NCBI GenBank assembly: GCA_947184155.2
Contig: CAMXCT020003201.1
Coordinates: 397,501 to 461,500, forward strand
Direction of reading: 5' to 3'
Source of the DNA: Cladocopium goreaui
Taxonomy: Eukaryota > Sar > Dinophyceae > Suessiales > Symbiodiniaceae
DNA length: 64,000 nucleotides
Positions 1 to 64,000 of this stretch are shown here, piece by piece. Below the pieces are notes generated by a model, which saw only the letters and a list, made by a program, of their open reading frames with translations, was not told where the DNA came from and made no database searches. Position 1 is the first letter of the stretch, and every line of letters starts with the position of its first letter. The position numbers and the translations under genes are program-made.

Positions 1-3000
1 AATCAGTGGCAGCGTCGCCTTCTTCTGCTTGCGCGGGTTTGTGGGCCCGATGAAAGGCTTCAACTCCTTGAGGATGTCCGCTGCCGCACTGTTCTCATGC
101 AGTTGGCTGAGTCTCTTTTGAAGGAATGCTGACCTGGAAGTCTGTAGCTGGGCTCTCATCAGCTTGCGATATCTGCAGAATCCTAGGTACATCTTCACTT
201 GGCTGCAACGCAAGCTGGTGCCATAGTTGAAGAACTGCGCAAAGTCGGTTGTGTTTGCTCTGTTTGTCCAAGCCTTGAAGACCTGGTGGAGCGTCTCTGC
301 CGCCAGTCTGCGTCTGATTTCTTTCATGATCTGCCTGCATTGAAGCTTCTGCACTCGAAGTTGCCAAACTTCAGGAGTCACGTATGCTTTCTTGGCACTG
401 GCCACTTGCTGTGTGCGCAGAGAGCCCATAGATTGCTGAAGATGTTGGACCAGTTGACCTGCTTGCTGTTCTACATCGACATCCCAGGACTCTGGCTGAT
501 ACTTGATCAACTCCTCCTTGATGATGGGATCCTTAAAGTCAATGTTGAGACCAACTTTCTTTGTCTTCTTATGCTTGTACTGCTGAATACGTGCATCCCA
601 TTGCAGTTGAAGAGTCACTGCGCGGTGGTCTTCATGCCGTTGCGCAAGGTCAAAATCGGTTAGCACTTGTGAGTGTGTGCATCTCGACAACCACTGGTAC
701 GGGATCGCAATGTGGTCAATGCAATGCACCGATGTTCCATCTGGCGCTGTCCACGTGTGGTTTTCGCCAGTGTGGCACATTGTGGTGGCTGGCAAGCATA
801 GATCACGTTCATGTAATGCTGCACGAAATAGTGGCGTATTGCTTGACGTCGCAAAACCTGGTTTGTGCACTACTTTGCCATCAGCTTCTCCTGGTGCCGC
901 ATTGGCGTCCAGAAGCCATAGCATGGGAGCTTCATCACAATGTTCTTGCAGGATGCGCCTTGTTTCTTCCCACCATTGTGTGCGTTCAGTTTGGGTTTTG
1001 CCACTGTGCGGCGCATGCGCGATGAAGAACCAACAGTCCAGCAAAGGGTGGTCACAGCGAAGTAGCATGCGTCTAGGATCACCATGTACAACGCAAAAGG
1101 TGTTGCGGGTCAATTTGTGCTCAATGTATTTGTGCTTTCTTCTCTGCCATCCAATGGGTTGTTCAAGATCAAACCAGATTTCAACTCCTAGATGACCTTT
1201 GCAATGTCCAGACGCAAAGCACAGAAAGTTGTTGGCCACCCGTATTCCTGCTTCTGATCTGGCTTCCTGAATGGCAAGACAGTTCAGCTTGTAGAAGCGC
1301 ATTTGTGTTTGCAGGAAATGAAGTTTGCCTCCGTGTCCATCTGGGCCCTTGTAGAGCGATTGCACGTTGGCGGTCGCCAAACTGAAAGCACATGAAACAT
1401 CATGGGTTGAAAGATGAAATTCACCTCCATGTGGTTCTGCATCATTGTGCGCCGGTGGCAGCCTTGGCGCTGGCATTTCAAAACCTCCATCTTTCCATGG
1501 GGGCAATCCTTGATTCTGTCCAAAGATCATCCATAGTTGACAAAGGCGGCTGTGCCAGACTTGCAGGTCCAGCTGTTGCCTTTTGTGGTTGAAAGACTGC
1601 CGCGCTTCTTGCTTGGCTGCATGGTCAACGAACTCGTTGTATGGGTCCCCTGCATGGGATCTAGTATGGTGGAGTTGAATGCCTGCATGTGTGAGGGCAT
1701 GCTGTAGCGCTTGGATGATCCCTCTCATGAGCATGTACGATGGGTCAGGGTCAGCGACGCCCAGTGTACCAAATGCTTGTCCACCTGTGGTAGCTGAATC
1801 GGTGCATATCACCGTGGGGACACTGACGTTCTGTGACAGCCTCCATAGTCCCGCAAAGGTAAGAGCAGCCCTTTCAGCTTGATCTGAGCCTATGCGCTGT
1901 GTTCCTGTGAGCGCTTTGCCGGCTGGCTGGTAAGACACTGGCTGTGCCGTCCAGCCGATTGGCACCACGGTGGACGAGTCTCCTTGCTCATCATACTTTT
2001 CACCTAATACAAGGAAGGCCCAAGTGTCTTGTAGTCCAAGTTCATCTGCTCGAAGCGGCGCCATTCTTCTCCCAGTGGGTTTGGAGGATCCATCTGTGTA
2101 AATGAGCAGCCTATCATACTCCTGAAGTTCAGGTGCAGGTCCTTGCGGCATGTGAAGCTTGGATTGGATGTAATCAGGCAGGTCCGGGATACCAAAGTCA
2201 TGACAAAGACATTCATCTCCAGAGCTGAAGAGGAGCTTCATGTCCTCCACATTGAAGTCTGTGCGCAGGACGCATGGAGCTTCCAAATCTGGAACTTGGT
2301 GAAGATCAATCAAAGCATCTCCATGTGTAGCCAGCGCAGGTTGTCTGGCTGGCCATGGGCTTCTGGCCTTCACTCTCTGTGGCTCTTGCTCTAAGAGTGG
2401 CTCCTGATGCGAAAATGTAATCTTCCTCCAGTTCCAGCACAGTTCTTCTTGTTGCAAAATGACTGCTCGCTCATAGCCCAAACTGCAAAGTACTTCCATC
2501 AATCGTTCTTCTGAAAGTCGTTGATGGTCACTATGAACAAAACATCCGTCTTCATCATGTGCATCAATGTGACAGAAGAGGTGATGTTGAAGTGGCGATG
2601 GCTCTTCTGTCTCTCTTGTGCATACAAAAAATTTGTTGTGTGGGTGACAATCCCATACCAAAAGATCATGACCCCAAAGGAGAAGCTCTGCCTTGACTGC
2701 GTCTGCGGACGGCATGGTTGTCAGCTCAATATACTGCGGAAGCTGCAGTGTGGGATCTTTGTTGATGATTTCCGTGGCATGGCGTTCGTCCTGTGGAGGG
2801 GAGGACTGTGTCATGTCAGGCATGTGTCGTGGCCCATGGGTGTGAGCCACCTGCCCATGTGTTTGGCGCTCACGACCATGTGTCAGGATACATGCTGATA
2901 GTTGAAGGAGCACTGGGCCTGTGGGTGCTGCTGGTAGAAGATGTACCACTATACTTGTACCACTGCGACCAGGCCATGTAGTGCCACGTGGTAATTGATG

Positions 3001-5640
3001 TTCTGCGTACCAAACTTCACATTGATAGATCGCATCTGCATTGTAGCACAGTTCGGTGTGGCCAATGCCATCAATGATGTGCTCAGCTTTCAGATGCTCA
3101 TGTGTCGTGCCTGCAACCTGCAGCGCAGGACCTTGTAGCCCTTGTTCATGCTTGTACACAGTGATCAGGTTGGTGATGAGAACATCATGTGGATTCTGAA
3201 TGATGATGACATGTCCTGCATTGTCATGTTCTCCGTCTGGCGGGGTGGGCTGGACCAGGAGGAATTCAAGTGGCTCGCCTTCATGGATCATGTCCCGCCA
3301 AAGGTGCTTGAATGTCTCAGTCCAATACTGTGGCTGATCATGAAGCTTGGCTTTGCGGGGGTGATCACAGTGAAGCTGTTGCCGTCCATGATCTACCATC
3401 CATGTCGTGACAAAGCATGACTTGGTCTCTTCTCCCCTTGTTGCTGCTTTAGTTTGCCATTGTTCATGAAGATCCTGGATAAACTCGGTCTGCAAGTGCA
3501 GACACGCGCTACCTGGTCGGAACTCAAGAGCATATGGGTTCATTGTTGACTGCTGGGCTTGTCCAGGTCTTTGCATGAGATCAACCTCATCGTCTGACTC
3601 CGCATTCCAGATGTCCGATGTTTGCGGCTGAAAACTGTGAAGAACTAGCAAGAAAGCAAATCCATGCCGTAGTTGCCATCTGTCATTGAGGTCAAGCAAG
3701 TCCTCGCCATGCCAAAAAGAACAATGACGCGCCTCCAGATCTCTGCCACAAAGAGTATCAAGAGCAAAAAATGTGAGCATCTCATCATACGTGGCTGACA
3801 TTGGCGCGAAGAGCGCTACCTGTTCATACACACTGCCGGTGGCCACTCGATTGTTCAAGACAGTGATGACAGATGCCCTTTGGTCAGCCACAGACCTTGA
3901 GACCACAATGACATGGCATTGGCGGTTATCCACAAATGTTCGCCCAGGAGGATTCGGATATACAATGTGGAGCTCCGCCGGCATGTTGTCCTCATGTATG
4001 TCTTGCCATGCTCTGAGGATGTGACGTTGCCAATGCCAGTAGTCCTCTGCAAGGCGGACTTCTCTGGACGCCACACAACGCTGATGATGTGGAAAGCTCA
4101 GGTACCATGTCTGAACAACAAAAGAATCATCTTCTGTCTCTGTGGCAGCTCTTGCCTGGTCATGTCGGCGTTGATGGAGTTGCCTGATTGCATCTGGCTG
4201 GTCTGCTAGATCTTGTCCCCGGTTCGCCGGGGCTGGCATGATGGTATCACAAGACGTATGGAAGATGGGTGCGTCTTGTTCTCCATGTGACTTCATGGCA
4301 AAAACGGGCATCACAAAGTCCTTGTCTAGAAAATCAGGTCGTTCATCTAGCTTTGGCGTCATCCAGGATTGTAGTAGTGCATGATCTTCTGTGACCTCAA
4401 AATCAGGCGCAATGGGGACCATGGATGACGTCAGCTGTGAATTTGTCCAACCTGCTGCTCGTAGTGCTTGATGATCTTGGAGCTCTTCAACTGTAATGCC
4501 ATGATGGAAAACATTTGCAAGGTTGCGCGTCCCAAGATGGCAGTGTTCTGCTTCCCCAGGTGGAATGGCAATTCTGAGGTAATCCCCATCGTTGATGGAC
4601 ATCAGAGCTGCACTGCCTCTTGGGGTCATCTCATGGTTGTGCCAACAAATGCATTGATCGTTCTGAGCTCGACAATAATGTCCAAGGCCAAGAGAATGCA
4701 GCAACGTGATTCTGCCAATGTGAGGCGGCAACTTGTAGACCCTTCTCACAATCTCTGGCTGGATTGTCGGCGAGGCGCTGTGAAATTCCACATCAATAAG
4801 GACCAGTCGTAGTGCAGATCCTGGTGAAAGATCTCCATGTCGATGCGCAATGATGGCTTCTGTGTTTGCTCTCGCAAGATCATCTGGACGATGCCGTACT
4901 TGGTGAGTGTCATAAAGTTGGTGAATAGAAATGGCCAATGCTTGTGCTACCAAATTGTGGTAGCTGTCATGATCGTTCCAGTCCAAACGCAATGGAGTTT
5001 CCTCGAAATCAATTGCAAAAAGGACTGTCGAGTGCCAGTCTGGGGCGTTTGCTGTGCTTTCCCTGTCAGACGCCTCCTCTAGCACTGATTCAAGTTCATA
5101 GTCAGCAAGATCAACATGTGCTCCTTGTTGAAGCTGCAGCTGGTCTTCTGCTTCTTGGGGATCCATGGCAATGTCAGCGTCATCGATGATCTGATTTGGT
5201 GCACCATTTGGTAGTTGACGATCTTCGCGTCGAACTGGAACAGCCATGAAGGTGACTTCATCAGAAATGTGATGCGGTTGAAAAATCATTGCCTCCGATG
5301 TCTTCTGCGCAAGGCTCAACGGCCATCTTTGCAAGAAAAAGTCATTCTCTGGGCCCACATAGAGATCTGCTTTGTCTGCAAAAGAGGCTCGCTGCCATGC
5401 TCGTCTTGACATAGATCTGCTTGGTGCTCGCTCTGAATGCGCTCCACACATCGGATTGAGCTCATACTGCAGGTCTAAAGCCTGAATGGATGCCTTCCAT
5501 TCTGGAACAAAGTTCAATTCTTCCAAGATTGAATGTTGCCATTGGAGAACAGCTGGATGCTGTCCAAATTCATGCCCTGGACAAACCTCCGCATGTTGGT
5601 CTATTTGTCGGGCTTGCCAAAAGGCTGCATAGCACCAGAT
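1..5640 (-). CDS. LINE ORF2 polyprotein (three modules, RNase H, AP endonuclease; partial)
   Basis: I translated the minus strand block by block and found no stop in this frame from 5,640 to the left edge, about 1,880 codons; the frame stays open up to 6,984. The true start is uncertain: ORF1 overlaps it in another frame down to 5,601, and the first Met of ORF2 after ORF1 is near 5,450. Counting from 5,640, residues 200-900 contain three diverged modules rich in His, Gln and Trp with no function I recognise. RNase H lies at about 1177-1350 and an APE-type endonuclease at about 1419-1680; a linker runs to the edge. In LINE biology the endonuclease nicks the target and RT copies the RNA at the nick; RNase H removes the template. 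Because the ORF is open at the edge, a search for complete ORFs would miss it. Confidence 0.85.
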   Translation of the reverse strand, partial: MWCYAAFWQARQIDQHAEVCPGHEFGQHPAVLQWQHSILEELNFVPEWKASIQALDLQYELNPMCGAHSERAPSRSMSRRAWQRASFADKADLYVGPENDFFLQRWPLSLAQKTSEAMIFQPHHISDEVTFMAVPVRREDRQLPNGAPNQIIDDADIAMDPQEAEDQLQLQQGAHVDLADYELESVLEEASDRESTANAPDWHSTVLFAIDFEETPLRLDWNDHDSYHNLVAQALAISIHQLYDTHQVRHRPDDLARANTEAIIAHRHGDLSPGSALRLVLIDVEFHSASPTIQPEIVRRVYKLPPHIGRITLLHSLGLGHYCRAQNDQCICWHNHEMTPRGSAALMSINDGDYLRIAIPPGEAEHCHLGTRNLANVFHHGITVEELQDHQALRAAGWTNSQLTSSMVPIAPDFEVTEDHALLQSWMTPKLDERPDFLDKDFVMPVFAMKSHGEQDAPIFHTSCDTIMPAPANRGQDLADQPDAIRQLHQRRHDQARAATETEDDSFVVQTWYLSFPHHQRCVASREVRLAEDYWHWQRHILRAWQDIHEDNMPAELHIVYPNPPGRTFVDNRQCHVIVVSRSVADQRASVITVLNNRVATGSVYEQVALFAPMSATYDEMLTFFALDTLCGRDLEARHCSFWHGEDLLDLNDRWQLRHGFAFLLVLHSFQPQTSDIWNAESDDEVDLMQRPGQAQQSTMNPYALEFRPGSACLHLQTEFIQDLHEQWQTKAATRGEETKSCFVTTWMVDHGRQQLHCDHPRKAKLHDQPQYWTETFKHLWRDMIHEGEPLEFLLVQPTPPDGEHDNAGHVIIIQNPHDVLITNLITVYKHEQGLQGPALQVAGTTHEHLKAEHIIDGIGHTELCYNADAIYQCEVWYAEHQLPRGTTWPGRSGTSIVVHLLPAAPTGPVLLQLSACILTHGRERQTHGQVAHTHGPRHMPDMTQSSPPQDERHATEIINKDPTLQLPQYIELTTMPSADAVKAELLLWGHDLLVWDCHPHNKFFVCTRETEEPSPLQHHLFCHIDAHDEDGCFVHSDHQRLSEERLMEVLCSLGYERAVILQQEELCWNWRKITFSHQEPLLEQEPQRVKARSPWPARQPALATHGDALIDLHQVPDLEAPCVLRTDFNVEDMKLLFSSGDECLCHDFGIPDLPDYIQSKLHMPQGPAPELQEYDRLLIYTDGSSKPTGRRMAPLRADELGLQDTWAFLVLGEKYDEQGDSSTVVPIGWTAQPVSYQPAGKALTGTQRIGSDQAERAALTFAGLWRLSQNVSVPTVICTDSATTGGQAFGTLGVADPDPSYMLMRGIIQALQHALTHAGIQLHHTRSHAGDPYNEFVDHAAKQEARQSFNHKRQQLDLQVWHSRLCQLWMIFGQNQGLPPWKDGGFEMPAPRLPPAHNDAEPHGGEFHLSTHDVSCAFSLATANVQSLYKGPDGHGGKLHFLQTQMRFYKLNCLAIQEARSEAGIRVANNFLCFASGHCKGHLGVEIWFDLEQPIGWQRRKHKYIEHKLTRNTFCVVHGDPRRMLLRCDHPLLDCWFFIAHAPHSGKTQTERTQWWEETRRILQEHCDEAPMLWLLDANAAPGEADGKVVHKPGFATSSNTPLFRAALHERDLCLPATTMCHTGENHTWTAPDGTSVHCIDHIAIPYQWLSRCTHSQVLTDFDLAQRHEDHRAVTLQLQWDARIQQYKHKKTKKVGLNIDFKDPIIKEELIKYQPESWDVDVEQQAGQLVQHLQQSMGSLRTQQVASAKKAYVTPEVWQLRVQKLQCRQIMKEIRRRLAAETLHQVFKAWTNRANTTDFAQFFNYGTSLRCSQVKMYLGFCRYRKLMRAQLQTSRSAFLQKRLSQLHENSAAADILKELKPFIGPTNPRKQKKATLPLI
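601..1383 (-). other. APE-type endonuclease domain of LINE ORF2
   Basis: The domain opens with ATANVQSLYKG (metal-binding Asn near residue 1425), then AIQEARS (Glu near 1459), LLDANAAPG (Asp 1578 and Asn 1580), CIDHIAIP (Asp-His 1642-1643) and ends with RHEDHRAVTL (Asp-His 1671-1672). These are the conserved acidic, DxN and DH motifs of the exonuclease-endonuclease-phosphatase fold used by LINEs to nick target DNA. All key residues are present, so the domain appears intact. Confidence 0.9.
1594..2112 (-). other. RNase H domain of LINE ORF2
   Basis: The order of catalytic motifs fits RNase HI: YTDGSS (Asp near residue 1183 of ORF2), QAERAAL (Glu near 1256), ICTDSATTG (Asp near 1281) and RSHAGDPYNEFVDHAAK (His near 1329, Asp near 1339). 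The last motif matches the HxGxxxNExxD signature. The domain is in the same open frame as the endonuclease and lies upstream of it, with about 70 residues between. In the I-type LINEs I know, RNase H follows the RT, so this placement is unusual. Confidence 0.85.
2900..5100 (-). repeat. Three diverged repeat modules inside LINE ORF2
   Basis: Modules lie at about 5040-4560, 4125-3637 and 3405-2935. Modules 2 and 3 start with a TW(Y/M) motif, and all three carry a hydrophobic strand ending in Val, and a core with Cys, 6-8 residues, Cys, then Trp-His or Trp-Tyr: HYCRAQNDQCICWHN, TLCGRDLEARHCSFWHG and ELCYNADAIYQCEVWY. All end with a short hydrophobic strand. Similarity is at the level of pattern, found by eye; no known domain is recognised. 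Confidence 0.45.
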
Positions 5641-6596
5641 CCTAAGGCTTTGGCGGTGCCCTCGAGCCTGGCTTTTTTGTTGACCTGTTCCTCCTCTGTC
5701 TCCTCTGCTGGCCGTACACGACCATTCTCGAGAGTGGTCAACATCGTGGTGATGCCAGTCTGGATTTCCTCCGCAGATGCTAGTTTCTCCGGCACGTCCT
5801 CGTCCATGTCTTCTGAGATTTCCTCTGCATCCAGAACCTCCGCATCTTTCTTGTCCAATGCCGCTTTCGCTGCATCGTGCTTCTCCTTGGCCTCTAGCAT
5901 CGCATCTTTGGCTTCTGCAACCTTCTGCTCCAGCGCCGCATCCTTCTTTGCAAAATCTTCTGCAAAAGTGCGCCAGCGCTTGATGGACTCCTCCAGGTAG
6001 GTGTTCCAGGAGTGATGCAGGTTGGCTCTTGCCTTCTGTGCTGCGATCAGATGTTTCCTTTTCTGCTCGAGGTGATGGAAAGCTTGTCGAACTGATTTCG
6101 CAGTTGCAATCGGTTGTTTGGTCTTCTCGACCACCTTTTGCACATCTGCTGAAAGAGGGTTTTCCGAAGTCTCCAGTGCTTCGAGAAGTTCTTTCAGTTG
6201 CTGCTCTGCATGTGCGTTGGTCGCTGTGGAGGCTTGTGGTTGCACTGGCACAGCATCTGTACCCTTCCATGGCGGTTCCAACGCAGGAGCTCCATACTGT
6301 GATTGCTTCTTCTTGCCTCTGGGCGTACTTCCCCTCGGTCGAGGTGATTGCGTAACCTTCCTTGTCTTGGGATGCTTCTCCTTCTTTGCAGGTGCCTCCC
6401 ATGTAGATTCTTCCCATTCTTCCCATTGCTGCTGTTGGCGTCTTCTGGGACTCTTGGCATTCTGGCTGCCGTGCACATAGTTGATGTCCACACAGTGTTC
6501 CCAACTTGTGTAGCATGAACCACACGTCATCGCGTGGTTCTTGTTCAACCTTTTGCACCACACGCAGCGCCACGGTGCCCTGGATGTAGTCGACAT
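5601..6596 (-). CDS. LINE ORF1: RanBP2-type zinc finger and coiled-coil protein
   Basis: The start chosen is the first ATG (6,596) of a frame that is open from 6,791; it gives 331 residues. Residues 9-28 read WxCxxCxxxNxxxxxxCxxC (W9, C11, C14, N18, C25, C28), exactly the RanBP2-type zinc finger, a fold that often binds single-stranded RNA. A basic Lys/Arg/Pro-rich stretch follows, then a long Ala/Lys/Glu/Gln helix-forming region (about 190-270) that should form a coiled coil, then an acidic tail. LINE ORF1 proteins typically bind the element RNA and multimerise; that role is inferred. Upstream codons in the same frame also look coding-like (QLASIHDRLGRH), so the start could be earlier with a non-ATG codon or a missing 5' part. 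The stop at 5,601 overlaps ORF2 by one frame. Confidence 0.75.
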   Translation of the reverse strand: MSTTSRAPWRCVWCKRLNKNHAMTCGSCYTSWEHCVDINYVHGSQNAKSPRRRQQQQWEEWEESTWEAPAKKEKHPKTRKVTQSPRPRGSTPRGKKKQSQYGAPALEPPWKGTDAVPVQPQASTATNAHAEQQLKELLEALETSENPLSADVQKVVEKTKQPIATAKSVRQAFHHLEQKRKHLIAAQKARANLHHSWNTYLEESIKRWRTFAEDFAKKDAALEQKVAEAKDAMLEAKEKHDAAKAALDKKDAEVLDAEEISEDMDEDVPEKLASAEEIQTGITTMLTTLENGRVRPAEETEEEQVNKKARLEGTAKALGSGAMQPFGKPDK

Positions 6597-6723
6597 TGCT
6601 ACTTGTAGCTGTCGAAGAAACACAGGGTCCTTCGAGTGATGCCTTCCAAGCCGGTCGTGAATGGATGCAAGCTGTTGTTTTGTCAAAAGTTGCAAGCCAC
6701 GACGATGGAGATGCCACTGAAAA

Positions 6724-6931
6724 CGGGCGGTCGCCCGTCCACGGCGCTCTCTTCTCCTCCGGGTTGATGTTATCCTTGGATACAAAGATGGTCACAAAGA
6801 TGAACAGGAGCAAAATGGGCATGTAGTAGCCAAAGAAGAGGGGGAGTATGGCAAAGGTGTTCAGGACGATGTCAAACTGAACAATGAAGGTGCCAAGCCC
6901 GATCTCGATGGCGTTGTACACTTGACCAATG
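6724..6931 (-). CDS. Possible membrane-protein exon next to the LINE 5' end
   Basis: On the minus strand an acceptor-like ccttctag at 6,932 is followed by an open reading with a long hydrophobic run (for example LNTFAILPLFFGYY, then LLLFIFVTIFVSKDN) and a charged tail (NPEEKRAPWTGD). It looks like one or two transmembrane helices. I do not recognise the protein. It may be a host exon into which the LINE inserted, or the 5' part of the element itself. Confidence 0.3.
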
Positions 6932-6959
6932 CTAGAAGGTGTTGCTGGTTGGTCACTCC

Positions 6960-7458
6960 AGCAGAGCACAGTGCTTTGACGCGGTCACCAAAGAGCCGCA
7001 CCAATGCACCAAAGGCCAGTCAAAAATGGCCCGCAGGCAGGTGGTCACAAATGCCCGCCCGCTCAGGTGAGGTACGAGGGGCAATGAGATTTCCCTCAGC
7101 CAAACCTTGGATATCCTTGGATACTATATATATATATATTATATATACACCTATTATAGGCTAATGATGTTTCACGCTGAAAAAATAAAGTTTTTTGGGT
7201 GCATAAGGGATACCAGAAAGCTTGAATCTGAGGCCATTGGAATCAGAGGCTCTTCATTGGCATTTGCATGTCAGAATGGAAGAGATGCAAAAAAAACCAT
7301 GTCTGGACCATGTTTCTCTAAATTTAAGAGGACTCCATGAAAAAAAACCTTGCAATATGCCTTGCTCGAAGCCATCTCTTGACCCAAGATATCCCATATC
7401 CTCTCTGTAACTGGGTGTACCGCGAAAACGGCTGAACATGATCCAATTACATTGCCAG
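6960..7458. other. Stretch without a confident gene
   Basis: The left half is GC-richer and has one short open reading on the minus strand (RLFGDRVKALCSAGV). The right half is AT-rich, with a TA microsatellite at about 7,123-7,148 and two poly-A runs. Nothing definite is seen. Confidence 0.4.
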
Positions 7459-7555
7459 AAAACTGACACAAACATTGCACAAACGATATATGGAAATCCT
7501 CCCTGGATGACTTACAAGGAGCAAAGCGCAGAGGAGGAAACCACGAAGATGGCTG
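7459..7555 (+). CDS. Exon candidate, unidentified gene
   Basis: The acceptor ttgccag is followed by 32 open codons (KTDTNIAQTIYGNPPWM then TYKEQSAEEETTKMA). A GC donor (gcaact) at 7,556 leaves one base and joins in frame to the next candidate at 7,711. A GT donor at 7,564 is also present but would break the frame. The product is not recognised. Confidence 0.35.
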
Positions 7556-7710
7556 GCAACTATGTGAGTTGATACATTTATCATCATTTATCATATTGTA
7601 TTTTGTCTATATTAGATTTTATATCTATATTTGAGGTATAACAGTGTGTATATATATACACACATATTATGTATCTATATCTATATATATATATGCATGT
7701 ATTTGTGCAG

Positions 7711-7829
7711 TAGCCAATTCCCTATCCTTCAAGACCAAAAACCCCAACATCATCCCGTCCTGGGGAACCGGGAACCGCCAGGGGTTGACTCGTTTCCTAC
7801 ACAACTTTGTGAAGCAGAAGAGCCACTGA
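7711..7829 (+). CDS. Exon candidate with stop, unidentified gene
   Basis: Acceptor tttgtgcag precedes an open reading (ANSLSFKTKNPNIIPSWG ... FVKQKSH) ending at TGA 7,827-7,829. With a GC-AG intron it continues from the exon at 7,459. It could be a terminal exon, or the exon may end earlier at an unrecognised donor. Confidence 0.35.
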
Positions 7830-8432
7830 AGATGCAATGGATACCTGGGTGGCCATGGTGTATTATACACTTCGATAGATGGCTTGAAAGCCATCTATAA
7901 TCCAGTGGTTCATCATTTTCCCATATTTTCCCACTTCAAAATGCCATTTTCAGTGGGGGTGAAAAAAAATCTGAGGGATTTCTCAGGGCCGTTGAGGATG
8001 ACTTAGTGACTTGGTCAAATCACCTGTGATTTTCCTGTGAAAATAATCTGGCTGAGTACCAAAAAAAGGATATCCCCTATCCATTGCATGCTTGCTGTGT
8101 GTTCATTGGTCCTTACTTGTAGGTCGCCACACCCAAACAACTGGTATCTTCCCCCTATCAAGTGCAGGTCCAAATCTGTTTGCTGATTATATGCACATTT
8201 TTTCCCTAGAAAAGATGGCCAGCGAGAAAAACTCGCATCAATATTAATCCCATCGAAACATATCCTTGCAAAAAAAAAACATTAAATCATGTTTAATGAT
8301 GATTAGTATGTTAAATTGATTGATTACATATGATCAATATGGTAAATTAATATGGAAAAAAAACAAACACGTATATGGTACAGTAAAATCCCATTGAAGA
8401 TGAGATTCTGCAACCTGAGTTTCTTTCTCAAG

Positions 8433-8531
8433 TACGTCCCAAGGTCGCAAGAAGCTGTTGCCACTACATCCCATGTTGGGATTGGCCTTGAGGTGGACCA
8501 AAAAGCTTTGGAGGAAATTCATCATGCATAA
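8433..8531 (+). CDS. Exon candidate, unidentified
   Basis: A pyrimidine-rich acceptor (tttctttctcaag) precedes 32 open codons (YVPRSQEAVATTSHVG, GLEVDQKALEEIHHA) and a TAA. No family is recognised and the minus strand also has an open frame here. Confidence 0.3.
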   Translation, partial: YVPRSQEAVATTSHVGIGLEVDQKALEEIHHA

Positions 8532-8697
8532 ACGGCATAAATGGAGAACACGGTTCAGAACATGCATAGCTGCATAATGTTTGTTATGCATCATGATGAT
8601 GATGATGATGATGATGTAAACCTTATTCTCCAATCTGTCAAATTCACATGGCGAGGCCACATACATTTCCGGCTCGATGGGAAATCCCCAGCGCCAG

Positions 8698-8764
8698 GTC
8701 CATGCTACCCAGCGCGTCGCCGGAAACCCTGGCGATCACTAGTCTGGCGCTTTGCTACGCTGGG
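8698..8764 (+). CDS. Exon candidate, unidentified
   Basis: A GC-rich island in AT-rich DNA. Acceptor gcgccag, one base plus 22 codons (SMLPSASPETLAITSLALCY), then a GT donor (gtacgg). The helical, Ala/Leu-rich reading recalls organelle RNA-binding helical-repeat proteins, but this is only an impression. Confidence 0.35.
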
Positions 8765-9263
8765 GTACGGGAAGGAAGCGCCTGGCAGGCGCGGCGATGA
8801 CGAACCATGACATGATCCAACATGAAGCAACTATCCAATTTGGGTGTGTCTGAAGATGATCCAGTTATGGTAATTTTCATACTTTAATTGAGAGAATGAT
8901 GATTCAACAATTAATTTAAGTGTCTATGTTTTCAGACAAATGTGACCGACATAAGAGCGACATCTTGACATCGCTTTGTCTCAAACATGCGCAATTACTC
9001 GCAATCTCCGGATGAGTTAGATCGCCATACAACTAGTGATGGATGAACCACAATCTACCACTGATAAACTTTCAGAATATCAACATACCATTCTCATGGA
9101 TGCAACGCATCGTTAAGTCCCAGTTCAGCCACCCCGTTTTTAGTGGCTCAATCCTAAGTGTTGATATTTAAAACCCAAATTTTGGTGTTTCAATTGCCAG
9201 ATTTTTGCTGGTGTAACCACCATTTCTATTGATTCCAATCGCTTCTGGCAAAGCGATCTGCAG

Positions 9264-9341
9264 GAACTTGCGAAATCTGTAGCCTCAGGCGTGGGGAGAT
9301 GTGCCGTGCTCAAGTTGCATGGGTTATTTGCGGACATAGAT
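9264..9341 (+). CDS. Exon candidate, unidentified
   Basis: Acceptor gatctgcag and donor gtatat frame exactly 26 codons (ELAKSVASGVGRCAVLKLHG...). The exon is in phase 0 at both ends. The product is not recognised. Confidence 0.35.
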
Positions 9342-9600
9342 GTATATACATATATATATATATATGCGTTATATATATTTATATATTATATCATATACTA
9401 TGGGCCATGGTATATATGTTTATTTATTTATCTATTTAGTAACCCCCCAAAAAAATACAAAAACAATGAATGCCACTATTTTGGGATGTTACTAAATTGG
9501 TTACTGTTCTATCTTTTTGAGGCTCGAAAAAAGGGGATATGGTCATTCAACTAGAGATGTATTGATGCAGCCCCAAGGATGTGCCCAACAAAATGTTGGT

Positions 9601-9704
9601 TACCCTCTGGTAAACTAACATAGCTATTGAAAATGGCCATTTATAGTGGCTTTTCCCATTAAAAATTGTGATTTTCCATGGTTATGTTAGTTTACCAGAG
9701 TGTA
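9601..9704. repeat. MITE family 1 copy
   Basis: Palindromic 104-bp unit starting TACCCTCTGGTAA and ending TTACCAGAGTGTA. The centre also pairs (GGCCATTTATAGTG with CCATTAAAAATTG as loose arms). TA at both ends looks like a mariner/Stowaway-type target duplication. Confidence 0.85.
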
Positions 9705-10205
9705 TTCACCAATATTTTCTGATGAAATCCACATTTTCCTCCAGGACCCCAGGGCTTTAACCCTCGTGCCCTCGCGGACCCTTGCCGATGGTTGCCGCCG
9801 GGGGTTTTTCATCACCAGGGCAGCATCAAAAATGGCAAAACAAGAGAAACAGTGCAGCATCACTGGTAGCCTTCTAGCCGCAATGAAACATGCCGCAATG
9901 ATTCATCACCTTTTATTTAGCGGAAAAAAACAAATGTTTAGGGGATTCCAGGATCCTCCAGCCACCATACCATGATTACCAGTTAAATTGGTCACCCAAG
10001 GGTTTTTTGTCCACTGACAACTCACCGTTCACATCCCCAACCGACTGGATGGCTAGTTGAATCCTTTTGCTTTTTGCGATGGAAAATCACCAAAAACTGG
10101 CAAACGATTGATTTTACCATAAGAAATATGGGAAATCATGCGAATTTCATGGGAATTCACGAACTATTGCCATAATCTTTGACTGATCAAAGATGGGAAA
10201 CTGAG

Positions 10206-10300
10206 GAACTGGCCTGGTCCTTCTCGGAGGTGCGTTACGCACATCAGGGCGTCTTCCAGACCCTGCTGCGTGGCTGGGCGAATCTTCGGATGTTCATCCT
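10206..10300 (+). CDS. Exon candidate, unidentified
   Basis: A GC-rich island after acceptor actgag reads ELAWSFSEVRYAHQGVFQTL and RGWANLRMF. The pattern LAWSF...LL resembles helical-repeat RNA-binding proteins of organelles; this is unproven. The donor is not certain; a GA donor near 10,290 is possible. Confidence 0.35.
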
Positions 10301-10438
10301 AAAAACGGGAGGAAAAAAGGGGAAAATTATGGATACCATCTGGTTATGACTAAGTAATGTATGGTAAACCATAGGAAAACCATAGGAAAATGGTGGTTTA
10401 AAGACTTTTTATGCTGGTTTAATGGGATTTAATGGGAT

Positions 10439-10571
10439 TAACCATCTGGTTATGACTAACAGTTTGGCATGGAAAATCCACCCATTTTTAGTAGGTAACA
10501 GTAGGTAACCATCTATTTCGATTAGGGCCATCGAAAAACCATGGCGAACTGTTAGTCATAACCAGAGGGTA
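10439..10571. repeat. MITE family 1, variant copy
   Basis: Ends CCATCTGGTTATGACTAAC and GTTAGTCATAACCAGAGGG; the terminal repeat differs from the main type after CTGGT. A solo left half of this variant lies at about 10,334-10,360. Confidence 0.75.
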
Positions 10572-10583
10572 GAATATAGAAAC

Positions 10584-10817
10584 ATGAGTTTTGAACATGG
10601 GAAAAGGTGGGGAAAAAATAACCTACACTTCTTGGACGCCTGTCACAATGCCCATCGAGGTAAGATGGAAGAAGTGAAGCAAATGGCCAACGAGCAGGAC
10701 GATCTTTCAACCTCATCAACCACCCGGTTGGCTGCTGGTGTCCCCAAGATATCCATTGCACCCCACCTCTTTGGCACCAAGAAACAAAGAAGTTCTTCAT
10801 CCATAGTTGATCCATAA
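10584..10817 (+). CDS. Small open reading frame, possible exon
   Basis: A 77-codon frame with an LDACHNAHRGKMEEVKQMA segment. A strong donor-like gtaagatgg lies inside it at about 10,661, so only the first part may be coding. No family is recognised. Confidence 0.25.
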   Translation: MSFEHGKRWGKNNLHFLDACHNAHRGKMEEVKQMANEQDDLSTSSTTRLAAGVPKISIAPHLFGTKKQRSSSSIVDP

Positions 10818-12476
10818 TAACGATCCATATCAACCAGATGTTTATATTCTGGTTATAGCTGGTTGATATGTTTATGATCTATATCAACAGAATATGAATA
10901 TTTATATATATATATATCAATTCTGTTGTTCATCACATGACTGGTTGATATATTCTGGTTATGATCTATATCTGCATAAAATTCATATCAACCAGCTATG
11001 ACCAGAAAATCTCAACATCTGGTGATATTTCTTATATGATATATATATATATATATGGTTTATCCCTATCAACCAGTTGATTATAACGGTGATGTGTTTG
11101 GCAAGATCCGACACCAGGAGAAATCGGTCTTCTGTTGGGCCTCTGGAAACTTGGGTGCGCCACACTGCCTTGGTGGTCGAACTAAAAATGGCGGGTTTTT
11201 TGGGGCCCTGTTAAGCATGGCAAAAAAGGGTGAAAAATGGTGAGAAATGGTGATGAAATGCTGGTTGTTTATGGTCTGTAATGGATCTTAATGGTGAATA
11301 GTGAATATCATAGTGAATAATTCTATATAATTATCTGTAATGATGGTGATGATGTCTGATTAAATGGCAACAATCATGAATGGTGGTAAGTAGTGGTTAT
11401 ATAAATTGGTGGGTCCTAAAGTGGGGATTCTCAAAGTTGCCATCCAACTTATTGGATAGGGAAACCAATTGTGAAACAGGTCAACTCTTTTGAGAAACAT
11501 ATCAATACGAGATTGTGTTTGAAGAGGAACCGTGCAAAATGAAGGGGTCTTAATCAAATCAACAAAAAGCCCAAAAACAGGGGATGACCAACTCAAGATA
11601 GATGGTTGAGTTGGAGGTTGAGAGGTTGAGCTGCACGCTGCTCGGTGGTTTCCCCAATTTTATTGATGCATCAATATAAATTATGTAATACATATATATG
11701 GGGTATTATCATTTATTATATCACTAAATGGATATCATATCATATTATATCATATCATGTAATATATCATATCATATCATATAATTGGGTATTGTTTATA
11801 GATGTGATATGACAATTATGTAGTTTTACATGATACCCAATATCTACACACTCAAATCCCATTAAAATCGGGAAGTGTTTCCCAAGAATTGCGTTTCCAC
11901 TAGAATCCCCATAAAATTCTGAATTTTGAGTCCCCTTTAAAGATTTGTTCAAGTTCCCGTATTTTGTTGCAGTTCTCTCTCATCTTCCAGTCTTGCTCAG
12001 ACGGAATCACCGATGAACCGTAGTGTTGTTAAAAGAACAGCTTCCACATTACATCCAGTCGTGTATCCCTTCAAGTCCGATCCAACATCCATATACATCC
12101 ATGCAGTATATACAGTGTATATAATTATAGTATATACAGGATATATTTCTATATTTCTCTATGCTTCTCACCATCTGATTCTTTCACCATGAGAAGAACT
12201 TGAAGAAAGTACCGATCGCTTCAAGGATCGCGCCGCGGATCCGGCCTTGCGAACCCCCCAACTGGATCCCATTAGGAACTAATCCCATTCAATCATTAGC
12301 TATATAGATACCTACTATCCCATTATATAGCTATATAACATCATATAACTATATATAACATTATATAGTTAACTATATAATTTTATATATACTATGACTA
12401 TAACAATGATTCTTCCATATTTTAAATGGCCTGCTATGAACCCTCCACTGGAAAGCCAGTGTTCCCGTTGTTCCAG

Positions 12477-12590
12477 GCTTCAACTGCTCCGCGATCTTCG
12501 GCCCCCCGGCAGACAGCGTCGATCCGCAGCTCTCGCGGAAGCTGTTTCAACGCCTCGACCAGCTGGCGACCAATGGGTGCCTTGCCGCTG
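12477..12590 (+). CDS. Exon candidate, unidentified (strand not certain)
   Basis: Acceptor gttgttccag and donor gtgggt frame 37 codons (FNCSAIFGPPADSVDPQL...). The minus strand is also open with an equally natural reading (GRQLVEALKQLPRELRI) and its own acceptor, so the strand remains open. The island is far more GC-rich than its surroundings. Confidence 0.35.
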
Positions 12591-12612
12591 GTGGGTCCCC
12601 CAATGGGTGGTT

Positions 12613-12716
12613 TACCCTCTGGTAAACTAACATAACTATGGAAAATCACCATTTTTAATGGGAAAACTCACTATAAATGGCCATTTTCAATAGCTATGTT
12701 AGTTTACCAGAGGGTA
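12613..12716. repeat. MITE family 1 copy (inverted centre)
   Basis: TACCCTCTGGTAA ... TTACCAGAGGGTA, with the centre in the opposite orientation to the copy at 9,601. It lies 22 bp after a candidate exon. Confidence 0.85.
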
Positions 12717-13266
12717 ACCACCATTTTGTTGGGCACATCCGCCCAGGGCTGAACAGCCATACATCTCTGGTGGAATGACCATATCCCCATATCGAGCCTC
12801 AAAAAAAATCAGAACAGTAACCAATTATGTAACATCCCAAAATAGTGGCGAAGTTGGTAGGTGAACGATTGGATTTATGCTATATCGAACTTGTTGGACC
12901 AACAAACCGAACTTGAAAAAACACCACAGGGCCTAGGGGATCTTGAAATCGACTGGTGCATCATTTCGACTATGGTCAGAATGGGTAAATCCCCTGATGG
13001 TCCTAGTTTCAGACCCAAACCGGATGAAATGCATGTGATATGCCAAGTTTTTTCTATTGAAAGTGTAGGTGATTTTACGAAAAAACGTTCCAATTCACCC
13101 AGGAACATCGGAGCTTTTTCAACGCAAACGATCCACCTCAAAACTCGAGTACGAAAACCACCAACTGCGAAGTCTTACAGTAAAATTCTTTGCCAAGCCA
13201 CCAACTGCTCTTTCCGCTGTGAAAATGTGTGGGTTTTTGGCATGTTTCGCCCATCTATCTGCACAG

Positions 13267-13350
13267 ATGGGACCATCGATCGGCGAAACCAAGGGGCATT
13301 CAGATCTTGGCGAAGGATCCCTTCCCTCTGCCGCATGGCGAGCATGGAAA
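13267..13350 (+). CDS. Exon candidate, unidentified
   Basis: Acceptor ctgcacag, 28 codons in phase 0 (MGPSIGETKGHSDLGEGSL...), donor gtgggtaaa. No family is recognised. Confidence 0.35.
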
Positions 13351-13416
13351 GTGGGTAAAACTTTGAAGCCCAAACGATTCCCGGATTGTTTCATAGGGAA
13401 AAACAAAATGTTGTCC

Positions 13417-13516
13417 TACCCCCTGGTAATCTAACATACCAGGTAGCAATGGAAACTACCCAGTTTCGGTAAAATCATCAACAAATGGACCATTTTCCAG
13501 CCATGTTAGATTACCA
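13417..13516. repeat. MITE family 1, diverged copy
   Basis: TACCCCCTGGTAATCTAACA on the left and TGTTAGATTACCA on the right, with a diverged centre. Confidence 0.6.
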
Positions 13517-14133
13517 CCATGGTTTGATGGTGGTCAATATGATGGGCTGGCCGATGCAATCCAGTTTCAGAAGCTTCAATTCAAGTTTAATCATGTTGAA
13601 TCGATTTGAATCTTCAACATGTGAGGCTAGGAAAATCCGTTCTAGTTTATCAGACATCTAATGCATCAATTGTTGGTCTACAAGTGGTGGATTCCATCTT
13701 TGTTCAATGCTGCAAGCCATGCTGGCCGCACTGGAGCTGCCTGCTGCATATCATGCACTGATTTGAATGACCATGTGTTTTCCATCACTTGGACATCGAC
13801 ATTTCCAATTTATAGTTGGTTTACCCATTAAAAATGGTGATTCACTATACTACAAACCATAGATATTCTGATATTCCATAGATATTCCATAGACATTTCC
13901 CATTAAAAATCCTACACTCCAACTATAGCAAGTCCCAAATCCCAAATAGATCCGAAAGTTGGAACCTGGAAACAGATTTGGGGGGTTCTTAAAAATGGTG
14001 GATCCCCGAGTCACCATAAGTTGCAATACTAAAATAGTCATTGATGACTTGATTCATTGAATGATCACTGGGACCCTTTTTTCACTTCGGAGTCCTTCGG
14101 AGACCTCGATCTGTCGTTTTGGGGATCCCACAG

Positions 14134-14206
14134 GTTGCAGATGCCTCAAGCGCTATCACCAACTGTTTGCCAAGAGCTCATTCGTCGCGCTGACGAGGAG
14201 GCGGCT
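14134..14206 (+). CDS. Exon candidate, unidentified
   Basis: After acceptor gatcccacag one base and 24 codons are open (LQMPQALSPTVCQELIRRAD...). A weak GT donor follows. The reading is helical and acidic-basic mixed; no family is recognised. Confidence 0.3.
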
Positions 14207-15057
14207 GTCATTTCATGGAGAAACCATGGTTGTGTTACAACATATACCATGGTTTCATAAGGTTAATATGGTTAATGAACATGGTAATTACCATGGTAGT
14301 ATGGAACATGTTAATATTACCAATTCCCATATGGAACATGGTTGTTACAATATTGCCAATATAATGTTCCATATTACCATGTTCAATATTGAAAGATAGC
14401 TACAGCATCAATATCTCTGATCTCCAGCTGTAAGAACCTTTATATGTCCCAGGTAAACATGATTATTTGTCTCAGGGTATATTGCAATATTTTCACGTTT
14501 AATAATTAATACATTATCCAGATTGCATGGTAAATATATCCATAATATATCCATTTTTGACATATTACCTGGTAAATGTATGCATATCATATGGTTGTCC
14601 AGATCTTGATGGCTGAAAACACGTGAAAGCCATCAATCAGATCATAATTTCTCCTAAATCCCCTGGCTAATCCTCATTCTCTGTATTAAGATCATTTTGG
14701 TGGCACACCCAACTATCATTGCACACACCAAAGTCATATTCGTTGGTTTAAGATCTACCATCAATCAGCCCCTCTACCACTACTTCCCACAGCCATGGGG
14801 GCCAGATGGTGACACGAGATCCACATGGTTTTTTTGAGCTGGCAGAACTTCTGCCAGCTCCATAAAATGGGGACAAGTAAATATCCTCATATATCTCCAT
14901 ATATCATATATCAATATGTATATATATATATATCATATATATATATATCATATATCCCCATTCAAATGTTTATGGTTTGATGCCATCTTCACCGCTCTAA
15001 AAAAAACGACGTTTCTTACGATTCGCGTGGCCAGCCGTTGGTGTTTCTCCCTTTTAG

Positions 15058-15141
15058 GGGCTCTGGCAGAACAGCACAGTGGTCGGTGGAAGTCTACACC
15101 AAGTGGTGATGAACAACATCCGCACCTCTGTGGCTCGGATG
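15058..15141 (+). CDS. Exon candidate, unidentified
   Basis: Pyrimidine-rich acceptor (tctcccttttag), 28 codons in phase 0 (GLWQNSTVVGGSLHQVVMNN...) and donor gtactc. The minus strand reads poorly, so plus is favoured. Confidence 0.4.
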
Positions 15142-15727
15142 GTACTCATTGGAGCCCAATTGGAGCCCAGCCAGCCCAGGTGGATTTTTGTCACAAAAAC
15201 CTGGCGTATGTTGGCAATATGGGATTTAGCCAAGAAAAAAAATGTGGAATCACTTGAATCAATTCATGAAAAAACATGAAAACCTTTTAGGGAAGTAGAC
15301 TAAGGATGGGTAGTTTGATACCTTTTTCTTGACATGATGGGAATGATGCTGATAGTGATCCACCATCTTCAGTTGATCTTCGGGATTTGACTCACTCAAC
15401 TGGTGATGATCACGTCCCCTCTCAAAAAAAAAACACGACTGATATTTGGGAACCGAAAATGTCCAGGTCGAGAGTCACCAATAAACTTGGGTTTCTGCAG
15501 GTGTGTTTCTATCAAAGATCTATTGTGAGTGGATTAGACACCCCAGTTAGCATCCACTGATGCTACTTGCCCAACCTGGAAACATGTTCGATCGAAAGTG
15601 GTCGGAAACACGTAGTTCTCAGGCCACTCTATGATTTGAATATGATTTGGATATATTATTTGGTAAGCCTAATTTTCAGAGAATCCCATCATATCCAAAC
15701 CATATTCAAATCATATTCAAATCATAT

Positions 15728-15800
15728 TCTGGTTGGTGGTTTGGAACCATGGAATTTTATGACTTTCCCATCATATTGGGGTCATGTCATCCCAAGTGAC
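15728..15800. repeat. MITE family 2, left part
   Basis: TCTGGTTGGTGGTTTGGAAC and a centre like the copy at 62,720; the right end is missing. Confidence 0.5.
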
Positions 15801-16104
15801 TGAATTGGATAAGTCGTCCCCAGAGATGATGATATTTCCACTGACTATTATAATATAGTATACTATATTCCACTGACTATTATTGGTTGTATAGACTAAA
15901 TATAGATAATCATTGGTATACTATCATATATACACTATACCAATCATATATTGTATTATATATACTATAATATATTAGTATACTATGATATATTGTATTG
16001 GATAATATATGATATATACTATACACTATACAATCATATACTCTATACTATCATAGATAATGATATCCTATACTATCATTGGTTGTCCCCCATGAGATTT
16101 CCAG

Positions 16105-16250
16105 ATGTGGAAACCTCCAGAGATTTCCTGAGGCCACGGCCACTTTCAACCTGCCCCACCACGAGGTGCCAAGCGACGAAAATCTCAAACGAGAAATCGG
16201 ATGTTTGTTCCCAGATAGAAAACAATAGAACGGGGACAAAAAGGGCCTAT
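16105..16250 (+). CDS. Exon candidate, unidentified
   Basis: A GC-rich island after acceptor tttccag. Two plus frames are open (RFPEATATFNLPHHEVPS or DVETSRDFLRPRPLSTCP); I cannot choose between them. Confidence 0.25.
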
Positions 16251-16993
16251 GTTCAGATATATATATATATATACATACATATTCATATATATATATATAC
16301 ATATATACACATACATCCACACTAATTAGTGTTGCTGCTCTCACTTGTTTGAATGTATCCTCGTCATTATCACTGGCGAGGCGTCCCTATTCTATAGCTG
16401 CCGTTTTTTTTGTGCCATCCCATTATGAAAAGAAAGAATGTATCATTATATCATTGTTTATCCCCATAGAAATAGTGGATGTTCCCATTGAAAGCTGGTG
16501 ATTTTCCAGTTCGCTATGTTAGTCATTACCAGAGGGTATATCAGCATTACTTTCACTATCTCCATCTCCATCAGTAAGTATTGTATGAAATATGGCAATG
16601 CGATAGTATATCTTATTTTATCAAAAAGTAGCAAAGCTGTATCAGTAAGTAATACATGTTTATTCTCATTGTTGTATATCAATATTACTTACACTTACTA
16701 ATATACACGTTCATCATTACACTCAATGAATATACACCAACTATGATATATATGTTTTATATAATATTATATATATTATACAACTATATATATATAATAT
16801 CATATTATATATATATATATTATTGTATATATATATATCAATATATATATATATATCAATATATATATATATATCAATATATATATATGATTTATATCAT
16901 GTTTCACCATCAGTTTGATGGTGACTGAACTAATATGGTATTACATATATTATATGAATCTACTATCCCTATCGTCCACCCAGATCCTCCCAG

Positions 16994-17077
16994 GAAGACG
17001 AGTTGTTGTACGGCATCCGCTCCTGGGCGGCTCAGCAACTGCAGTTGCCCACTGACTACGTGGAACCTCTGCAGTGA
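16994..17077 (+). CDS. Terminal exon candidate of the upstream plus-strand gene
   Basis: Acceptor cctcccag precedes 27 codons (EDELLYGIRSWAAQQLQLPT...) and a TGA at 17,075-17,077. It lies 211 bp before the copia element, which is in the same orientation. Earlier islands from 7.4 kb could belong to the same gene, but phases do not prove it. Confidence 0.4.
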   Translation, partial: EDELLYGIRSWAAQQLQLPTDYVEPLQ

Positions 17078-17283
17078 CTCGGTGGATCCGGGGGGATGTT
17101 TCCATGAATGGGGGTACCCCGATGGATTTGTTCAACCTCCATATGGATAAACCATTTTATGATTGGGCTCTTAAGCATCCAAATATGGGGAGATAACGTT
17201 GATAGAACTGATGATGGTATTTCATGGGATTATTATGAAAACCCCCATATTTTGACACTAATATCCACATTTTAATATTAATA

Positions 17284-17288
17284 CATCC
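17284..17288 (+). repeat. Target-site duplication, left copy
   Basis: CATCC directly precedes the left LTR and is repeated directly after the right LTR at 23,856-23,860. A 5-bp duplication is usual for Ty1/copia integrases. Confidence 0.85.
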
Positions 17289-17369
17289 TGCAATTCCCAT
17301 AGACATTTCACATGGTAGCCATCTGGGGCACAAATGACTGATTCCAGGGAGATATAAGGGGTATTTGCA
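17289..17369 (+). repeat. 5' LTR (81 bp)
   Basis: Starts TGCAATTCCC and ends GTATTTGCA, so the ends are TG...CA with 5-bp inverted TGCAA/TTGCA. It matches the 3' LTR at 80 of 81 bases. It is far shorter than the LTRs of a few hundred bases in most copia elements; no TATA or poly-A signal is evident. Confidence 0.95.
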
Positions 17370-17382
17370 TGGTAGCGAGACC
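17370..17382 (+). other. Primer-binding site, initiator-tRNA-Met-like
   Basis: TGGTAGCGAGACC begins at the first base after the LTR. TGGTAGC is the complement of the 3' end of eukaryotic initiator tRNA-Met, the primer used by many Ty1/copia elements. Confidence 0.8.
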
Positions 17383-17567
17383 CTGCGGCGCTGCACTGGC
17401 AAAGGGTCGCGTGGCCTTTGAGGCGCGGCTGAGCTTGGGCTGGCGGCCAACTACAAGGTGGACACCGTGGAGGACACGAGTGGTCTACTTGGCCGTGTTT
17501 GCCGCGGCGATCTTCCTTTGCTGGGCAGGCGTGCCTTTGGTGATTGTGGGGTTCCTGGTCGGAGAAG
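17383..17567 (+). other. Copia 5' leader
   Basis: GC-rich untranslated leader between primer site and the first gag ATG. An open reading crosses it but has no recognisable content. Confidence 0.5.
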
Positions 17568-18323
17568 ATGGTGACCATGGAGAACCTTGCCCAGGTGGTC
17601 CAACAGTTGCAAGGACAGGTGAATCAGCAGCAGACCGAGAATGCCGAGCTGAGGAACAGAGTGACGAGCTATGAGGCGCAGATCGCACAGCTCACGGCGG
17701 CGACGGTGGCAGCTGGTGGTTCACCACAACATGGAGGTGGACTTGAGGCGACGGAGATCTTACGAGCCCTACAAGGACTTCCTGAGGCCTTAAGCAAGCT
17801 CAATAGACCGAAGGGGTTGATAGACCCACGTGGATTGGGGAAACCCCAAGTTCTTGGGGAGGAGGCTGAACAGAGGTTCCGCCTTTGGTCCATAAAGCTG
17901 GAAGACTACGTCTCGGGTGTCTTTGGTGGTCGCAGCAGAGAAGCACTGGAGTGGGCATCCGGGATGGACAGTGAGATAACATCAGCTGACATAGATCAGA
18001 ACTTTGGGGAGCTGGCCGACATGAACGACCAGTGGGAGGACATTGAGGAGTTCAACAAGCAGCTCTACACGGTCTTGCGGGCGACTACGGAGTCCATCCC
18101 CTTCGACATCGTGGAGAACACCCAGACAGGACATGGACTAGAGGCTTGGAGGCGGCTTCACAGGAGGTTCGATCCTTCGACGGGGAGCCGGAAGAGAATC
18201 ATGCTTCAAGCCCTCACGAACCCGGAGAGGGCATCTTATGAAACTCTTCAGGGAGCATTGGAGCGATGGAAGACCTTGAGATCGGAAACGAGACCAATTT
18301 GGAGCTCGAGAACCTCTTCCTGA
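17568..18323 (+). CDS. Copia Gag, N-terminal part (capsid-like)
   Basis: The start is the first ATG after the leader; a second in-frame ATG at 17,577 is equally possible. An N-terminal Gln-rich coiled coil (VVQQLQGQVNQQQTENAELR) is followed by a region with the capsid-like motif GLEAWRRLHRRFDPST. Gag forms the particle that packages the RNA. The coding sense leaves this frame at about 18,279: here the frame continues to a stop at 18,323, while the next frame reads RKRDQFGAREPLPESLS and continues as the rest of Gag. The break could be a mutation, a read error or, less likely, programmed shifting. Confidence 0.8.
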   Translation: MVTMENLAQVVQQLQGQVNQQQTENAELRNRVTSYEAQIAQLTAATVAAGGSPQHGGGLEATEILRALQGLPEALSKLNRPKGLIDPRGLGKPQVLGEEAEQRFRLWSIKLEDYVSGVFGGRSREALEWASGMDSEITSADIDQNFGELADMNDQWEDIEEFNKQLYTVLRATTESIPFDIVENTQTGHGLEAWRRLHRRFDPSTGSRKRIMLQALTNPERASYETLQGALERWKTLRSETRPIWSSRTSS

Positions 18324-19131
18324 AAGTCTCTCGATGAATGCCCTGGAGAAGTTGGTCCCGAAGGAGCTGGAGCAGCATTTGATGCTGAACTACACAAGGT
18401 TCAAGAACTTCGAGGAGATGGAAGCCGAAGTGATCACCTACATCGAAGCCAAGACAGGATCGAAACTGGTGCTCTCCAGCAACTTTGCAAAACCTACATC
18501 CTCTTCCTCAAGCGGGCCTACTCCTATGGACGTCGACTCCTTGGTCCGCGCTGTCAGTGGCTTGTCGGCTTTGACCAAGGGCAAAGGCGAGAAGAAAGGT
18601 GAGAACAAGATCAAATTCGACGGCCACTGCGATCAATGCGGGAAGTTTGGACACCGCAAACGGGACTGTTGGTCGAAGCCTGGAGGAGGAAAGGGAGCAT
18701 CAGGGGGAAGTCGTTCTGCAAGCCAAAGCCCCAAGAAAGAGGTTCGCTTTGAGGGCAAATGCCATCACTGTGGCAAGACTGGCCACAAGAAATCTGAGTG
18801 CTACTCGAAGGGTGGAAAAGGGAAGAGTCAGAGCAACAACAACAACCAGGCCAAGGGCAAAAGTGGTGGTCGAGGCAACGCAGCTTCACTGGAGCAACCT
18901 GAGCCGGAGTCGAGAGCTGAGAACGCTAGTGGCCTGGACCTATGTACGCTGGTGGAGGTCAAGTCAGAGGAGGCGACAACACCCTTTGAGACAGATGGAT
19001 CTCAGAGTCCGGTGAGCTCAATCAATTCAGTGGATCCTCGTGGTTGGAGTGCAACTTGGACTCAGGGGCTTCAATCACTGTCTTCCCCAAGAACATGTTT
19101 CCGGAGAGGGAGCCCAATGATATCCGCTTGA
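18280..19131 (+). CDS. Copia Gag, C-terminal part with two zinc knuckles
   Basis: The frame is open from about 18,280, although the first ATG is at 18,334 (MNALEKLVPKELEQHL). Two CX2CX4HX4C knuckles, CDQCGKFGHRKRDC (18,628-18,669) and CHHCGKTGHKKSEC (18,760-18,801), are separated by a Gly/Ser/Lys-rich linker; they bind the genomic RNA. A low-complexity basic stretch and an acidic stretch follow. The frame then runs past the protease, which is in another frame, and stops at 19,131. Confidence 0.85.
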   Translation, partial: DRKRDQFGAREPLPESLSMNALEKLVPKELEQHLMLNYTRFKNFEEMEAEVITYIEAKTGSKLVLSSNFAKPTSSSSSGPTPMDVDSLVRAVSGLSALTKGKGEKKGENKIKFDGHCDQCGKFGHRKRDCWSKPGGGKGASGGSRSASQSPKKEVRFEGKCHHCGKTGHKKSECYSKGGKGKSQSNNNNQAKGKSGGRGNAASLEQPEPESRAENASGLDLCTLVEVKSEEATTPFETDGSQSPVSSINSVDPRGWSATWTQGLQSLSSPRTCFRRGSPMISA

Positions 19132-19271
19132 AGACGGCCAGTGGGGAGATGATCAATGTCTACGGCGAGGGGGTCATCTATGGCAAGGATGCTTCCGGGG
19201 ATGATGAGAAGGCTCACTGGGCAGGTTGCAGATGTACACAAGATCCTTATCAGTGCGGCAAAGTTGCATGA
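18990..19271 (+). CDS. Copia aspartic protease fragment
   Basis: The frame contains LECNLDSGASITVFP with the catalytic DSG at 19,059-19,067, followed by LKTASGEMINVYGEGV, as in Ty1/copia proteases. Good similarity stops near 19,218 at AHW, where the next frame takes over with QVADVHKILISAAKL. One extra G in a GGG run at about 19,218-19,220 would explain the break. The enzyme cleaves the Gag-Pol polyprotein. Confidence 0.8.
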   Translation, partial: DRWISESGELNQFSGSSWLECNLDSGASITVFPKNMFPEREPNDIRLKTASGEMINVYGEGVIYGKDASGDDEKAHWAGCRCTQDPYQCGKVA

Positions 19272-22083
19272 GAAGGGATTCAGCACTTGGCTTGGACCTG
19301 GGGGTGGTGAGATCATACCACTCTCACATCCGATCAATGATGAGCTGGGGAAGGCCTATGCTCGCGCAGTGACGAAGTATGGAAAGGAGGGCCTTATCCC
19401 AGTGATGGAGGAGAATGGAGTGTACAACTTCTACATTCGAGAAGAAGAGCTTCAAGATCATGTGGCATCACCAGAAACACCTGATGGAGGACCTCGAGAT
19501 CGACATGGAGTTCATTGGAGCATTCCAGATGATGAGGCAAGACCAGCTTCAGCAGGTTCGAGAAGTCGGTCAAGATCCCATAGACCGGTTTGTGCAGTTG
19601 AAGGAGGAGATCAACCGATCTTGGATGAAGAGGCTGGACCTGATGCTGGAGATCCTGGAGAACAAGTTGAGGCTCGTCCAGCTCGACCAGGTTGGTCGCC
19701 AACTACGCCTTCAGAGGAGGAGAGAAAGGAGCACGAGAGCTCGGGCCATGCAGTGTTCAGGAACTGGTGTGAACAATGCCTTCAAGCCACGGGCTATGCG
19801 CAGAAGCACACCCGGAAAGACCACTCCAAGGACATGCTGCCGACGATTTCCATGGACTTCTTCTACATGAATGAGGATCCCAATGCCCGACCTCATCTGG
19901 TTGCAGTTGATCGCAAGACGGGCATGATGATGGCGACAGCCTTGGAAAAGAAGGGCGGTGCTGACTCTACGGGGCGCAAGCTGCTCACGCGGTTCTTGGA
20001 ACTTCTTGGCTACAAAGAGATGGTCTTGAAGAGTGACGGCGAGCACACCATGGTCAAGCTGAAGAAGGACGCGGCTAGGGAGGCAGCAACAATCACAAAA
20101 GCTGTCTTCGAGGAATCACCAGCAGGTGACAGCAAGGCAAATGGTGAAGCTGAGGCGGCGGTTCGGGAGGTGAAATGGAGAATCAGAGCAATTCACCTGA
20201 CCTTGGAAAAGAAGTTGGGTATCAAGCTTGAAGATGGCCATCCACTTGTTCAGTGGATCCCCCGCTATGCTGCAGAGCAAGCCAATCGTTTTCGAATTGG
20301 AGCTGATGGCCGAACACCTGAAGAACGCCGCACAGGGAAGAAATGGGTAAAGCCTTTACCCCTCTATGGCGAGAAGATCCTGATCAAGCCAGCTGGAAAG
20401 GGGAAGAAGACCGACATGGCTCGAATGAGACCAGCTCCATTTGTTGGTTGTCACAACAGGTTTGGGAGCGTGTTGGGCATGACATCAGAAGGTGTGATCG
20501 TGGGCAGTGGCTTTCATCGACTTGCCGATGACGAGCAGTGGGAGCCTCTAGATGCAGACCTTCGAGGAGCACCTTGGGATGTTCGAGCCTATGTGAGACG
20601 AGCTCAACCTGAAGATCAACAACAACTTCCGGCCCAACAACAGCAGCTGGTGGTCTTGCAACCTGGAGGACAAGCTCAAGCACAACCTGTTCTACCTGCA
20701 CAAGCTGGAGGAGATGAAGTTAGAGTACCAGGCGCTGATTCACCTGCCGAAGGCGTTGGTGGGCCAAGCGCCAGTGAGCAGAGGCCTGGAGTTGCAAAAG
20801 CCTGGCCTGTGAGAAGGGAGCATTTGCAGAAGTTTGGCAAAACAATTGGATGCCCGGGGTGCACTTCCTTGGCACGTGGTGTGGGTTTCCAACAAATTGC
20901 CCACAACAACGAATGCAGAGACCGCATCAAGAGGGGCATCGAGAATGAGATCAAGTTGAAGGAGGTTGAAAACAAGAGGCTGAAAGCCGAGGACAAAGCT
21001 GAGGAGGCGATTCGTGAGGAAGTGCCTTCACAGCCCGTTTCACAAGATCTACAACAAGGTGTTGCACTTGGAGCACCTAGCAGCTCGAGCAGACCGGTGG
21101 AATTCGTCCAAGACGATGCGGTGCTGGAGCCCTCTTTTGATGATTCACCTTCCAGTCCAATGAAGCGGAAGGGTGGTGAGCAAGATGTGCAGGACGTGGA
21201 CGACCTTTTCCGTGAGGCTGAGGCTGAGGAGATTGCCAATGGTCCATCGCCTGCGCAGTCTGCAGCAGTGGAATGGTTGGCCGAGATCATGGGCAGCTTG
21301 GAAGCGGCACAGACGCTAGCTGATCTGGCGGCCATGGATGTGATTGAGGTTTTCTCCCCATCACGGGTGAACCTGGAGGTGAAGAGGTTTGGACTTCGCC
21401 CGGGTTGCGCCATTGACTTGGATGAGATGAAGCCTGATGGAACAGAGCACTGGGACTTGGACAAGGGCACAGACTTCCAACAGCTGTTGGACCTGATTGC
21501 GCTGGAGCAGCCTTACCTGATCACATCGAGTCCACCGTGCTCTACGTTCAGTCCATTGAGGAGGCTGAGCAACTTCAAGAGGAACCAAGTTGAGGTTGAA
21601 GCTGAAGAGCTCTTGGGGAGGGCGAGACTTCAAAAGGCTATGAAATGCTGCAAACAGCAGGACGAGCAGGGAGGGGTGTTTGTGCATGAACATCCAAAAG
21701 GCGCTAGCAGTTGGTTAGAGCCGGAGGTCGTTGAGGTGAAGAACATGCCTGGAGTCAGAGTGGTGCAATCGCCTATGTGCCGGTTTGAGATGAAACTGGA
21801 GGATGACAAGGGCGAGATGCAGTATGTGCGCAAGGAGACGCTCTTCATGACCAACAGCAAGTTTGTCGCTGAGGAGTTGGAGGGCGTGTGCGAGAACAAG
21901 CTCAAAGGAGTTGAAGTTCATCGGCATGTACATCTCATTGGGGGCCAAAGAGCAAAGATGGCCCAGAAATATCCGGTGGCCTTGGTGGAGGCAGTCTTGA
22001 GAGGTCTCAAGAGAGAGCTGAGGGCGAGAGGAGACATCAGTGTGCTGGAAGAGATGCTGAGTGGACCTTCGCCTGACGACTAG
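19156..22083 (+). CDS. Copia integrase plus methyltransferase-like domain
   Basis: Coding sense starts near 19,222 (QVADVHKILISAAKL); the Met at 19,156 is only the first start codon in the frame. Integrase zinc motif: H193, H198, C205, C208. Catalytic triad: D234 (SMDFFY), D294 (KSDGEH), E331 (NGEAEAAV), spacing about 36. A Gln/Pro-rich and basic linker (about 470-700) follows. Residues about 729-945 resemble a Rossmann-type cytosine-5 methyltransferase: VIEVFSPSR (AdoMet-loop position), SSPPCSTFSPLRR with the candidate catalytic Cys795, and VHEHP in the place of the ENV motif. The frame ends at a TAG at 22,081. Integrase inserts the cDNA; the role of the extra domain is inferred. Confidence 0.9.
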   Translation: MSTARGSSMARMLPGMMRRLTGQVADVHKILISAAKLHEKGFSTWLGPGGGEIIPLSHPINDELGKAYARAVTKYGKEGLIPVMEENGVYNFYIREEELQDHVASPETPDGGPRDRHGVHWSIPDDEARPASAGSRSRSRSHRPVCAVEGGDQPILDEEAGPDAGDPGEQVEARPARPGWSPTTPSEEERKEHESSGHAVFRNWCEQCLQATGYAQKHTRKDHSKDMLPTISMDFFYMNEDPNARPHLVAVDRKTGMMMATALEKKGGADSTGRKLLTRFLELLGYKEMVLKSDGEHTMVKLKKDAAREAATITKAVFEESPAGDSKANGEAEAAVREVKWRIRAIHLTLEKKLGIKLEDGHPLVQWIPRYAAEQANRFRIGADGRTPEERRTGKKWVKPLPLYGEKILIKPAGKGKKTDMARMRPAPFVGCHNRFGSVLGMTSEGVIVGSGFHRLADDEQWEPLDADLRGAPWDVRAYVRRAQPEDQQQLPAQQQQLVVLQPGGQAQAQPVLPAQAGGDEVRVPGADSPAEGVGGPSASEQRPGVAKAWPVRREHLQKFGKTIGCPGCTSLARGVGFQQIAHNNECRDRIKRGIENEIKLKEVENKRLKAEDKAEEAIREEVPSQPVSQDLQQGVALGAPSSSSRPVEFVQDDAVLEPSFDDSPSSPMKRKGGEQDVQDVDDLFREAEAEEIANGPSPAQSAAVEWLAEIMGSLEAAQTLADLAAMDVIEVFSPSRVNLEVKRFGLRPGCAIDLDEMKPDGTEHWDLDKGTDFQQLLDLIALEQPYLITSSPPCSTFSPLRRLSNFKRNQVEVEAEELLGRARLQKAMKCCKQQDEQGGVFVHEHPKGASSWLEPEVVEVKNMPGVRVVQSPMCRFEMKLEDDKGEMQYVRKETLFMTNSKFVAEELEGVCENKLKGVEVHRHVHLIGGQRAKMAQKYPVALVEAVLRGLKRELRARGDISVLEEMLSGPSPDD
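21334..21993 (+). other. Methyltransferase-like domain between integrase and RT
   Basis: The order VIEVFSPSR, AIDLDE, SSPPCSTFS, VHEHP and a following RVVQSPMC strand mirrors motifs I, II, IV and VI of C5-DNA methyltransferases. PPC is kept, but the motif I Gly-rich loop and the ENV motif are altered, so activity is doubtful. Retrotransposon-borne DNA methyltransferases have been reported in dinoflagellates; whether this is the same lineage needs an alignment. Confidence 0.6.
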
Positions 22084-23696
22084 GGGCAATCCTAGACCCA
22101 GAACTTGTGAAGAAGGGCAAGCAGGAGGAATTGGATTGGTTGAGGAAAGAGAAGGTTTATGAGCGCATACCGATGCGTGAGGTGGAGGGCCCATTGCTGA
22201 AGTTGAAGTGGGTCAACGTGAACAAGGGCGACACAGTCAACCCAAAGATCAGATGCCGGCTGGTGGCCAAGGAGGTGAAGAAAGCCAAGCCCTTGGAGAG
22301 CCAGTTGGGTGGAGCCGACACTTTCTCTTCCACGCCTCCAGTTGAGGCGATCTACTCGCTGATGAGCATCTTCATGACGGACTTCGAGGATGGCAAGACT
22401 CGGAGATTGGCAACATGGGACATTTCCCGTGCACACTTCATGGGAACAGCGCCTCGACAACTGTTCCTGCAGCTTCCAGAGGAAGATCAAAATCTACCTG
22501 GTGACACGGAGCCGATGGCAGGGAGGCTTCTCAAGAGCATGTACGGCACTCAAGATGCAAGCAAAATCTTTCAGGATGACTATCAGGGCTACCTTCGTCA
22601 GGAGGGTGCGGAGTTTTCTCGACTATGCCCATCTATCTTCAAGATCAGCAGTCGTGGTCTTCTTGGAGCAGTTCATGGAGATGACTTCATGGTGGCTGGG
22701 GAGCCCGAGAACCTGAAGTGGTTTGACGAGGTGCTCAACCGGCGATACACTGCCAGGTGGGAGAACACACTTGGAGATGGGTATGGGGAGATGTTTTTCC
22801 TCAACAGATTGGTGAGGTACATCCCAGATGGAGCGGATGGGCCGGCGCTGGAGATTGAGGCAGACGCCCGGCATGCAGAGATCCTGATGAAGGAGTTTAA
22901 CTTTGACGACAAGACCAAGGGCAGCGACATTCCTGAGGAGAAGATGTCGCAGTCGGAGCTGATTGATTCAGAGCGGCAGCCAGCCTTGGAGCAGAAGCAG
23001 GTGACTATGTTCCGCAGCATGGTGATGCGGATGGCATACATGAGTGTGGATCGGCCGGACTTGTGTCATGTGGTCAGATCCCTTGCATCTTCGATGAAGA
23101 ACCCGAAGATGGTGGATTGGCTTCGCTTGAAGAAGGCGGTGCGCTACTTGATCAAGCAGCCCTACTTGAAGAGGATTTTCAAGTTGCAGAACAAGAAGGA
23201 TTTGCGTGTTGAAGCCTGGTCAGACAGTGATTGGGCAGGAGATCTCAAGACCAGGAGATCGACGACGGGTTCAGTCGTGAAGGTCGGCACTCACACGGTC
23301 TTGGTGAAGGGTGCCAGCCAGAAAGTTGTGGCGCTGTCATCATCGGAGTCGGAGTTCTACGCGATGTGCCGGACTTCGACATTGGCTGAGTTTGTGAGGG
23401 GCATTTTGCTCTTCTGGGAAATGCCACAGACCGTGGTTCGCCTTCGAGTTGACAGTTCGTCAGCAAAGGCTATGTCAGAACGTCATGGAGTTGGGGCGAG
23501 CAGGCATATCCAAGCTCGCTATCTCTGGCTACAAGACAAAGTATTTGCACGTGAACTTGAAGTGACAAAGGTGAATGGAAAATTCAACGACAGTGACCTG
23601 GTCACGAAGGTGCAGACGAAGAACGTGATCGAGTCGCACCTGGCTAGGTTGGGCTTTCACCGAAGTGGCAGGAGCGGCCATAAGGCACTGACGTGA
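22084..23696 (+). CDS. Copia reverse transcriptase and RNase H
   Basis: Open from just after a TGA at 22,074 in this frame (LDPELVKKGKQEELDW) to TGA 23,694-23,696. RT motifs: TWDISRAHF (Asp, 22,419) and VHGDDFMV in place of the copia YVDD. RNase H motifs: SDSDWAGDLKTRRSTTG, SSSESEFYA and RVDSSSAK, matching the D-E-D set of copia RNase H. The preceding integrase frame ends in the next frame at 22,083, so a frame shift separates the two parts. The enzyme copies the RNA into cDNA using the primer site at 17,370. The HGDD form is not a disabling change: both Asp residues remain. Confidence 0.95.
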
Positions 23697-23740
23697 ACCT
23701 GGCCAGACTCCGCTACCGGTGGAGCTTTCTTTTGCAATTT

Positions 23741-23759
23741 AGCTGTCAAGAGGACAGCT
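23741..23759 (+). other. Perfect short hairpin near the copia 3' end
   Basis: AGCTGTC, loop AAGAG, GACAGCT: a 7-bp perfect stem, 15 bp before the 3' LTR. It may structure the RNA 3' end. Confidence 0.5.
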
Positions 23760-23768
23760 GCATCGCAC

Positions 23769-23774
23769 AGGGGG
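23769..23774 (+). other. Polypurine tract (short)
   Basis: AGGGGG lies directly before the 3' LTR, where plus-strand DNA synthesis is primed. It is very short for a polypurine tract. Confidence 0.5.
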
Positions 23775-23855
23775 TGCAATTCCCATAGACATTTCACATG
23801 GTAGCCATCTGGGGCACAAATGACTGATTCCAGGGAGACATAAGGGGTATTTGCA
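23775..23855 (+). repeat. 3' LTR (81 bp)
   Basis: Identical to the 5' LTR except C for T in the gaga(t/c)ataagg part. It ends TTTGCA. Confidence 0.95.
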
Positions 23856-23860
23856 CATCC
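23856..23860 (+). repeat. Target-site duplication, right copy
   Basis: CATCC, matching 17,284-17,288. Confidence 0.85.
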
Positions 23861-23980
23861 CCTATATTTCATATATCCCCTATTAATATTAAATATTTAT
23901 ATTGATGATATCTCCCAAGAATCCACTATTCCATGTGGAAACTTGACCTACAAAATATTTTGAAAGATGATCAGCTCCAG

Positions 23981-24091
23981 AATCCGACGATCTCCAAGGA
24001 TTGCTCGATACTCCCGCGGCCAGGAGTACAAGAGGCCTTTGGCAGCCGGCAGGGGCTGAAAGATACTGGCTTACTGGGGAAACTAACATGG
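23981..24091 (+). CDS. Exon candidate, unidentified
   Basis: Acceptor agctccag, 37 codons in phase 0 (NPTISKDCSILPRPGVQEAF...), donor gttagt. The minus strand is also open and reads fairly well, so the strand is not certain. Confidence 0.35.
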
Positions 24092-24498
24092 GTTAGTTAC
24101 ACGTTGTACATTATGATATGATATTTTTACATATTTGTACAGGTTATTACCAAATTTGAAACTATATGATGGTTCGGCCCAATAAGTGTGAAATGGGGTA
24201 CATCCCTTATAAAGCTGGGAAAGTACGAAGGTGTAGAGCTCTGTCGTTTGGACAAAGGAGGCCGCAATTTCATGAATATCTCTTCAGGAAGCAAAAGAAC
24301 ACAAAATTCCAATAAACCACATTCCAGAAATTGGTTGTAATGTTCATAGATCCAAATTAGATCCAAATGAATTGTGATTCAAAATAGTACATCAAAACTT
24401 GAACTTATTTGGTGGATATGTCCTAGTCCTTAGGACATCACCGATGTTTTTTCCATGGTTTTTCCTACCCCCGATCCACCCAGTCATTGGGCGTCCAG

Positions 24499-24585
24499 GC
24501 ATTTCGACTGGAGATCCGCCAACTTCAACGGCATTTGGATCTTTGGACAGCGAGCTCCTGGCAAAAATCGTGGATTCCATGGGAA
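24499..24585 (+). CDS. Exon candidate, unidentified
   Basis: After acceptor gcgtccag the reading ISTGDPPTSTAFGSLDSEL...AKIVDSMGK is open. The donor is unclear. Confidence 0.3.
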
Positions 24586-24641
24586 AATTTGATGGGAAAA
24601 TCCCATGGGCCATGGGTAAAAATCGATGATGTTCCCAGCTA

Positions 24642-24746
24642 TACCCTCTGGTTATGTCAAAATAGCTATTGAAAATGGCCATTTATAGTGAGTTTTCCCA
24701 TTAAAAATGGTGATTTTCCATAGCTATGTTAGTTGACCAGAGGGTA
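24642..24746. repeat. MITE family 1 copy
   Basis: TACCCTCTGGTTATGTC ... GTTGACCAGAGGGTA. Confidence 0.85.
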
Positions 24747-25197
24747 TAGACCTTATTAAAAAAGAGGAGCTTCCATTGCCATGTTTGATATTGTTTGATG
24801 ACCAGAGGGTAACACATGTTGTATATTTCTGTGAATTCACATATCCATAAAAACCAGCTATTTTGGTTTCATCACAGGGATTTTGGCTCATACTATAGCC
24901 ATAGAAATGATGTTCGGCAAAATCTCTGGTTTCATGGGGATTGTGGATTTAGATGGATTTAGTACCGTAACTTCATCACGAATAAGATCATCAGATGATT
25001 TGCCCCAAAGGCATTGGAAAGTTGGCCAGAACCAATCGCACCACGTGAACCAAGTCTTCAGACAACTCTCCCTGCAACCCATGTACTGGAAATATGGGTG
25101 GTGAAAAGTACAGCAACCACTGAGAAACCTAGGGCTCCTGAATTCTACATCAACCCTTTATGCAGGTTGTAGATACCATAACGGCTGGGTTACCAAG

Positions 25198-25262
25198 GGA
25201 CCATCGTCCCTAGGTTGCAACGATTCTGGTGTACCTGAAGACGATACCCCAAGGGGCCGGAG
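25198..25262 (+). CDS. Exon candidate, unidentified
   Basis: Acceptor ggttaccaag and a canonical donor gtgaga frame GPSSLGCNDSGVPEDDTPRG. The product is not recognised. Confidence 0.35.
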
Positions 25263-25679
25263 GTGAGACAGAATTCAACCAGGTCAATGTCCAGGTGGGC
25301 CGAAGCGGGCATAGCATAGACTAAGCTGCGCCGCCCACAAGTTTCTGGTAACCTGGTGGACCTTATATGCCAAGTTTCAATCAGCATTCCAGAGCAAGAC
25401 TAGCAGGTGTAGCTGCGCCTTTTTGGGTCTAAATATAGGCTACCCCAGAAAGCCATGGTTTAAGATGGTTTAACATATGGCCACATATTGGGGTATGGGC
25501 AGACCCATGCTGTGTATCCCACCAAACACACAACTGGTCTCATCCTTTGAACATTGATGTCCTCCAAGTCATACTTGGGATGTACCAAAACCATCCAGTG
25601 GTTTTTTATGGAGATACAGTATGGTTAGCAATTGCCATCTAGGTATGGGTGAAAATTAGATCCCCAAAAAATGGATGGT

Positions 25680-25783
25680 TACCCTCTGGTAATTTAACAT
25701 AGCTATTGAAAATGGCCATTTATAGTGAGTTTTCCCGTTAAAAATTGTGATTTTCCATAGTTATGTTAGTTTACCAGAGGGTA
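25680..25783. repeat. MITE family 1 copy
   Basis: TACCCTCTGGTAATTTAACA ... TTAGTTTACCAGAGGGTA. Confidence 0.85.
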
Positions 25784-27131
25784 ACAATAGGAAAGAACAG
25801 AATCTGCAATTTCCTGGGCCTTCAAGTTTGTGTCCTTCCCATATCAACTTGGTGGGTGAATCTCCCCATGTCGATTGCTGGGATCTATGACAAGCATGTT
25901 ATGGGTATGGGCCATGCGGTATGGGTATATTTCCGAATGATCAACCCAAAATGGCTGGTTTCAGATTCTGAAAATGACCATTTGGTATCCAGAAACTGTG
26001 GGTCCAAATGATCAACCCCATTATTGAAGCATACCTGGCACCTCGATGTCATATCTCGATGCCTTGATCCCCAAGGGCCCCAAGGTTTGCACCCTGGAAA
26101 CCTTGGTTTTTCTCGCTGGGAAAATCATCGAAAGAAATTTGTGTGATCTTCCAGCAAGCCAGGTTTAACTACCAGAGGGTAGTGTGGACATATGACAATA
26201 AGATACAAGAAGAATTATAGTGATACCATACATTATAATATATTACAGTCCTTCATTAGATATGTATTATACATTATTATACCATTGGCTATTAGATATA
26301 CCATTGTATTTACAATTATATAGTCACCAAATCTTGGAATAATGTATGGTAACCATTCATTAGATATTTAGAACACTATATATCTATGGCAACCTCTGTA
26401 TAATTGTTGTTTATGGAAATATACCACATATACCCTCATTGGATATATTATTCCATCATATCCCTAATATTTATTCCAATTATGGATATATATATATATA
26501 TATACACATAATATATATATATATACACATAATACCTCAATTATTCCATAATATCCGATGAAATATACCATATTGGGGATATAATATGCTATTTCATGGC
26601 TTGTGGAATTTCATGGAATATATCCAATGGAATAATGAAATATACAACATATCCAGGTGAGGCCGCTGGAAGGTGCTGCGGCCATTTGGCCCAACGTGCC
26701 TTGATCCAACGGGGCCGAGGTCTACCTTGGGGCCAAAGGGTACAAAAACCATAGGAAAACCATGGGAAAATGGTGATCTATCTGAGAAAAATTGGGATTT
26801 TCCATGAAATTTTGTAGTTGGTGATTGCTAGATCCATTTTCATGATGGTTTATGGGTTGCCATGTTAGAAAATTATAGTAACCTCTAGTATTCATGGAAA
26901 CTCAAGCAACGTTCAGCCTTGGGAGGGTATCAACTGATTAAATCCATCAAACGCCAATCTGTCATGACTGTCATGGTTAAATCATGTTCCCAAGTTTGTT
27001 CGTGATCAAATCCCAGGTTTTTTGATGATTCAATGGCATGTTTTGCCTAAAAATTAGGTTACCCCATGTTGTTTTTTTCGCAAAGTTCGATGGTTTATGG
27101 GGCTTACCATCATGTTCCGTCTATATTTCAG

Positions 27132-27197
27132 CTGCTGGGCTCCGCAAAAAAAACCACCGGTCAACCCTCACTGATGTTCTGGGCTGGCCCAGATTGA
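27132..27197 (+). CDS. Exon candidate, unidentified
   Basis: Acceptor tatatttcag, 21 codons (LLGSAKKTTGQPSLMFWAGP...) and a TGA. Evidence is the acceptor and composition only. Confidence 0.25.
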   Translation: MLGSAKKTTGQPSLMFWAGPD

Positions 27198-27504
27198 TTT
27201 GTACCAAATTGATGGTGAACAAACATGTGGATACATTGAAACCGACAAACCAAGAACTCAGTCTCAGCATGTCTCAGCAATCTGTTTTCAGCAGTGAAAA
27301 GCCAGGGTTCAGTGGACGAAATCCCATCGAATCTTTGTTGCTGCATTTCCAGCATCTATATCTGATGCCGGAATCCTTGGCTAAGGTAAACCACCAAACC
27401 GCATGTTTGTTGCTTAAAGCCATCTTTGCTGGCCAAATTCACCTTTCGGATGCTTCAACCCACCATTTTCAAAGAGTGAAATCCACTTTTCCGTGGCATC
27501 AACC

Positions 27505-28247
27505 ATCATAAAACCACCATGTTTAATAGGTGTTCTTTCAGAAACCATCACAAAACCACCATTTTTCTTAGAGAAACCATGATAAACCACCATGTTTCTT
27601 AGAGAAACCATGATAAACCACCATGTTTCTTAGAGAAACCATGATAAACCACCATGTTTCTTAGAGAAACCATGATAAACCACCATGTTTCTTAGAGAAA
27701 CCATGATAAACCACCATGTTTCTTAGAGAAACCATGATAAACCACCATGTTTCTTAGAGAAACCATGATAAACCACCATGTTTCTTAGAGAAACCATGAT
27801 AAACCACCATGTTTCTTAGAGAAACCATGATAAACCACCATGTTTCTTAGAGAAACCATGATAAACCACCATGTTTCTTCGAGAAACCATGATAAACCAC
27901 CATTTTTCTTAGAGAAACCATGATAAACCACCATTTTCTTAGAGAAACCATGATAAACCACCATTTTTCTTAGAGAAACCATGATAAACCACCATTTTTC
28001 TTAGAGAAACCATGATAAACCACCATTTTTCTTAGAGAAACCATGATAAACCACCATTTTTCTTAGAGAAACCATGATAAACCACCATTTTTCTTAGAGA
28101 AACCATGATAAACCACCATTTTTCTTAGAGAAACCATGATAAACCACCATTTTTCTTAGAGAAACCATGATAAACCACCATTTTTCTTAGAGAAACCATG
28201 ATAAACCACCATTTTTCTTAGAGAAACCATGATAAACCACCATTTTT
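27505..28247. repeat. 31-bp minisatellite, about 24 copies
   Basis: The unit reads TTAGAGAAACCATGATAAAC followed by CACCATGTTTC. The left half carries CCATGTTTC and the right half CCATTTTTC, with the switch near 27,890 next to a single cttcgag variant. There are no unique spacers between units. Because 31 is not a multiple of 3, the open minus-strand frame through it is an artefact of the repeat. Confidence 0.95.
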
Positions 28248-28273
28248 TATAGGTTTTTCACCCATCCACCAAG

Positions 28274-28443
28274 CTGTGCCGGGCCGAGTGCCCCGTGCCA
28301 CCGTGCCGGGTGCCGCCCAGGTGGATGTCTTGGGTCGTCCCCATGAGGCGACGAGTCACCAGGCGAAGCCGGTGCTACAGGCACCCGGTTTTTTCGTCGC
28401 TCCGTCGAAAGCGGTGATGGAAATCGCCATGGCTTTGGAATAG
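28274..28443 (+). CDS. Exon candidate directly after the minisatellite
   Basis: A strongly GC-rich island after acceptor tccaccaag is open for 56 codons (VPGRVPRATVPGAAQVDVLG, HEATSHQAKPVLQAPGFFVA, SKAVMEIAMALE) to TAG 28,441. The real exon may end earlier at a GC donor near 28,432, because the tail ggctttgga recurs in the repeats to the right. Confidence 0.4.
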
Positions 28444-29978
28444 ATATCTAATATCTATATATATATATATATCTATATATATATCTATGGTTAAGCCATG
28501 ATTATCCATAATTATTATTATTATCAAATGGTTAATGATATATATGGCTTTGGAATAGCCTAGTTTTTTCTGGTTAATGATAATAGTAATCATGGATGAT
28601 ATCCTAATGATGGTTAAACATTATTATCCTAATGATGGTTAATCATGGATAATAATGTTTAATAGGAATAGATATCATCTAATATCATCTAATATCATCT
28701 AATATCTATATATCTATGGTTAACATCCATGGTTAAATATGGTTAATATATCCATGGTTTATTAATGGTTTAATATATCTATTAATGGATAAATCGCCAT
28801 GATAAGTTAGATATAACCATTGGTTAATGATATATATGGCTTTGGATATAGATCTATAAATATATATATATATTAATTATGGAGATTTCCATCCATTGGT
28901 TAATAATGATTAATCATGGATAATAATGTTTAATAGGAATAGATATCTATCTAATATCTATCTTTATAGATAGATATCTATGGTTGTATTGGTTAAATAT
29001 CCATGGTTTAACAATGTACTATAGATATCTAACCAATAGGCATGGTTTAATGGTTAATGACGGTTAATGATTTTCAAAGGGGTTATCATGGTTAAGCCAT
29101 TATTATCCATGATTATTATTATTATATATTATTATTATTATCAAATGGTTAAAGATGGTTAATCATGGATAGTTATCATGCATCTGTTAATTATGGATGA
29201 TAACCATGGAGATTGAAAATTAGATCTTTGCTTCAATGAGAATTTCCATAATTAATTTTGTTTAATAGGCCATGAAAATATTACAATATGTACTAAATAG
29301 CTTATTTTTTTCATTGTGTAATATTGTAATAGGCCTATGATTAAATCTCCACTGGGATATTACAATATTACTAGGCCATTACAAAGCCATGGGCATCTTA
29401 AGCCATGATTACAGATGGTAATATGGTAATATAACATTACTTTATATTAATATCATGGTTAATATATGATGATAATATGATATGTTAATGTAGATTATAT
29501 CCATTGATATCCCCTATGTTTCCTATATATATATCCATTCATGATTTGGATATCAGAAAATGACCATTTTAAGAGGGAAAATGTTGCTAATCCAGTGGAA
29601 TTGGAAGTCGCCTATTTTCAGAATCCATAGGGATCGTTACTGGGTGAATCCTTAGAAATTTGGATTTCAAGAAATGATTTCAGCATCCAAAAAAATATTG
29701 GACACGTGGTGGAAGCCTGGATTGATCATGGAGATTGGTTAATGTACTTTTTCCCAATATACTTCCTCATAATTGTCCGATGGACAGAAACGATTATGGA
29801 TGATAGGTATGGATAATGTATGTTATGGACAATCCCTGGATGATAGGTATGATAACGGAGTGTTAATGGATGCCATTATGGAATCCGAATGTTCATGGTC
29901 CACTTATCTTTATGGATGATAATGGATACTATCGTGGAAAAACAAGGAAATAGTTGTTGGATGTTGTTGGTTCCGAAG
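28444..29978. repeat. AT-rich tract of GGTTAAT/ATAATG repeats
   Basis: Many short degenerate repeats of ggttaatgat, catggataataatg and tatctaatatc, with TA microsatellites. One block (ggttaatcatggataataat) recurs at about 28,637 and 28,900. No gene is seen. Confidence 0.7.
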
Positions 29979-30042
29979 GATACTGTCTTTGTTGATGATC
30001 AGAAATTCTATGTTTTTGGAGATGATTTCGGCCAACCTCCTG
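29979..30042 (+). CDS. Exon candidate, unidentified
   Basis: Acceptor ggttccgaag, 21 codons plus one base (DTVFVDDQKFYVFGDDFGQP), donor gtgctt. The product is not recognised. Confidence 0.35.
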
Positions 30043-30080
30043 GTGCTTGAACAAAGGACCAGTTGGATGTCGAGATAGCC

Positions 30081-30560
30081 TTAAATGAAGTTATACCCAT
30101 GCCATGGGTATGGGTCAAAACTTTGTACTGACTCATCAAAATCGCTGGTGAAATGGATGTTCATTCCGAATATGGTTTGCTGGTCAGGTATTGCCCAATC
30201 CCCATGTCCAACCTGGGTGATATCCCCAGTTTCTGCCAGGACGGCATCACGAAGTATGCCCTCAACATTTGGATCACCAACAAACCCTACCCGAACCGCA
30301 CCTGGATCGGCTGGGGCCGCTGAAAAAAAAAATCCGGCGCAGGGGCAGATGTCTTGACGCTTTGGTGTTCCACCTCTCAAAAACAAAGAGATTCCACACG
30401 ATGTTGCTCCCAGGGCCAAGATGATTCTTTTGGTTATGATTTTTTTGCCAAACTTCCACTGCATTCCATGGATGGATGCTGTTCTCGCGGACTGGCAAAA
30501 ATGGGTGTGCATGCACCCTTCACAACTCTTTGCTTCCCTTTTCAGCCTCCAGATTGCCAC
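30081..30560 (-). CDS. Longest non-transposon ORF of the middle region (strand unresolved)
   Basis: The minus strand is open for 159 codons. From a Met near 30,464 it reads QWKFGKKIITKRIILALGAT, a basic plus hydrophobic start like a signal or transit peptide, then VRVGFVGDPNVEGILRDAVL and ETGDITQVGHGDWAIP. A T-run plus cag at about 30,322 would also make an acceptor on this strand. The plus strand offers competing exons (30,188-30,323, YCPIPMSNLGDIPSFCQDGI; 30,414-30,504, GQDDSFGYDFFAKLPLHS, donor gtgtgc). Only one strand can be right. No family is recognised. Confidence 0.35.
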   Translation of the reverse strand: MAIWRLKREAKSCEGCMHTHFCQSARTASIHGMQWKFGKKIITKRIILALGATSCGISLFLRGGTPKRQDICPCAGFFFSAAPADPGAVRVGFVGDPNVEGILRDAVLAETGDITQVGHGDWAIPDQQTIFGMNIHFTSDFDESVQSFDPYPWHGYNFI

Positions 30561-31989
30561 AATAGAAAATGGTCATGTCAAAACGGAAGACTCAAAAAAA
30601 TGGATGGCCGATCCAACCTTGGAATATATTGGAATATAGTGAAATGTTTGTTCAGACCCTAGTATATTATAGTGTATATATTTCAACTTTCCGGAAAGTT
30701 CCCTGACCCCACCAAATCTCAAGCACCGCCCCAACGTCTACCAAAAACAGGCGACCAAGATTGAAGCGCAGAAGTTGAAATGGTCCGGCAGCTCTGGGAA
30801 CAGATGAACTTTGAAAAGTCCAGTATGAGAAGTCCAGTATAATAGTGGTTAATAGTGGTTAATGGTGGTTAAGAGTGGGTGATGTATTGATATAATCTGG
30901 GTAAATTTCATCACGACCTCACTGGTCTCCCTCACTGGAATCATAGTTAGATTGCAGGGGAATCATCCCCAAATGGCCTTAAGATTCAGGTTAGTGAAAT
31001 ATGATAATTTACCCAGATATATGACCCAAAGCTGGTTGGGAAAATAAAAGACAATGGTGCAATGACCAATTGGTTGATTTGTTGTTTGACCAATTATTGA
31101 AAGGATATTGGTATATTATGGTCAATTCATATTGTTATATGTCTGACCATCAATTCATAACCATAATAAGGATATTGATATGTTTCAAACCATATCAATT
31201 ATATGTTATATTGACCATATCAATTCATGACCATATCAATTATATGTTATATTGATGTGTTTCAAACCATGTTATGGATTTAGGGATGCTCAGATGATCT
31301 GCATCCCTGGGTTAAAGTGTTCACCCCGATGGACCTTGATCGATCAGTCTTCACATGCGATCCCTTGCATACCACCTGACCACCGTTTCCTGGGACCATA
31401 TTGGAAACTAGATTGACTAGATATTCGATATACTTGCGATAAATCATATTATGTGTATATATATATATTATATAGAGATATGTGTAATATATATATATAT
31501 AACATATATATACATACATAAATCCCAGACATGAAATCCTAACAATGTCCCAACAATGTCCCAATATGATCCTAGAAATTGAGATCAGCACTCAACACTG
31601 CTCCGGGTGAAGCTCGTGGCAGGTTCCTTCGCATATTGCCATGTTGATTACCGTAGGATGCAACCCAGAAATCGCACCCAGAAATCTTCGGGTTCTATGT
31701 TGGAGGCCGTAAAAGTGATCAACAGACCAGATTGTAAACCAAGTCATAACTCTTCATCCAAATTAATGGGAATATGAATCTGTCACATTTGGGCATGGAT
31801 CAAAATCTATGGGAAAAACAAAAAACTATAAGATACCATATAAATTAATACACATCCAATCACATCTCAGCCGTTTTCCCCATTTTCTCAGGCTAACCAC
31901 ATTGTTGCAGACACAGAATCAGGTGGGATCCGTCGGAGGGTTAACCTGGTTTAATCATGAATTTCCCTGTTGAATGACCCGAAAAAAGG

Positions 31990-32031
31990 GATAGATAGAT
32001 AGATAGATAGACAGATAGATAGATAGATAGA
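31990..32031. repeat. GATA tetranucleotide microsatellite
   Basis: About ten GATA units with one gaca variant. Confidence 0.95.
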
Positions 32032-32388
32032 GTCCATGTTCAGAAATACCTTAAAATGTGCCCTGGTCAAGTTACACGGTTATCCCGCGAAAGGGTATGC
32101 CCATTACCTTTGGATTCCCATGGCATGGGATGGATGACCATACCCCATAAAACGCATGTATTGACCGTGGCACATATGCATTGTTTGAATCCCCATTTAA
32201 TGGATAACTCATGGTTCAATGGTTTCAAGGAGTGACCGGGCAAGCTGGGGGCGGAAGTTTCAATAGAATGTGAAGCGATTTGGTGCGCTTGGCAGAAACC
32301 ATCTCTTGACATCTCCGTCATTTCACATCTCTTTCTCGGTTCATCTCTTTCTCTCCAGGGGAACTGACGTTTCAAGTTCTATGGTGTT

Positions 32389-32503
32389 TTTGTAACTCAG
32401 TGTCTGCAGATCGCAGGGGAGTGGCTGCGTCAAGGTCTTTTAGTGCATCTGCGTGTGCGTAGTTCTAGGCTGTTTTGCAAGTCAGTGTCTGCAAATCGCA
32501 GCG
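32389..32503 (+). repeat. Imperfect tandem duplication, unit about 83 bp
   Basis: The string tgt(a/c)a(c/g)tcagtgtctgc followed by (a/g)atcgcag occurs at about 32,390-32,418 and again at about 32,473-32,501. It follows a pyrimidine-rich acceptor-like tract (tctttctctccag) at 32,344-32,358. Confidence 0.5.
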
Positions 32504-32969
32504 GTTGCTAAAAACTCGCGGTGGTTTTTGTTTAGATATCCAGAAAACAATATCCTTGTCATTCATGCAACACATGATGATCATAAAACAAAGGTGCCAT
32601 GAGCCTTCATCATTGTTCAGTGTTGGTGGTGGTTGACAACTTTTGAACATTTTATTCATTGTTGATATTGCTAATGTGGTAATCCCAAAAATCATCCATC
32701 CTCATTGAACCAGAAATGGATGGCAAGTAGCCGTCCTCAAGTAAATGGAAGTGGAGGTTTCTTCTTGGGTTTACCACATTATCAGCATTGGGGGCCTCAG
32801 AGTTAACAGTTGGGGGCACCTAAAGATCCGAAAAATGCACGTAAAACGTAGAATGAACTGCCGTTGCCTGAATCTTGAGCCACCGGGCCAATGGCTATGG
32901 TCAAATTACTTGGATTTTTATGGCTCAATGGAGGATTTTCGTCCATTTTCATGGGGATTCAATGGGATA

Positions 32970-33072
32970 TACCCTCTGGTAACTAACATAGCTATTGAAA
33001 ATGGCCATTTATAGTGGATTTTCCCATTAAAAATGGTGATTTTCCATAGCTATGTTAAATTACCAGAGGGTA
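32970..33072. repeat. MITE family 1 copy
   Basis: TACCCTCTGGTAACTAACA ... TTAAATTACCAGAGGGTA. Confidence 0.85.
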
Positions 33073-33201
33073 ATTTGATATAATGATATACAGTATGATA
33101 ATTATCATAAATATGACATACCTTTAACAAGGCCCCTGATGTTAGGATTCCCAGGACAAGCCTTCAATAAGGCTTTCCCATGTCTAATTGGACCCATTGA
33201 G

Positions 33202-33300
33202 GACCGGCTTTCGCGAATCGTCTCAGGCCAACTTGGATAAGGTCCACAGGATGCTGAAGGACAAGTTCCTCAGTTGGGATGGGTCGGATCGCACCCTTTT
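33202..33300 (+). CDS. Exon candidate, strand unresolved
   Basis: The plus strand reads GFRESSQANLDKVHRMLKDK...LSWDGSDRT after an acceptor. The minus strand reads RPIPTEELVLQHPVDLIQVG...RRFAKAGPQW with a GT donor. Both are protein-like. Confidence 0.3.
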
Positions 33301-33399
33301 TTTGCCATCGGAAAATGATGGACTTCGCATGGCTGGGAATTTCCAAAAAATGGGGGAAAAAAAACAGTACCATAGGTTGAAGAAAAAAAGACGAAAAGA

Positions 33400-33533
33400 T
33401 GGTCATGAATGACTGGATGATTGGGTACCATGACTTTGGAAACCCCCATGACCTCTCCAATCCAGCGGCCCAGCGGGTCAAGATCCAAGGCCCAGCTGAT
33501 GGTTTCTGGCCATCGAACTTGTAGCCCCTATAC
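33400..33533 (+). CDS. Exon candidate, strand unresolved
   Basis: The plus strand reads NDWMIGYHDFGNPHDLSNPA...KIQGPADGFWPSNL to a TAG at 33,531. The minus strand reads WALDLDPLGRWIGEVMG with a GT donor. Confidence 0.3.
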
Positions 33534-33611
33534 GCCTAAGCAGTCTCCGGAGTTCGGAAAGCACTCGGGCACTAGTTTCCAACTTCCAACCCCTTCAAAT
33601 TTTTATTTGGC

Positions 33612-33718
33612 TATGGATCAATACCTATTAATACCATTTTTAGGGGGATGAACATCCATTTACCAGCTATTTTGATGTTCACCAGGGGTACAAGGTTTTG
33701 ACACACTGCCATATATAG
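33612..33718 (+). repeat. Short repeat family 3 copy
   Basis: About 105 bp from TATGGATCAATACC to TTTTGACACACTGCC, then TA-rich sequence. No terminal inverted repeats; an internal GAACATC/GATGTTC pair is present. Confidence 0.85.
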
Positions 33719-34114
33719 TTTTTATAAGTAAGAAATCATAGATCACATCTTCAGGGAATCATCCCAGTACTTCAGGGTGATGTGGCTCAGTCGACAGCAG
33801 CAGTGATGGCAATTGGATACCCCCAGCATTCATTCATCGTCCATTAATTTACTCATTATCCACAACAACCACTGAAATAAATCGGAGGTCATGAAAAATC
33901 CATAGTCTAGCACGCATCCACTATTTCTTGCTGTTATCATGTTTGAAATACCCCTCATCCATTCTTTATCATCATCACCATCACTATCATCACCATCATA
34001 ATCAACAACATCATCACATCTATAGCAGTAATGATCGTATTCATAATAACATCATGAACCATTCATCATCCCCTCCATTCATTCTCATTCTCCTCGCCGC
34101 CGGCGCTTGAACAG

Positions 34115-34193
34115 TGGCTGCCATGGCGACTAGCACCAATGGATTCAAGGCGCAGCTGTCGCTGGAAACAGGGGGTCCTTTCAGCGAAGGCTC
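34115..34193 (+). CDS. Exon candidate upstream of RagA, strand unresolved
   Basis: On plus, acceptor gaacag, then AAMATSTNGFKAQLSLETGG and donor gtgttt. On minus, an ATG in good context gives MAATVQAPAARRMRMN, a possible start of a divergent gene. Confidence 0.3.
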
Positions 34194-34213
34194 GTGTTTT
34201 GGGAAAAATATGA

Positions 34214-34328
34214 TACCCTCTAGTAATCTAGTATCGCGATGGAAAATGGCCCGCGGGAACATGTTTTACCTTTGAAAGAATTTGAAAGCTGGTGATTTTC
34301 CATAGCTATGTTAATATACCAGAGGCTA
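34214..34328. repeat. MITE family 1, diverged copy
   Basis: TACCCTCTAGTAATCTAG on the left and ATATACCAGAGGCTA on the right; the left inner part has changed. Confidence 0.65.
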
Positions 34329-34694
34329 ACTCTGCAACATTTGCTGTAAAAAGAAAGAAGGCCCCAACATTTGATGAACTCAGAGTAATTTTATTGTGAT
34401 TGTTGTGCCTCAACAAAGAAAAAAAACACCGAAACCCATCTGCCAACTGGGAACCTTTCAGAAGGTGTATATTCCAGTTGGATATTATATCGATTATATC
34501 CCATTACGGGGAAAACTGGAAGGTTTATCTCATATATATATATATCCCATGAGATAAACTTTCCAGTTCTATATCCCCATAGATTATGAGATAAACTTTC
34601 CAGTCTTATATAGATATATATATATATATGGGATATACATAGGATATATATATATATCATATATCCCCATCTATATCCCATGTCTCTCCATTTC

Positions 34695-37600
34695 ATGAAA
34701 CGGCCGGCGCTCAACCACCGGGGCGCGTGCTTTCGAAGTCAGGTCTTGTTGATGGGCCGCGCAGGCGTTTGAAGCTCAGGTCACCTCAGGTCACCAGGTC
34801 CCACCCAGAATCATCTCAAGCATCAGATTATATTGATTATATGGGTATGGATCAATACCTATTAATACCATTTTTAGGGGAATGAACATCCATTTACCAG
34901 CTATTTTGATGTTCACCAGGGGTACAAGGTTTTGACACACTGCCATATATATATATATATATGCATATATATGGAAAACTATGGAAAATCACCATTTTTA
35001 ATGGATAAATCGACTATAAATGATAGGATGGAATATTCAAAATATGTGGTATATTCAAAAAAAATACACGAATTTTCCATCAGATATGTTTTTTTGATGA
35101 TATTGAATGGGAATATTCACCGAAATCATCTCAAGTTTGTTCAACATTTCAGGGCTTAGAACATGTTCCTCACCACGATGCGACCTCTCTTTGTGCTCCA
35201 CATTCCACCAGAGCTTCTGCAGGGTTTTTCCAATCGGCATTGCTACACAATGTCTGATTGGTGGTTTGGATCAATGTTAATGGTTAATGATGGTTAACCC
35301 CATCTAGTTGGTGGTTAATCATGGATAATAATCATGGATAATAATGGTTGATGATGTTATTCTGGTTGGTGGTGACTGGAACATGTTTGATTTTCCATTT
35401 CATATATGGGATGTCATCCTTCCCATTGACTTTCATATTTTTCAGAGGGGTTGAAACCACCAACCAGATGTGCATATCTCACAAATTCTCACAAATTCTC
35501 ACAAATTCTCACAATCTCATACAATCTCTCCATTTAGTGAAAAAAATACCAGGTGTGAAGCGCATATCAACGGTCGCGGGCTTCGCTCCCGTCCCAAAGG
35601 CCGGTAAGACGTCGATGAAGTCCATCATCTTTGCGAACTATCACTCGCGGGAGCGGTGTTTGCCTGTTGGTTTACCAGAAATGGATAGAAATGGGGGATT
35701 GTGAGGGTAATTTATTTATATCAAAAAAAAATGATTATACCATTAGACATCATTAGACCCAACTCGTGAAAATTTGACCCCACAAGAGGGTTGCTTCTTG
35801 GGTTTAGACACTGAGAAGTTTGTGAAGCCTGCCATGTTCCCAGTGCGGAAACTGCAGACATTGGGGATCTGAGAAGCCAAGCCCAAGGTTTAACCGTGAG
35901 TTCTGACAGCCGCTCCTGTCATGAGGTTGTAAGTTATATTTATGGCTTAAAATTATCAACCCCCCCTACAATGAATGGTTTAAGAGCCAAAATTAGATCC
36001 AATTCTAATCCAGGTATCCCAATATGACCTATACCTGCGCTGGACCATTGAATTTAGATCACCAACACAGGATACCAAGATGCTGCAGCCCACAAACCAT
36101 GTGGAGCACAATTCGCAACGTGGCTGGATCATCAGTGGCTCATCGGTCCCTTCACCGGGAATCCGGCCGGGAATCCGGTTCTTCACCATTGACCCTACCA
36201 TATCCGCTGGGATTTTCGGCAAATTTCATTCCAAAAATCCTAGGTGACAGGTCAATTTTTCATGGTTTCACTGGGTGAATATATGGTTTTGATATGTTTT
36301 TCCATGTTTTCTGGGGCACCAAACATCAGCTCGCTGGAAAAAGGAGAGATCCCCAGATCAACTCGGACTTGGGACGCCGCTGAGGCTTCGCTTCTTGGGC
36401 AATCTGAAGTTGAACCTTTGGGACTGCGGAGGCACGGTGTCAGCATGTGATGTTTTTGAAGGTGCCCATGGCATCGATGGCATTTTTTTGGCTGGGATTT
36501 TTTTGGAAATTCCATGAGTTTCCTCCATTTTTTTGGAGGCCAAGATCAGTTCATGGAGAACTATTTCGAATCTCAGCGTGAGAACATCTTCCAGCACTGC
36601 GAGGCAGAGTTGGATGATGTGGGTGGTCACACCAAATTCGACACGGCTTTCCAGGTGTGAGTTTTTTCTGATTGAAGCCACTACCCAGAGTGGTTTGTTT
36701 ATTTTTGGTTGATGTGAAAAACCATATGGGGGATCCCAACTAATAGCAAGCGTCAAAACACGAAGCCATGATATCCCCCCTATCGGCCATATCGGCCCTC
36801 ACCCTTAGTACCCAAGCTGCGGCCAGAAAAGCCAGGTGCTGATTTACGTCCTGGTGGCGGCACGTGACAAGAGCCTGGGTAACGAAGAGAGGAAGAAGGA
36901 CCCTTTGTGCGGATTTTTCACAAACCATGTCATGGAGATATCATATAGTGGGATATAAGTATAGCTGGATATTATGATGTAATATATCAAATTATATCCA
37001 ACTATAAGATTATACGTATATCCCACAATATCCATAATAAGTATAGTTAGATAATGCTTTGATCCTTACAGTCAACTCATGTCTTGCTTTTGCCCACATA
37101 TTTTGGCAACACAATGGGATCCGCCCACCCATTGGCGACCAAGTTGGTGAAATCACCAGTGACCCATCCCCAAAAGTTTGCTGATCGAATCTACAAAAAT
37201 TGTACCCTCTGGTTATGACTAACATAGCCATGGTATAGATGGCCCATAGAAATAGATGGTTTACCGTTCTTGAAATGGGTGGATTTTCCATGGCAAACTG
37301 TTAGTCACAACCAGATGGTATCTTATTTTCTTGGGATCAGATTTTGCTCATTGAATCTATTGAATCTACATATAAAATATATAAATCCTTGGCTGATTAC
37401 TCTTGCTTACTGGTGTTGGTGGAATGTTCAATCCGACATCTTCGGTGCGATGGCTTCCCTTTTCGGATGGGATGGAAGTTGTTGATGGAATGATCAATCG
37501 ATCAATGTTTTTTTTCTGCCAATAGTTATGGATAGTTATGGATAGTTTCCCTTATATACTGATATCAGTTTATGGATAGTATTGATAAGTCTCACTTATT

Positions 37601-40600
37601 ACTTTTGTATATGACATATTTTTGATATCAGTTGATGGGTTTTTGCCCGATGAAAAAAACCTCCTAAGAGTTAAAAGTCTCCCATGGTGGTTAAAACCAT
37701 CCGATCGTCCCTCTTGGGCGCGCGAGGATGTGGAATACTTCAAGGCTGCCATTGTCGCTTGGTACCGCAGGAAATAGGGGATCAAATCCGATGGTCAACT
37801 GGTGGTTTCACCTCGATTCACCAGTTGAACTTGTTGTGAAACCACATCAATTTCATTGATTTCGCATGATTTTGCTGCTGGGGTCTTGATTTTCTATGAT
37901 CAGCGGTGATCAGCCAGTCGATTTGACCCCCTGGCTGATCTTGCCCCGCTCACCGCCGTACCCTGCTAACCAAGGAGTCCCTGTCGCAACATTCGCCCAA
38001 TGCCACCACTTTCGTCTTAATTCACAAGCGCGGAGGCCGAGTTTCAGCGATCAGTGTAGGTCATCTGGTGATGTCAACCATCCCTAGTCATAAGTTAGTG
38101 GTTAACCATTCCATCTCATAGTTAATGAAGTCTGGTGAACCCTACTCACCCCCAAGTGTTATAGCAGATTTATATAGATTTATAACCTAGTTAAATCTAG
38201 TGAATTTATGTACTAAGTACTGTAGAAGCACCAAGTTGATACTTATTTAAGGGTAGGGTGGCTAGGGATGCAGGGATGCTTGGAGTTGACGCCTTCAATT
38301 CTTGAATGCCTTGTGATACTCCTATGGTTGTTCTTTGTTGGTTAATATCCACCTTCTCATTGCTTTGTTGTTAGTGTGTGTTATAGATGTGTCGGTTGAT
38401 ATCCGCCTAAGAAATGGAGGGGGGGTCATACACTTCATTTTTTCGCTTTGTGGCTGACTTTCAAAAATGCGACCCGAGATGATTTTGGCGACGGACAAAC
38501 CTTAAATACGTCTCGCGAAGCAAACCTGAGGGCACAACTCGCAAAGCCGTGGAATTGGACCTACTTCCGATTGTAAAAGCTTAGCAGGAGGGCCCCAATT
38601 TTGTTGCCACAGCCTGCAAAGAACTGCATCAATTCGCTGAAGCAGAGAGCTTTACACAAAACGATGCGTCAATTTTCTGCAAGCTGCTGGTGGACTTGCT
38701 CTACTCCGGGCAGCTGGATGCAGGCACTGTCAGAATACACATCAAATATGTCTTCCAGTTTGGCAATGTTCATTCCGTGGGCACCAGTTTGTGCTAGTTT
38801 TCCATCCTTGTTTGCTCGATCACGAACATCTGTACTGGCGAGAGCCACTAGTGAGGTCCATTGGAAAGGCGATCGACGATAGATCAAAGCACCAGACACC
38901 GATTGTACTTCTGATGGAAGCTGATTGGTCACTACGCAGTTATAGTCATTTTTGGACCCTTGTGTTTTCGGCAGTGACTATGCTGTGAGGTTGATGAATA
39001 TATCCCTGTTTTGATTGGCTAATAATGGTTAATATATTGGTTATATCCCAAAAGATTGTTAATTAAACTGGCTAATTATGGTTAATTTATTGGTTATATC
39101 CCAACTGCCATTATTCACCAAATTTCGTGAAATTGGTTATATCCAACTGCACCCAGCCACAGCCATAGGTTGGATTTGGTCCACGAGAGCAAGCGCTCGG
39201 AAGTCTACCGTCAAGTCAAGGAGGTGGGATCTTCTGCGTCGTTCGCGGGTGAGGATCATCATCCTGGGGTGCTCCAAGCGGAAAATGGCTCCCACTTTTG
39301 GGAAGTGGATGATGTTATGAAAAATGTGATTCTTGTCTTTAGCCATTTTTTTAAATCCCCTTTCATGATCTTTCATGTGGCTTACAGGAGCAACAACGTG
39401 AGAACTGGGGGGGTTAAGCATCAGAATGTGGGAATGAAGCATCAACATATAACAAAATATGGCTTTTTGGCCAACTAAGACATGGGTTTTCTAAGCATAA
39501 ATGTAAGTTTTTCATTCGGAATGGAACCAGCAAAGTATATGGGATTTTTTACCATGAATTTTCATGGAGGTCACCATGGGTGAAAAAAAACATGCTGATC
39601 TGGGCAAATTGTAACGACCGAAAACCATAGATGATGGATAGATGACTGCAAAATTGGCTTTCAAACTTGAATCCTTATACTGCTGATTTGGCCAGAATCG
39701 TGGCATGTTTCGACTGACCATCAAATGGGGGGTTCTAAAAATAAAGATTGGAATAGCACCGAAAAGAACGGGTCGGGTTTCAAATGACGTAGACATTAAT
39801 AGTATGCATATACATCTCATATACATCTCATATACATCTCATACATATCATATGTATGACTGTGCACTATTGTGCACTCTTGAAAATAATTACCCTCTGG
39901 TAATTTAACATAGCTATTGAAAATGACCATTTATAGTGGATTTTCCCATTAAAAATGGTGATTTTCCATAGCTATGTTAGTTTACCAGAGGTAGCCCAAA
40001 TTGGCCAATAAAAAAAGGGATCGGTCCTGCCGTAGCTGGATCGGAGCATCCCAATGACGCCATAGGAACTCTTGACAGTGGCACCTCAGCATACGCAGAA
40101 GCGCATCGTTTGGATCTCGGCATTGAAACTGAAGGACTCAAGGAGCAAAAGTAGAGATTTAACCAACAAATATGAGATAACTAATTAATGATAATATGGT
40201 TTTATGAATCTACGCATTGAATGCCAAATTAAACCCATCTAAGCGTTGTCGGTTTCCTTGTCCGCCGCTAAGACCTTCATGGGAACTTCCATTTGGGTTT
40301 GGCTCTCAGACGCCCTGGGAACGTTGGGAACGTTGGGAACGTTGGGGAGGGGAACCCAAAAATTACGATGATCTCCGTAGAACTTTCCAGATGTTTTGAG
40401 CAAAACGTAGATCGAATGTAATTTACCTCCATTCCCCCAACAAATTCAAAGGTCAACTCCCAATTCCATACAGTACCATTTTGCTGTGATACATATGTAC
40501 ACACACATATACACACATACACACATATATTTTATATACATATATACATCTACATATGGGTATGGATCAATACCTATTAATACCATTTTTAGGGGGATGA

Positions 40601-43600
40601 ACATCCATTTACCAGCTATTACCAGCTATTTTGATGTTCACCAGGGGTACAAGGTTTTGACACACTGCCATATATACATATACAATATATACAGATCCGT
40701 GTTCATCTACTTCTCCCCCAGCCACAAAATCGATCCGCCCCCGGGCCCCCAGTCTCCGTTCCGGTGATCCGTTCCATCCGTGTCAGGACGACACGCTCTT
40801 CAAAGCCTGGTCGAGGATCGTTGCTGTTTTGGTACCGGATCCCGAACTTCTACAGCCACTTGGCGCTGTTGTTTTGTTTGTTTGGCGCTTTATAATGTTT
40901 ATGGCTTGGAAGCATTACGATATATGAGTCGATTATGAAATATGACTATCAATGTGATGTCATGATCAATACGACTTTATGACTATGTATGACTACATCA
41001 TGATTATTCGTGGTAGTATGTCTCATGTGTTTATCACGGTTCCTCTGACTATTGCCATTCCTCTGGTTATTATGACTGAATTTCGGATCTAATCAATCCC
41101 AGAATGTCATCGCACATAGCCTTGGTCAAAAATATGTCATACGTATGGTCCACCATTTGTCGATTGACCTATTGAACTTGGGCACTTGGAGATCTCCCAT
41201 GATTGAACATGTGGCGGATATAACCACCCACTAACAGGATGATTGAATATATAGCTGGGATATCATAGATGTTATTATTACCAGAAGTGTTAATATTGGA
41301 TTCCAATCTAGTATCCACCAATAATAGATGATTAGATATTAGTGGATATTAATGGTATCATCTATCAACAATAATTGGATGGGCATATTAATGGGAATAT
41401 AGTAGATGTTACCCTCTTCTAATGAAATGCGGAAAATTGTCATTTCCCTCCATGATTTGACCATGTTTTAACTGATACCCATGGCTAGTTCGGGGGAGTT
41501 CCCATTTCTTCAGGGACCAGGTGAACTTCATGTGTCAACAGTTGATGGCAGACGAGGCGGGGATTCAACTTCATTCAACCATCCACGTTTTTGAAAAAGT
41601 GGGTTGAAGGATTGGTTCACCAGAGTATCCAAAGACTAAAAGATTGGTTTTTTTTGGTATTTTTCAAAGATTATGTTTCAACCAAATCCATATCTTTTGG
41701 GGGATAAGATACCCATTTCAGAGAAAAGACCAAAAGACTATAAAAGACTCGAAGAGAGACGTCTGCTGCTTTGGCAAGTTGTTCCTTCGTTGTTTCTGCC
41801 GCTATGGGATGTTGGGACAGGTGGTGATTTTCGAGAAGAATACCTTTCTGGTGATCACCAGGGCTCACACCAAGGAGATGCAGGTGCCTTACCGACGTCG
41901 GATCGTCGGAGGGATGTCGGAGCCGAGGGTCGGTGTGCCCTGCTGGGATGGATGACTTGTCGCCAGAGTCGCCAGGACCAGTACCGCTTTGAGAAACTCT
42001 CCAACATCATCAAACAGCTGGCTTCTCAGGAGTCTTCATGTGTTTTCATTGAATCATTTCTGGAATTCCGAACTGCAACTTGATACAAAGCCACCTCTAT
42101 CATGATATATTCAATAAGGAAAGTCCATTGATCTGCCAAGAGCATACCATCAGTTCCATCCTGAAGTCTGAAGTCAATGGTAACTGATGTCACCTCGAGG
42201 TACAAGCTCAGCTGCCAAAAAGCCAAGACCAATTTCCGGAACTTCGTGGCCACTCGACGCATCGCGTTTAGCGCAAAAAATGGAGGTGGAGAGGTGGCAA
42301 CAGGTGTGACTTAAGCGCTGAGATGATGAACCATGGATCAAGCAGGAAATAGACACTTGTCGGACGTGTCCTAAACATGGGGTACACCACATCTCCATGG
42401 TTTGAAGCCTCGATTCTTTTCCTCAGAATAGATTGGGGCTAATTCCCGCTGGTCAAGCCCAGGAATTTCAATATTCATGGGTGAAACAAGGACATAATAT
42501 GTATATATATATATGATTGGCTAAAATCTCCCTAGTATACCATTTGATTCGGTAATTCCCATGAAACCCCTACATGATGTTGTTGAAATCAAAATTTTGG
42601 ATTGGGAACCATGGTAATCCCAATTTGGGCTATTTAAATCATGTTAAGGCCCAATGTTTGACGCTTGTCTCCTGGTAGGTGAAGAATGACAGCTTCCGGG
42701 CCATCATCGAACCCTTCCTGACCCATAGCTATGCGACCTGGCGAACTGGGTAAACTTTAGGTGGAACCCCCATGGCAGGCAGATCTTGGGTGTTTTCTGT
42801 TTTTTTTCCCCATATGAACTACTGGACAGTACGAAAAGGGCACGTGGGACAAAAGTGGTAGGATGATCCAGAATATCATTTGGGATGGAGGATTCACGAA
42901 TCAAAATGGCTTGTAATCAGCAAAGTAACATGGGCGTTACAACCCAAAATGAAGTGTTTAAACATGAAAAGCCTTAAAAGCCACAAAAGATCCCTTTGTT
43001 TTGAATTGGATATGTTCATTTTGGATCATCATGATTACTTTATACCGTTATTGATGTAGTTCCCGGTTCCAAAAAAATATGGATCCGCGCCAGAAAACAT
43101 TCCTGAGATCCGAAAACGTGCCTTTTTAATGAGCAAAATCCCCATGTTTTTTTTGACAGTCACTTTTTCTTAGTACAAGAATAGTGAATTCCCTCCCATA
43201 AAATGAGTCATGTTCACCCATTTTGAGTGATACCTAGCTCCTGGAAGACTTGCGAACATGTTTTTGATCAGATGACTTGTTCAAAGCTTCAAAGCTCAAA
43301 ATCCAAGCCTCCAGGGGGTTCTCCCATTTTTCATGGAAAAAATATGCCTAAAATCCTCCGATCCTGCGATGAGATCATGGTAGTGATCTCCGACCTGAGT
43401 ATCACCTCTGCAGCCACCTCCGCCAACCTTTGGGCTGGGATACCTGGGATACCTGGGATACCTGGGATATGGCCTGGGGGGACTTGGAAGACTTGGAAGA
43501 TGTTCAAAAACGGATCAAGAAATACGTAAAAATACGTGACTTCCATATAGACTTCCTATCATTTGAGGATCTTTTGATGAGTGATACCCGGGATACCCGG

Positions 43601-44520
43601 GATACCCGGGATACCCGGGATACCCCATACTCTCCCTAGTCACTCGTCTTATTGCTTCTCCAGATGCGGTCATGTCCTCCGCAAAGACTAGGGAAATTCT
43701 TACCATTTTACAATGGGTCATGATTTATATATATATATAGATAGATATACTGGTTGGCGGTTTGGAACATGATTTTTATGTTTCTATATATATATATATT
43801 GGGAATAATCATCCCAACTGATGAACTCCATCATTTTTCAGAGGGGTGGCTCAACCACCAACCAGTAACCCATTGTCATTATCCATTATATAATTATATA
43901 GTCCATTGTAAAATCTAAGTGGTTTTAAGTTCATGGAAGTTGTTTAGGGAAACCCCTCCATGATAAGTGGGCTCAGTGCAGCCTGGAAAGTGGGCCCAAA
44001 TTTCCAGAAAGTTCTCAGACCACTGGAATCAAGATAGAAAACATGCAAAAACCATCAAAACCCAAGGATTGATGTGTTCAGATTGTTTTTGCAATATGAA
44101 TATGTGATAACCAAGATCGATCCCAAATTTGGGGGCAAATCCCGTGATCCTTTTGAAAAAAAAACATTAGTTGAATACGAAACCTGTTGCCATGGTGATG
44201 GGTGTAGGTATTCTGTTAACCTGCCATAATATATACATAAGTGTATACTTATATATATATATATATGTATACTTATATATATATGTGTGTATATACTTAT
44301 ATATATATATGTATATATGTGTGTATACTTATATATATACACATATATGTGTATACTTATATTTCTATCTATATATATTTATATACAAAGAAAAGATTGG
44401 GCATGACTAAATTTGGCGTATCCCCATGTTGGATCCAACCGCATGTGTTGCCTAATTTGACCATGTTCTCAGGCTGCACGCGCCTACTTCAGCGACATGG
44501 TCAAGGCAGATATTGCCATG
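34695..44520 (+). CDS. RRAGA: RagA/Gtr1-type Rag GTPase, 18 exons
   Basis: Rag GTPases work as RagA/B-RagC/D pairs at the lysosome or vacuole and recruit TORC1 when amino acids are present. Exons: 34695-34766 (starts ATG), 35600-35650, 36071-36114, 36385-36431, 36539-36603, 36836-36878, about 37727-37759, 37975-38027, 39169-39248, 40244-40296, 40787-40867, 41521-41556, 41821-41883, 41976-42016, 42200-42245, 42679-42732, 43374-43433, 44473-44520. Read together they follow RagA almost residue for residue: [14 protein letters not shown] (P-loop 21-28), [31 protein letters not shown] (G3), [18 protein letters not shown] (G4, HKLD), [63 protein letters not shown]. The total is about 323 codons against 313 in human RagA. 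Exon 6-7 and 7-8 junctions are unresolved, and the C-terminal end after 44,520 was not found. Confidence 0.93.
34843..34950 (+). repeat. Short repeat family 3 copy in RagA intron 1
   Basis: Same unit, followed by a TA microsatellite. Confidence 0.85.
35361..35468. repeat. MITE family 2 copy in RagA intron 1
   Basis: TCTGGTTGGTGG ... CCACCAACCAGA, about 108 bp. Confidence 0.8.
37203..37320. repeat. MITE family 1 variant in a RagA intron
   Basis: TACCCTCTGGTTATGACTAA ... TTAGTCACAACCAGATGGTA; same variant ends as the copy at 10,439. It is between RagA exons 6 and 7. Confidence 0.75.
38028..39168 (+). other. RagA intron 8 (GC-AG)
   Basis: Starts GCGCGG and ends CCATAG; it splits the Lys codon of the G4 motif HKLD. 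An antisense ORF lies inside (38,669-38,932). Confidence 0.7.
38669..38932 (-). CDS. Antisense ORF nested in RagA intron 8
   Basis: An 87-codon minus frame ([20 protein letters not shown]...[17 protein letters not shown]) is GC-richer than the surrounding intron. It may be a fragment of another gene or mobile element. Not recognised; the plus strand here fits no part of RagA. Confidence 0.3.
   Translation of the reverse strand: MTNQLPSEVQSVSGALIYRRSPFQWTSLVALASTDVRDRANKDGKLAQTGAHGMNIAKLEDIFDVYSDSACIQLPGVEQVHQQLAEN
39891..39993. repeat. MITE family 1 copy in RagA intron 9
   Basis: TACCCTCTGGTAATTTAACA ... GTTTACCAGAGGTA. Confidence 0.85.
40316..40347 (+). repeat. 10-bp minisatellite GGGAACGTTG, three copies
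   Basis: It begins 20 bp after the donor of RagA exon 10. Confidence 0.9.
40558..40673 (+). repeat. Short repeat family 3 copy in RagA intron 10
   Basis: Same unit with a 10-bp internal duplication (accagctatt twice), followed by TA-rich sequence. Confidence 0.85.
41884..41975 (+). other. RagA intron 13, 92 bp (GT-AG)
   Basis: The shortest intron in the gene; GTGCCT to GCCAG. It happens to lack in-frame stops, so an open frame crosses it and hides the boundary. Joining KEMQ to DQYRFEK restores the RagA alignment. Confidence 0.8.
43434..43625 (+). repeat. Two related 10-bp minisatellites in RagA intron 17
   Basis: GGGATACCTG repeats start at the GC donor of exon 17 (43,434-43,470). About 115 bp further, GGGATACCCG repeats run at 43,583-43,625. 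They differ by one base per unit. Confidence 0.9.
43750..43865. repeat. MITE family 2 copy in RagA intron 17
   Basis: CTGGTTGGCGGTTTG ... CAACCACCAACCAG flanked by TA on both sides; a TA microsatellite has grown inside. Confidence 0.8.
44241..44395. repeat. TA-rich microsatellite with TGTGTATACTTATA units
   Basis: Repeated gtatacttatatat(a) units; all long frames here (Tyr/Ile-rich) are low-complexity artefacts. Confidence 0.9.
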
Positions 44521-44914
44521 GTGACCTGGTTACCATGTTACATGTTTGATGGTGAAATCCCACGTGTTCAGGGTTAAACAATATTAACCCCAAGTTCTTG
44601 TTGGTTAAATTATTAAACCGTGTTAGACCTCAAATAACCTCAATGTTTGTTGGCAAAATCCCATGTTTCATATGTGTTAATCACATCATGTTGGGTTAAA
44701 CCTCATATTTTCACCAGAAATTGAGAGATATTTGGCACCCGAGCAGGCTGGAATCACCTTTGGCGTGCATCTATGAGGCGCAGGATCCATCCCAAAATCA
44801 ATCAAAATCACCATAAATTGACACCATGTCACCATGTCACTATGGTATAAACTATCAAAGTATGGGGGTTAATGGTTTTACCATGCTTTACCATCATCCC
44901 GGATGCACATGCAG

Positions 44915-44960
44915 CACGCAGCTCTCGATGATGCACGCAGGTCAAGACGAGTTTGCTTCG
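44915..44960 (+). CDS. Exon candidate between RagA and the RRM gene
   Basis: Acceptor cacatgcag, 15 codons (HAALDDARRSRRVCF) plus one base, canonical donor gtgaga. It may begin the next gene. Confidence 0.3.
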
Positions 44961-45592
44961 GTGAGAATGCACCAACATCAGCAGAAAAAAGGTCGTGCGT
45001 CCTGATGGTCATTGGATAGCATGGAGATCATCTCCCCTGATTTTGGCGAAGTTCCCACCATCGAAATACTACGCATCCACGTCACGTTGATCTGTGATCT
45101 GCAACAAATCCCCAGTGATTTGATCGTTGAAGCAACATGAATGGTGATCATATCTGAGATATTCTGACATATCCCATAATTGAATTGGTTACCAGGAAAT
45201 ATTACAGGAAACACCGCACCGAAAGCATGTGGTAAAATATATGCCGGCCAGAAGCCATGTCCCTCGAAACCAAAGCTAAGTTCATCCCTTCCAGTTATAT
45301 CCAGTTGCCCGACAACTTGTCATCAAACATATAACATGGCATTTTGAAATTCCTTATGGAAGAATTTATAGCTGGGAAAATGATCCATAAATCTCCCAGC
45401 CATTTTTCATGACACCGGAGTGCAGCTTTGTGCATGTTGATAGCTGGTTTGATAGCTGTCTGGTAATAGTTGGTAATGAATAGAAACCCATTTACTTCAA
45501 TGATTTTGCTAAAAAAGCCTCCAGTTACTTGGAAAAATATGGAGATTTCCCCTTAAATATTCTCTCAAAATATTTCTCCATATTTTTTCCAG

Positions 45593-45715
45593 CTCAAAAA
45601 ACAACGACCAGCCGTTTGCTGGACATGTTCCAGCCATGACACCAGGAGGCGCAACGGCCTCAAGTACAGCTGCCGGGGCCACGTGGCGCAACGCCTGTGG
45701 CGACCTCTGTGGGAG
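45593..45715 (+). CDS. Exon candidate, Pro/Ala/Thr-rich, probably of the RRM gene
   Basis: A good acceptor (attttttccag) and a canonical donor (gtgagt) frame KNNDQPFAGHVPAMTPGGAT...STAAGATWRNACGDLC. The composition is like the Pro/Met-rich exons at 48.3 and 48.9 kb. Confidence 0.4.
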
Positions 45716-46779
45716 GTGAGTGCAGCACCTCCGGATGATTCACCAGGGATGGGATGCCATGGGATTTCATGGGATAAACAAACAGGTTTTCATAATGGGA
45801 TAAACACAGTCATTCACCAACGATTTTTAGCCGATTTTATGGGATTTAATGGAATTTAATGGGATAAACACAGCTTTCTGTGGTGATTCAGAGGGATTTA
45901 GCCATCAAAAATTTATGGAATGATGTGATGTTGATTTGGTAAAGCCAGTAACAATGGGTCAATATTGGGTGTTCATCAAGGTCAGTACTGATAATTTATG
46001 GTTGACGCTTGTTAATATGATAATGGATGAATTATAATGAATATTAATGGGATGAGTAAATTAGTGAATATACTATATTTTCCAACAAGAAAATATGTGG
46101 ATGAAATATGTCTGTGACTTGTGACCTTATTGTGAGATCACTGGAATGATGGTCTATATATGGGGAATCATCCGTATGAATGATAGAATGTCTGAAAAAT
46201 GGGGATGGTAATAGGTAAACCCCAATTATTAGCTATTTAAACAGGCAAAGTTTTGAGCAGATTTCGGGATAGCCTATTTGGAGACGAACACACCTAACGC
46301 TTCGCATACTCTCTGGTAAGCTAACATAGCTATGGAAAGTCACCACGCATTACAAGTAATTCAACGAGCAAAGTGTTAAAGTTCCGGAAGGTATTGGTTA
46401 ATCTTGGTCAATACATTTGATGTCCTTTCCAGGTTCATCATCCCAATTTTTGGCCCAACAAATCTAGGAAATATCATGAATTTCCAGATGGTTTTGCACT
46501 TGGATTTATGGTTGAAAACTGTTAGTATATAATTAATTATAATTATATACAACAAATATTATGACATAGTTGTTCAGTAAAGAGTGTAGTACGTTTTCTA
46601 TTTTGCCAAGCACGTATTGAATGTCATTGCTGACAACGATTTTTGGTGGACTTTCCAGCCGACCGTTGAACCAGGAAAACCAAAACCGTGGTGAATGGTG
46701 AATGATTACAGTTCCTGCATGTACATGTTCAATCATGTATGTATAAATTGTAATATATACATACAATATATATCTATAT

Positions 46780-47780
46780 CTATATATACACTAATACACA
46801 GGTAAACATGTATGTATGTATACATATATCTATATATATACATGTATATAGGTGCTTTGATATGCACATAAATGTCCATGAATTCAGATTTCAACACCAC
46901 ATATAAATCCTCCATGATTTCTTTCCCTGCCAGGTCTTGATAGCCGAACGGTCGCTCAGCGCAAGAATCCAGGGCTTAAACCTGACCATAATTGGTATAG
47001 TTCACACGATATAATGGAACTCATATGAGGGGTATGAAACCGACCATAGTGGGAATATAACAGGGATACACGGAGATTTATAGTGGGATTTGTGGGATAG
47101 ATAAGCAACCATATGCCTTGGGTTTGTCCGGGGGGCCCAAACTCGCCAGTTGAAGTGAGAACATCGAGCGTTGAGCATCAATAATAGTGATTAAAACCAA
47201 CAAACTCAAGGTCAATGCCGCATACGCCCTGTTTGTAATGATGAACCCCGTTTTTTGAACACCATTTTTTTTGTTACTAAATCCAGTTTGACAAGAATGA
47301 GTGATGCACCTACCCACATATACATACATACATACATACATACATGCATGCATACCATACGTACCGTACCATACATTACAGTACAGTACAGTACATGACA
47401 TGACATGACATGACATACATACATACATGTATACATACATACATGTATACATATATACATGTATATATATATGTGTATGTATACATGCATGCATATATTT
47501 ATATACACATATGCCATATAGCAATATGTACATATATATATACACACAAATATTTACATGTATACATGTATACATGTAAATATTTGTGTATGTGTATATA
47601 TATATATGCATATGCATATATCAATATGTACATTTATATATATACACAAATATTTACATGTATACATGTATATATGTATGTATACATGCATGCATATATT
47701 TATATACAAATACTTGTATATCATTTCATGTATATGTGCACAAATATATCATTTCATGTATATGTGCACAAATATGTGTG
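46780..47780. repeat. Microsatellite-rich stretch
   Basis: Several tetranucleotide arrays: TATG/CATA at 47,322-47,350, AGTAC and CATGA runs at about 47,380-47,415, then mixed tacatgtata units. No gene is supported; Tyr/Ile/His-rich frames are artefacts. Confidence 0.85.
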
Positions 47781-48274
47781 TTTTTCTGCATACATGACAG
47801 AGGCAGCATACCTACATATGTACATATATACAGTCATCCTGGTCAACCCATTGGTAGCGCAACGAGGTGCAACTGGCAATGGCCTTGGGCCAATTGCAGC
47901 AACTTGGGGCAGGAAATTTCTTGGGAAAATCCATCGATGGAGGTTTAAAGGGGAAGAAATAGATTTCATGTTTTTGAGACGTAAAAAATGTTGTTTCCTG
48001 TAAGATTTGCAATGAGTTATGTGATGTTCTAATGTAAAAGACGGTAAAAGACCTTGAAATATGGTCTGAAGAAAAAGAAAACGAACCATTGATTCACAGC
48101 ATTGTTCTGGGCACACTTGATAGCGACTTGACAACAACCTGACCGTCCATTGCTGTGTCATGTCGAAGATGATCCTACCGTTGCGTTCCATTTGTTCTGG
48201 GTCCATTTTTGGATAAAATTTGGATGGTGTGTTGAAAACGCCAAAGAAACAAATCACGGTCCTCCCGATCTCAG

Positions 48275-48377
48275 ACTCCTCACGCCAGGATCTCCAATGG
48301 TTTCTCCATGGCCCTACGGAATGCCGCAGATGTCTCCCATGACTCCCATGGTGCGGGGCTCATCAGCAGCAAATCCG
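48275..48377 (+). CDS. Pro/Met-rich exon, probably N-terminal part of the RRM protein
   Basis: Acceptor cgatctcag, one base plus 34 codons (LLTPGSPMVSPWPYGMPQMS...PMTPMVRGSSAANP), donor gttggg. Low-complexity Pro/Met/Ser sequence typical of N-terminal parts of such RNA-binding proteins. Confidence 0.5.
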
Positions 48378-48849
48378 GTTGGGCTACCCCAAAATGGCCA
48401 TGAAAGCGGCGAAGAATCCTGGTTTTTGTTGGTTCATGGTGAAAAACCCTGGTTTTTGGGGTGTAAATCCTGATGTTTGCTACGTCCGAATTGCGGATTC
48501 TGACCGATTTATGTGGCTGAAGTCCCAATATTTCTCTAATAATATAGGTAAATCCCCATATTTCATAGTGAAATTGCGTTAAGAATACCATCATTGCTTG
48601 CTTGGTTCAGTTTTTGAAATCCACATACATGTGAACCTTTGCGATGCTGAAATGTCAATGCTTGTTGGGGGAATCTTCAATGTTTCATGCTTTAATCATG
48701 TAAAATATCCCAAGCTTAGATGGTCAAATTGAGTCAAAGCATGTGAAATATCATCAAAGTTCATCAAATTTCATGGATATTCCTGGTTAAAGCTGCATTT
48801 TTCTGGAAACAAAAGCGCCATGACTCAGTTTACTTCTCGTGTTTTCAAG

Positions 48850-48921
48850 GCACCTCCACCGGCAGCTCCCTATGCAGCTCCAGGTCCGGGTGCCTCTGGC
48901 AGTTCTGCCATACGTCCTGGG
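48850..48921 (+). CDS. Pro/Ala-rich exon with a GA donor
   Basis: Acceptor gttttcaag, 24 codons in phase 0 (APPPAAPYAAPGPGASGSSA...), then GAGATG as donor; no GT or GC is nearby. Confidence 0.5.
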
Positions 48922-50935
48922 GAGATGAATCAATGGGGAGATTAAGATGAAATGATGGAGTAGTATCTATAATATTAGTATCCATACTTAATATATATAT
49001 ATATAGAGAGAGAGAGAGATAACGAGATAATATATATATTATGATATAATAATATATATATAGAATATATATATATATATACATACACTTACATACACCC
49101 CATGGATTAATATGGCTTAGTATTAGTATCATGGTATATATTAAGATTGATGGATTGATTGGATATTCTTACTAACCCATAGATATATCATGAAATATCC
49201 ATGTGTACACCAATAATGGGGTTAGTATTCATTGATTTGTGGTGTATATACGTATATATATATATGTTGATGTAAACCGTCCATTAAGCACCAAATCTGG
49301 GTAATGTTATCAACCCAATAAACCTCCAATTTTGGAGGGTTATGGTGAAATTTGGATGTTTCTTTTTATTGGGTTTACTACACTACATTAATACAATATG
49401 GGTGTTTCCTAAAATGGGGAATCCCCAAAACCATCACGGTGTCAATACGCAAATGGTGTAGTGACTTTGATGATACCACTTTACGAAACCTCCATATGTA
49501 TATATTCATGAGATTTAGTATGATTCAATATTGTTTAACCAACAAATAGAAGACATGATAGGGACATTAACCAACAAGATGACAAGATACGTAAGTATAT
49601 TGGTATATAATGGCTATGTAATGGTATTTAATATCATTCTATGTGGTATAGATAAGAACACTTTGAGACATGTGCCAGGAATTGTGATTTCAATGGTCAT
49701 CGGGAATGGATGATGGATCTCACTGGGATACAATGGTGAAAAATCTCAGCACCAGTGGTATATACTTTTTAATCGGGGTATACTACCAACTGCAATTGGA
49801 TATTATATAATGGGTATATCAATTGTGGTAAAATTGTATGGGAGTTAATGCAGTTTTACAACCTTTTGGGGTGAAGTTGGTGATAGAAAACAGAAATGGT
49901 GGCCTGTTGCCGTGATATCCCCATGTTTGTGCATGCGCATGTTCATTCCAAAAATGAGAAGTAACCATTCATGGGATATGCAATCAATTGAGCAACAAGT
50001 AAAGTCTGATTGTTTCAGACTTTCAGATGTAACTCTTGATGTCCAATAGTCAAATTCGTTAGACTTTCAGATGGACCATGGAAAGTGGTGATTTTCCATG
50101 GTATGTCAATGGGGATATCGCGGAATATGCCAGCAACTACAATCAAATGCTGGATCATGTACCCATATCTACTCCCAACTGGGGCATGGTCACCATGAAT
50201 AGGGGTTGATATACCAAGTATGTTTGGATGTCCACTAATGGCGGGATGACCATAGCCCACACAATGTTTTGACCATGGCACATATGTCAACTAAAGATGG
50301 GAGCTAGCCATGACATAATAGGACATATCATGAACTAACCAACCAGTACAAACTGTTTTAGATTTAAATGACTGTAATTGATTAAATGATCCAATGATTA
50401 AATATAGATACTGACGCTTAGCAAGGGCAATCATCCGTAAACAATTTTGTTTTAGGTTGTTGAGTTAGTATAGTTTATCCAGACCATATCATGTGGTTGG
50501 TTAAATATAACCTGGTATATTCACATTAAATGACTATCTTTCTCTCTCTCTATATATATATGGAAACATATATATATATATATGGAAGCATATATATATA
50601 CATACATGTATACACATAATATATATATATATATACATGTATACACATAAAATATGTATGTATGTATATATATATTATATTTGATATGTCTCAGGTTGAT
50701 AAATGTCCCATTGCATTTATGTATACATATAGTATATGTGCATACCCAAGCTAGATTTTATATCTAGAAATACCCACTGATAAATATTTACTTGTAGCAT
50801 ATATATATATATACAGCCAGGACGGGGGTGCTACCCGGGGAAGTGTGTTTTGACTGCGCAGAGCCAGTGTCTTTATGCATTTTAGCACGTCGGCAGATTG
50901 CCAAAATTGCTGACGAGATTTGTTTCCAAAACGTA
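48922..50935. other. AT-rich stretch, probably intronic
   Basis: TA and GAGA microsatellites at 48,990-49,085 and 50,540-50,680, with no recognisable exon or MITE. Confidence 0.6.
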
Positions 50936-51107
50936 GAACCCTAAATCCTAAACCCTAAAACCTAAATCTGATATGAGACCCTAAGTAAGCCTTGAAAGTA
51001 AGCCTTGAAAGTAAAATGTTGGTTTAAAAAAAAAAGGAAAAACAACTAAAAACCATAATGAAACCCTAAATGAAACCCAAAACAAACCCTAAACAAACCC
51101 TAAAGAG
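50936..51107. repeat. Degenerate interstitial telomere-like repeats
   Basis: CCCTAAATCCTAAACCCTAA at about 50,939-50,960 and several aaaccctaaa copies at 51,059-51,107. CCCTAAA is the complement of TTTAGGG, the plant-type telomere unit also reported for dinoflagellates. The repeats are imperfect and interrupted. Confidence 0.7.
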
Positions 51108-51413
51108 TTGGTCACATGATAAACCTCTGGGCGGCACCCCCGGCCTGGGGGTATATGTATATGTACATATCCTATGGTAGTCCAATAAAATCATTACTAA
51201 TGTGGGTTTGTTAACCATGGTCAATATACTCCCAAGTACCCTATACTTCCAAATACTCCTCCAAGAGTCCCTATGGTTTAGTTGTTTTATCTATAACTAT
51301 CAAGTGATATATATATATACACTAATATATACATATATACACACTTATAATATCCTAGTTAGATTTCTATCTACCCAACTTCTTTCAGTAACTTCTTTTG
51401 AGCCTCGCTTTAG

Positions 51414-51460
51414 GTCCAGCTCCTATGTGGTGGCCAGGTGCACTGGCGTCCGGGAACAAA
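51414..51460 (+). CDS. Exon candidate, Pro/Trp-rich, RRM gene
   Basis: Acceptor cctcgctttag, then PAPMWWPGALASGN. The composition fits the neighbouring Pro-rich exons; the donor is unresolved. Confidence 0.35.
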
Positions 51461-52146
51461 ATAAATGATTTTACCATCATAAATGGTGCATTTAAAACTT
51501 TTACCAACAAGAATTGTGATGTAAGCATCAAATACTTGGATTAAACAAGACAATGAATTGACACCGAAGAAAATTAATGTCACCAGACTCTGGTGATTTT
51601 AAGCATCAAAACTCCATCGAGGATTTCACCGAGTTCACGGAATGGGGGATTTCATCAATGGTCCCTTTTTGGGGGTACCATTTTCAGACACCCGTGCCAT
51701 GATGAAATCGATAGCCCTGGCATCGATGACCTGATCCCACCATTGGCCCAATTAGAAACACACCTTAGAATGCTCAGCGCAGACTGCAGAATTGCTAAAA
51801 TATGGGATTTGTTTTCTGAAAATGGGATGAACATGTTTGTCCTGGTCATTGTTGGTCAATATCGCCATTGCGTCACCGATGGGTCAACCTGAGATCTACC
51901 TTAAATGACAGGGAATGCCAATGAACAACTACCATGACTGGGGATGGTTGAAATTTGACCACGAAAATGGTGATGGGGATGGTTTATTGGGTTTCCCACA
52001 TCACACTAATCTGTTCCAGATCATTTGGTTTGCAGAATATATCCAACATTCAAGTTTGGATATGGATACGACCAACAACAACTAACCATTTTTTAAATGG
52101 ATTTAATGGAAACAGGCCATGGTTTAATCCACACCATTCTATCCAG

Positions 52147-52230
52147 GTGAGCGGTCGGCGGTGTCGTCCCCTGGCGCGAACGTCAACGGTGTCAACGGGG
52201 TGAATGCTGCTGTGCGCAAAGGCGCGGAGG
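52147..52230 (+). CDS. Exon candidate, RRM gene
   Basis: Acceptor tctatccag, two bases plus 27 codons (ERSAVSSPGANVNGVNGVNA...VRKGAE) plus one base, donor gttttg. Confidence 0.45.
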
Positions 52231-52576
52231 GTTTTGGAAGTTGAGCCGGGAACAGCCCAAAAGATGTGGAAAATTCACGCAAAAAAAACATGATTGAACC
52301 GAAATTTGGTATTATGTATATATATATATAAACAGCAGATTTTCATTCACCGCTGGGTTGTTTAAAATTGGGGGGAGTACCGTGTTGACTCTCATTTTAA
52401 GTGGTACCACCATTGATGGTTGTGAATCCAGAGATCTTCCATGTTTTCACCACGTTTTTTCAGACTTTTGGCCATATGGCACTTCCATACAGTATACAGA
52501 ATCCATATGGACCATGATAACACCATATAAAACTACAAAACTATTCGGTGTATATGGACCCATGATAAAAACCATA

Positions 52577-52682
52577 TCTGGTTGGTGGTTTCAAACATGG
52601 CTTTTATTTTCAATTTCATATATGGGATGTCATCCTTCCCATTGACTAATATTTTTCAAGATGGTTAAAACCACCAACCAGA
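52577..52682. repeat. MITE family 2 copy
   Basis: TCTGGTTGGTGGTTTC ... AAACCACCAACCAGA flanked by TA. Confidence 0.8.
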
Positions 52683-53222
52683 TAGAAATATGGCTTTGGA
52701 AATTCCTTTGGCCATCGCAGATCGGCTTTTGCCTCTGGAACGTTTGTCAGGAGGAGGACCAAAGAAGCGCAACCCGGAGGCCCCCATAGGCGCGGAAGCC
52801 ATGTTTTTGGGTGGTTGGTTAATGAACAAATATATGGATGAAAATGGAAGAAAATTCCTTCAGTTTTTTTAATCTGTCAATTTTATGGGTTTGAAGCAAT
52901 CATATCTGAGAATCCCCTCCTCCTAATGGGATATTCATAGTTGGGCCTATTAATGGGTAGAACCAAGATAGTAGGGCCAGCAGAACTTGGGATATGACTG
53001 CTCTAAGCCCAAAATTATGGTACCACGCACTTAGTGACTTAGTGGAACTGCACCCTTAAGTAGGAAGGGATACAGCATGTATGGTGTATCGTTTGTGGGG
53101 AGAATGGGTCACAAAATGAGCAATAACTACAATGGAGATAACTATAACTATAAGGAATAGCTATATATATATATTTCTAGTCTGGGTGATTCCAATGCAT
53201 CCAAGTTCTTCATTGCCTCCAG

Positions 53223-53306
53223 GGGCAGCCGACAGCCATTCGGGAGACACGCTGCGCACCTCGGTCCGCAAGATGCCACGGAAGTTTTTGCCGAGGTCAC
53301 CCACGG
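53223..53306 (+). CDS. Exon candidate before the RRM
   Basis: Acceptor attgcctccag and the reading AADSHSGDTLRTSVRKMPRK, donor gtcacc. A GDTLRxxx segment shortly before VDSSRVLIVRKIN is what I would expect in this protein family. Confidence 0.45.
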
Positions 53307-53339
53307 TGTTTTTGGGCGAAATTCTGCTAGGAGAAAGCA

Positions 53340-53445
53340 TACCCTCTAGTAAACATACAAAAAGCTATTGAAAATTGCCATTTATAGTGGATTTTCCCAT
53401 GAAAAATTGTGATTTTCCATAGTTATGTTAGTTTACCAGAGGGTA
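53340..53445. repeat. MITE family 1 copy in the RRM gene
   Basis: TACCCTCTAGTAAACATAC ... GTTTACCAGAGGGTA. Confidence 0.8.
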
Positions 53446-54302
53446 AGTTGACCATTGGCCAATCAGGTTTGAGAGAAGTTCTCCAGAGTTGAATGGGCTT
53501 GGTGGACTTAGACTGGCAATATGGTGTGCAAGAATTGGGAGATTCAGCCAACTAGAACTAGATAGAGGTCCTAAGAGCGACAAAATCACCAGAAAGTCAC
53601 TTTAGACTTGGGTCATTGTCCAAGAAAACCTGTATTAGATGGATCAATGATCAAAACCTCTGTTAGATTTGGCAGGATGTACATCCATAACCAGATAACC
53701 AGCTGGTGAACTAAACGGGATTTGGGGTGAAACCACAGCAGCTGGCCGCCTTAGCAGTTGAGCGGTTTCAAAAAAGACAACTAGACGACCGCAGACTGCG
53801 ACCTCACACAAATTATGCCATTATTCCATTGTAGTCATAGCCTTATTTCAGCTTGTTAAGATTTGCCCAGATCGTTTTTGGAGGTTTCTGTGAAATTAAC
53901 CATCATTTATAGTCACCCCTAAGAAGATAGAAAAGTGAAATCACACTAAAACATTATGATTTGTTTTTCTATCGTTTTGGGGTCTGCTCTATAGAAGATT
54001 GAGCAGCAACAATATGGGGATATGACTGATCCATGATGCTTGATGATGATTGGAGGTTTTACATCAATATGTATATATACACATGTAATTCATATAATCA
54101 TATGCACATAATCATATCTGTCATATCTGAATTGATATATTATTCCCCCTGTTCATATATTGAATATATTGGGGAATAATCATATGCACATAATCATATT
54201 GATATCTTGGGGAAGAGTTATACCTTTAATATCTGAACTGGTGGAATCTGCAGATTACCATCCATCCTCCATCGAGGAATGCATCTGCGATCATTGTTGC
54301 AG

Positions 54303-54350
54303 GCCGGTGAAGCTCCGGTGGTCACCAGTTGCACTGAGATCACATCACTT
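54303..54350 (+). CDS. Exon candidate before the RRM
   Basis: Acceptor attgttgcag, then AGEAPVVTSCTEITSLS. Weak, based on acceptor and composition. Confidence 0.25.
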
Positions 54351-54782
54351 AGCTTGTGTCCCTATACATCATTGTAATTACCCACCATTAATATATACAT
54401 ATACATATACATATACATATGTGTATATATGTATATATCCATGATGACATTCTTGTGTAATCGGATAGATTTTCACTTAATTGTTGTAATTTCATGTAAT
54501 TTCCACCTTCGGATAGTGGCCATGCTGATCCCGGTGAGATGGCCTTCCCACTCCATGAAGAATCATCTACAGAAGGGGGTATATGCCATGTTTATGTATA
54601 TACATATATATATATATATTGTGTGTGCAATATCAAATATTTACAAAATATACATATATAATTACCTATCATGTGTGTATATATACATACACATATGAAT
54701 ACATATGTGAATACATATATAAATACATCTATATCACAGTCTTCGTCCCTAACTCCGCATCGATGATCTGCCCCCGTGGCAG

Positions 54783-57700
54783 GTGGATTCCAGCCGTGTG
54801 TTGATTGTTCGAAAGATCAATCGCCGCTTGGCGGAGCCATGGTGACGAGGGGTTCGAATGGGGGATCCCAGTCGTCACCATAGGTTTCAAGACTGAAGTG
54901 GTGTTCGGATGCTTCGGGGATCACATTTTGGGAAACCTCCAAATAAAAGAAGTAGAAGAAGTGGAGGGTTGTTAAGTGGCAAAAAGAAGGGAGTCAAACT
55001 GAGTGTTTTAGCACTAATTCGTGAGTTGATAGAGGATATATTTGATAGGCAAGTCAAGGATAGTCAAGGCAAGTATGCTGTTTTTCCGCAACAATTGGGA
55101 TGATTATCCTCAATCACTAGAAAAAAATGTCAGGCTTAAGCCAGGAAATGGCAGGAATGTTCAGCCACAGATGAGCCATTTACGCCAAAGTGTCGATATA
55201 GTCCGCAAGGCTTTCTGGATATCGTGATGATTTACTTTATTGATCTTTATTGCGTATTACTTTATAAGCCGGCAGCTGAGAATTCCCACATTTCTCTCTC
55301 TCTCTCTATATGTATTTATATATATATAAGATATATATATATATACGTGTATATATATACACACATAGAGATATATCTGGAAATTGTTTCTGCATTGGAA
55401 ACGGAGATTTGCTACCGTGTTTGGTTAGCAGAGGGTAACTACAGCAGGTGGCTCCAAATATCTCTGTGTTCTATCCCTTGGCTTTGTTGTGCCAACAAAC
55501 CCACAAATGTGGGCATTTGGAATATACACCAAAATGTGAGATGTCGTAAATCCAGTCAATCCCAACATACGGATACTTGTGATATTTGACAGTGTGTCAA
55601 AACCTTGTACCCCTGGTGAACATCAAAATAGCTGGTAAATGGATGTTCATCCCCCTAAAAATGGTATTAATAGGTATTGATCCATACCCATTTGACATTC
55701 TAATTGAGATCAGTTTCATCACCAGTGTGGATTTCACCATATTTCACCATCGATGGCCATCTCCCAAGGCTTGGGTTTCGCATCACCTCAAATTCTCAGG
55801 GAGCACTTCTCATGGTGCACCTGCGGAGCGGAGCGGAATGGCCGGTAAATTGGTAAATCCAATGGGAAATCCTTGGGCGAAATCTCGTGTGCCATGTTTA
55901 GATTTCCAGGGATGGGAATATGATGGAATATGTTTTTAAAAAAGATGATGTGAGATTTTAATTGGTCATTGAATCATGGAAAAGTTTGGGTGGTTCTTGC
56001 AAATAATTGGGGATATCACCAACCAGAATGAGACTATGACTTGTTGTGGGTCCTTTTTTTCGGGGTTTCACTGTTAGGGCGTGGATCAATGCCTATTAGA
56101 CCGTCGGTTGACTCTTGGACTCGTACTGCTATCAGATTAATAGTGGTTATTAATTGTTATTAATGGTCAATAACGGTTATGAATGGTTAATGATGGTTGA
56201 TAATAATTATAACATCTACCTACCTACTAGACTTATCTTTCTATCTATCTACACACCACATCCATACGCGCGCATTCGTTTAAGTTCATTTTCATGCGAA
56301 TAGATAGACATCATGTTCCACTGGGCTCCTGAAATGATGTACAGGTATGGAACTGTGGAGAATGTGCTGGTGGCTCATTCTCGAGTGAAGTTGGGGGAAC
56401 TCAGATGGGTGTTGATGGGTGAAGATACGGGGTTATTACAACTCGCAAAAGGAATATGTACTAACCATCCAACAATAATGGGATGGGATTGGGGAATTTC
56501 TTTCATGGCTCGGGGCTTCTCATGCCACTGATTCGTCATGGGGAGATGTCCCTGGTCGGCAATTATTCAGCAGCAAAGCATAGTTGGCATAGCCGATAAC
56601 CATGGCCAACAGGTCTTCTAAGATTCGGAGAGCAGGATGATCCGTTGAATTTTTGTGTATCAGGAATGTACCATCGAGTATTGATTGAGTACAAATTATT
56701 TGACAAATACATCCCAGTGATAGCACATTCATGACAGGATATGAGGGCAATATTTACTTTGTAGTGTCACCCCTGGACTAATAATTCCTCGTTGATTTTG
56801 GGGGAGGGCCATTCCATGCCATTCCTAAAGAGTCAGAAATGTGTGAAAAACTCCAGCCCTCGTGGTCTTAAGTTTATATCCCCATGATATTCTAATGACT
56901 GCCACCATTTGAGGGGGGGTTTTACCAGCAACAGATTAGCTGTTTTGTTATGGGTTCTATATCCTTACGTTTTGCCAATTTTAGCCCCTATGAATGGTTG
57001 CTTAACTACCAAAAATTGTGGAATAACCTGGCATGCCCACTTTGCCAGCCTAGAACTCCTGGTTTTAGCAGAGTCATTCAGCTTGGGTTCCAAATTTTAG
57101 CTGGTGCAGCCCCCATTGTTGCACCCATCAAATCCCATATTTTGTGACATTCTCATATCGTTGGCTCACATCTATTCTGGCTGGTGGTTTCAAACAGTGT
57201 GTTGGCCCAATCTGATGATCCCAAGAAACTTTCACACATTTTCAGGGCTCAATCACAGAACATGGAAAAATCCACCAAGCAGCATTGGTTTCACTTCGTT
57301 TCACTTGGTTTTTTTTGGCAGAGGGCGTCTCTTGGCCAGGTCAGGTGGTGGTCAAGCGGGTATCGTTTCCCGCCTGCGACCGCCGGGAGACCTGTGAAAA
57401 TCCAATTTCCGGCAAGCGCAACGCTTGTGGTAGCTCGAATGGTGCAAAAATGCAAAACATCATGGATTTGACCAAGCCCTTTCCTTTGCAACGTGAAGAA
57501 TCTGAAGATTTCACTGGAATCAAAGGGGTTTTCCTGCCCTATGGGTTTCCGGCATCTTTCGATCGCGGGTTGCAGCTTCACCGTGCCAGGTCTGGTCTTG
57601 GCTTTGTGGTGATGAACCTTGGCGTTTTTGCAGTTTTTGATCAGTGGACCGTTGCGCCAAATCTCACCATCCATTGGATCCATTGGACTCCCAGGAGCAA

Positions 57701-58303
57701 AGGGGAAGAAGCCTTGAAGATTCTTGCTGAGGGACCCGAACAGCAAGTCTCAGGTGCATGAGTTCACCATCATTTTTCATAGGATATGAGTGAACAAAAC
57801 ATTGAAATATGGATCATTCCCATTAGTGTATATAGATGCTATATCATTTAAATATGTATATATATACATGTATTTATATATATATACATATAGGGAATGA
57901 TTATTCAAATATGGATCATCTATATCCTCAATCATTTAATATACCATCATTTCATGATTATAGGGGCGTTTTTAATGGTTTGAACCCATCAAAATATGGG
58001 GATGTAAGTGAATATAACTGATGAATGATGAGTGCTTGATGAGCTTGATGATACTATTAGCAGTATATTTGGGGATGATCACCATCAGGGGAATCCCTAT
58101 CAACCAACCAGTACTACATCAGAATTTGAAAATGATGTTTGAGCCATATCCTCACGTGTTTTCTGATGCTGGACCCCTTGAAAGATCATCCGTAGATTTT
58201 CACCGGGAAACACGCCATTCATAAATCGCAGTCCCGGGGATGGTGCCAGGCACCATCATTCGGGTTCAGAAGTTTGAACGTCGCATGAGCGAATCTCCGG
58301 CGG
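54783..58303 (+). CDS. RRM-domain RNA-binding protein, C-terminal exons
   Basis: Exons whose phases fit: 54783-54825, 55769-55814, 56345-56384, about 57576-57610, 57695-57753, 58250-58303. Together they read VDSSRVLIVRKINRR (beta 1), LGFASPQILREHFS (helix 1), WYGTVENVLVAHSR (beta 2), RARSGLGFVV (RNP1-like, beta 3), SKGEEALKILAEGPEQQVSG (helix 2) and TIIRVQKFERRMSES (beta 4): a complete RRM fold. A further exon near 57,340-57,440 (SFPACDRRETCEN) probably encodes the loop before beta 3. Introns: GC after 54825, GT after 55814 and 56384, GA after 57610, GT after 57753. Upstream Pro/Met/Ala-rich exons (45.6-53.3 kb) probably form the N-terminus. The partner RNA is unknown. Confidence 0.75.
55590..55689 (-). 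repeat. Short repeat family 3 copy, inverted, in the RRM gene
   Basis: Reverse complement of the unit, inside the intron before the exon at 55,769. Confidence 0.85.
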
Positions 58304-58639
58304 GTCTCGAGGTCGGGGTGGTTTCATGGCCAGGTAGTTTTCTCAGTTGAAAAAAAAGAAACATAATGGAGGGACATACCTTTCTTGTTGTGGCAAATTT
58401 GGGCAGGTTACATCTAATTTGAGTGGTTTCTTTGGCCATACATGATTCGGAACATACTCTGAGTGGTTAGAGAGTTTCTAAAAGCCATGGATTCTCCGAC
58501 ATAGCAACGTTCCAGTTTTGCGGGGTACAACTGTTCCTGATGGTCAATCCTCGGATATTGATTGGAGGCTTCACTGCTTGCCATTCACGGATTGGAAAAT
58601 TCCAACTTTCTCCAACTTTTGATCAATATTAAAACATCT

Positions 58640-58730
58640 ACCCTCTGGTTATTTAACACTTCGCTATTGAAAATGGCCATAGAAATAGTTGATTTTCCCA
58701 TTAAAAAAATTGTGATTTTCCATAGTAGCT
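58640..58730. repeat. MITE family 1, right end lost
   Basis: TACCCTCTGGTTATTTAACA and the centre are present; the sequence leaves the family after gattttccatag. Confidence 0.7.
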
Positions 58731-58867
58731 GAGCGGTGCTCCCAGCTCTTGGGGATGGTTGGTGTCAACCCTACCTGGGATGATAATCCTGACTTTCATA
58801 TATATATATATAGTTATTTATATTTATATGTTCAGTGGGTTTGAAACCACCAAATATAAAGCTACAT

Positions 58868-59570
58868 AATTATATTATAATATATTATATTATATTAGAT
58901 TATGTTAAATTATATTATATTATGTTATGTTATGTTATATTATATTGTATTATATTATATTAGATTATGTTATGTTATATTATATTGTATTATATTATGT
59001 TATATTATATTGTATTATATTATATTAGATTATGTTATGTTATATTATATTGTATTATATTATGTTATATTATATTGTATTATATTATATTATATTGTAT
59101 TGTATTGTATTTATTGTATTATATTGTATTGTATTTATTGTATTATATTATATTATATTAGATAATGTTATATTATATTATATTAGATTATGTTATATTA
59201 TATTATATTGTATTGTATTGTATTTATTGTATTATATTATATTATATTGTTTTATGTTATATTATATTTTATTATATTTTATTATATTATATTATATTGT
59301 ATTGTATTGTATTTATTGTATTATATTATATTATATTAGATTATGTTATATTATATTATATTATATTGTATTGTATTTATTGTATTATATTATATTATAT
59401 GATATTATGTTATATTATATTATATTGTATTATGTTTTACTATATTATATTATATTGTATTGTATTATATTGTATTATATTGTATTATATTGTATTATAT
59501 TGTATTATGTTATACCATATTATGTTATATTATTTTTTATTATACTATATTATATTATATTATATATACA
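58868..59570. repeat. TTATA/TTGTA pentanucleotide satellite, about 700 bp
   Basis: Almost pure five-base units (tatat, tgtat, tatgt) with occasional phase slips such as ttattgtatttat. The long plus frames of Ile, Leu, Tyr and Cys are artefacts of the array. Confidence 0.95.
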
Positions 59571-60864
59571 TGTAGACAGAAAGACCCATTATATCAGCAT
59601 GTTCAATGCTTAAAATGGTGGGGAATGCCAGGAACTTGAAGCCAAGGAGCAGGACAGCACTTGGATGTCCAGAATGCGGGGAATCCATCAACAAGTCTCA
59701 ATCATAGTATGGCTATACCATATACCCATCTATATCATCTATACCCACCAATATTCATAGTATGTACAGTATGGCTATGAATTCATATTTACATCAATTA
59801 TAGTTCATGAACAATACATCAATTGCTACGACTAAGGCGTTTATTTTTCATCATCCCAGTCGTATCGGCCATGGTGGATCCAAAACGATCCCTCTTTTGG
59901 CTGGTTTGCCACCCACAAAATCGAAGTGATTTTGCCTGATATACCTGCAGTCTTGTTGATTATATAGAGATATAATATATATATATATAAATTGATGATA
60001 TACCCAGTTAGAGTATTTATGATTATAATAGCTGGTTGATGATTTTGATGATTTAATTATTTAGTTTTAGAAAATACCGGAGTTTCACTCATAACCCAGT
60101 TGATCCTGGCTGATTAGATCACCGAATAAGATTATCAGTGATTACCAGGATAGTGATTATCCTAAATCTAATCACTATAGTGAAGATTATCTGTTGGCTG
60201 GTTGGCTGTTTTTCTTACAGTGATCGTCAGATTTTAGGATAATCATTGTAAGATTCTCAGATAATAACTCTAAGATTGGGATTCGAATTAACGTGGGCAA
60301 CAAAATGCCATAATAAACCTACCACGACTGGATGGTTAACATACCACCCATCACAATGGTGATGACTTGGGGATGGTTTATGGCATTGGGTTTACCACAT
60401 GTCCTGAAAAAGTTCTGATCTCGCGAATATCTTCACAATCACACTCTTCTAGTTGTAGTTGTCAAAGTATTAGATTCAGGAATCCACGTAAGATAGGACG
60501 ATATGGTGAGAAAAAATTGGGGTCAGAAAAGATGGGTGGCATTCAGGAGGAAATGATCTTGCCTAATTTGTGAAATTGTCTTCAAATAAAACCCTAAAAG
60601 ATGTCTGCGCAGCAGAACCATATTTGGGACTTCACTTGTTGAGTTCTGGCTCTTGTACTTGGGAGTCCTCAGAGGCAATCCCCAAATTTGATCTCAAAGA
60701 GGGCGAGTTTTTCTGCCATGATTGATATATCACCCAGGAGAATGAACTGTCTCACTTTTTTACATCACCAGTCATAGAGAAGAGTATTTTCCTTCATAGC
60801 TGATGAAAAACATGGATATTCAGTGCATTTAGTAAGATATTCAAATTGAAGTTCCATCCATCCC

Positions 60865-61010
60865 ATGGATTCATGGAGAATGGGACCGTCGGACCGTCCC
60901 AGGAGCAAGAGCCCTGCTCTGAAAGTCGCGCCATGGGTGGATAAGAGGCGACCGCTGGACTTTGCGCTGGAGTCTTGTGGGACACAGCTACAAAACAGCT
61001 GCGTAAAAAT
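60865..61010 (+). CDS. Exon-like island, strand unresolved
   Basis: A GC-rich patch with plus reading SKSPALKVAPWVDKRRPLDF or, after acceptor gtcccag, EQEPCSESRAM with a GT donor. The minus strand is also open. Confidence 0.25.
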
Positions 61011-61285
61011 TGATCTAAACCATCCCCAAGTCATAGATGGTTTGTTCACCATCCCCAGTCGCCCAGTCGTGATAGGTTTATCACATTCCCCACCTCAAAT
61101 GATCCCGCCAGATCCTCGAAATTTGCATCAACCAGCTATCCCTCGTTACTAAATTTGTGGCACTATTTTTGCTAAGGATCTTTTGGTAACTGTTTTCCTG
61201 GTTTTCCTAAGTTATCCAACTGTTGGTAACTATTCGTGTTGCATGTTTTTCTTCAACCCAGTTTCCAACAATGCCCAGCTGTTTG

Positions 61286-61317
61286 CTGGTGAAAGATCGC
61301 CATGTTACTTGCGCAGG
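61286..61317 (+). CDS. Small exon candidate
   Basis: Acceptor aatgcccag, LFAGERSPCYLR, donor gtacag. Confidence 0.3.
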
Positions 61318-61588
61318 TACAGAGAATGCGCTGCGCAGCGTTACATGGCATGGAGTGGTTGAATAGTCTTGGTGCTCTGATGAAATTGAAACACCTATGA
61401 TATTGTGACATCATGGGATATCATGGAAAATCGCTGGATATTTATCCAAGAATACGATGCTAACATGGGCTTGCACAATCAAGGGGCCAGTCGAATCTAT
61501 TGGATTTCTGGATGCCAATCCTCTGTTGGTCTCGCCAAGGTGCTTCGAAAATGGTCCCCGGACTCAAACCTGATTTAGTTTTTGGAGT

Positions 61589-61698
61589 TACCCTCTGGTT
61601 ATGTCAAAATAGCTATTGAAAATGGCCCATTTATAGTGGATTTTCCCATTAATAGCATGGTGATTTTCCAGTTCGCTATGTTAGTTTACCAGAGGCTA
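61589..61698. repeat. MITE family 1 copy
   Basis: TACCCTCTGGTTATGTC ... GTTTACCAGAGGCTA, with a small insertion ccagttcgcta shared with a half copy at about 16,500. Confidence 0.8.
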
Positions 61699-61959
61699 CC
61701 AAAAGAATGATGAATTACAATCAAAATTAGTAGCCTCCCTATTAATAGATGGAGGGGTTATTTATCCAAATGAATTCTGGGTTAAGATTAGCCAGAAGCA
61801 TGAGCTGATGCGTGAGGCGCGCCTCTCCGGCCTGGCATAATGGTCATAATGAACGAAAAAATGTCACAGTGATTGGAGGATGCGAAATCAATCCATCTTC
61901 ATAGGGAAATGTATGGGGGTCATTCTAAAGGTCCATGTAAGTGTTTTTAATTGCATATA

Positions 61960-62100
61960 TATAGACAAATACGAAAATACATAAATACATAGATACATAC
62001 ATAGATACATGGATAGATAAGACGAGATAGATTATAGATAGATAGATGGATAGATAGATTAGATTAGATTAGATTCGATAGATAGATAGATTAGATTAGA
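61960..62100. repeat. GATA/GATTA microsatellite
   Basis: Mixed atacata, gataga and agatt units. Confidence 0.9.
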
Positions 62101-62719
62101 ACATACGGGAAACCCTTGAAATATAGATGTTCCCTTTCACCAATCTATTGACAATATATGTGGTGGTGAAATCCGATAAAAAAACACGTTTCAGAGGCTG
62201 ATCTCTGCTGTCGCAGTCTCCGTATGGAGGGAGGCGGCAGCGGGACAGACAGATGGGAATTTAAGGGGAATTGATGCAGATTGACTGGGGGTTCCAAAGA
62301 GATTTGACGGTGTTTTCTGAAGGTTTGAGCATCAGTGGGGTAATCATGAAGAAGGTGAAGGGGACTTTGACCTAAGAAATTGGGATGTAATCGTCAACAA
62401 TAGGGATCAGAGTTGACCAACATTTTGGATTCAACCGACGGTTGGATGTGGTTTTAAGTGATTTTATCCTCTAGTAGCCCAACCTAGTTGCAGGAAATAT
62501 GACAATTGATCATGGATTTTCCTATTCAAACTGATCATTTCCCATTGCCATGTTTGTGTACCAGACAGCATTTCAAATGGATAATGTGTTCCCTGTTGTG
62601 ATGTCACTTTTTGATGGGACCTTTAATGGGACCTGTCCCGTTTGGGGGGAACCAGTCCAAGATTTTCCGGATGACGATCCCATCTTGGGATGCGGGGAGT
62701 GGTTCAAATTGAAACATTG

Positions 62720-62823
62720 CTTGGTGGTTTGGAGCCATGGAATTTTATGACTGTCCATTCAGTTGGGAATTTCATCATCCCAAGTGACGAAGTCATATTT
62801 TTCAGGTAGGTCAACCACCAGAA
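62720..62823. repeat. MITE family 2, diverged copy
   Basis: CTTGGTGGTTTGGAGCC ... GGTCAACCACCAGA. Confidence 0.6.
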
Positions 62824-63455
62824 CAACATTTTGATGAACATATGCAAGATGTGTAGAACTGAGAACTCACAGACTGGGATACTCAGCAAGATTCGCCGTT
62901 CCAAGTTTTGGATCCGTGGTTTCCCATGAAAATTCATACGGTCCTGCCAGAGATGTCTGGAAGCGACTGTCATGGCTATCCCCATGATACCCACTACGTT
63001 CACTACATCAACATTATATTATATATATATATTTATTTAGTTAGTTAATTACTTAATTATGTTCTGCCACATAGTGTTGATGAAATGGGGATAAAAGGAT
63101 ACATCTATATAGTAACCATATTCCCATCATGATATCACCATCGCTGCCCATTACCTCTTTTAGGATGAAGAAATTCTAATGAACGAGCCGAAGGAGGATG
63201 CCTTAGTTGAAACAAGATGAAATCCACTGAAACAATATACCAAAATTAATGGACTTGTTCATTACACATGTTAGGTGGTTTCCATAAATAGGGGATCCCC
63301 AATAGCTGGATGGTTTCCAATGGAAAACCCCCGCAAAAAATCGATGATTTGGGGGTACACCACTCGGTTCAACAGCAGCGCTTCACATCTCCATAGTTTT
63401 CCTGGAAAAGGTACAATCACACCCCATTCTGTTTGTTTGTTTGGTTCTTTTCTGT

Positions 63456-63561
63456 TATCCCCTGGTAAATTAACATAGACCCTGAAAATCACAATTTTTT
63501 AATGGAAAGAGGCCTCCAACCCCGATGACTGCCAGGGTCTATGTTAATTGACCAGAGGGTA
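63456..63561. repeat. MITE family 1, diverged centre
   Basis: TATCCCCTGGTAAATTAACA ... TTAATTGACCAGAGGGTA; the inner arms catagaccctg and cagggtctatg also pair. Confidence 0.75.
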
Positions 63562-64000
63562 CATATCTAAATCAGTTTTAATCAGCGTTGGATCCAAAAT
63601 GACTGTGCACCAGTAGAAATCATGTCCTCGCCGGTTTCCAGGAAATGCCTTTTCGAAGCGCCTTTTCTTCTTCCAGGCAGCGACTGGATTTTGATCCCTG
63701 ACAATTGAAGTGACCTTTTTGGGTATCAGACAATCCACTAGTGGTTCACAAAAAACAGTGGGAATATGGTTAATCCATTATACCAATAATTTATTCCCAT
63801 TGGTAATAATGGTTAATATGGCTAATCCATTCATAAATAGTGGGAATATGCTTAATCATGATTAAGATTTTTTATGCCATTCTTAATCACTATTTACCAC
63901 TAACCATTTTGATCTCAACATGTGGAGACGTCCTCACTATGACATGAGTCATGACCGGACCCTGGCTGGATAGTAGCCTGGAACTAGTGGCAGAACTGTC

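Follow-up and report, generated by a model that had tools for sequence, protein, structure and literature searches.

A selected phage-type methyltransferase-like domain in the Pol of Ty1/copia-type retrotransposons of the dinoflagellate Cladocopium goreaui

The window analysed here, a 64,000-nucleotide stretch of a Cladocopium goreaui contig (GCA_947184155.2, CAMXCT020003201.1, positions 397,501 to 461,500), contains a Ty1/copia-type element, read on the forward strand throughout, with 81-bp long terminal repeats (LTRs) and a 5-bp target duplication. By sequence reading, the duplication CATCC stands at 17284..17288 and again immediately right of the 3′ LTR, at 23856..23860. The 5′ LTR (17289..17369) has TG...CA ends and matches the 3′ LTR (23775..23855) at 80 of 81 bases. 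Directly 3′ of the former lies TGGTAGCGAGACC (17370..17382), which resembles a primer-binding site; the latter is preceded by the purine-rich GCACAGGGGG (23765..23774), presumably the polypurine tract. A gag-like frame, recognised by its position, comes in two parts. The first (17544..18323) gave weak coiled-coil-type matches only in Pfam, and the second (18280..19131) carries two CCHC zinc knuckles (18628-18669 and 18760-18801) with a zf-CCHC match slightly below the cut-off (E = 0.001, 19.5 bits, cut-off 20.8). An aspartic-protease-like LDSGASITVFP (19056..19088), identified by motif only, lies in a different frame from the pol frame that follows.

The pol frame (19153-22083, 976 codons) encodes an integrase region (19723..20592), whose weak rve match is below the cut-off (E = 0.22) and which is found again upstream of the same additional domain in relatives. 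This additional domain, hereafter the MT domain, is free of stop codons and occupies 21250..22080 with margins, its core spanning about 21337-22011. Reverse transcriptase (RT; HGDD within 22674-22691) and RNase H (DSDWAGD within 23217-23243) follow at 22077..23696, in a frame that in the window copy differs from that of integrase and MT domain. A Pfam search gave no match for the RT region of the window copy; RVT_2 exceeded its cut-off in five of six relatives, the exception being the copy closest to the window copy, and the window RT directly finds the relatives that have RVT_2. At 56 loci with window-type integrase or RT, integrase precedes and RT follows the MT domain wherever they were found, both being found at 52. 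With its LTRs and target-site duplication, and with integrase upstream of an RVT_2-type RT and RNase H, the window element belongs to Ty1/copia. No tyrosine recombinase occurs among its Pfam matches, and by the marks of SymbioLINE or SymbioDIRS (a LINE ORF2 or a DIRS tyrosine recombinase) it is neither, being an LTR element with integrase-core and RVT_2-type relatives.

The MT domain comprises about 240 residues between integrase and RT and displays the motifs of C5-cytosine methyltransferases in order. A sequence-only reading had named VIEVFSPSR, AIDLDE, SSPPCSTFS and VHEHP in this order past the integrase; all four were located, their residues are conserved, and a profile match (below) supports them. 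They correspond to an altered motif I (21340..21366; family pattern E-[VI]-[FY]-S-P-x-R), motif II (starting at 21409), motif IV with its catalytic-type cysteine (21526..21552), which aligns with the PCQ of C5 methyltransferases, and motif VI (21682..21696), the counterpart of ENV/ENP, which aligns with ENV of C5 methyltransferases and IENP of phage proteins. With the ATG at 19156 as residue 1, the cysteine is indeed Cys795. The C-terminal part, SPMCRFEM...KETLFMTN...GVCENK...HRHVHLIGG (21769..21945), has K-x-T...TN and invariant Cys, Cys, His and His (C177, C214, H224 and H226 in alignment A1), and aligns with YCqYG...KPTDiWtN...C...CH of the phage family, the His/CH register being uncertain by one residue. 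This CC(C/H)H set suggests a possible zinc site. Inspection by eye of A1 and of the phage relatives showed neither motif VIII (QxRxR) nor a target-recognition domain, and the profile alignment is uncertain in that region.

Conservation was assessed in A1, which contains 36 of 65 collected domain sequences after omission of members with at least 93% identity and of short ones. The catalytic-type cysteine is present in 35 of 36 aligned members (64 of 65 copies), the preceding proline in 32 of 36 (59 of 65), the glutamate of EHP in 36 of 36 (65 of 65) and the aspartate of AIDL in 36 of 36. One clade has SPRC (L046, L047, L051, L052 and L065) or GFDC (L066) in place of SPPC. The sequence-only reading had called the domain degenerate in motif I and ENV, which is accurate with respect to canonical enzymes: F-x-G-x-G is absent and replaced by [FY]-S-P-x-R (Pro in 32/36, Arg in 34/36), the glycine position being proline in 32 of 36 MT domains but glycine in 44 of 44 phage proteins and in the 13 of 13 C5 methyltransferases used, and the asparagine of ENV/ENP is replaced by His, Ala or Gln in all 36 members, each of which keeps the glutamate. 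As a statement of decay it does not stand: motif I has changed but is conserved in its changed form, which indicates substitution. The motifs are not there by chance: the domain recurs within the same genome, and its motif residues are among the most conserved.

A search of this genome yielded at least 140 scored MT domain matches from 2210 loose first-look candidates, and a second, overlapping search at least 150 scored places from 4641. Among the matches listed, the MT domain lies upstream of RT in 82 of 82 scored RT matches, and its distances follow those of RT (r = 0.943, 39 loci) and integrase (r = 0.953, 35 loci). Other elements carry the domain before the integrase (12/12 loci). The median dN/dS of the MT domain was 0.075 over 44 pairs, all from loci where it follows the integrase and with MT dS between 0.05 and 1.2, somewhat above the values for integrase (0.05) and RT (0.04). 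The MT domain is maintained by selection. An inactive descendant or relic, as the sequence-only reading also envisaged, fits poorly with this ratio and with a cysteine and a glutamate kept throughout a diverse family.

Profile comparison linked the domain to known methyltransferases. Aligned with 44 phage proteins using hhalign, A1 gave a probability of 97.3 (P = 1.9e-11, 200 columns) and a score of 81.4, compared to at most 20.5 in 60 decoys; a repeat with 17 phage proteins (A6) gave a probability of 96.9 (P = 1.4e-10). Against 13 C5 methyltransferases the probability was 87.9 (P = 3.2e-6) and the score 49.8, compared to at most 20.2 in 60 decoys, and against the six such enzymes of this genome alone 51.0 (P = 1.5e-4, score 38.1). 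Alignments of integrase, RT and RNase H, used as real controls, scored 19.0, 13.6 and 23.8, respectively. HMM cross-searches recovered 36 of 36 retrotransposon domains and 44 of 44 phage proteins at E ≤ 10, and 13 of 36 and 18 of 44 at E ≤ 1e-3, a threshold reached by 0 of 720 and 0 of 880 shuffled sequences. The phage family itself matches the C5 set (P = 6.5e-17); two of two phage proteins tested passed the PF00145 (DNA_methylase) cut-off, and in a search of PDB with the phage profile C5 methyltransferases made up 17 of 27 rows at E ≤ 1, including the best 15 (best E = 0.0021). The PHROG 757 HMM finds five of 36 MT members at E ≤ 1 (best E = 0.0071), the window member not being one of them. 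Relatives occurred in 134 viral contigs, 80 of which supplied the phage set; adding the earlier loci gave 89 proteins, of which 85 had sufficient length and 44 remained at less than 75% identity. A6 derives from a first 19 proteins, less one with a stop codon and one more dropped alongside. A tree included 31 of the 36 A1 members (five frayed ones omitted) and 10 of the 44 phage rows.

Other searches gave less. As to the Pfam search that had been proposed as a check, PF00145 has no match in the window domain and reaches one of 36 members at E = 0.24, short of the Pfam cut-off; it was profile comparison that made the link to phage and C5 methyltransferases. The MT domain profile found no match among PDB sequences, and one phage protein alone found there only an actin-capping chain (E = 0.74). 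No relative was found with the window domain as a single sequence in viral and prokaryote contigs, or with the before-integrase set A4 in the same kind of search, and tblastn of the window domain in phages returned one chance match (E = 8). The bridge to phages came solely via A5 in IMG/VR, with at least two loci among the 600 pattern matches listed.

On these alignments, the MT domain and the PHROG 757-type small phage DNA methyltransferases, which are of C5 type, are homologous along the entire domain. The earlier proposal that a domain of cytosine-methyltransferase type, foreign to the usual copia layout, sits between integrase and RT is borne out by profile homology with decoy controls. 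The placement of the SPPC cysteine in an active site rests on the same homology. The nearest relatives found being small phage methyltransferases, the domain looks to be no offshoot of the reported dinoflagellate retrotransposon DNA methyltransferases (DNMTs).

That the MT domain derives from a methyltransferase and is functional is very probable. The best explanation, to which we give a probability of roughly 0.5, is a selected phage-type domain in Pol that would modify cytosine in DNA, most probably as a C5-methyltransferase; methyl transfer as such has about even odds. Weighing against it are the lost motif I glycine and ENV asparagine, the clade with SPRC or GFDC, a dN/dS somewhat above that of integrase and RT, the QxRxR motif and target-recognition domain that were looked for and not seen, the missing CpG depletion, and the weak or missing Pfam and PDB matches. 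Such an enzyme would act on the new cDNA of the element itself or on target DNA and, made within Pol beside integrase and RT, would travel with the complex containing the newly made DNA. In M.HhaI, a cysteine attacks and a glutamate protonates the flipped cytosine; the kept cysteine and glutamate of the MT domain would do likewise. The conserved SPxR loop would replace the glycine loop at the cofactor, and the CC(C/H)H site, which may bind zinc, would keep in place the short C-terminal part that occupies the position of the target-recognition domain of larger enzymes. If the copy were methylated before or during integration, it would come to resemble the heavily CG-methylated host DNA; alternatively, methylation would silence the copy and so limit its harm. 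A bolder version, which we consider unlikely, sees a hitherto unnoticed enzyme lineage of its own acting on cytosine in the large copia-like population of this dinoflagellate, with a phage-type origin, two places in Pol, and SPxR in the stead of the S-adenosylmethionine (SAM) glycine loop as a new cofactor site or chemistry.

A role in host synthesis of 5-hydroxymethyluracil was rejected, as a dinoflagellate enzyme for it has reportedly been described by Li et al. in 2024. CpG depletion was likewise rejected as a sign of self-methylation: none is seen, the observed/expected ratio being 0.61 in the element and 0.56 in the rest of the window, so that the element is not CpG-poor; median ratios were 0.68 for L009-L054 and 0.62 for L055-L064. 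Its absence carries little weight, since CG methylation covers most of the Symbiodinium genome according to de Mendoza et al. (2018; PMC5890265).

The strongest competitor, less probable but to be taken seriously, is a methyltransferase-derived module without methyl transfer that would bind DNA, flipped cytosines or a partner protein and, like a chromodomain, steer integration or hold cDNA. The loss of the motif I glycine and of the ENV asparagine is in its favour, as are the missing CpG depletion, the position next to integrase in both architectures and the SPRC clade, which is still under selection (dN/dS 0.03 for L046/L047 and 0.07 for L051/L052). Such a module would, however, have no need to keep the cysteine and the glutamate in members with as little as 32% identity to the window copy. 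These two residues would also suit a cysteine/glutamate enzyme acting on cytosine with another donor or none, whose SPxR loop would bind some other cofactor or whose chemistry would be deamination or exchange. Here the strictly kept nucleophile and glutamate, and a cofactor loop whose replacement is conserved and not random, argue in favour, but the still invariant motif II aspartate points to a nucleoside-type cofactor, for instance SAM, and we regard this enzyme as improbable. An unrelated fold with coincidental PPC and EHP, to which the lack of PDB matches for the MT profile and of Pfam matches above cut-off might point, is very improbable given that the profile matches phage methyltransferases along its full length, with the conserved residues lined up and decoys as controls. 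Least probable of all is a decaying relic of a known dinoflagellate retrotransposon DNMT (SymbioLINE or SymbioDIRS): although the motifs are altered, such elements are reported from Symbiodinium (PMC5890265) and this genome has 125 scored PF00145 matches, the low dN/dS and the conservation of the altered motifs oppose it, as do the higher score with the phage set than with the C5 set, five of whose members are from this genome (scores from different profiles compare only roughly), and the still lower score with the six genome enzymes; the enzymes of this genome may be of SymbioLINE, SymbioDIRS or other type.

The conserved cysteine and glutamate next to a rebuilt cofactor loop pose a direct biochemical question. 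The MT domain looks like a second, unrecognised methyltransferase lineage in dinoflagellate retrotransposons. It matters because de Mendoza et al. (2018; PMC5890265) state that the Copia superfamily, the most abundant Symbiodinium retrotransposons, is without any DNMT domain. If this genome is typical, Copia elements also carry a methyltransferase-type domain, apparently of another lineage and undetected by Pfam. This bears on the breadth of dinoflagellate genome methylation, on the repeated gain of methyltransferases by mobile elements and on how genes pass between phages and the transposons of protists.

The closest known counterparts are PHROG 757-type phage methyltransferases such as BEU14604.1 (Bacillus phage CM1) and HFTV1-gp60 (Haloferax tailed virus 1), with a full-length profile match that brings into register ELF.G/EvFSP, SPPC, IENP/hEHP, YCqYG/MCrfgM, KPTDiWtN/KxT..TN, C...CH/C...HrH and the P..L end. 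The phage proteins stand alone and retain both the motif I glycine and IENP, whereas the MT domain is part of Pol and shows SPxR and, for the most part, EHP. Dinoflagellate retrotransposon DNMTs had been reported before, as the sequence-only reading noted, but in LINE and DIRS elements. SymbioLINE-Dnmt and SymbioDIRS-Dnmt3 are likewise multicopy cytosine methyltransferase domains under purifying selection (Ka/Ks < 0.2) within dinoflagellate retrotransposons, credited with de novo CG methylation, a precedent for the activity proposed here; they differ in their host elements, in being detectable by Pfam and in keeping the key residues (de Mendoza et al. 2018, PMC5890265). The methyltransferase of KnitGypsy-Dnmt3 (Klebsormidium nitens) likewise lies within the Pol frame of an LTR retrotransposon, but is of DNMT3 type and in a Gypsy element (same source); PMC12344493 puts DNMT3 in 'LTR Copia and DIRS' elements, at odds with the Gypsy of its source, PMC5890265. 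The window element shares with Ty1/copia the LTRs, zinc knuckles, protease-like motif and integrase before RVT_2-type RT and RNase H, and departs from it in the extra domain between integrase and RT and in its short LTRs (81 bp). The chromodomain of chromoviruses has a different fold and is not known to carry enzyme motifs. It is an accessory domain (PMC6338049) located at the integrase end (PMC3605345), and the MT domain resembles it as an accessory module on the C-terminal side of integrase.

The element that carries the methyltransferase-like (MT) domain is bounded by two 81-bp LTRs (17289-17369 and 23775-23855), which show one difference between them and have TG...CA ends. The 5 bases CATCC stand on the outer side of each LTR as a target-site duplication. 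Copia-type LTRs are usually longer, 81 bp being short. The internal region runs from gag-like frames, in which two zinc knuckles occur, through an LDSGAS motif of protease type, an integrase region and the MT domain (21250-22080, + strand) to RT followed by RNase H; the linker between integrase and MT domain (20848-20916, GCPGCTSLARGVGFQQIAHNNEC) may hold a further Cys-Cys-His-Cys zinc motif. The coding region of the window copy is split across several frames, and a second genomic copy, with an MT domain 99% identical to that of the window, has one open frame of 2105 codons. Neither RT nor integrase of the window copy exceeded the Pfam cut-off; RVT_2 exceeded it in 5/6 relatives, the sixth, which is the closest copy, giving no RVT_2 match. 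Because the window RT used as query directly retrieved RVT_2-bearing relatives (e.g. locus L039 at 5e-51), we took the element to be of copia type. Outside the element, two 88-bp direct repeats (24659-24746 and 25696-25783) are 94% alike, and a tandem array of 31-bp period occupies 27460-27986.

We searched the 1.17-Gb assembly (6202 contigs; the window is C3201:397501-461500), in which the dinoflagellate spliced-leader 21-mer has 172 exact occurrences, against 0 for its reversed pattern; the host was accordingly treated as a dinoflagellate. The window MT domain gave at least 140 scored matches among 2210 loose candidates, and a distant member gave at least 150 among 4641, a set that overlaps the first. 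Sixty-eight loci were taken by similarity to the window MT domain (L009-L076, L009 being the window itself). In 56/68, window-type integrase, where found, lies upstream of the MT domain and window-type RT, where found, downstream (after-IN loci), both being found in 52/56. In the remaining 12 (before-IN loci L055-L064, L075 and L076, some with open frames of more than 3000 codons), the MT domain lies upstream of an integrase of another type (12/12, two of these loci having supplied the query); Pfam placed rve under its cut-off in 3/4 of those scanned (E 3.8e-6 to 2.4e-4). When loci were picked by RT alone, 82/82 scored places among the matches listed, which include the window and split copies, had an MT domain no more than 3.5 kb upstream on the same strand. 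The after-IN domains form one clade (support 99/99) and the before-IN domains do not make up one side of a branch; a single relocation within Pol and captures into each element kind would both fit.

The sequence-only reading had described a C5-methyltransferase-like domain. Pfam did not recover it, with 0 families for the window MT domain and no cut-off match to PF00145 (DNA_methylase) over 36 non-redundant members (best E 0.24, one member), while profile comparison did. Using hhalign, the MT profile matched six methyltransferases of its own genome with probability 51.0 (P 1.5e-4) and 13 C5 methyltransferases (five of its own genome, four from phages and viruses of archaea and four from plasmids) with probability 87.9 (P 3.2e-6). 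The latter alignment pairs PCQ with SPPC and ENV with EHP. Sixty decoys (one reversed and 59 column-shuffled) reached at most 20.2 against the 13, compared to 49.8 for the real profile.

A further link runs through a phage family. When IMG/VR was searched using the closest members as queries, the matches listed included two contigs whose proteins score above the cut-off of PF00145 and also match PHROG 757, 'DNA methyltransferase'. The MT profile matched 44 phage proteins of this type over its full length (probability 97.3, P 1.9e-11, 200 columns), scoring 81.4 against at most 20.5 for 60 decoys and 19.0, 13.6 and 23.8 for integrase, RT and RNase H controls; the match was repeated with 17 of these phage proteins (probability 96.9, P 1.4e-10). 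Reciprocal HMM searches found 36/36 and 44/44 sequences at E<=10 per 1000 sequences, and 13 and 18 at E<=1e-3, compared to 4/720 and 11/880 shuffled sequences at E<=10 and 0 at 1e-3. Searched singly against PHROGs, the 36 members gave weak matches to DNA methyltransferase families 2882 (7/36), 757, 363 and 116 (best E 0.0041), interspersed with families of unknown function. Against PDB, the phage profile returned 27 rows at E<=1, of which 17 are C5 methyltransferases (best E 0.0021), including the best 15, and the remaining 10 are antibody chains; many rows are M.HhaI forms, and the top two are presumably M.MpeI. Since the retrotransposon profile matches the phage family and the phage profile finds C5 methyltransferases in PDB, the chain from the predicted MT domain to solved C5 enzymes is closed by homology.

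Selection on the MT domain is strong, slightly weaker than on integrase and RT, as its median dN/dS is 0.075 (maximum 0.33) over 44 after-IN pairs of MT dS between 0.05 and 1.2, which share sequences and are non-independent, compared to 0.05 (23 pairs) for integrase and 0.04 (21 pairs) for RT. MT distances track those of RT across 39 loci (r 0.943) and those of integrase across 35 (r 0.953), 0/999 permutations matching either correlation.

That dinoflagellate retrotransposon DNA methyltransferases had already been reported, as the sequence-only reading stated, agrees with passages of PMC5890265, which describe DNMTs in SymbioLINE, SymbioDIRS and a Klebsormidium Gypsy element and state that no DNMT domain occurs in Copia elements. 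A passage of PMC12344493 places DNMT3 in 'LTR Copia and DIRS' elements, with PMC5890265 as source; methylases are listed for Gypsy and DIRS elements in part of PMC6338049, and the passages of PMC11453091 that mention copia elements do not speak of such a domain. Among titles and abstract openings from full-text literature, with subscription journals mostly and preprints wholly outside, we found no report of this MT domain in Copia elements. Genome-wide, PF00145 has 125 scored matches, agreeing with the published DNMT expansion in Symbiodinium.

Asp56, Pro88, Phe100, Glu147, Trp155, Cys177, Cys214, His224, His226 and Leu229 (numbered along a 277-residue stretch) are invariant in 36/36 members, and among all 65 collected copies the SPPC Cys is kept in 64/65 and Glu147 in 65/65. 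Because this Cys and Glu are kept, selection is strong and retrotransposon DNMTs provide a precedent, methylating CG de novo according to PMC5890265, the MT domain is proposed to be a cytosine-acting enzyme, most likely a C5-methyltransferase, which would act on the element's own DNA inside the Pol complex. The kept Cys and Glu weigh against the main rival, a DNA-binding module without catalysis. That module would fit the loss of the motif I glycine and of the ENV Asn, the persistence of purifying selection (two pairs measured) in a clade with SPRC (L046, L047, L051, L052 and L065) or GFDC (L066), and the lack of CpG depletion in the element relative to the rest of the window (observed/expected 0.61 vs 0.56).

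The MT domain differs from its phage relatives at the motifs that had been called degenerate, a description that holds against canonical enzymes. Motif I reads E(35/36)-[VI]-[FY]-S(30/36)-P(32/36)-x-R(34/36), S-P-x-R replacing the glycine loop, whereas the phage family shows ELF-x-G, its G present in 44/44 proteins; the counterpart of ENP is EHP, EAP or EQP. SPDC occurs in some phage members. The Cys, Cys, His, His set of the MT domain, a putative zinc site, resembles Cys, Cys and Cys-His of the phage family, the register of the last pair being unsure by one residue.
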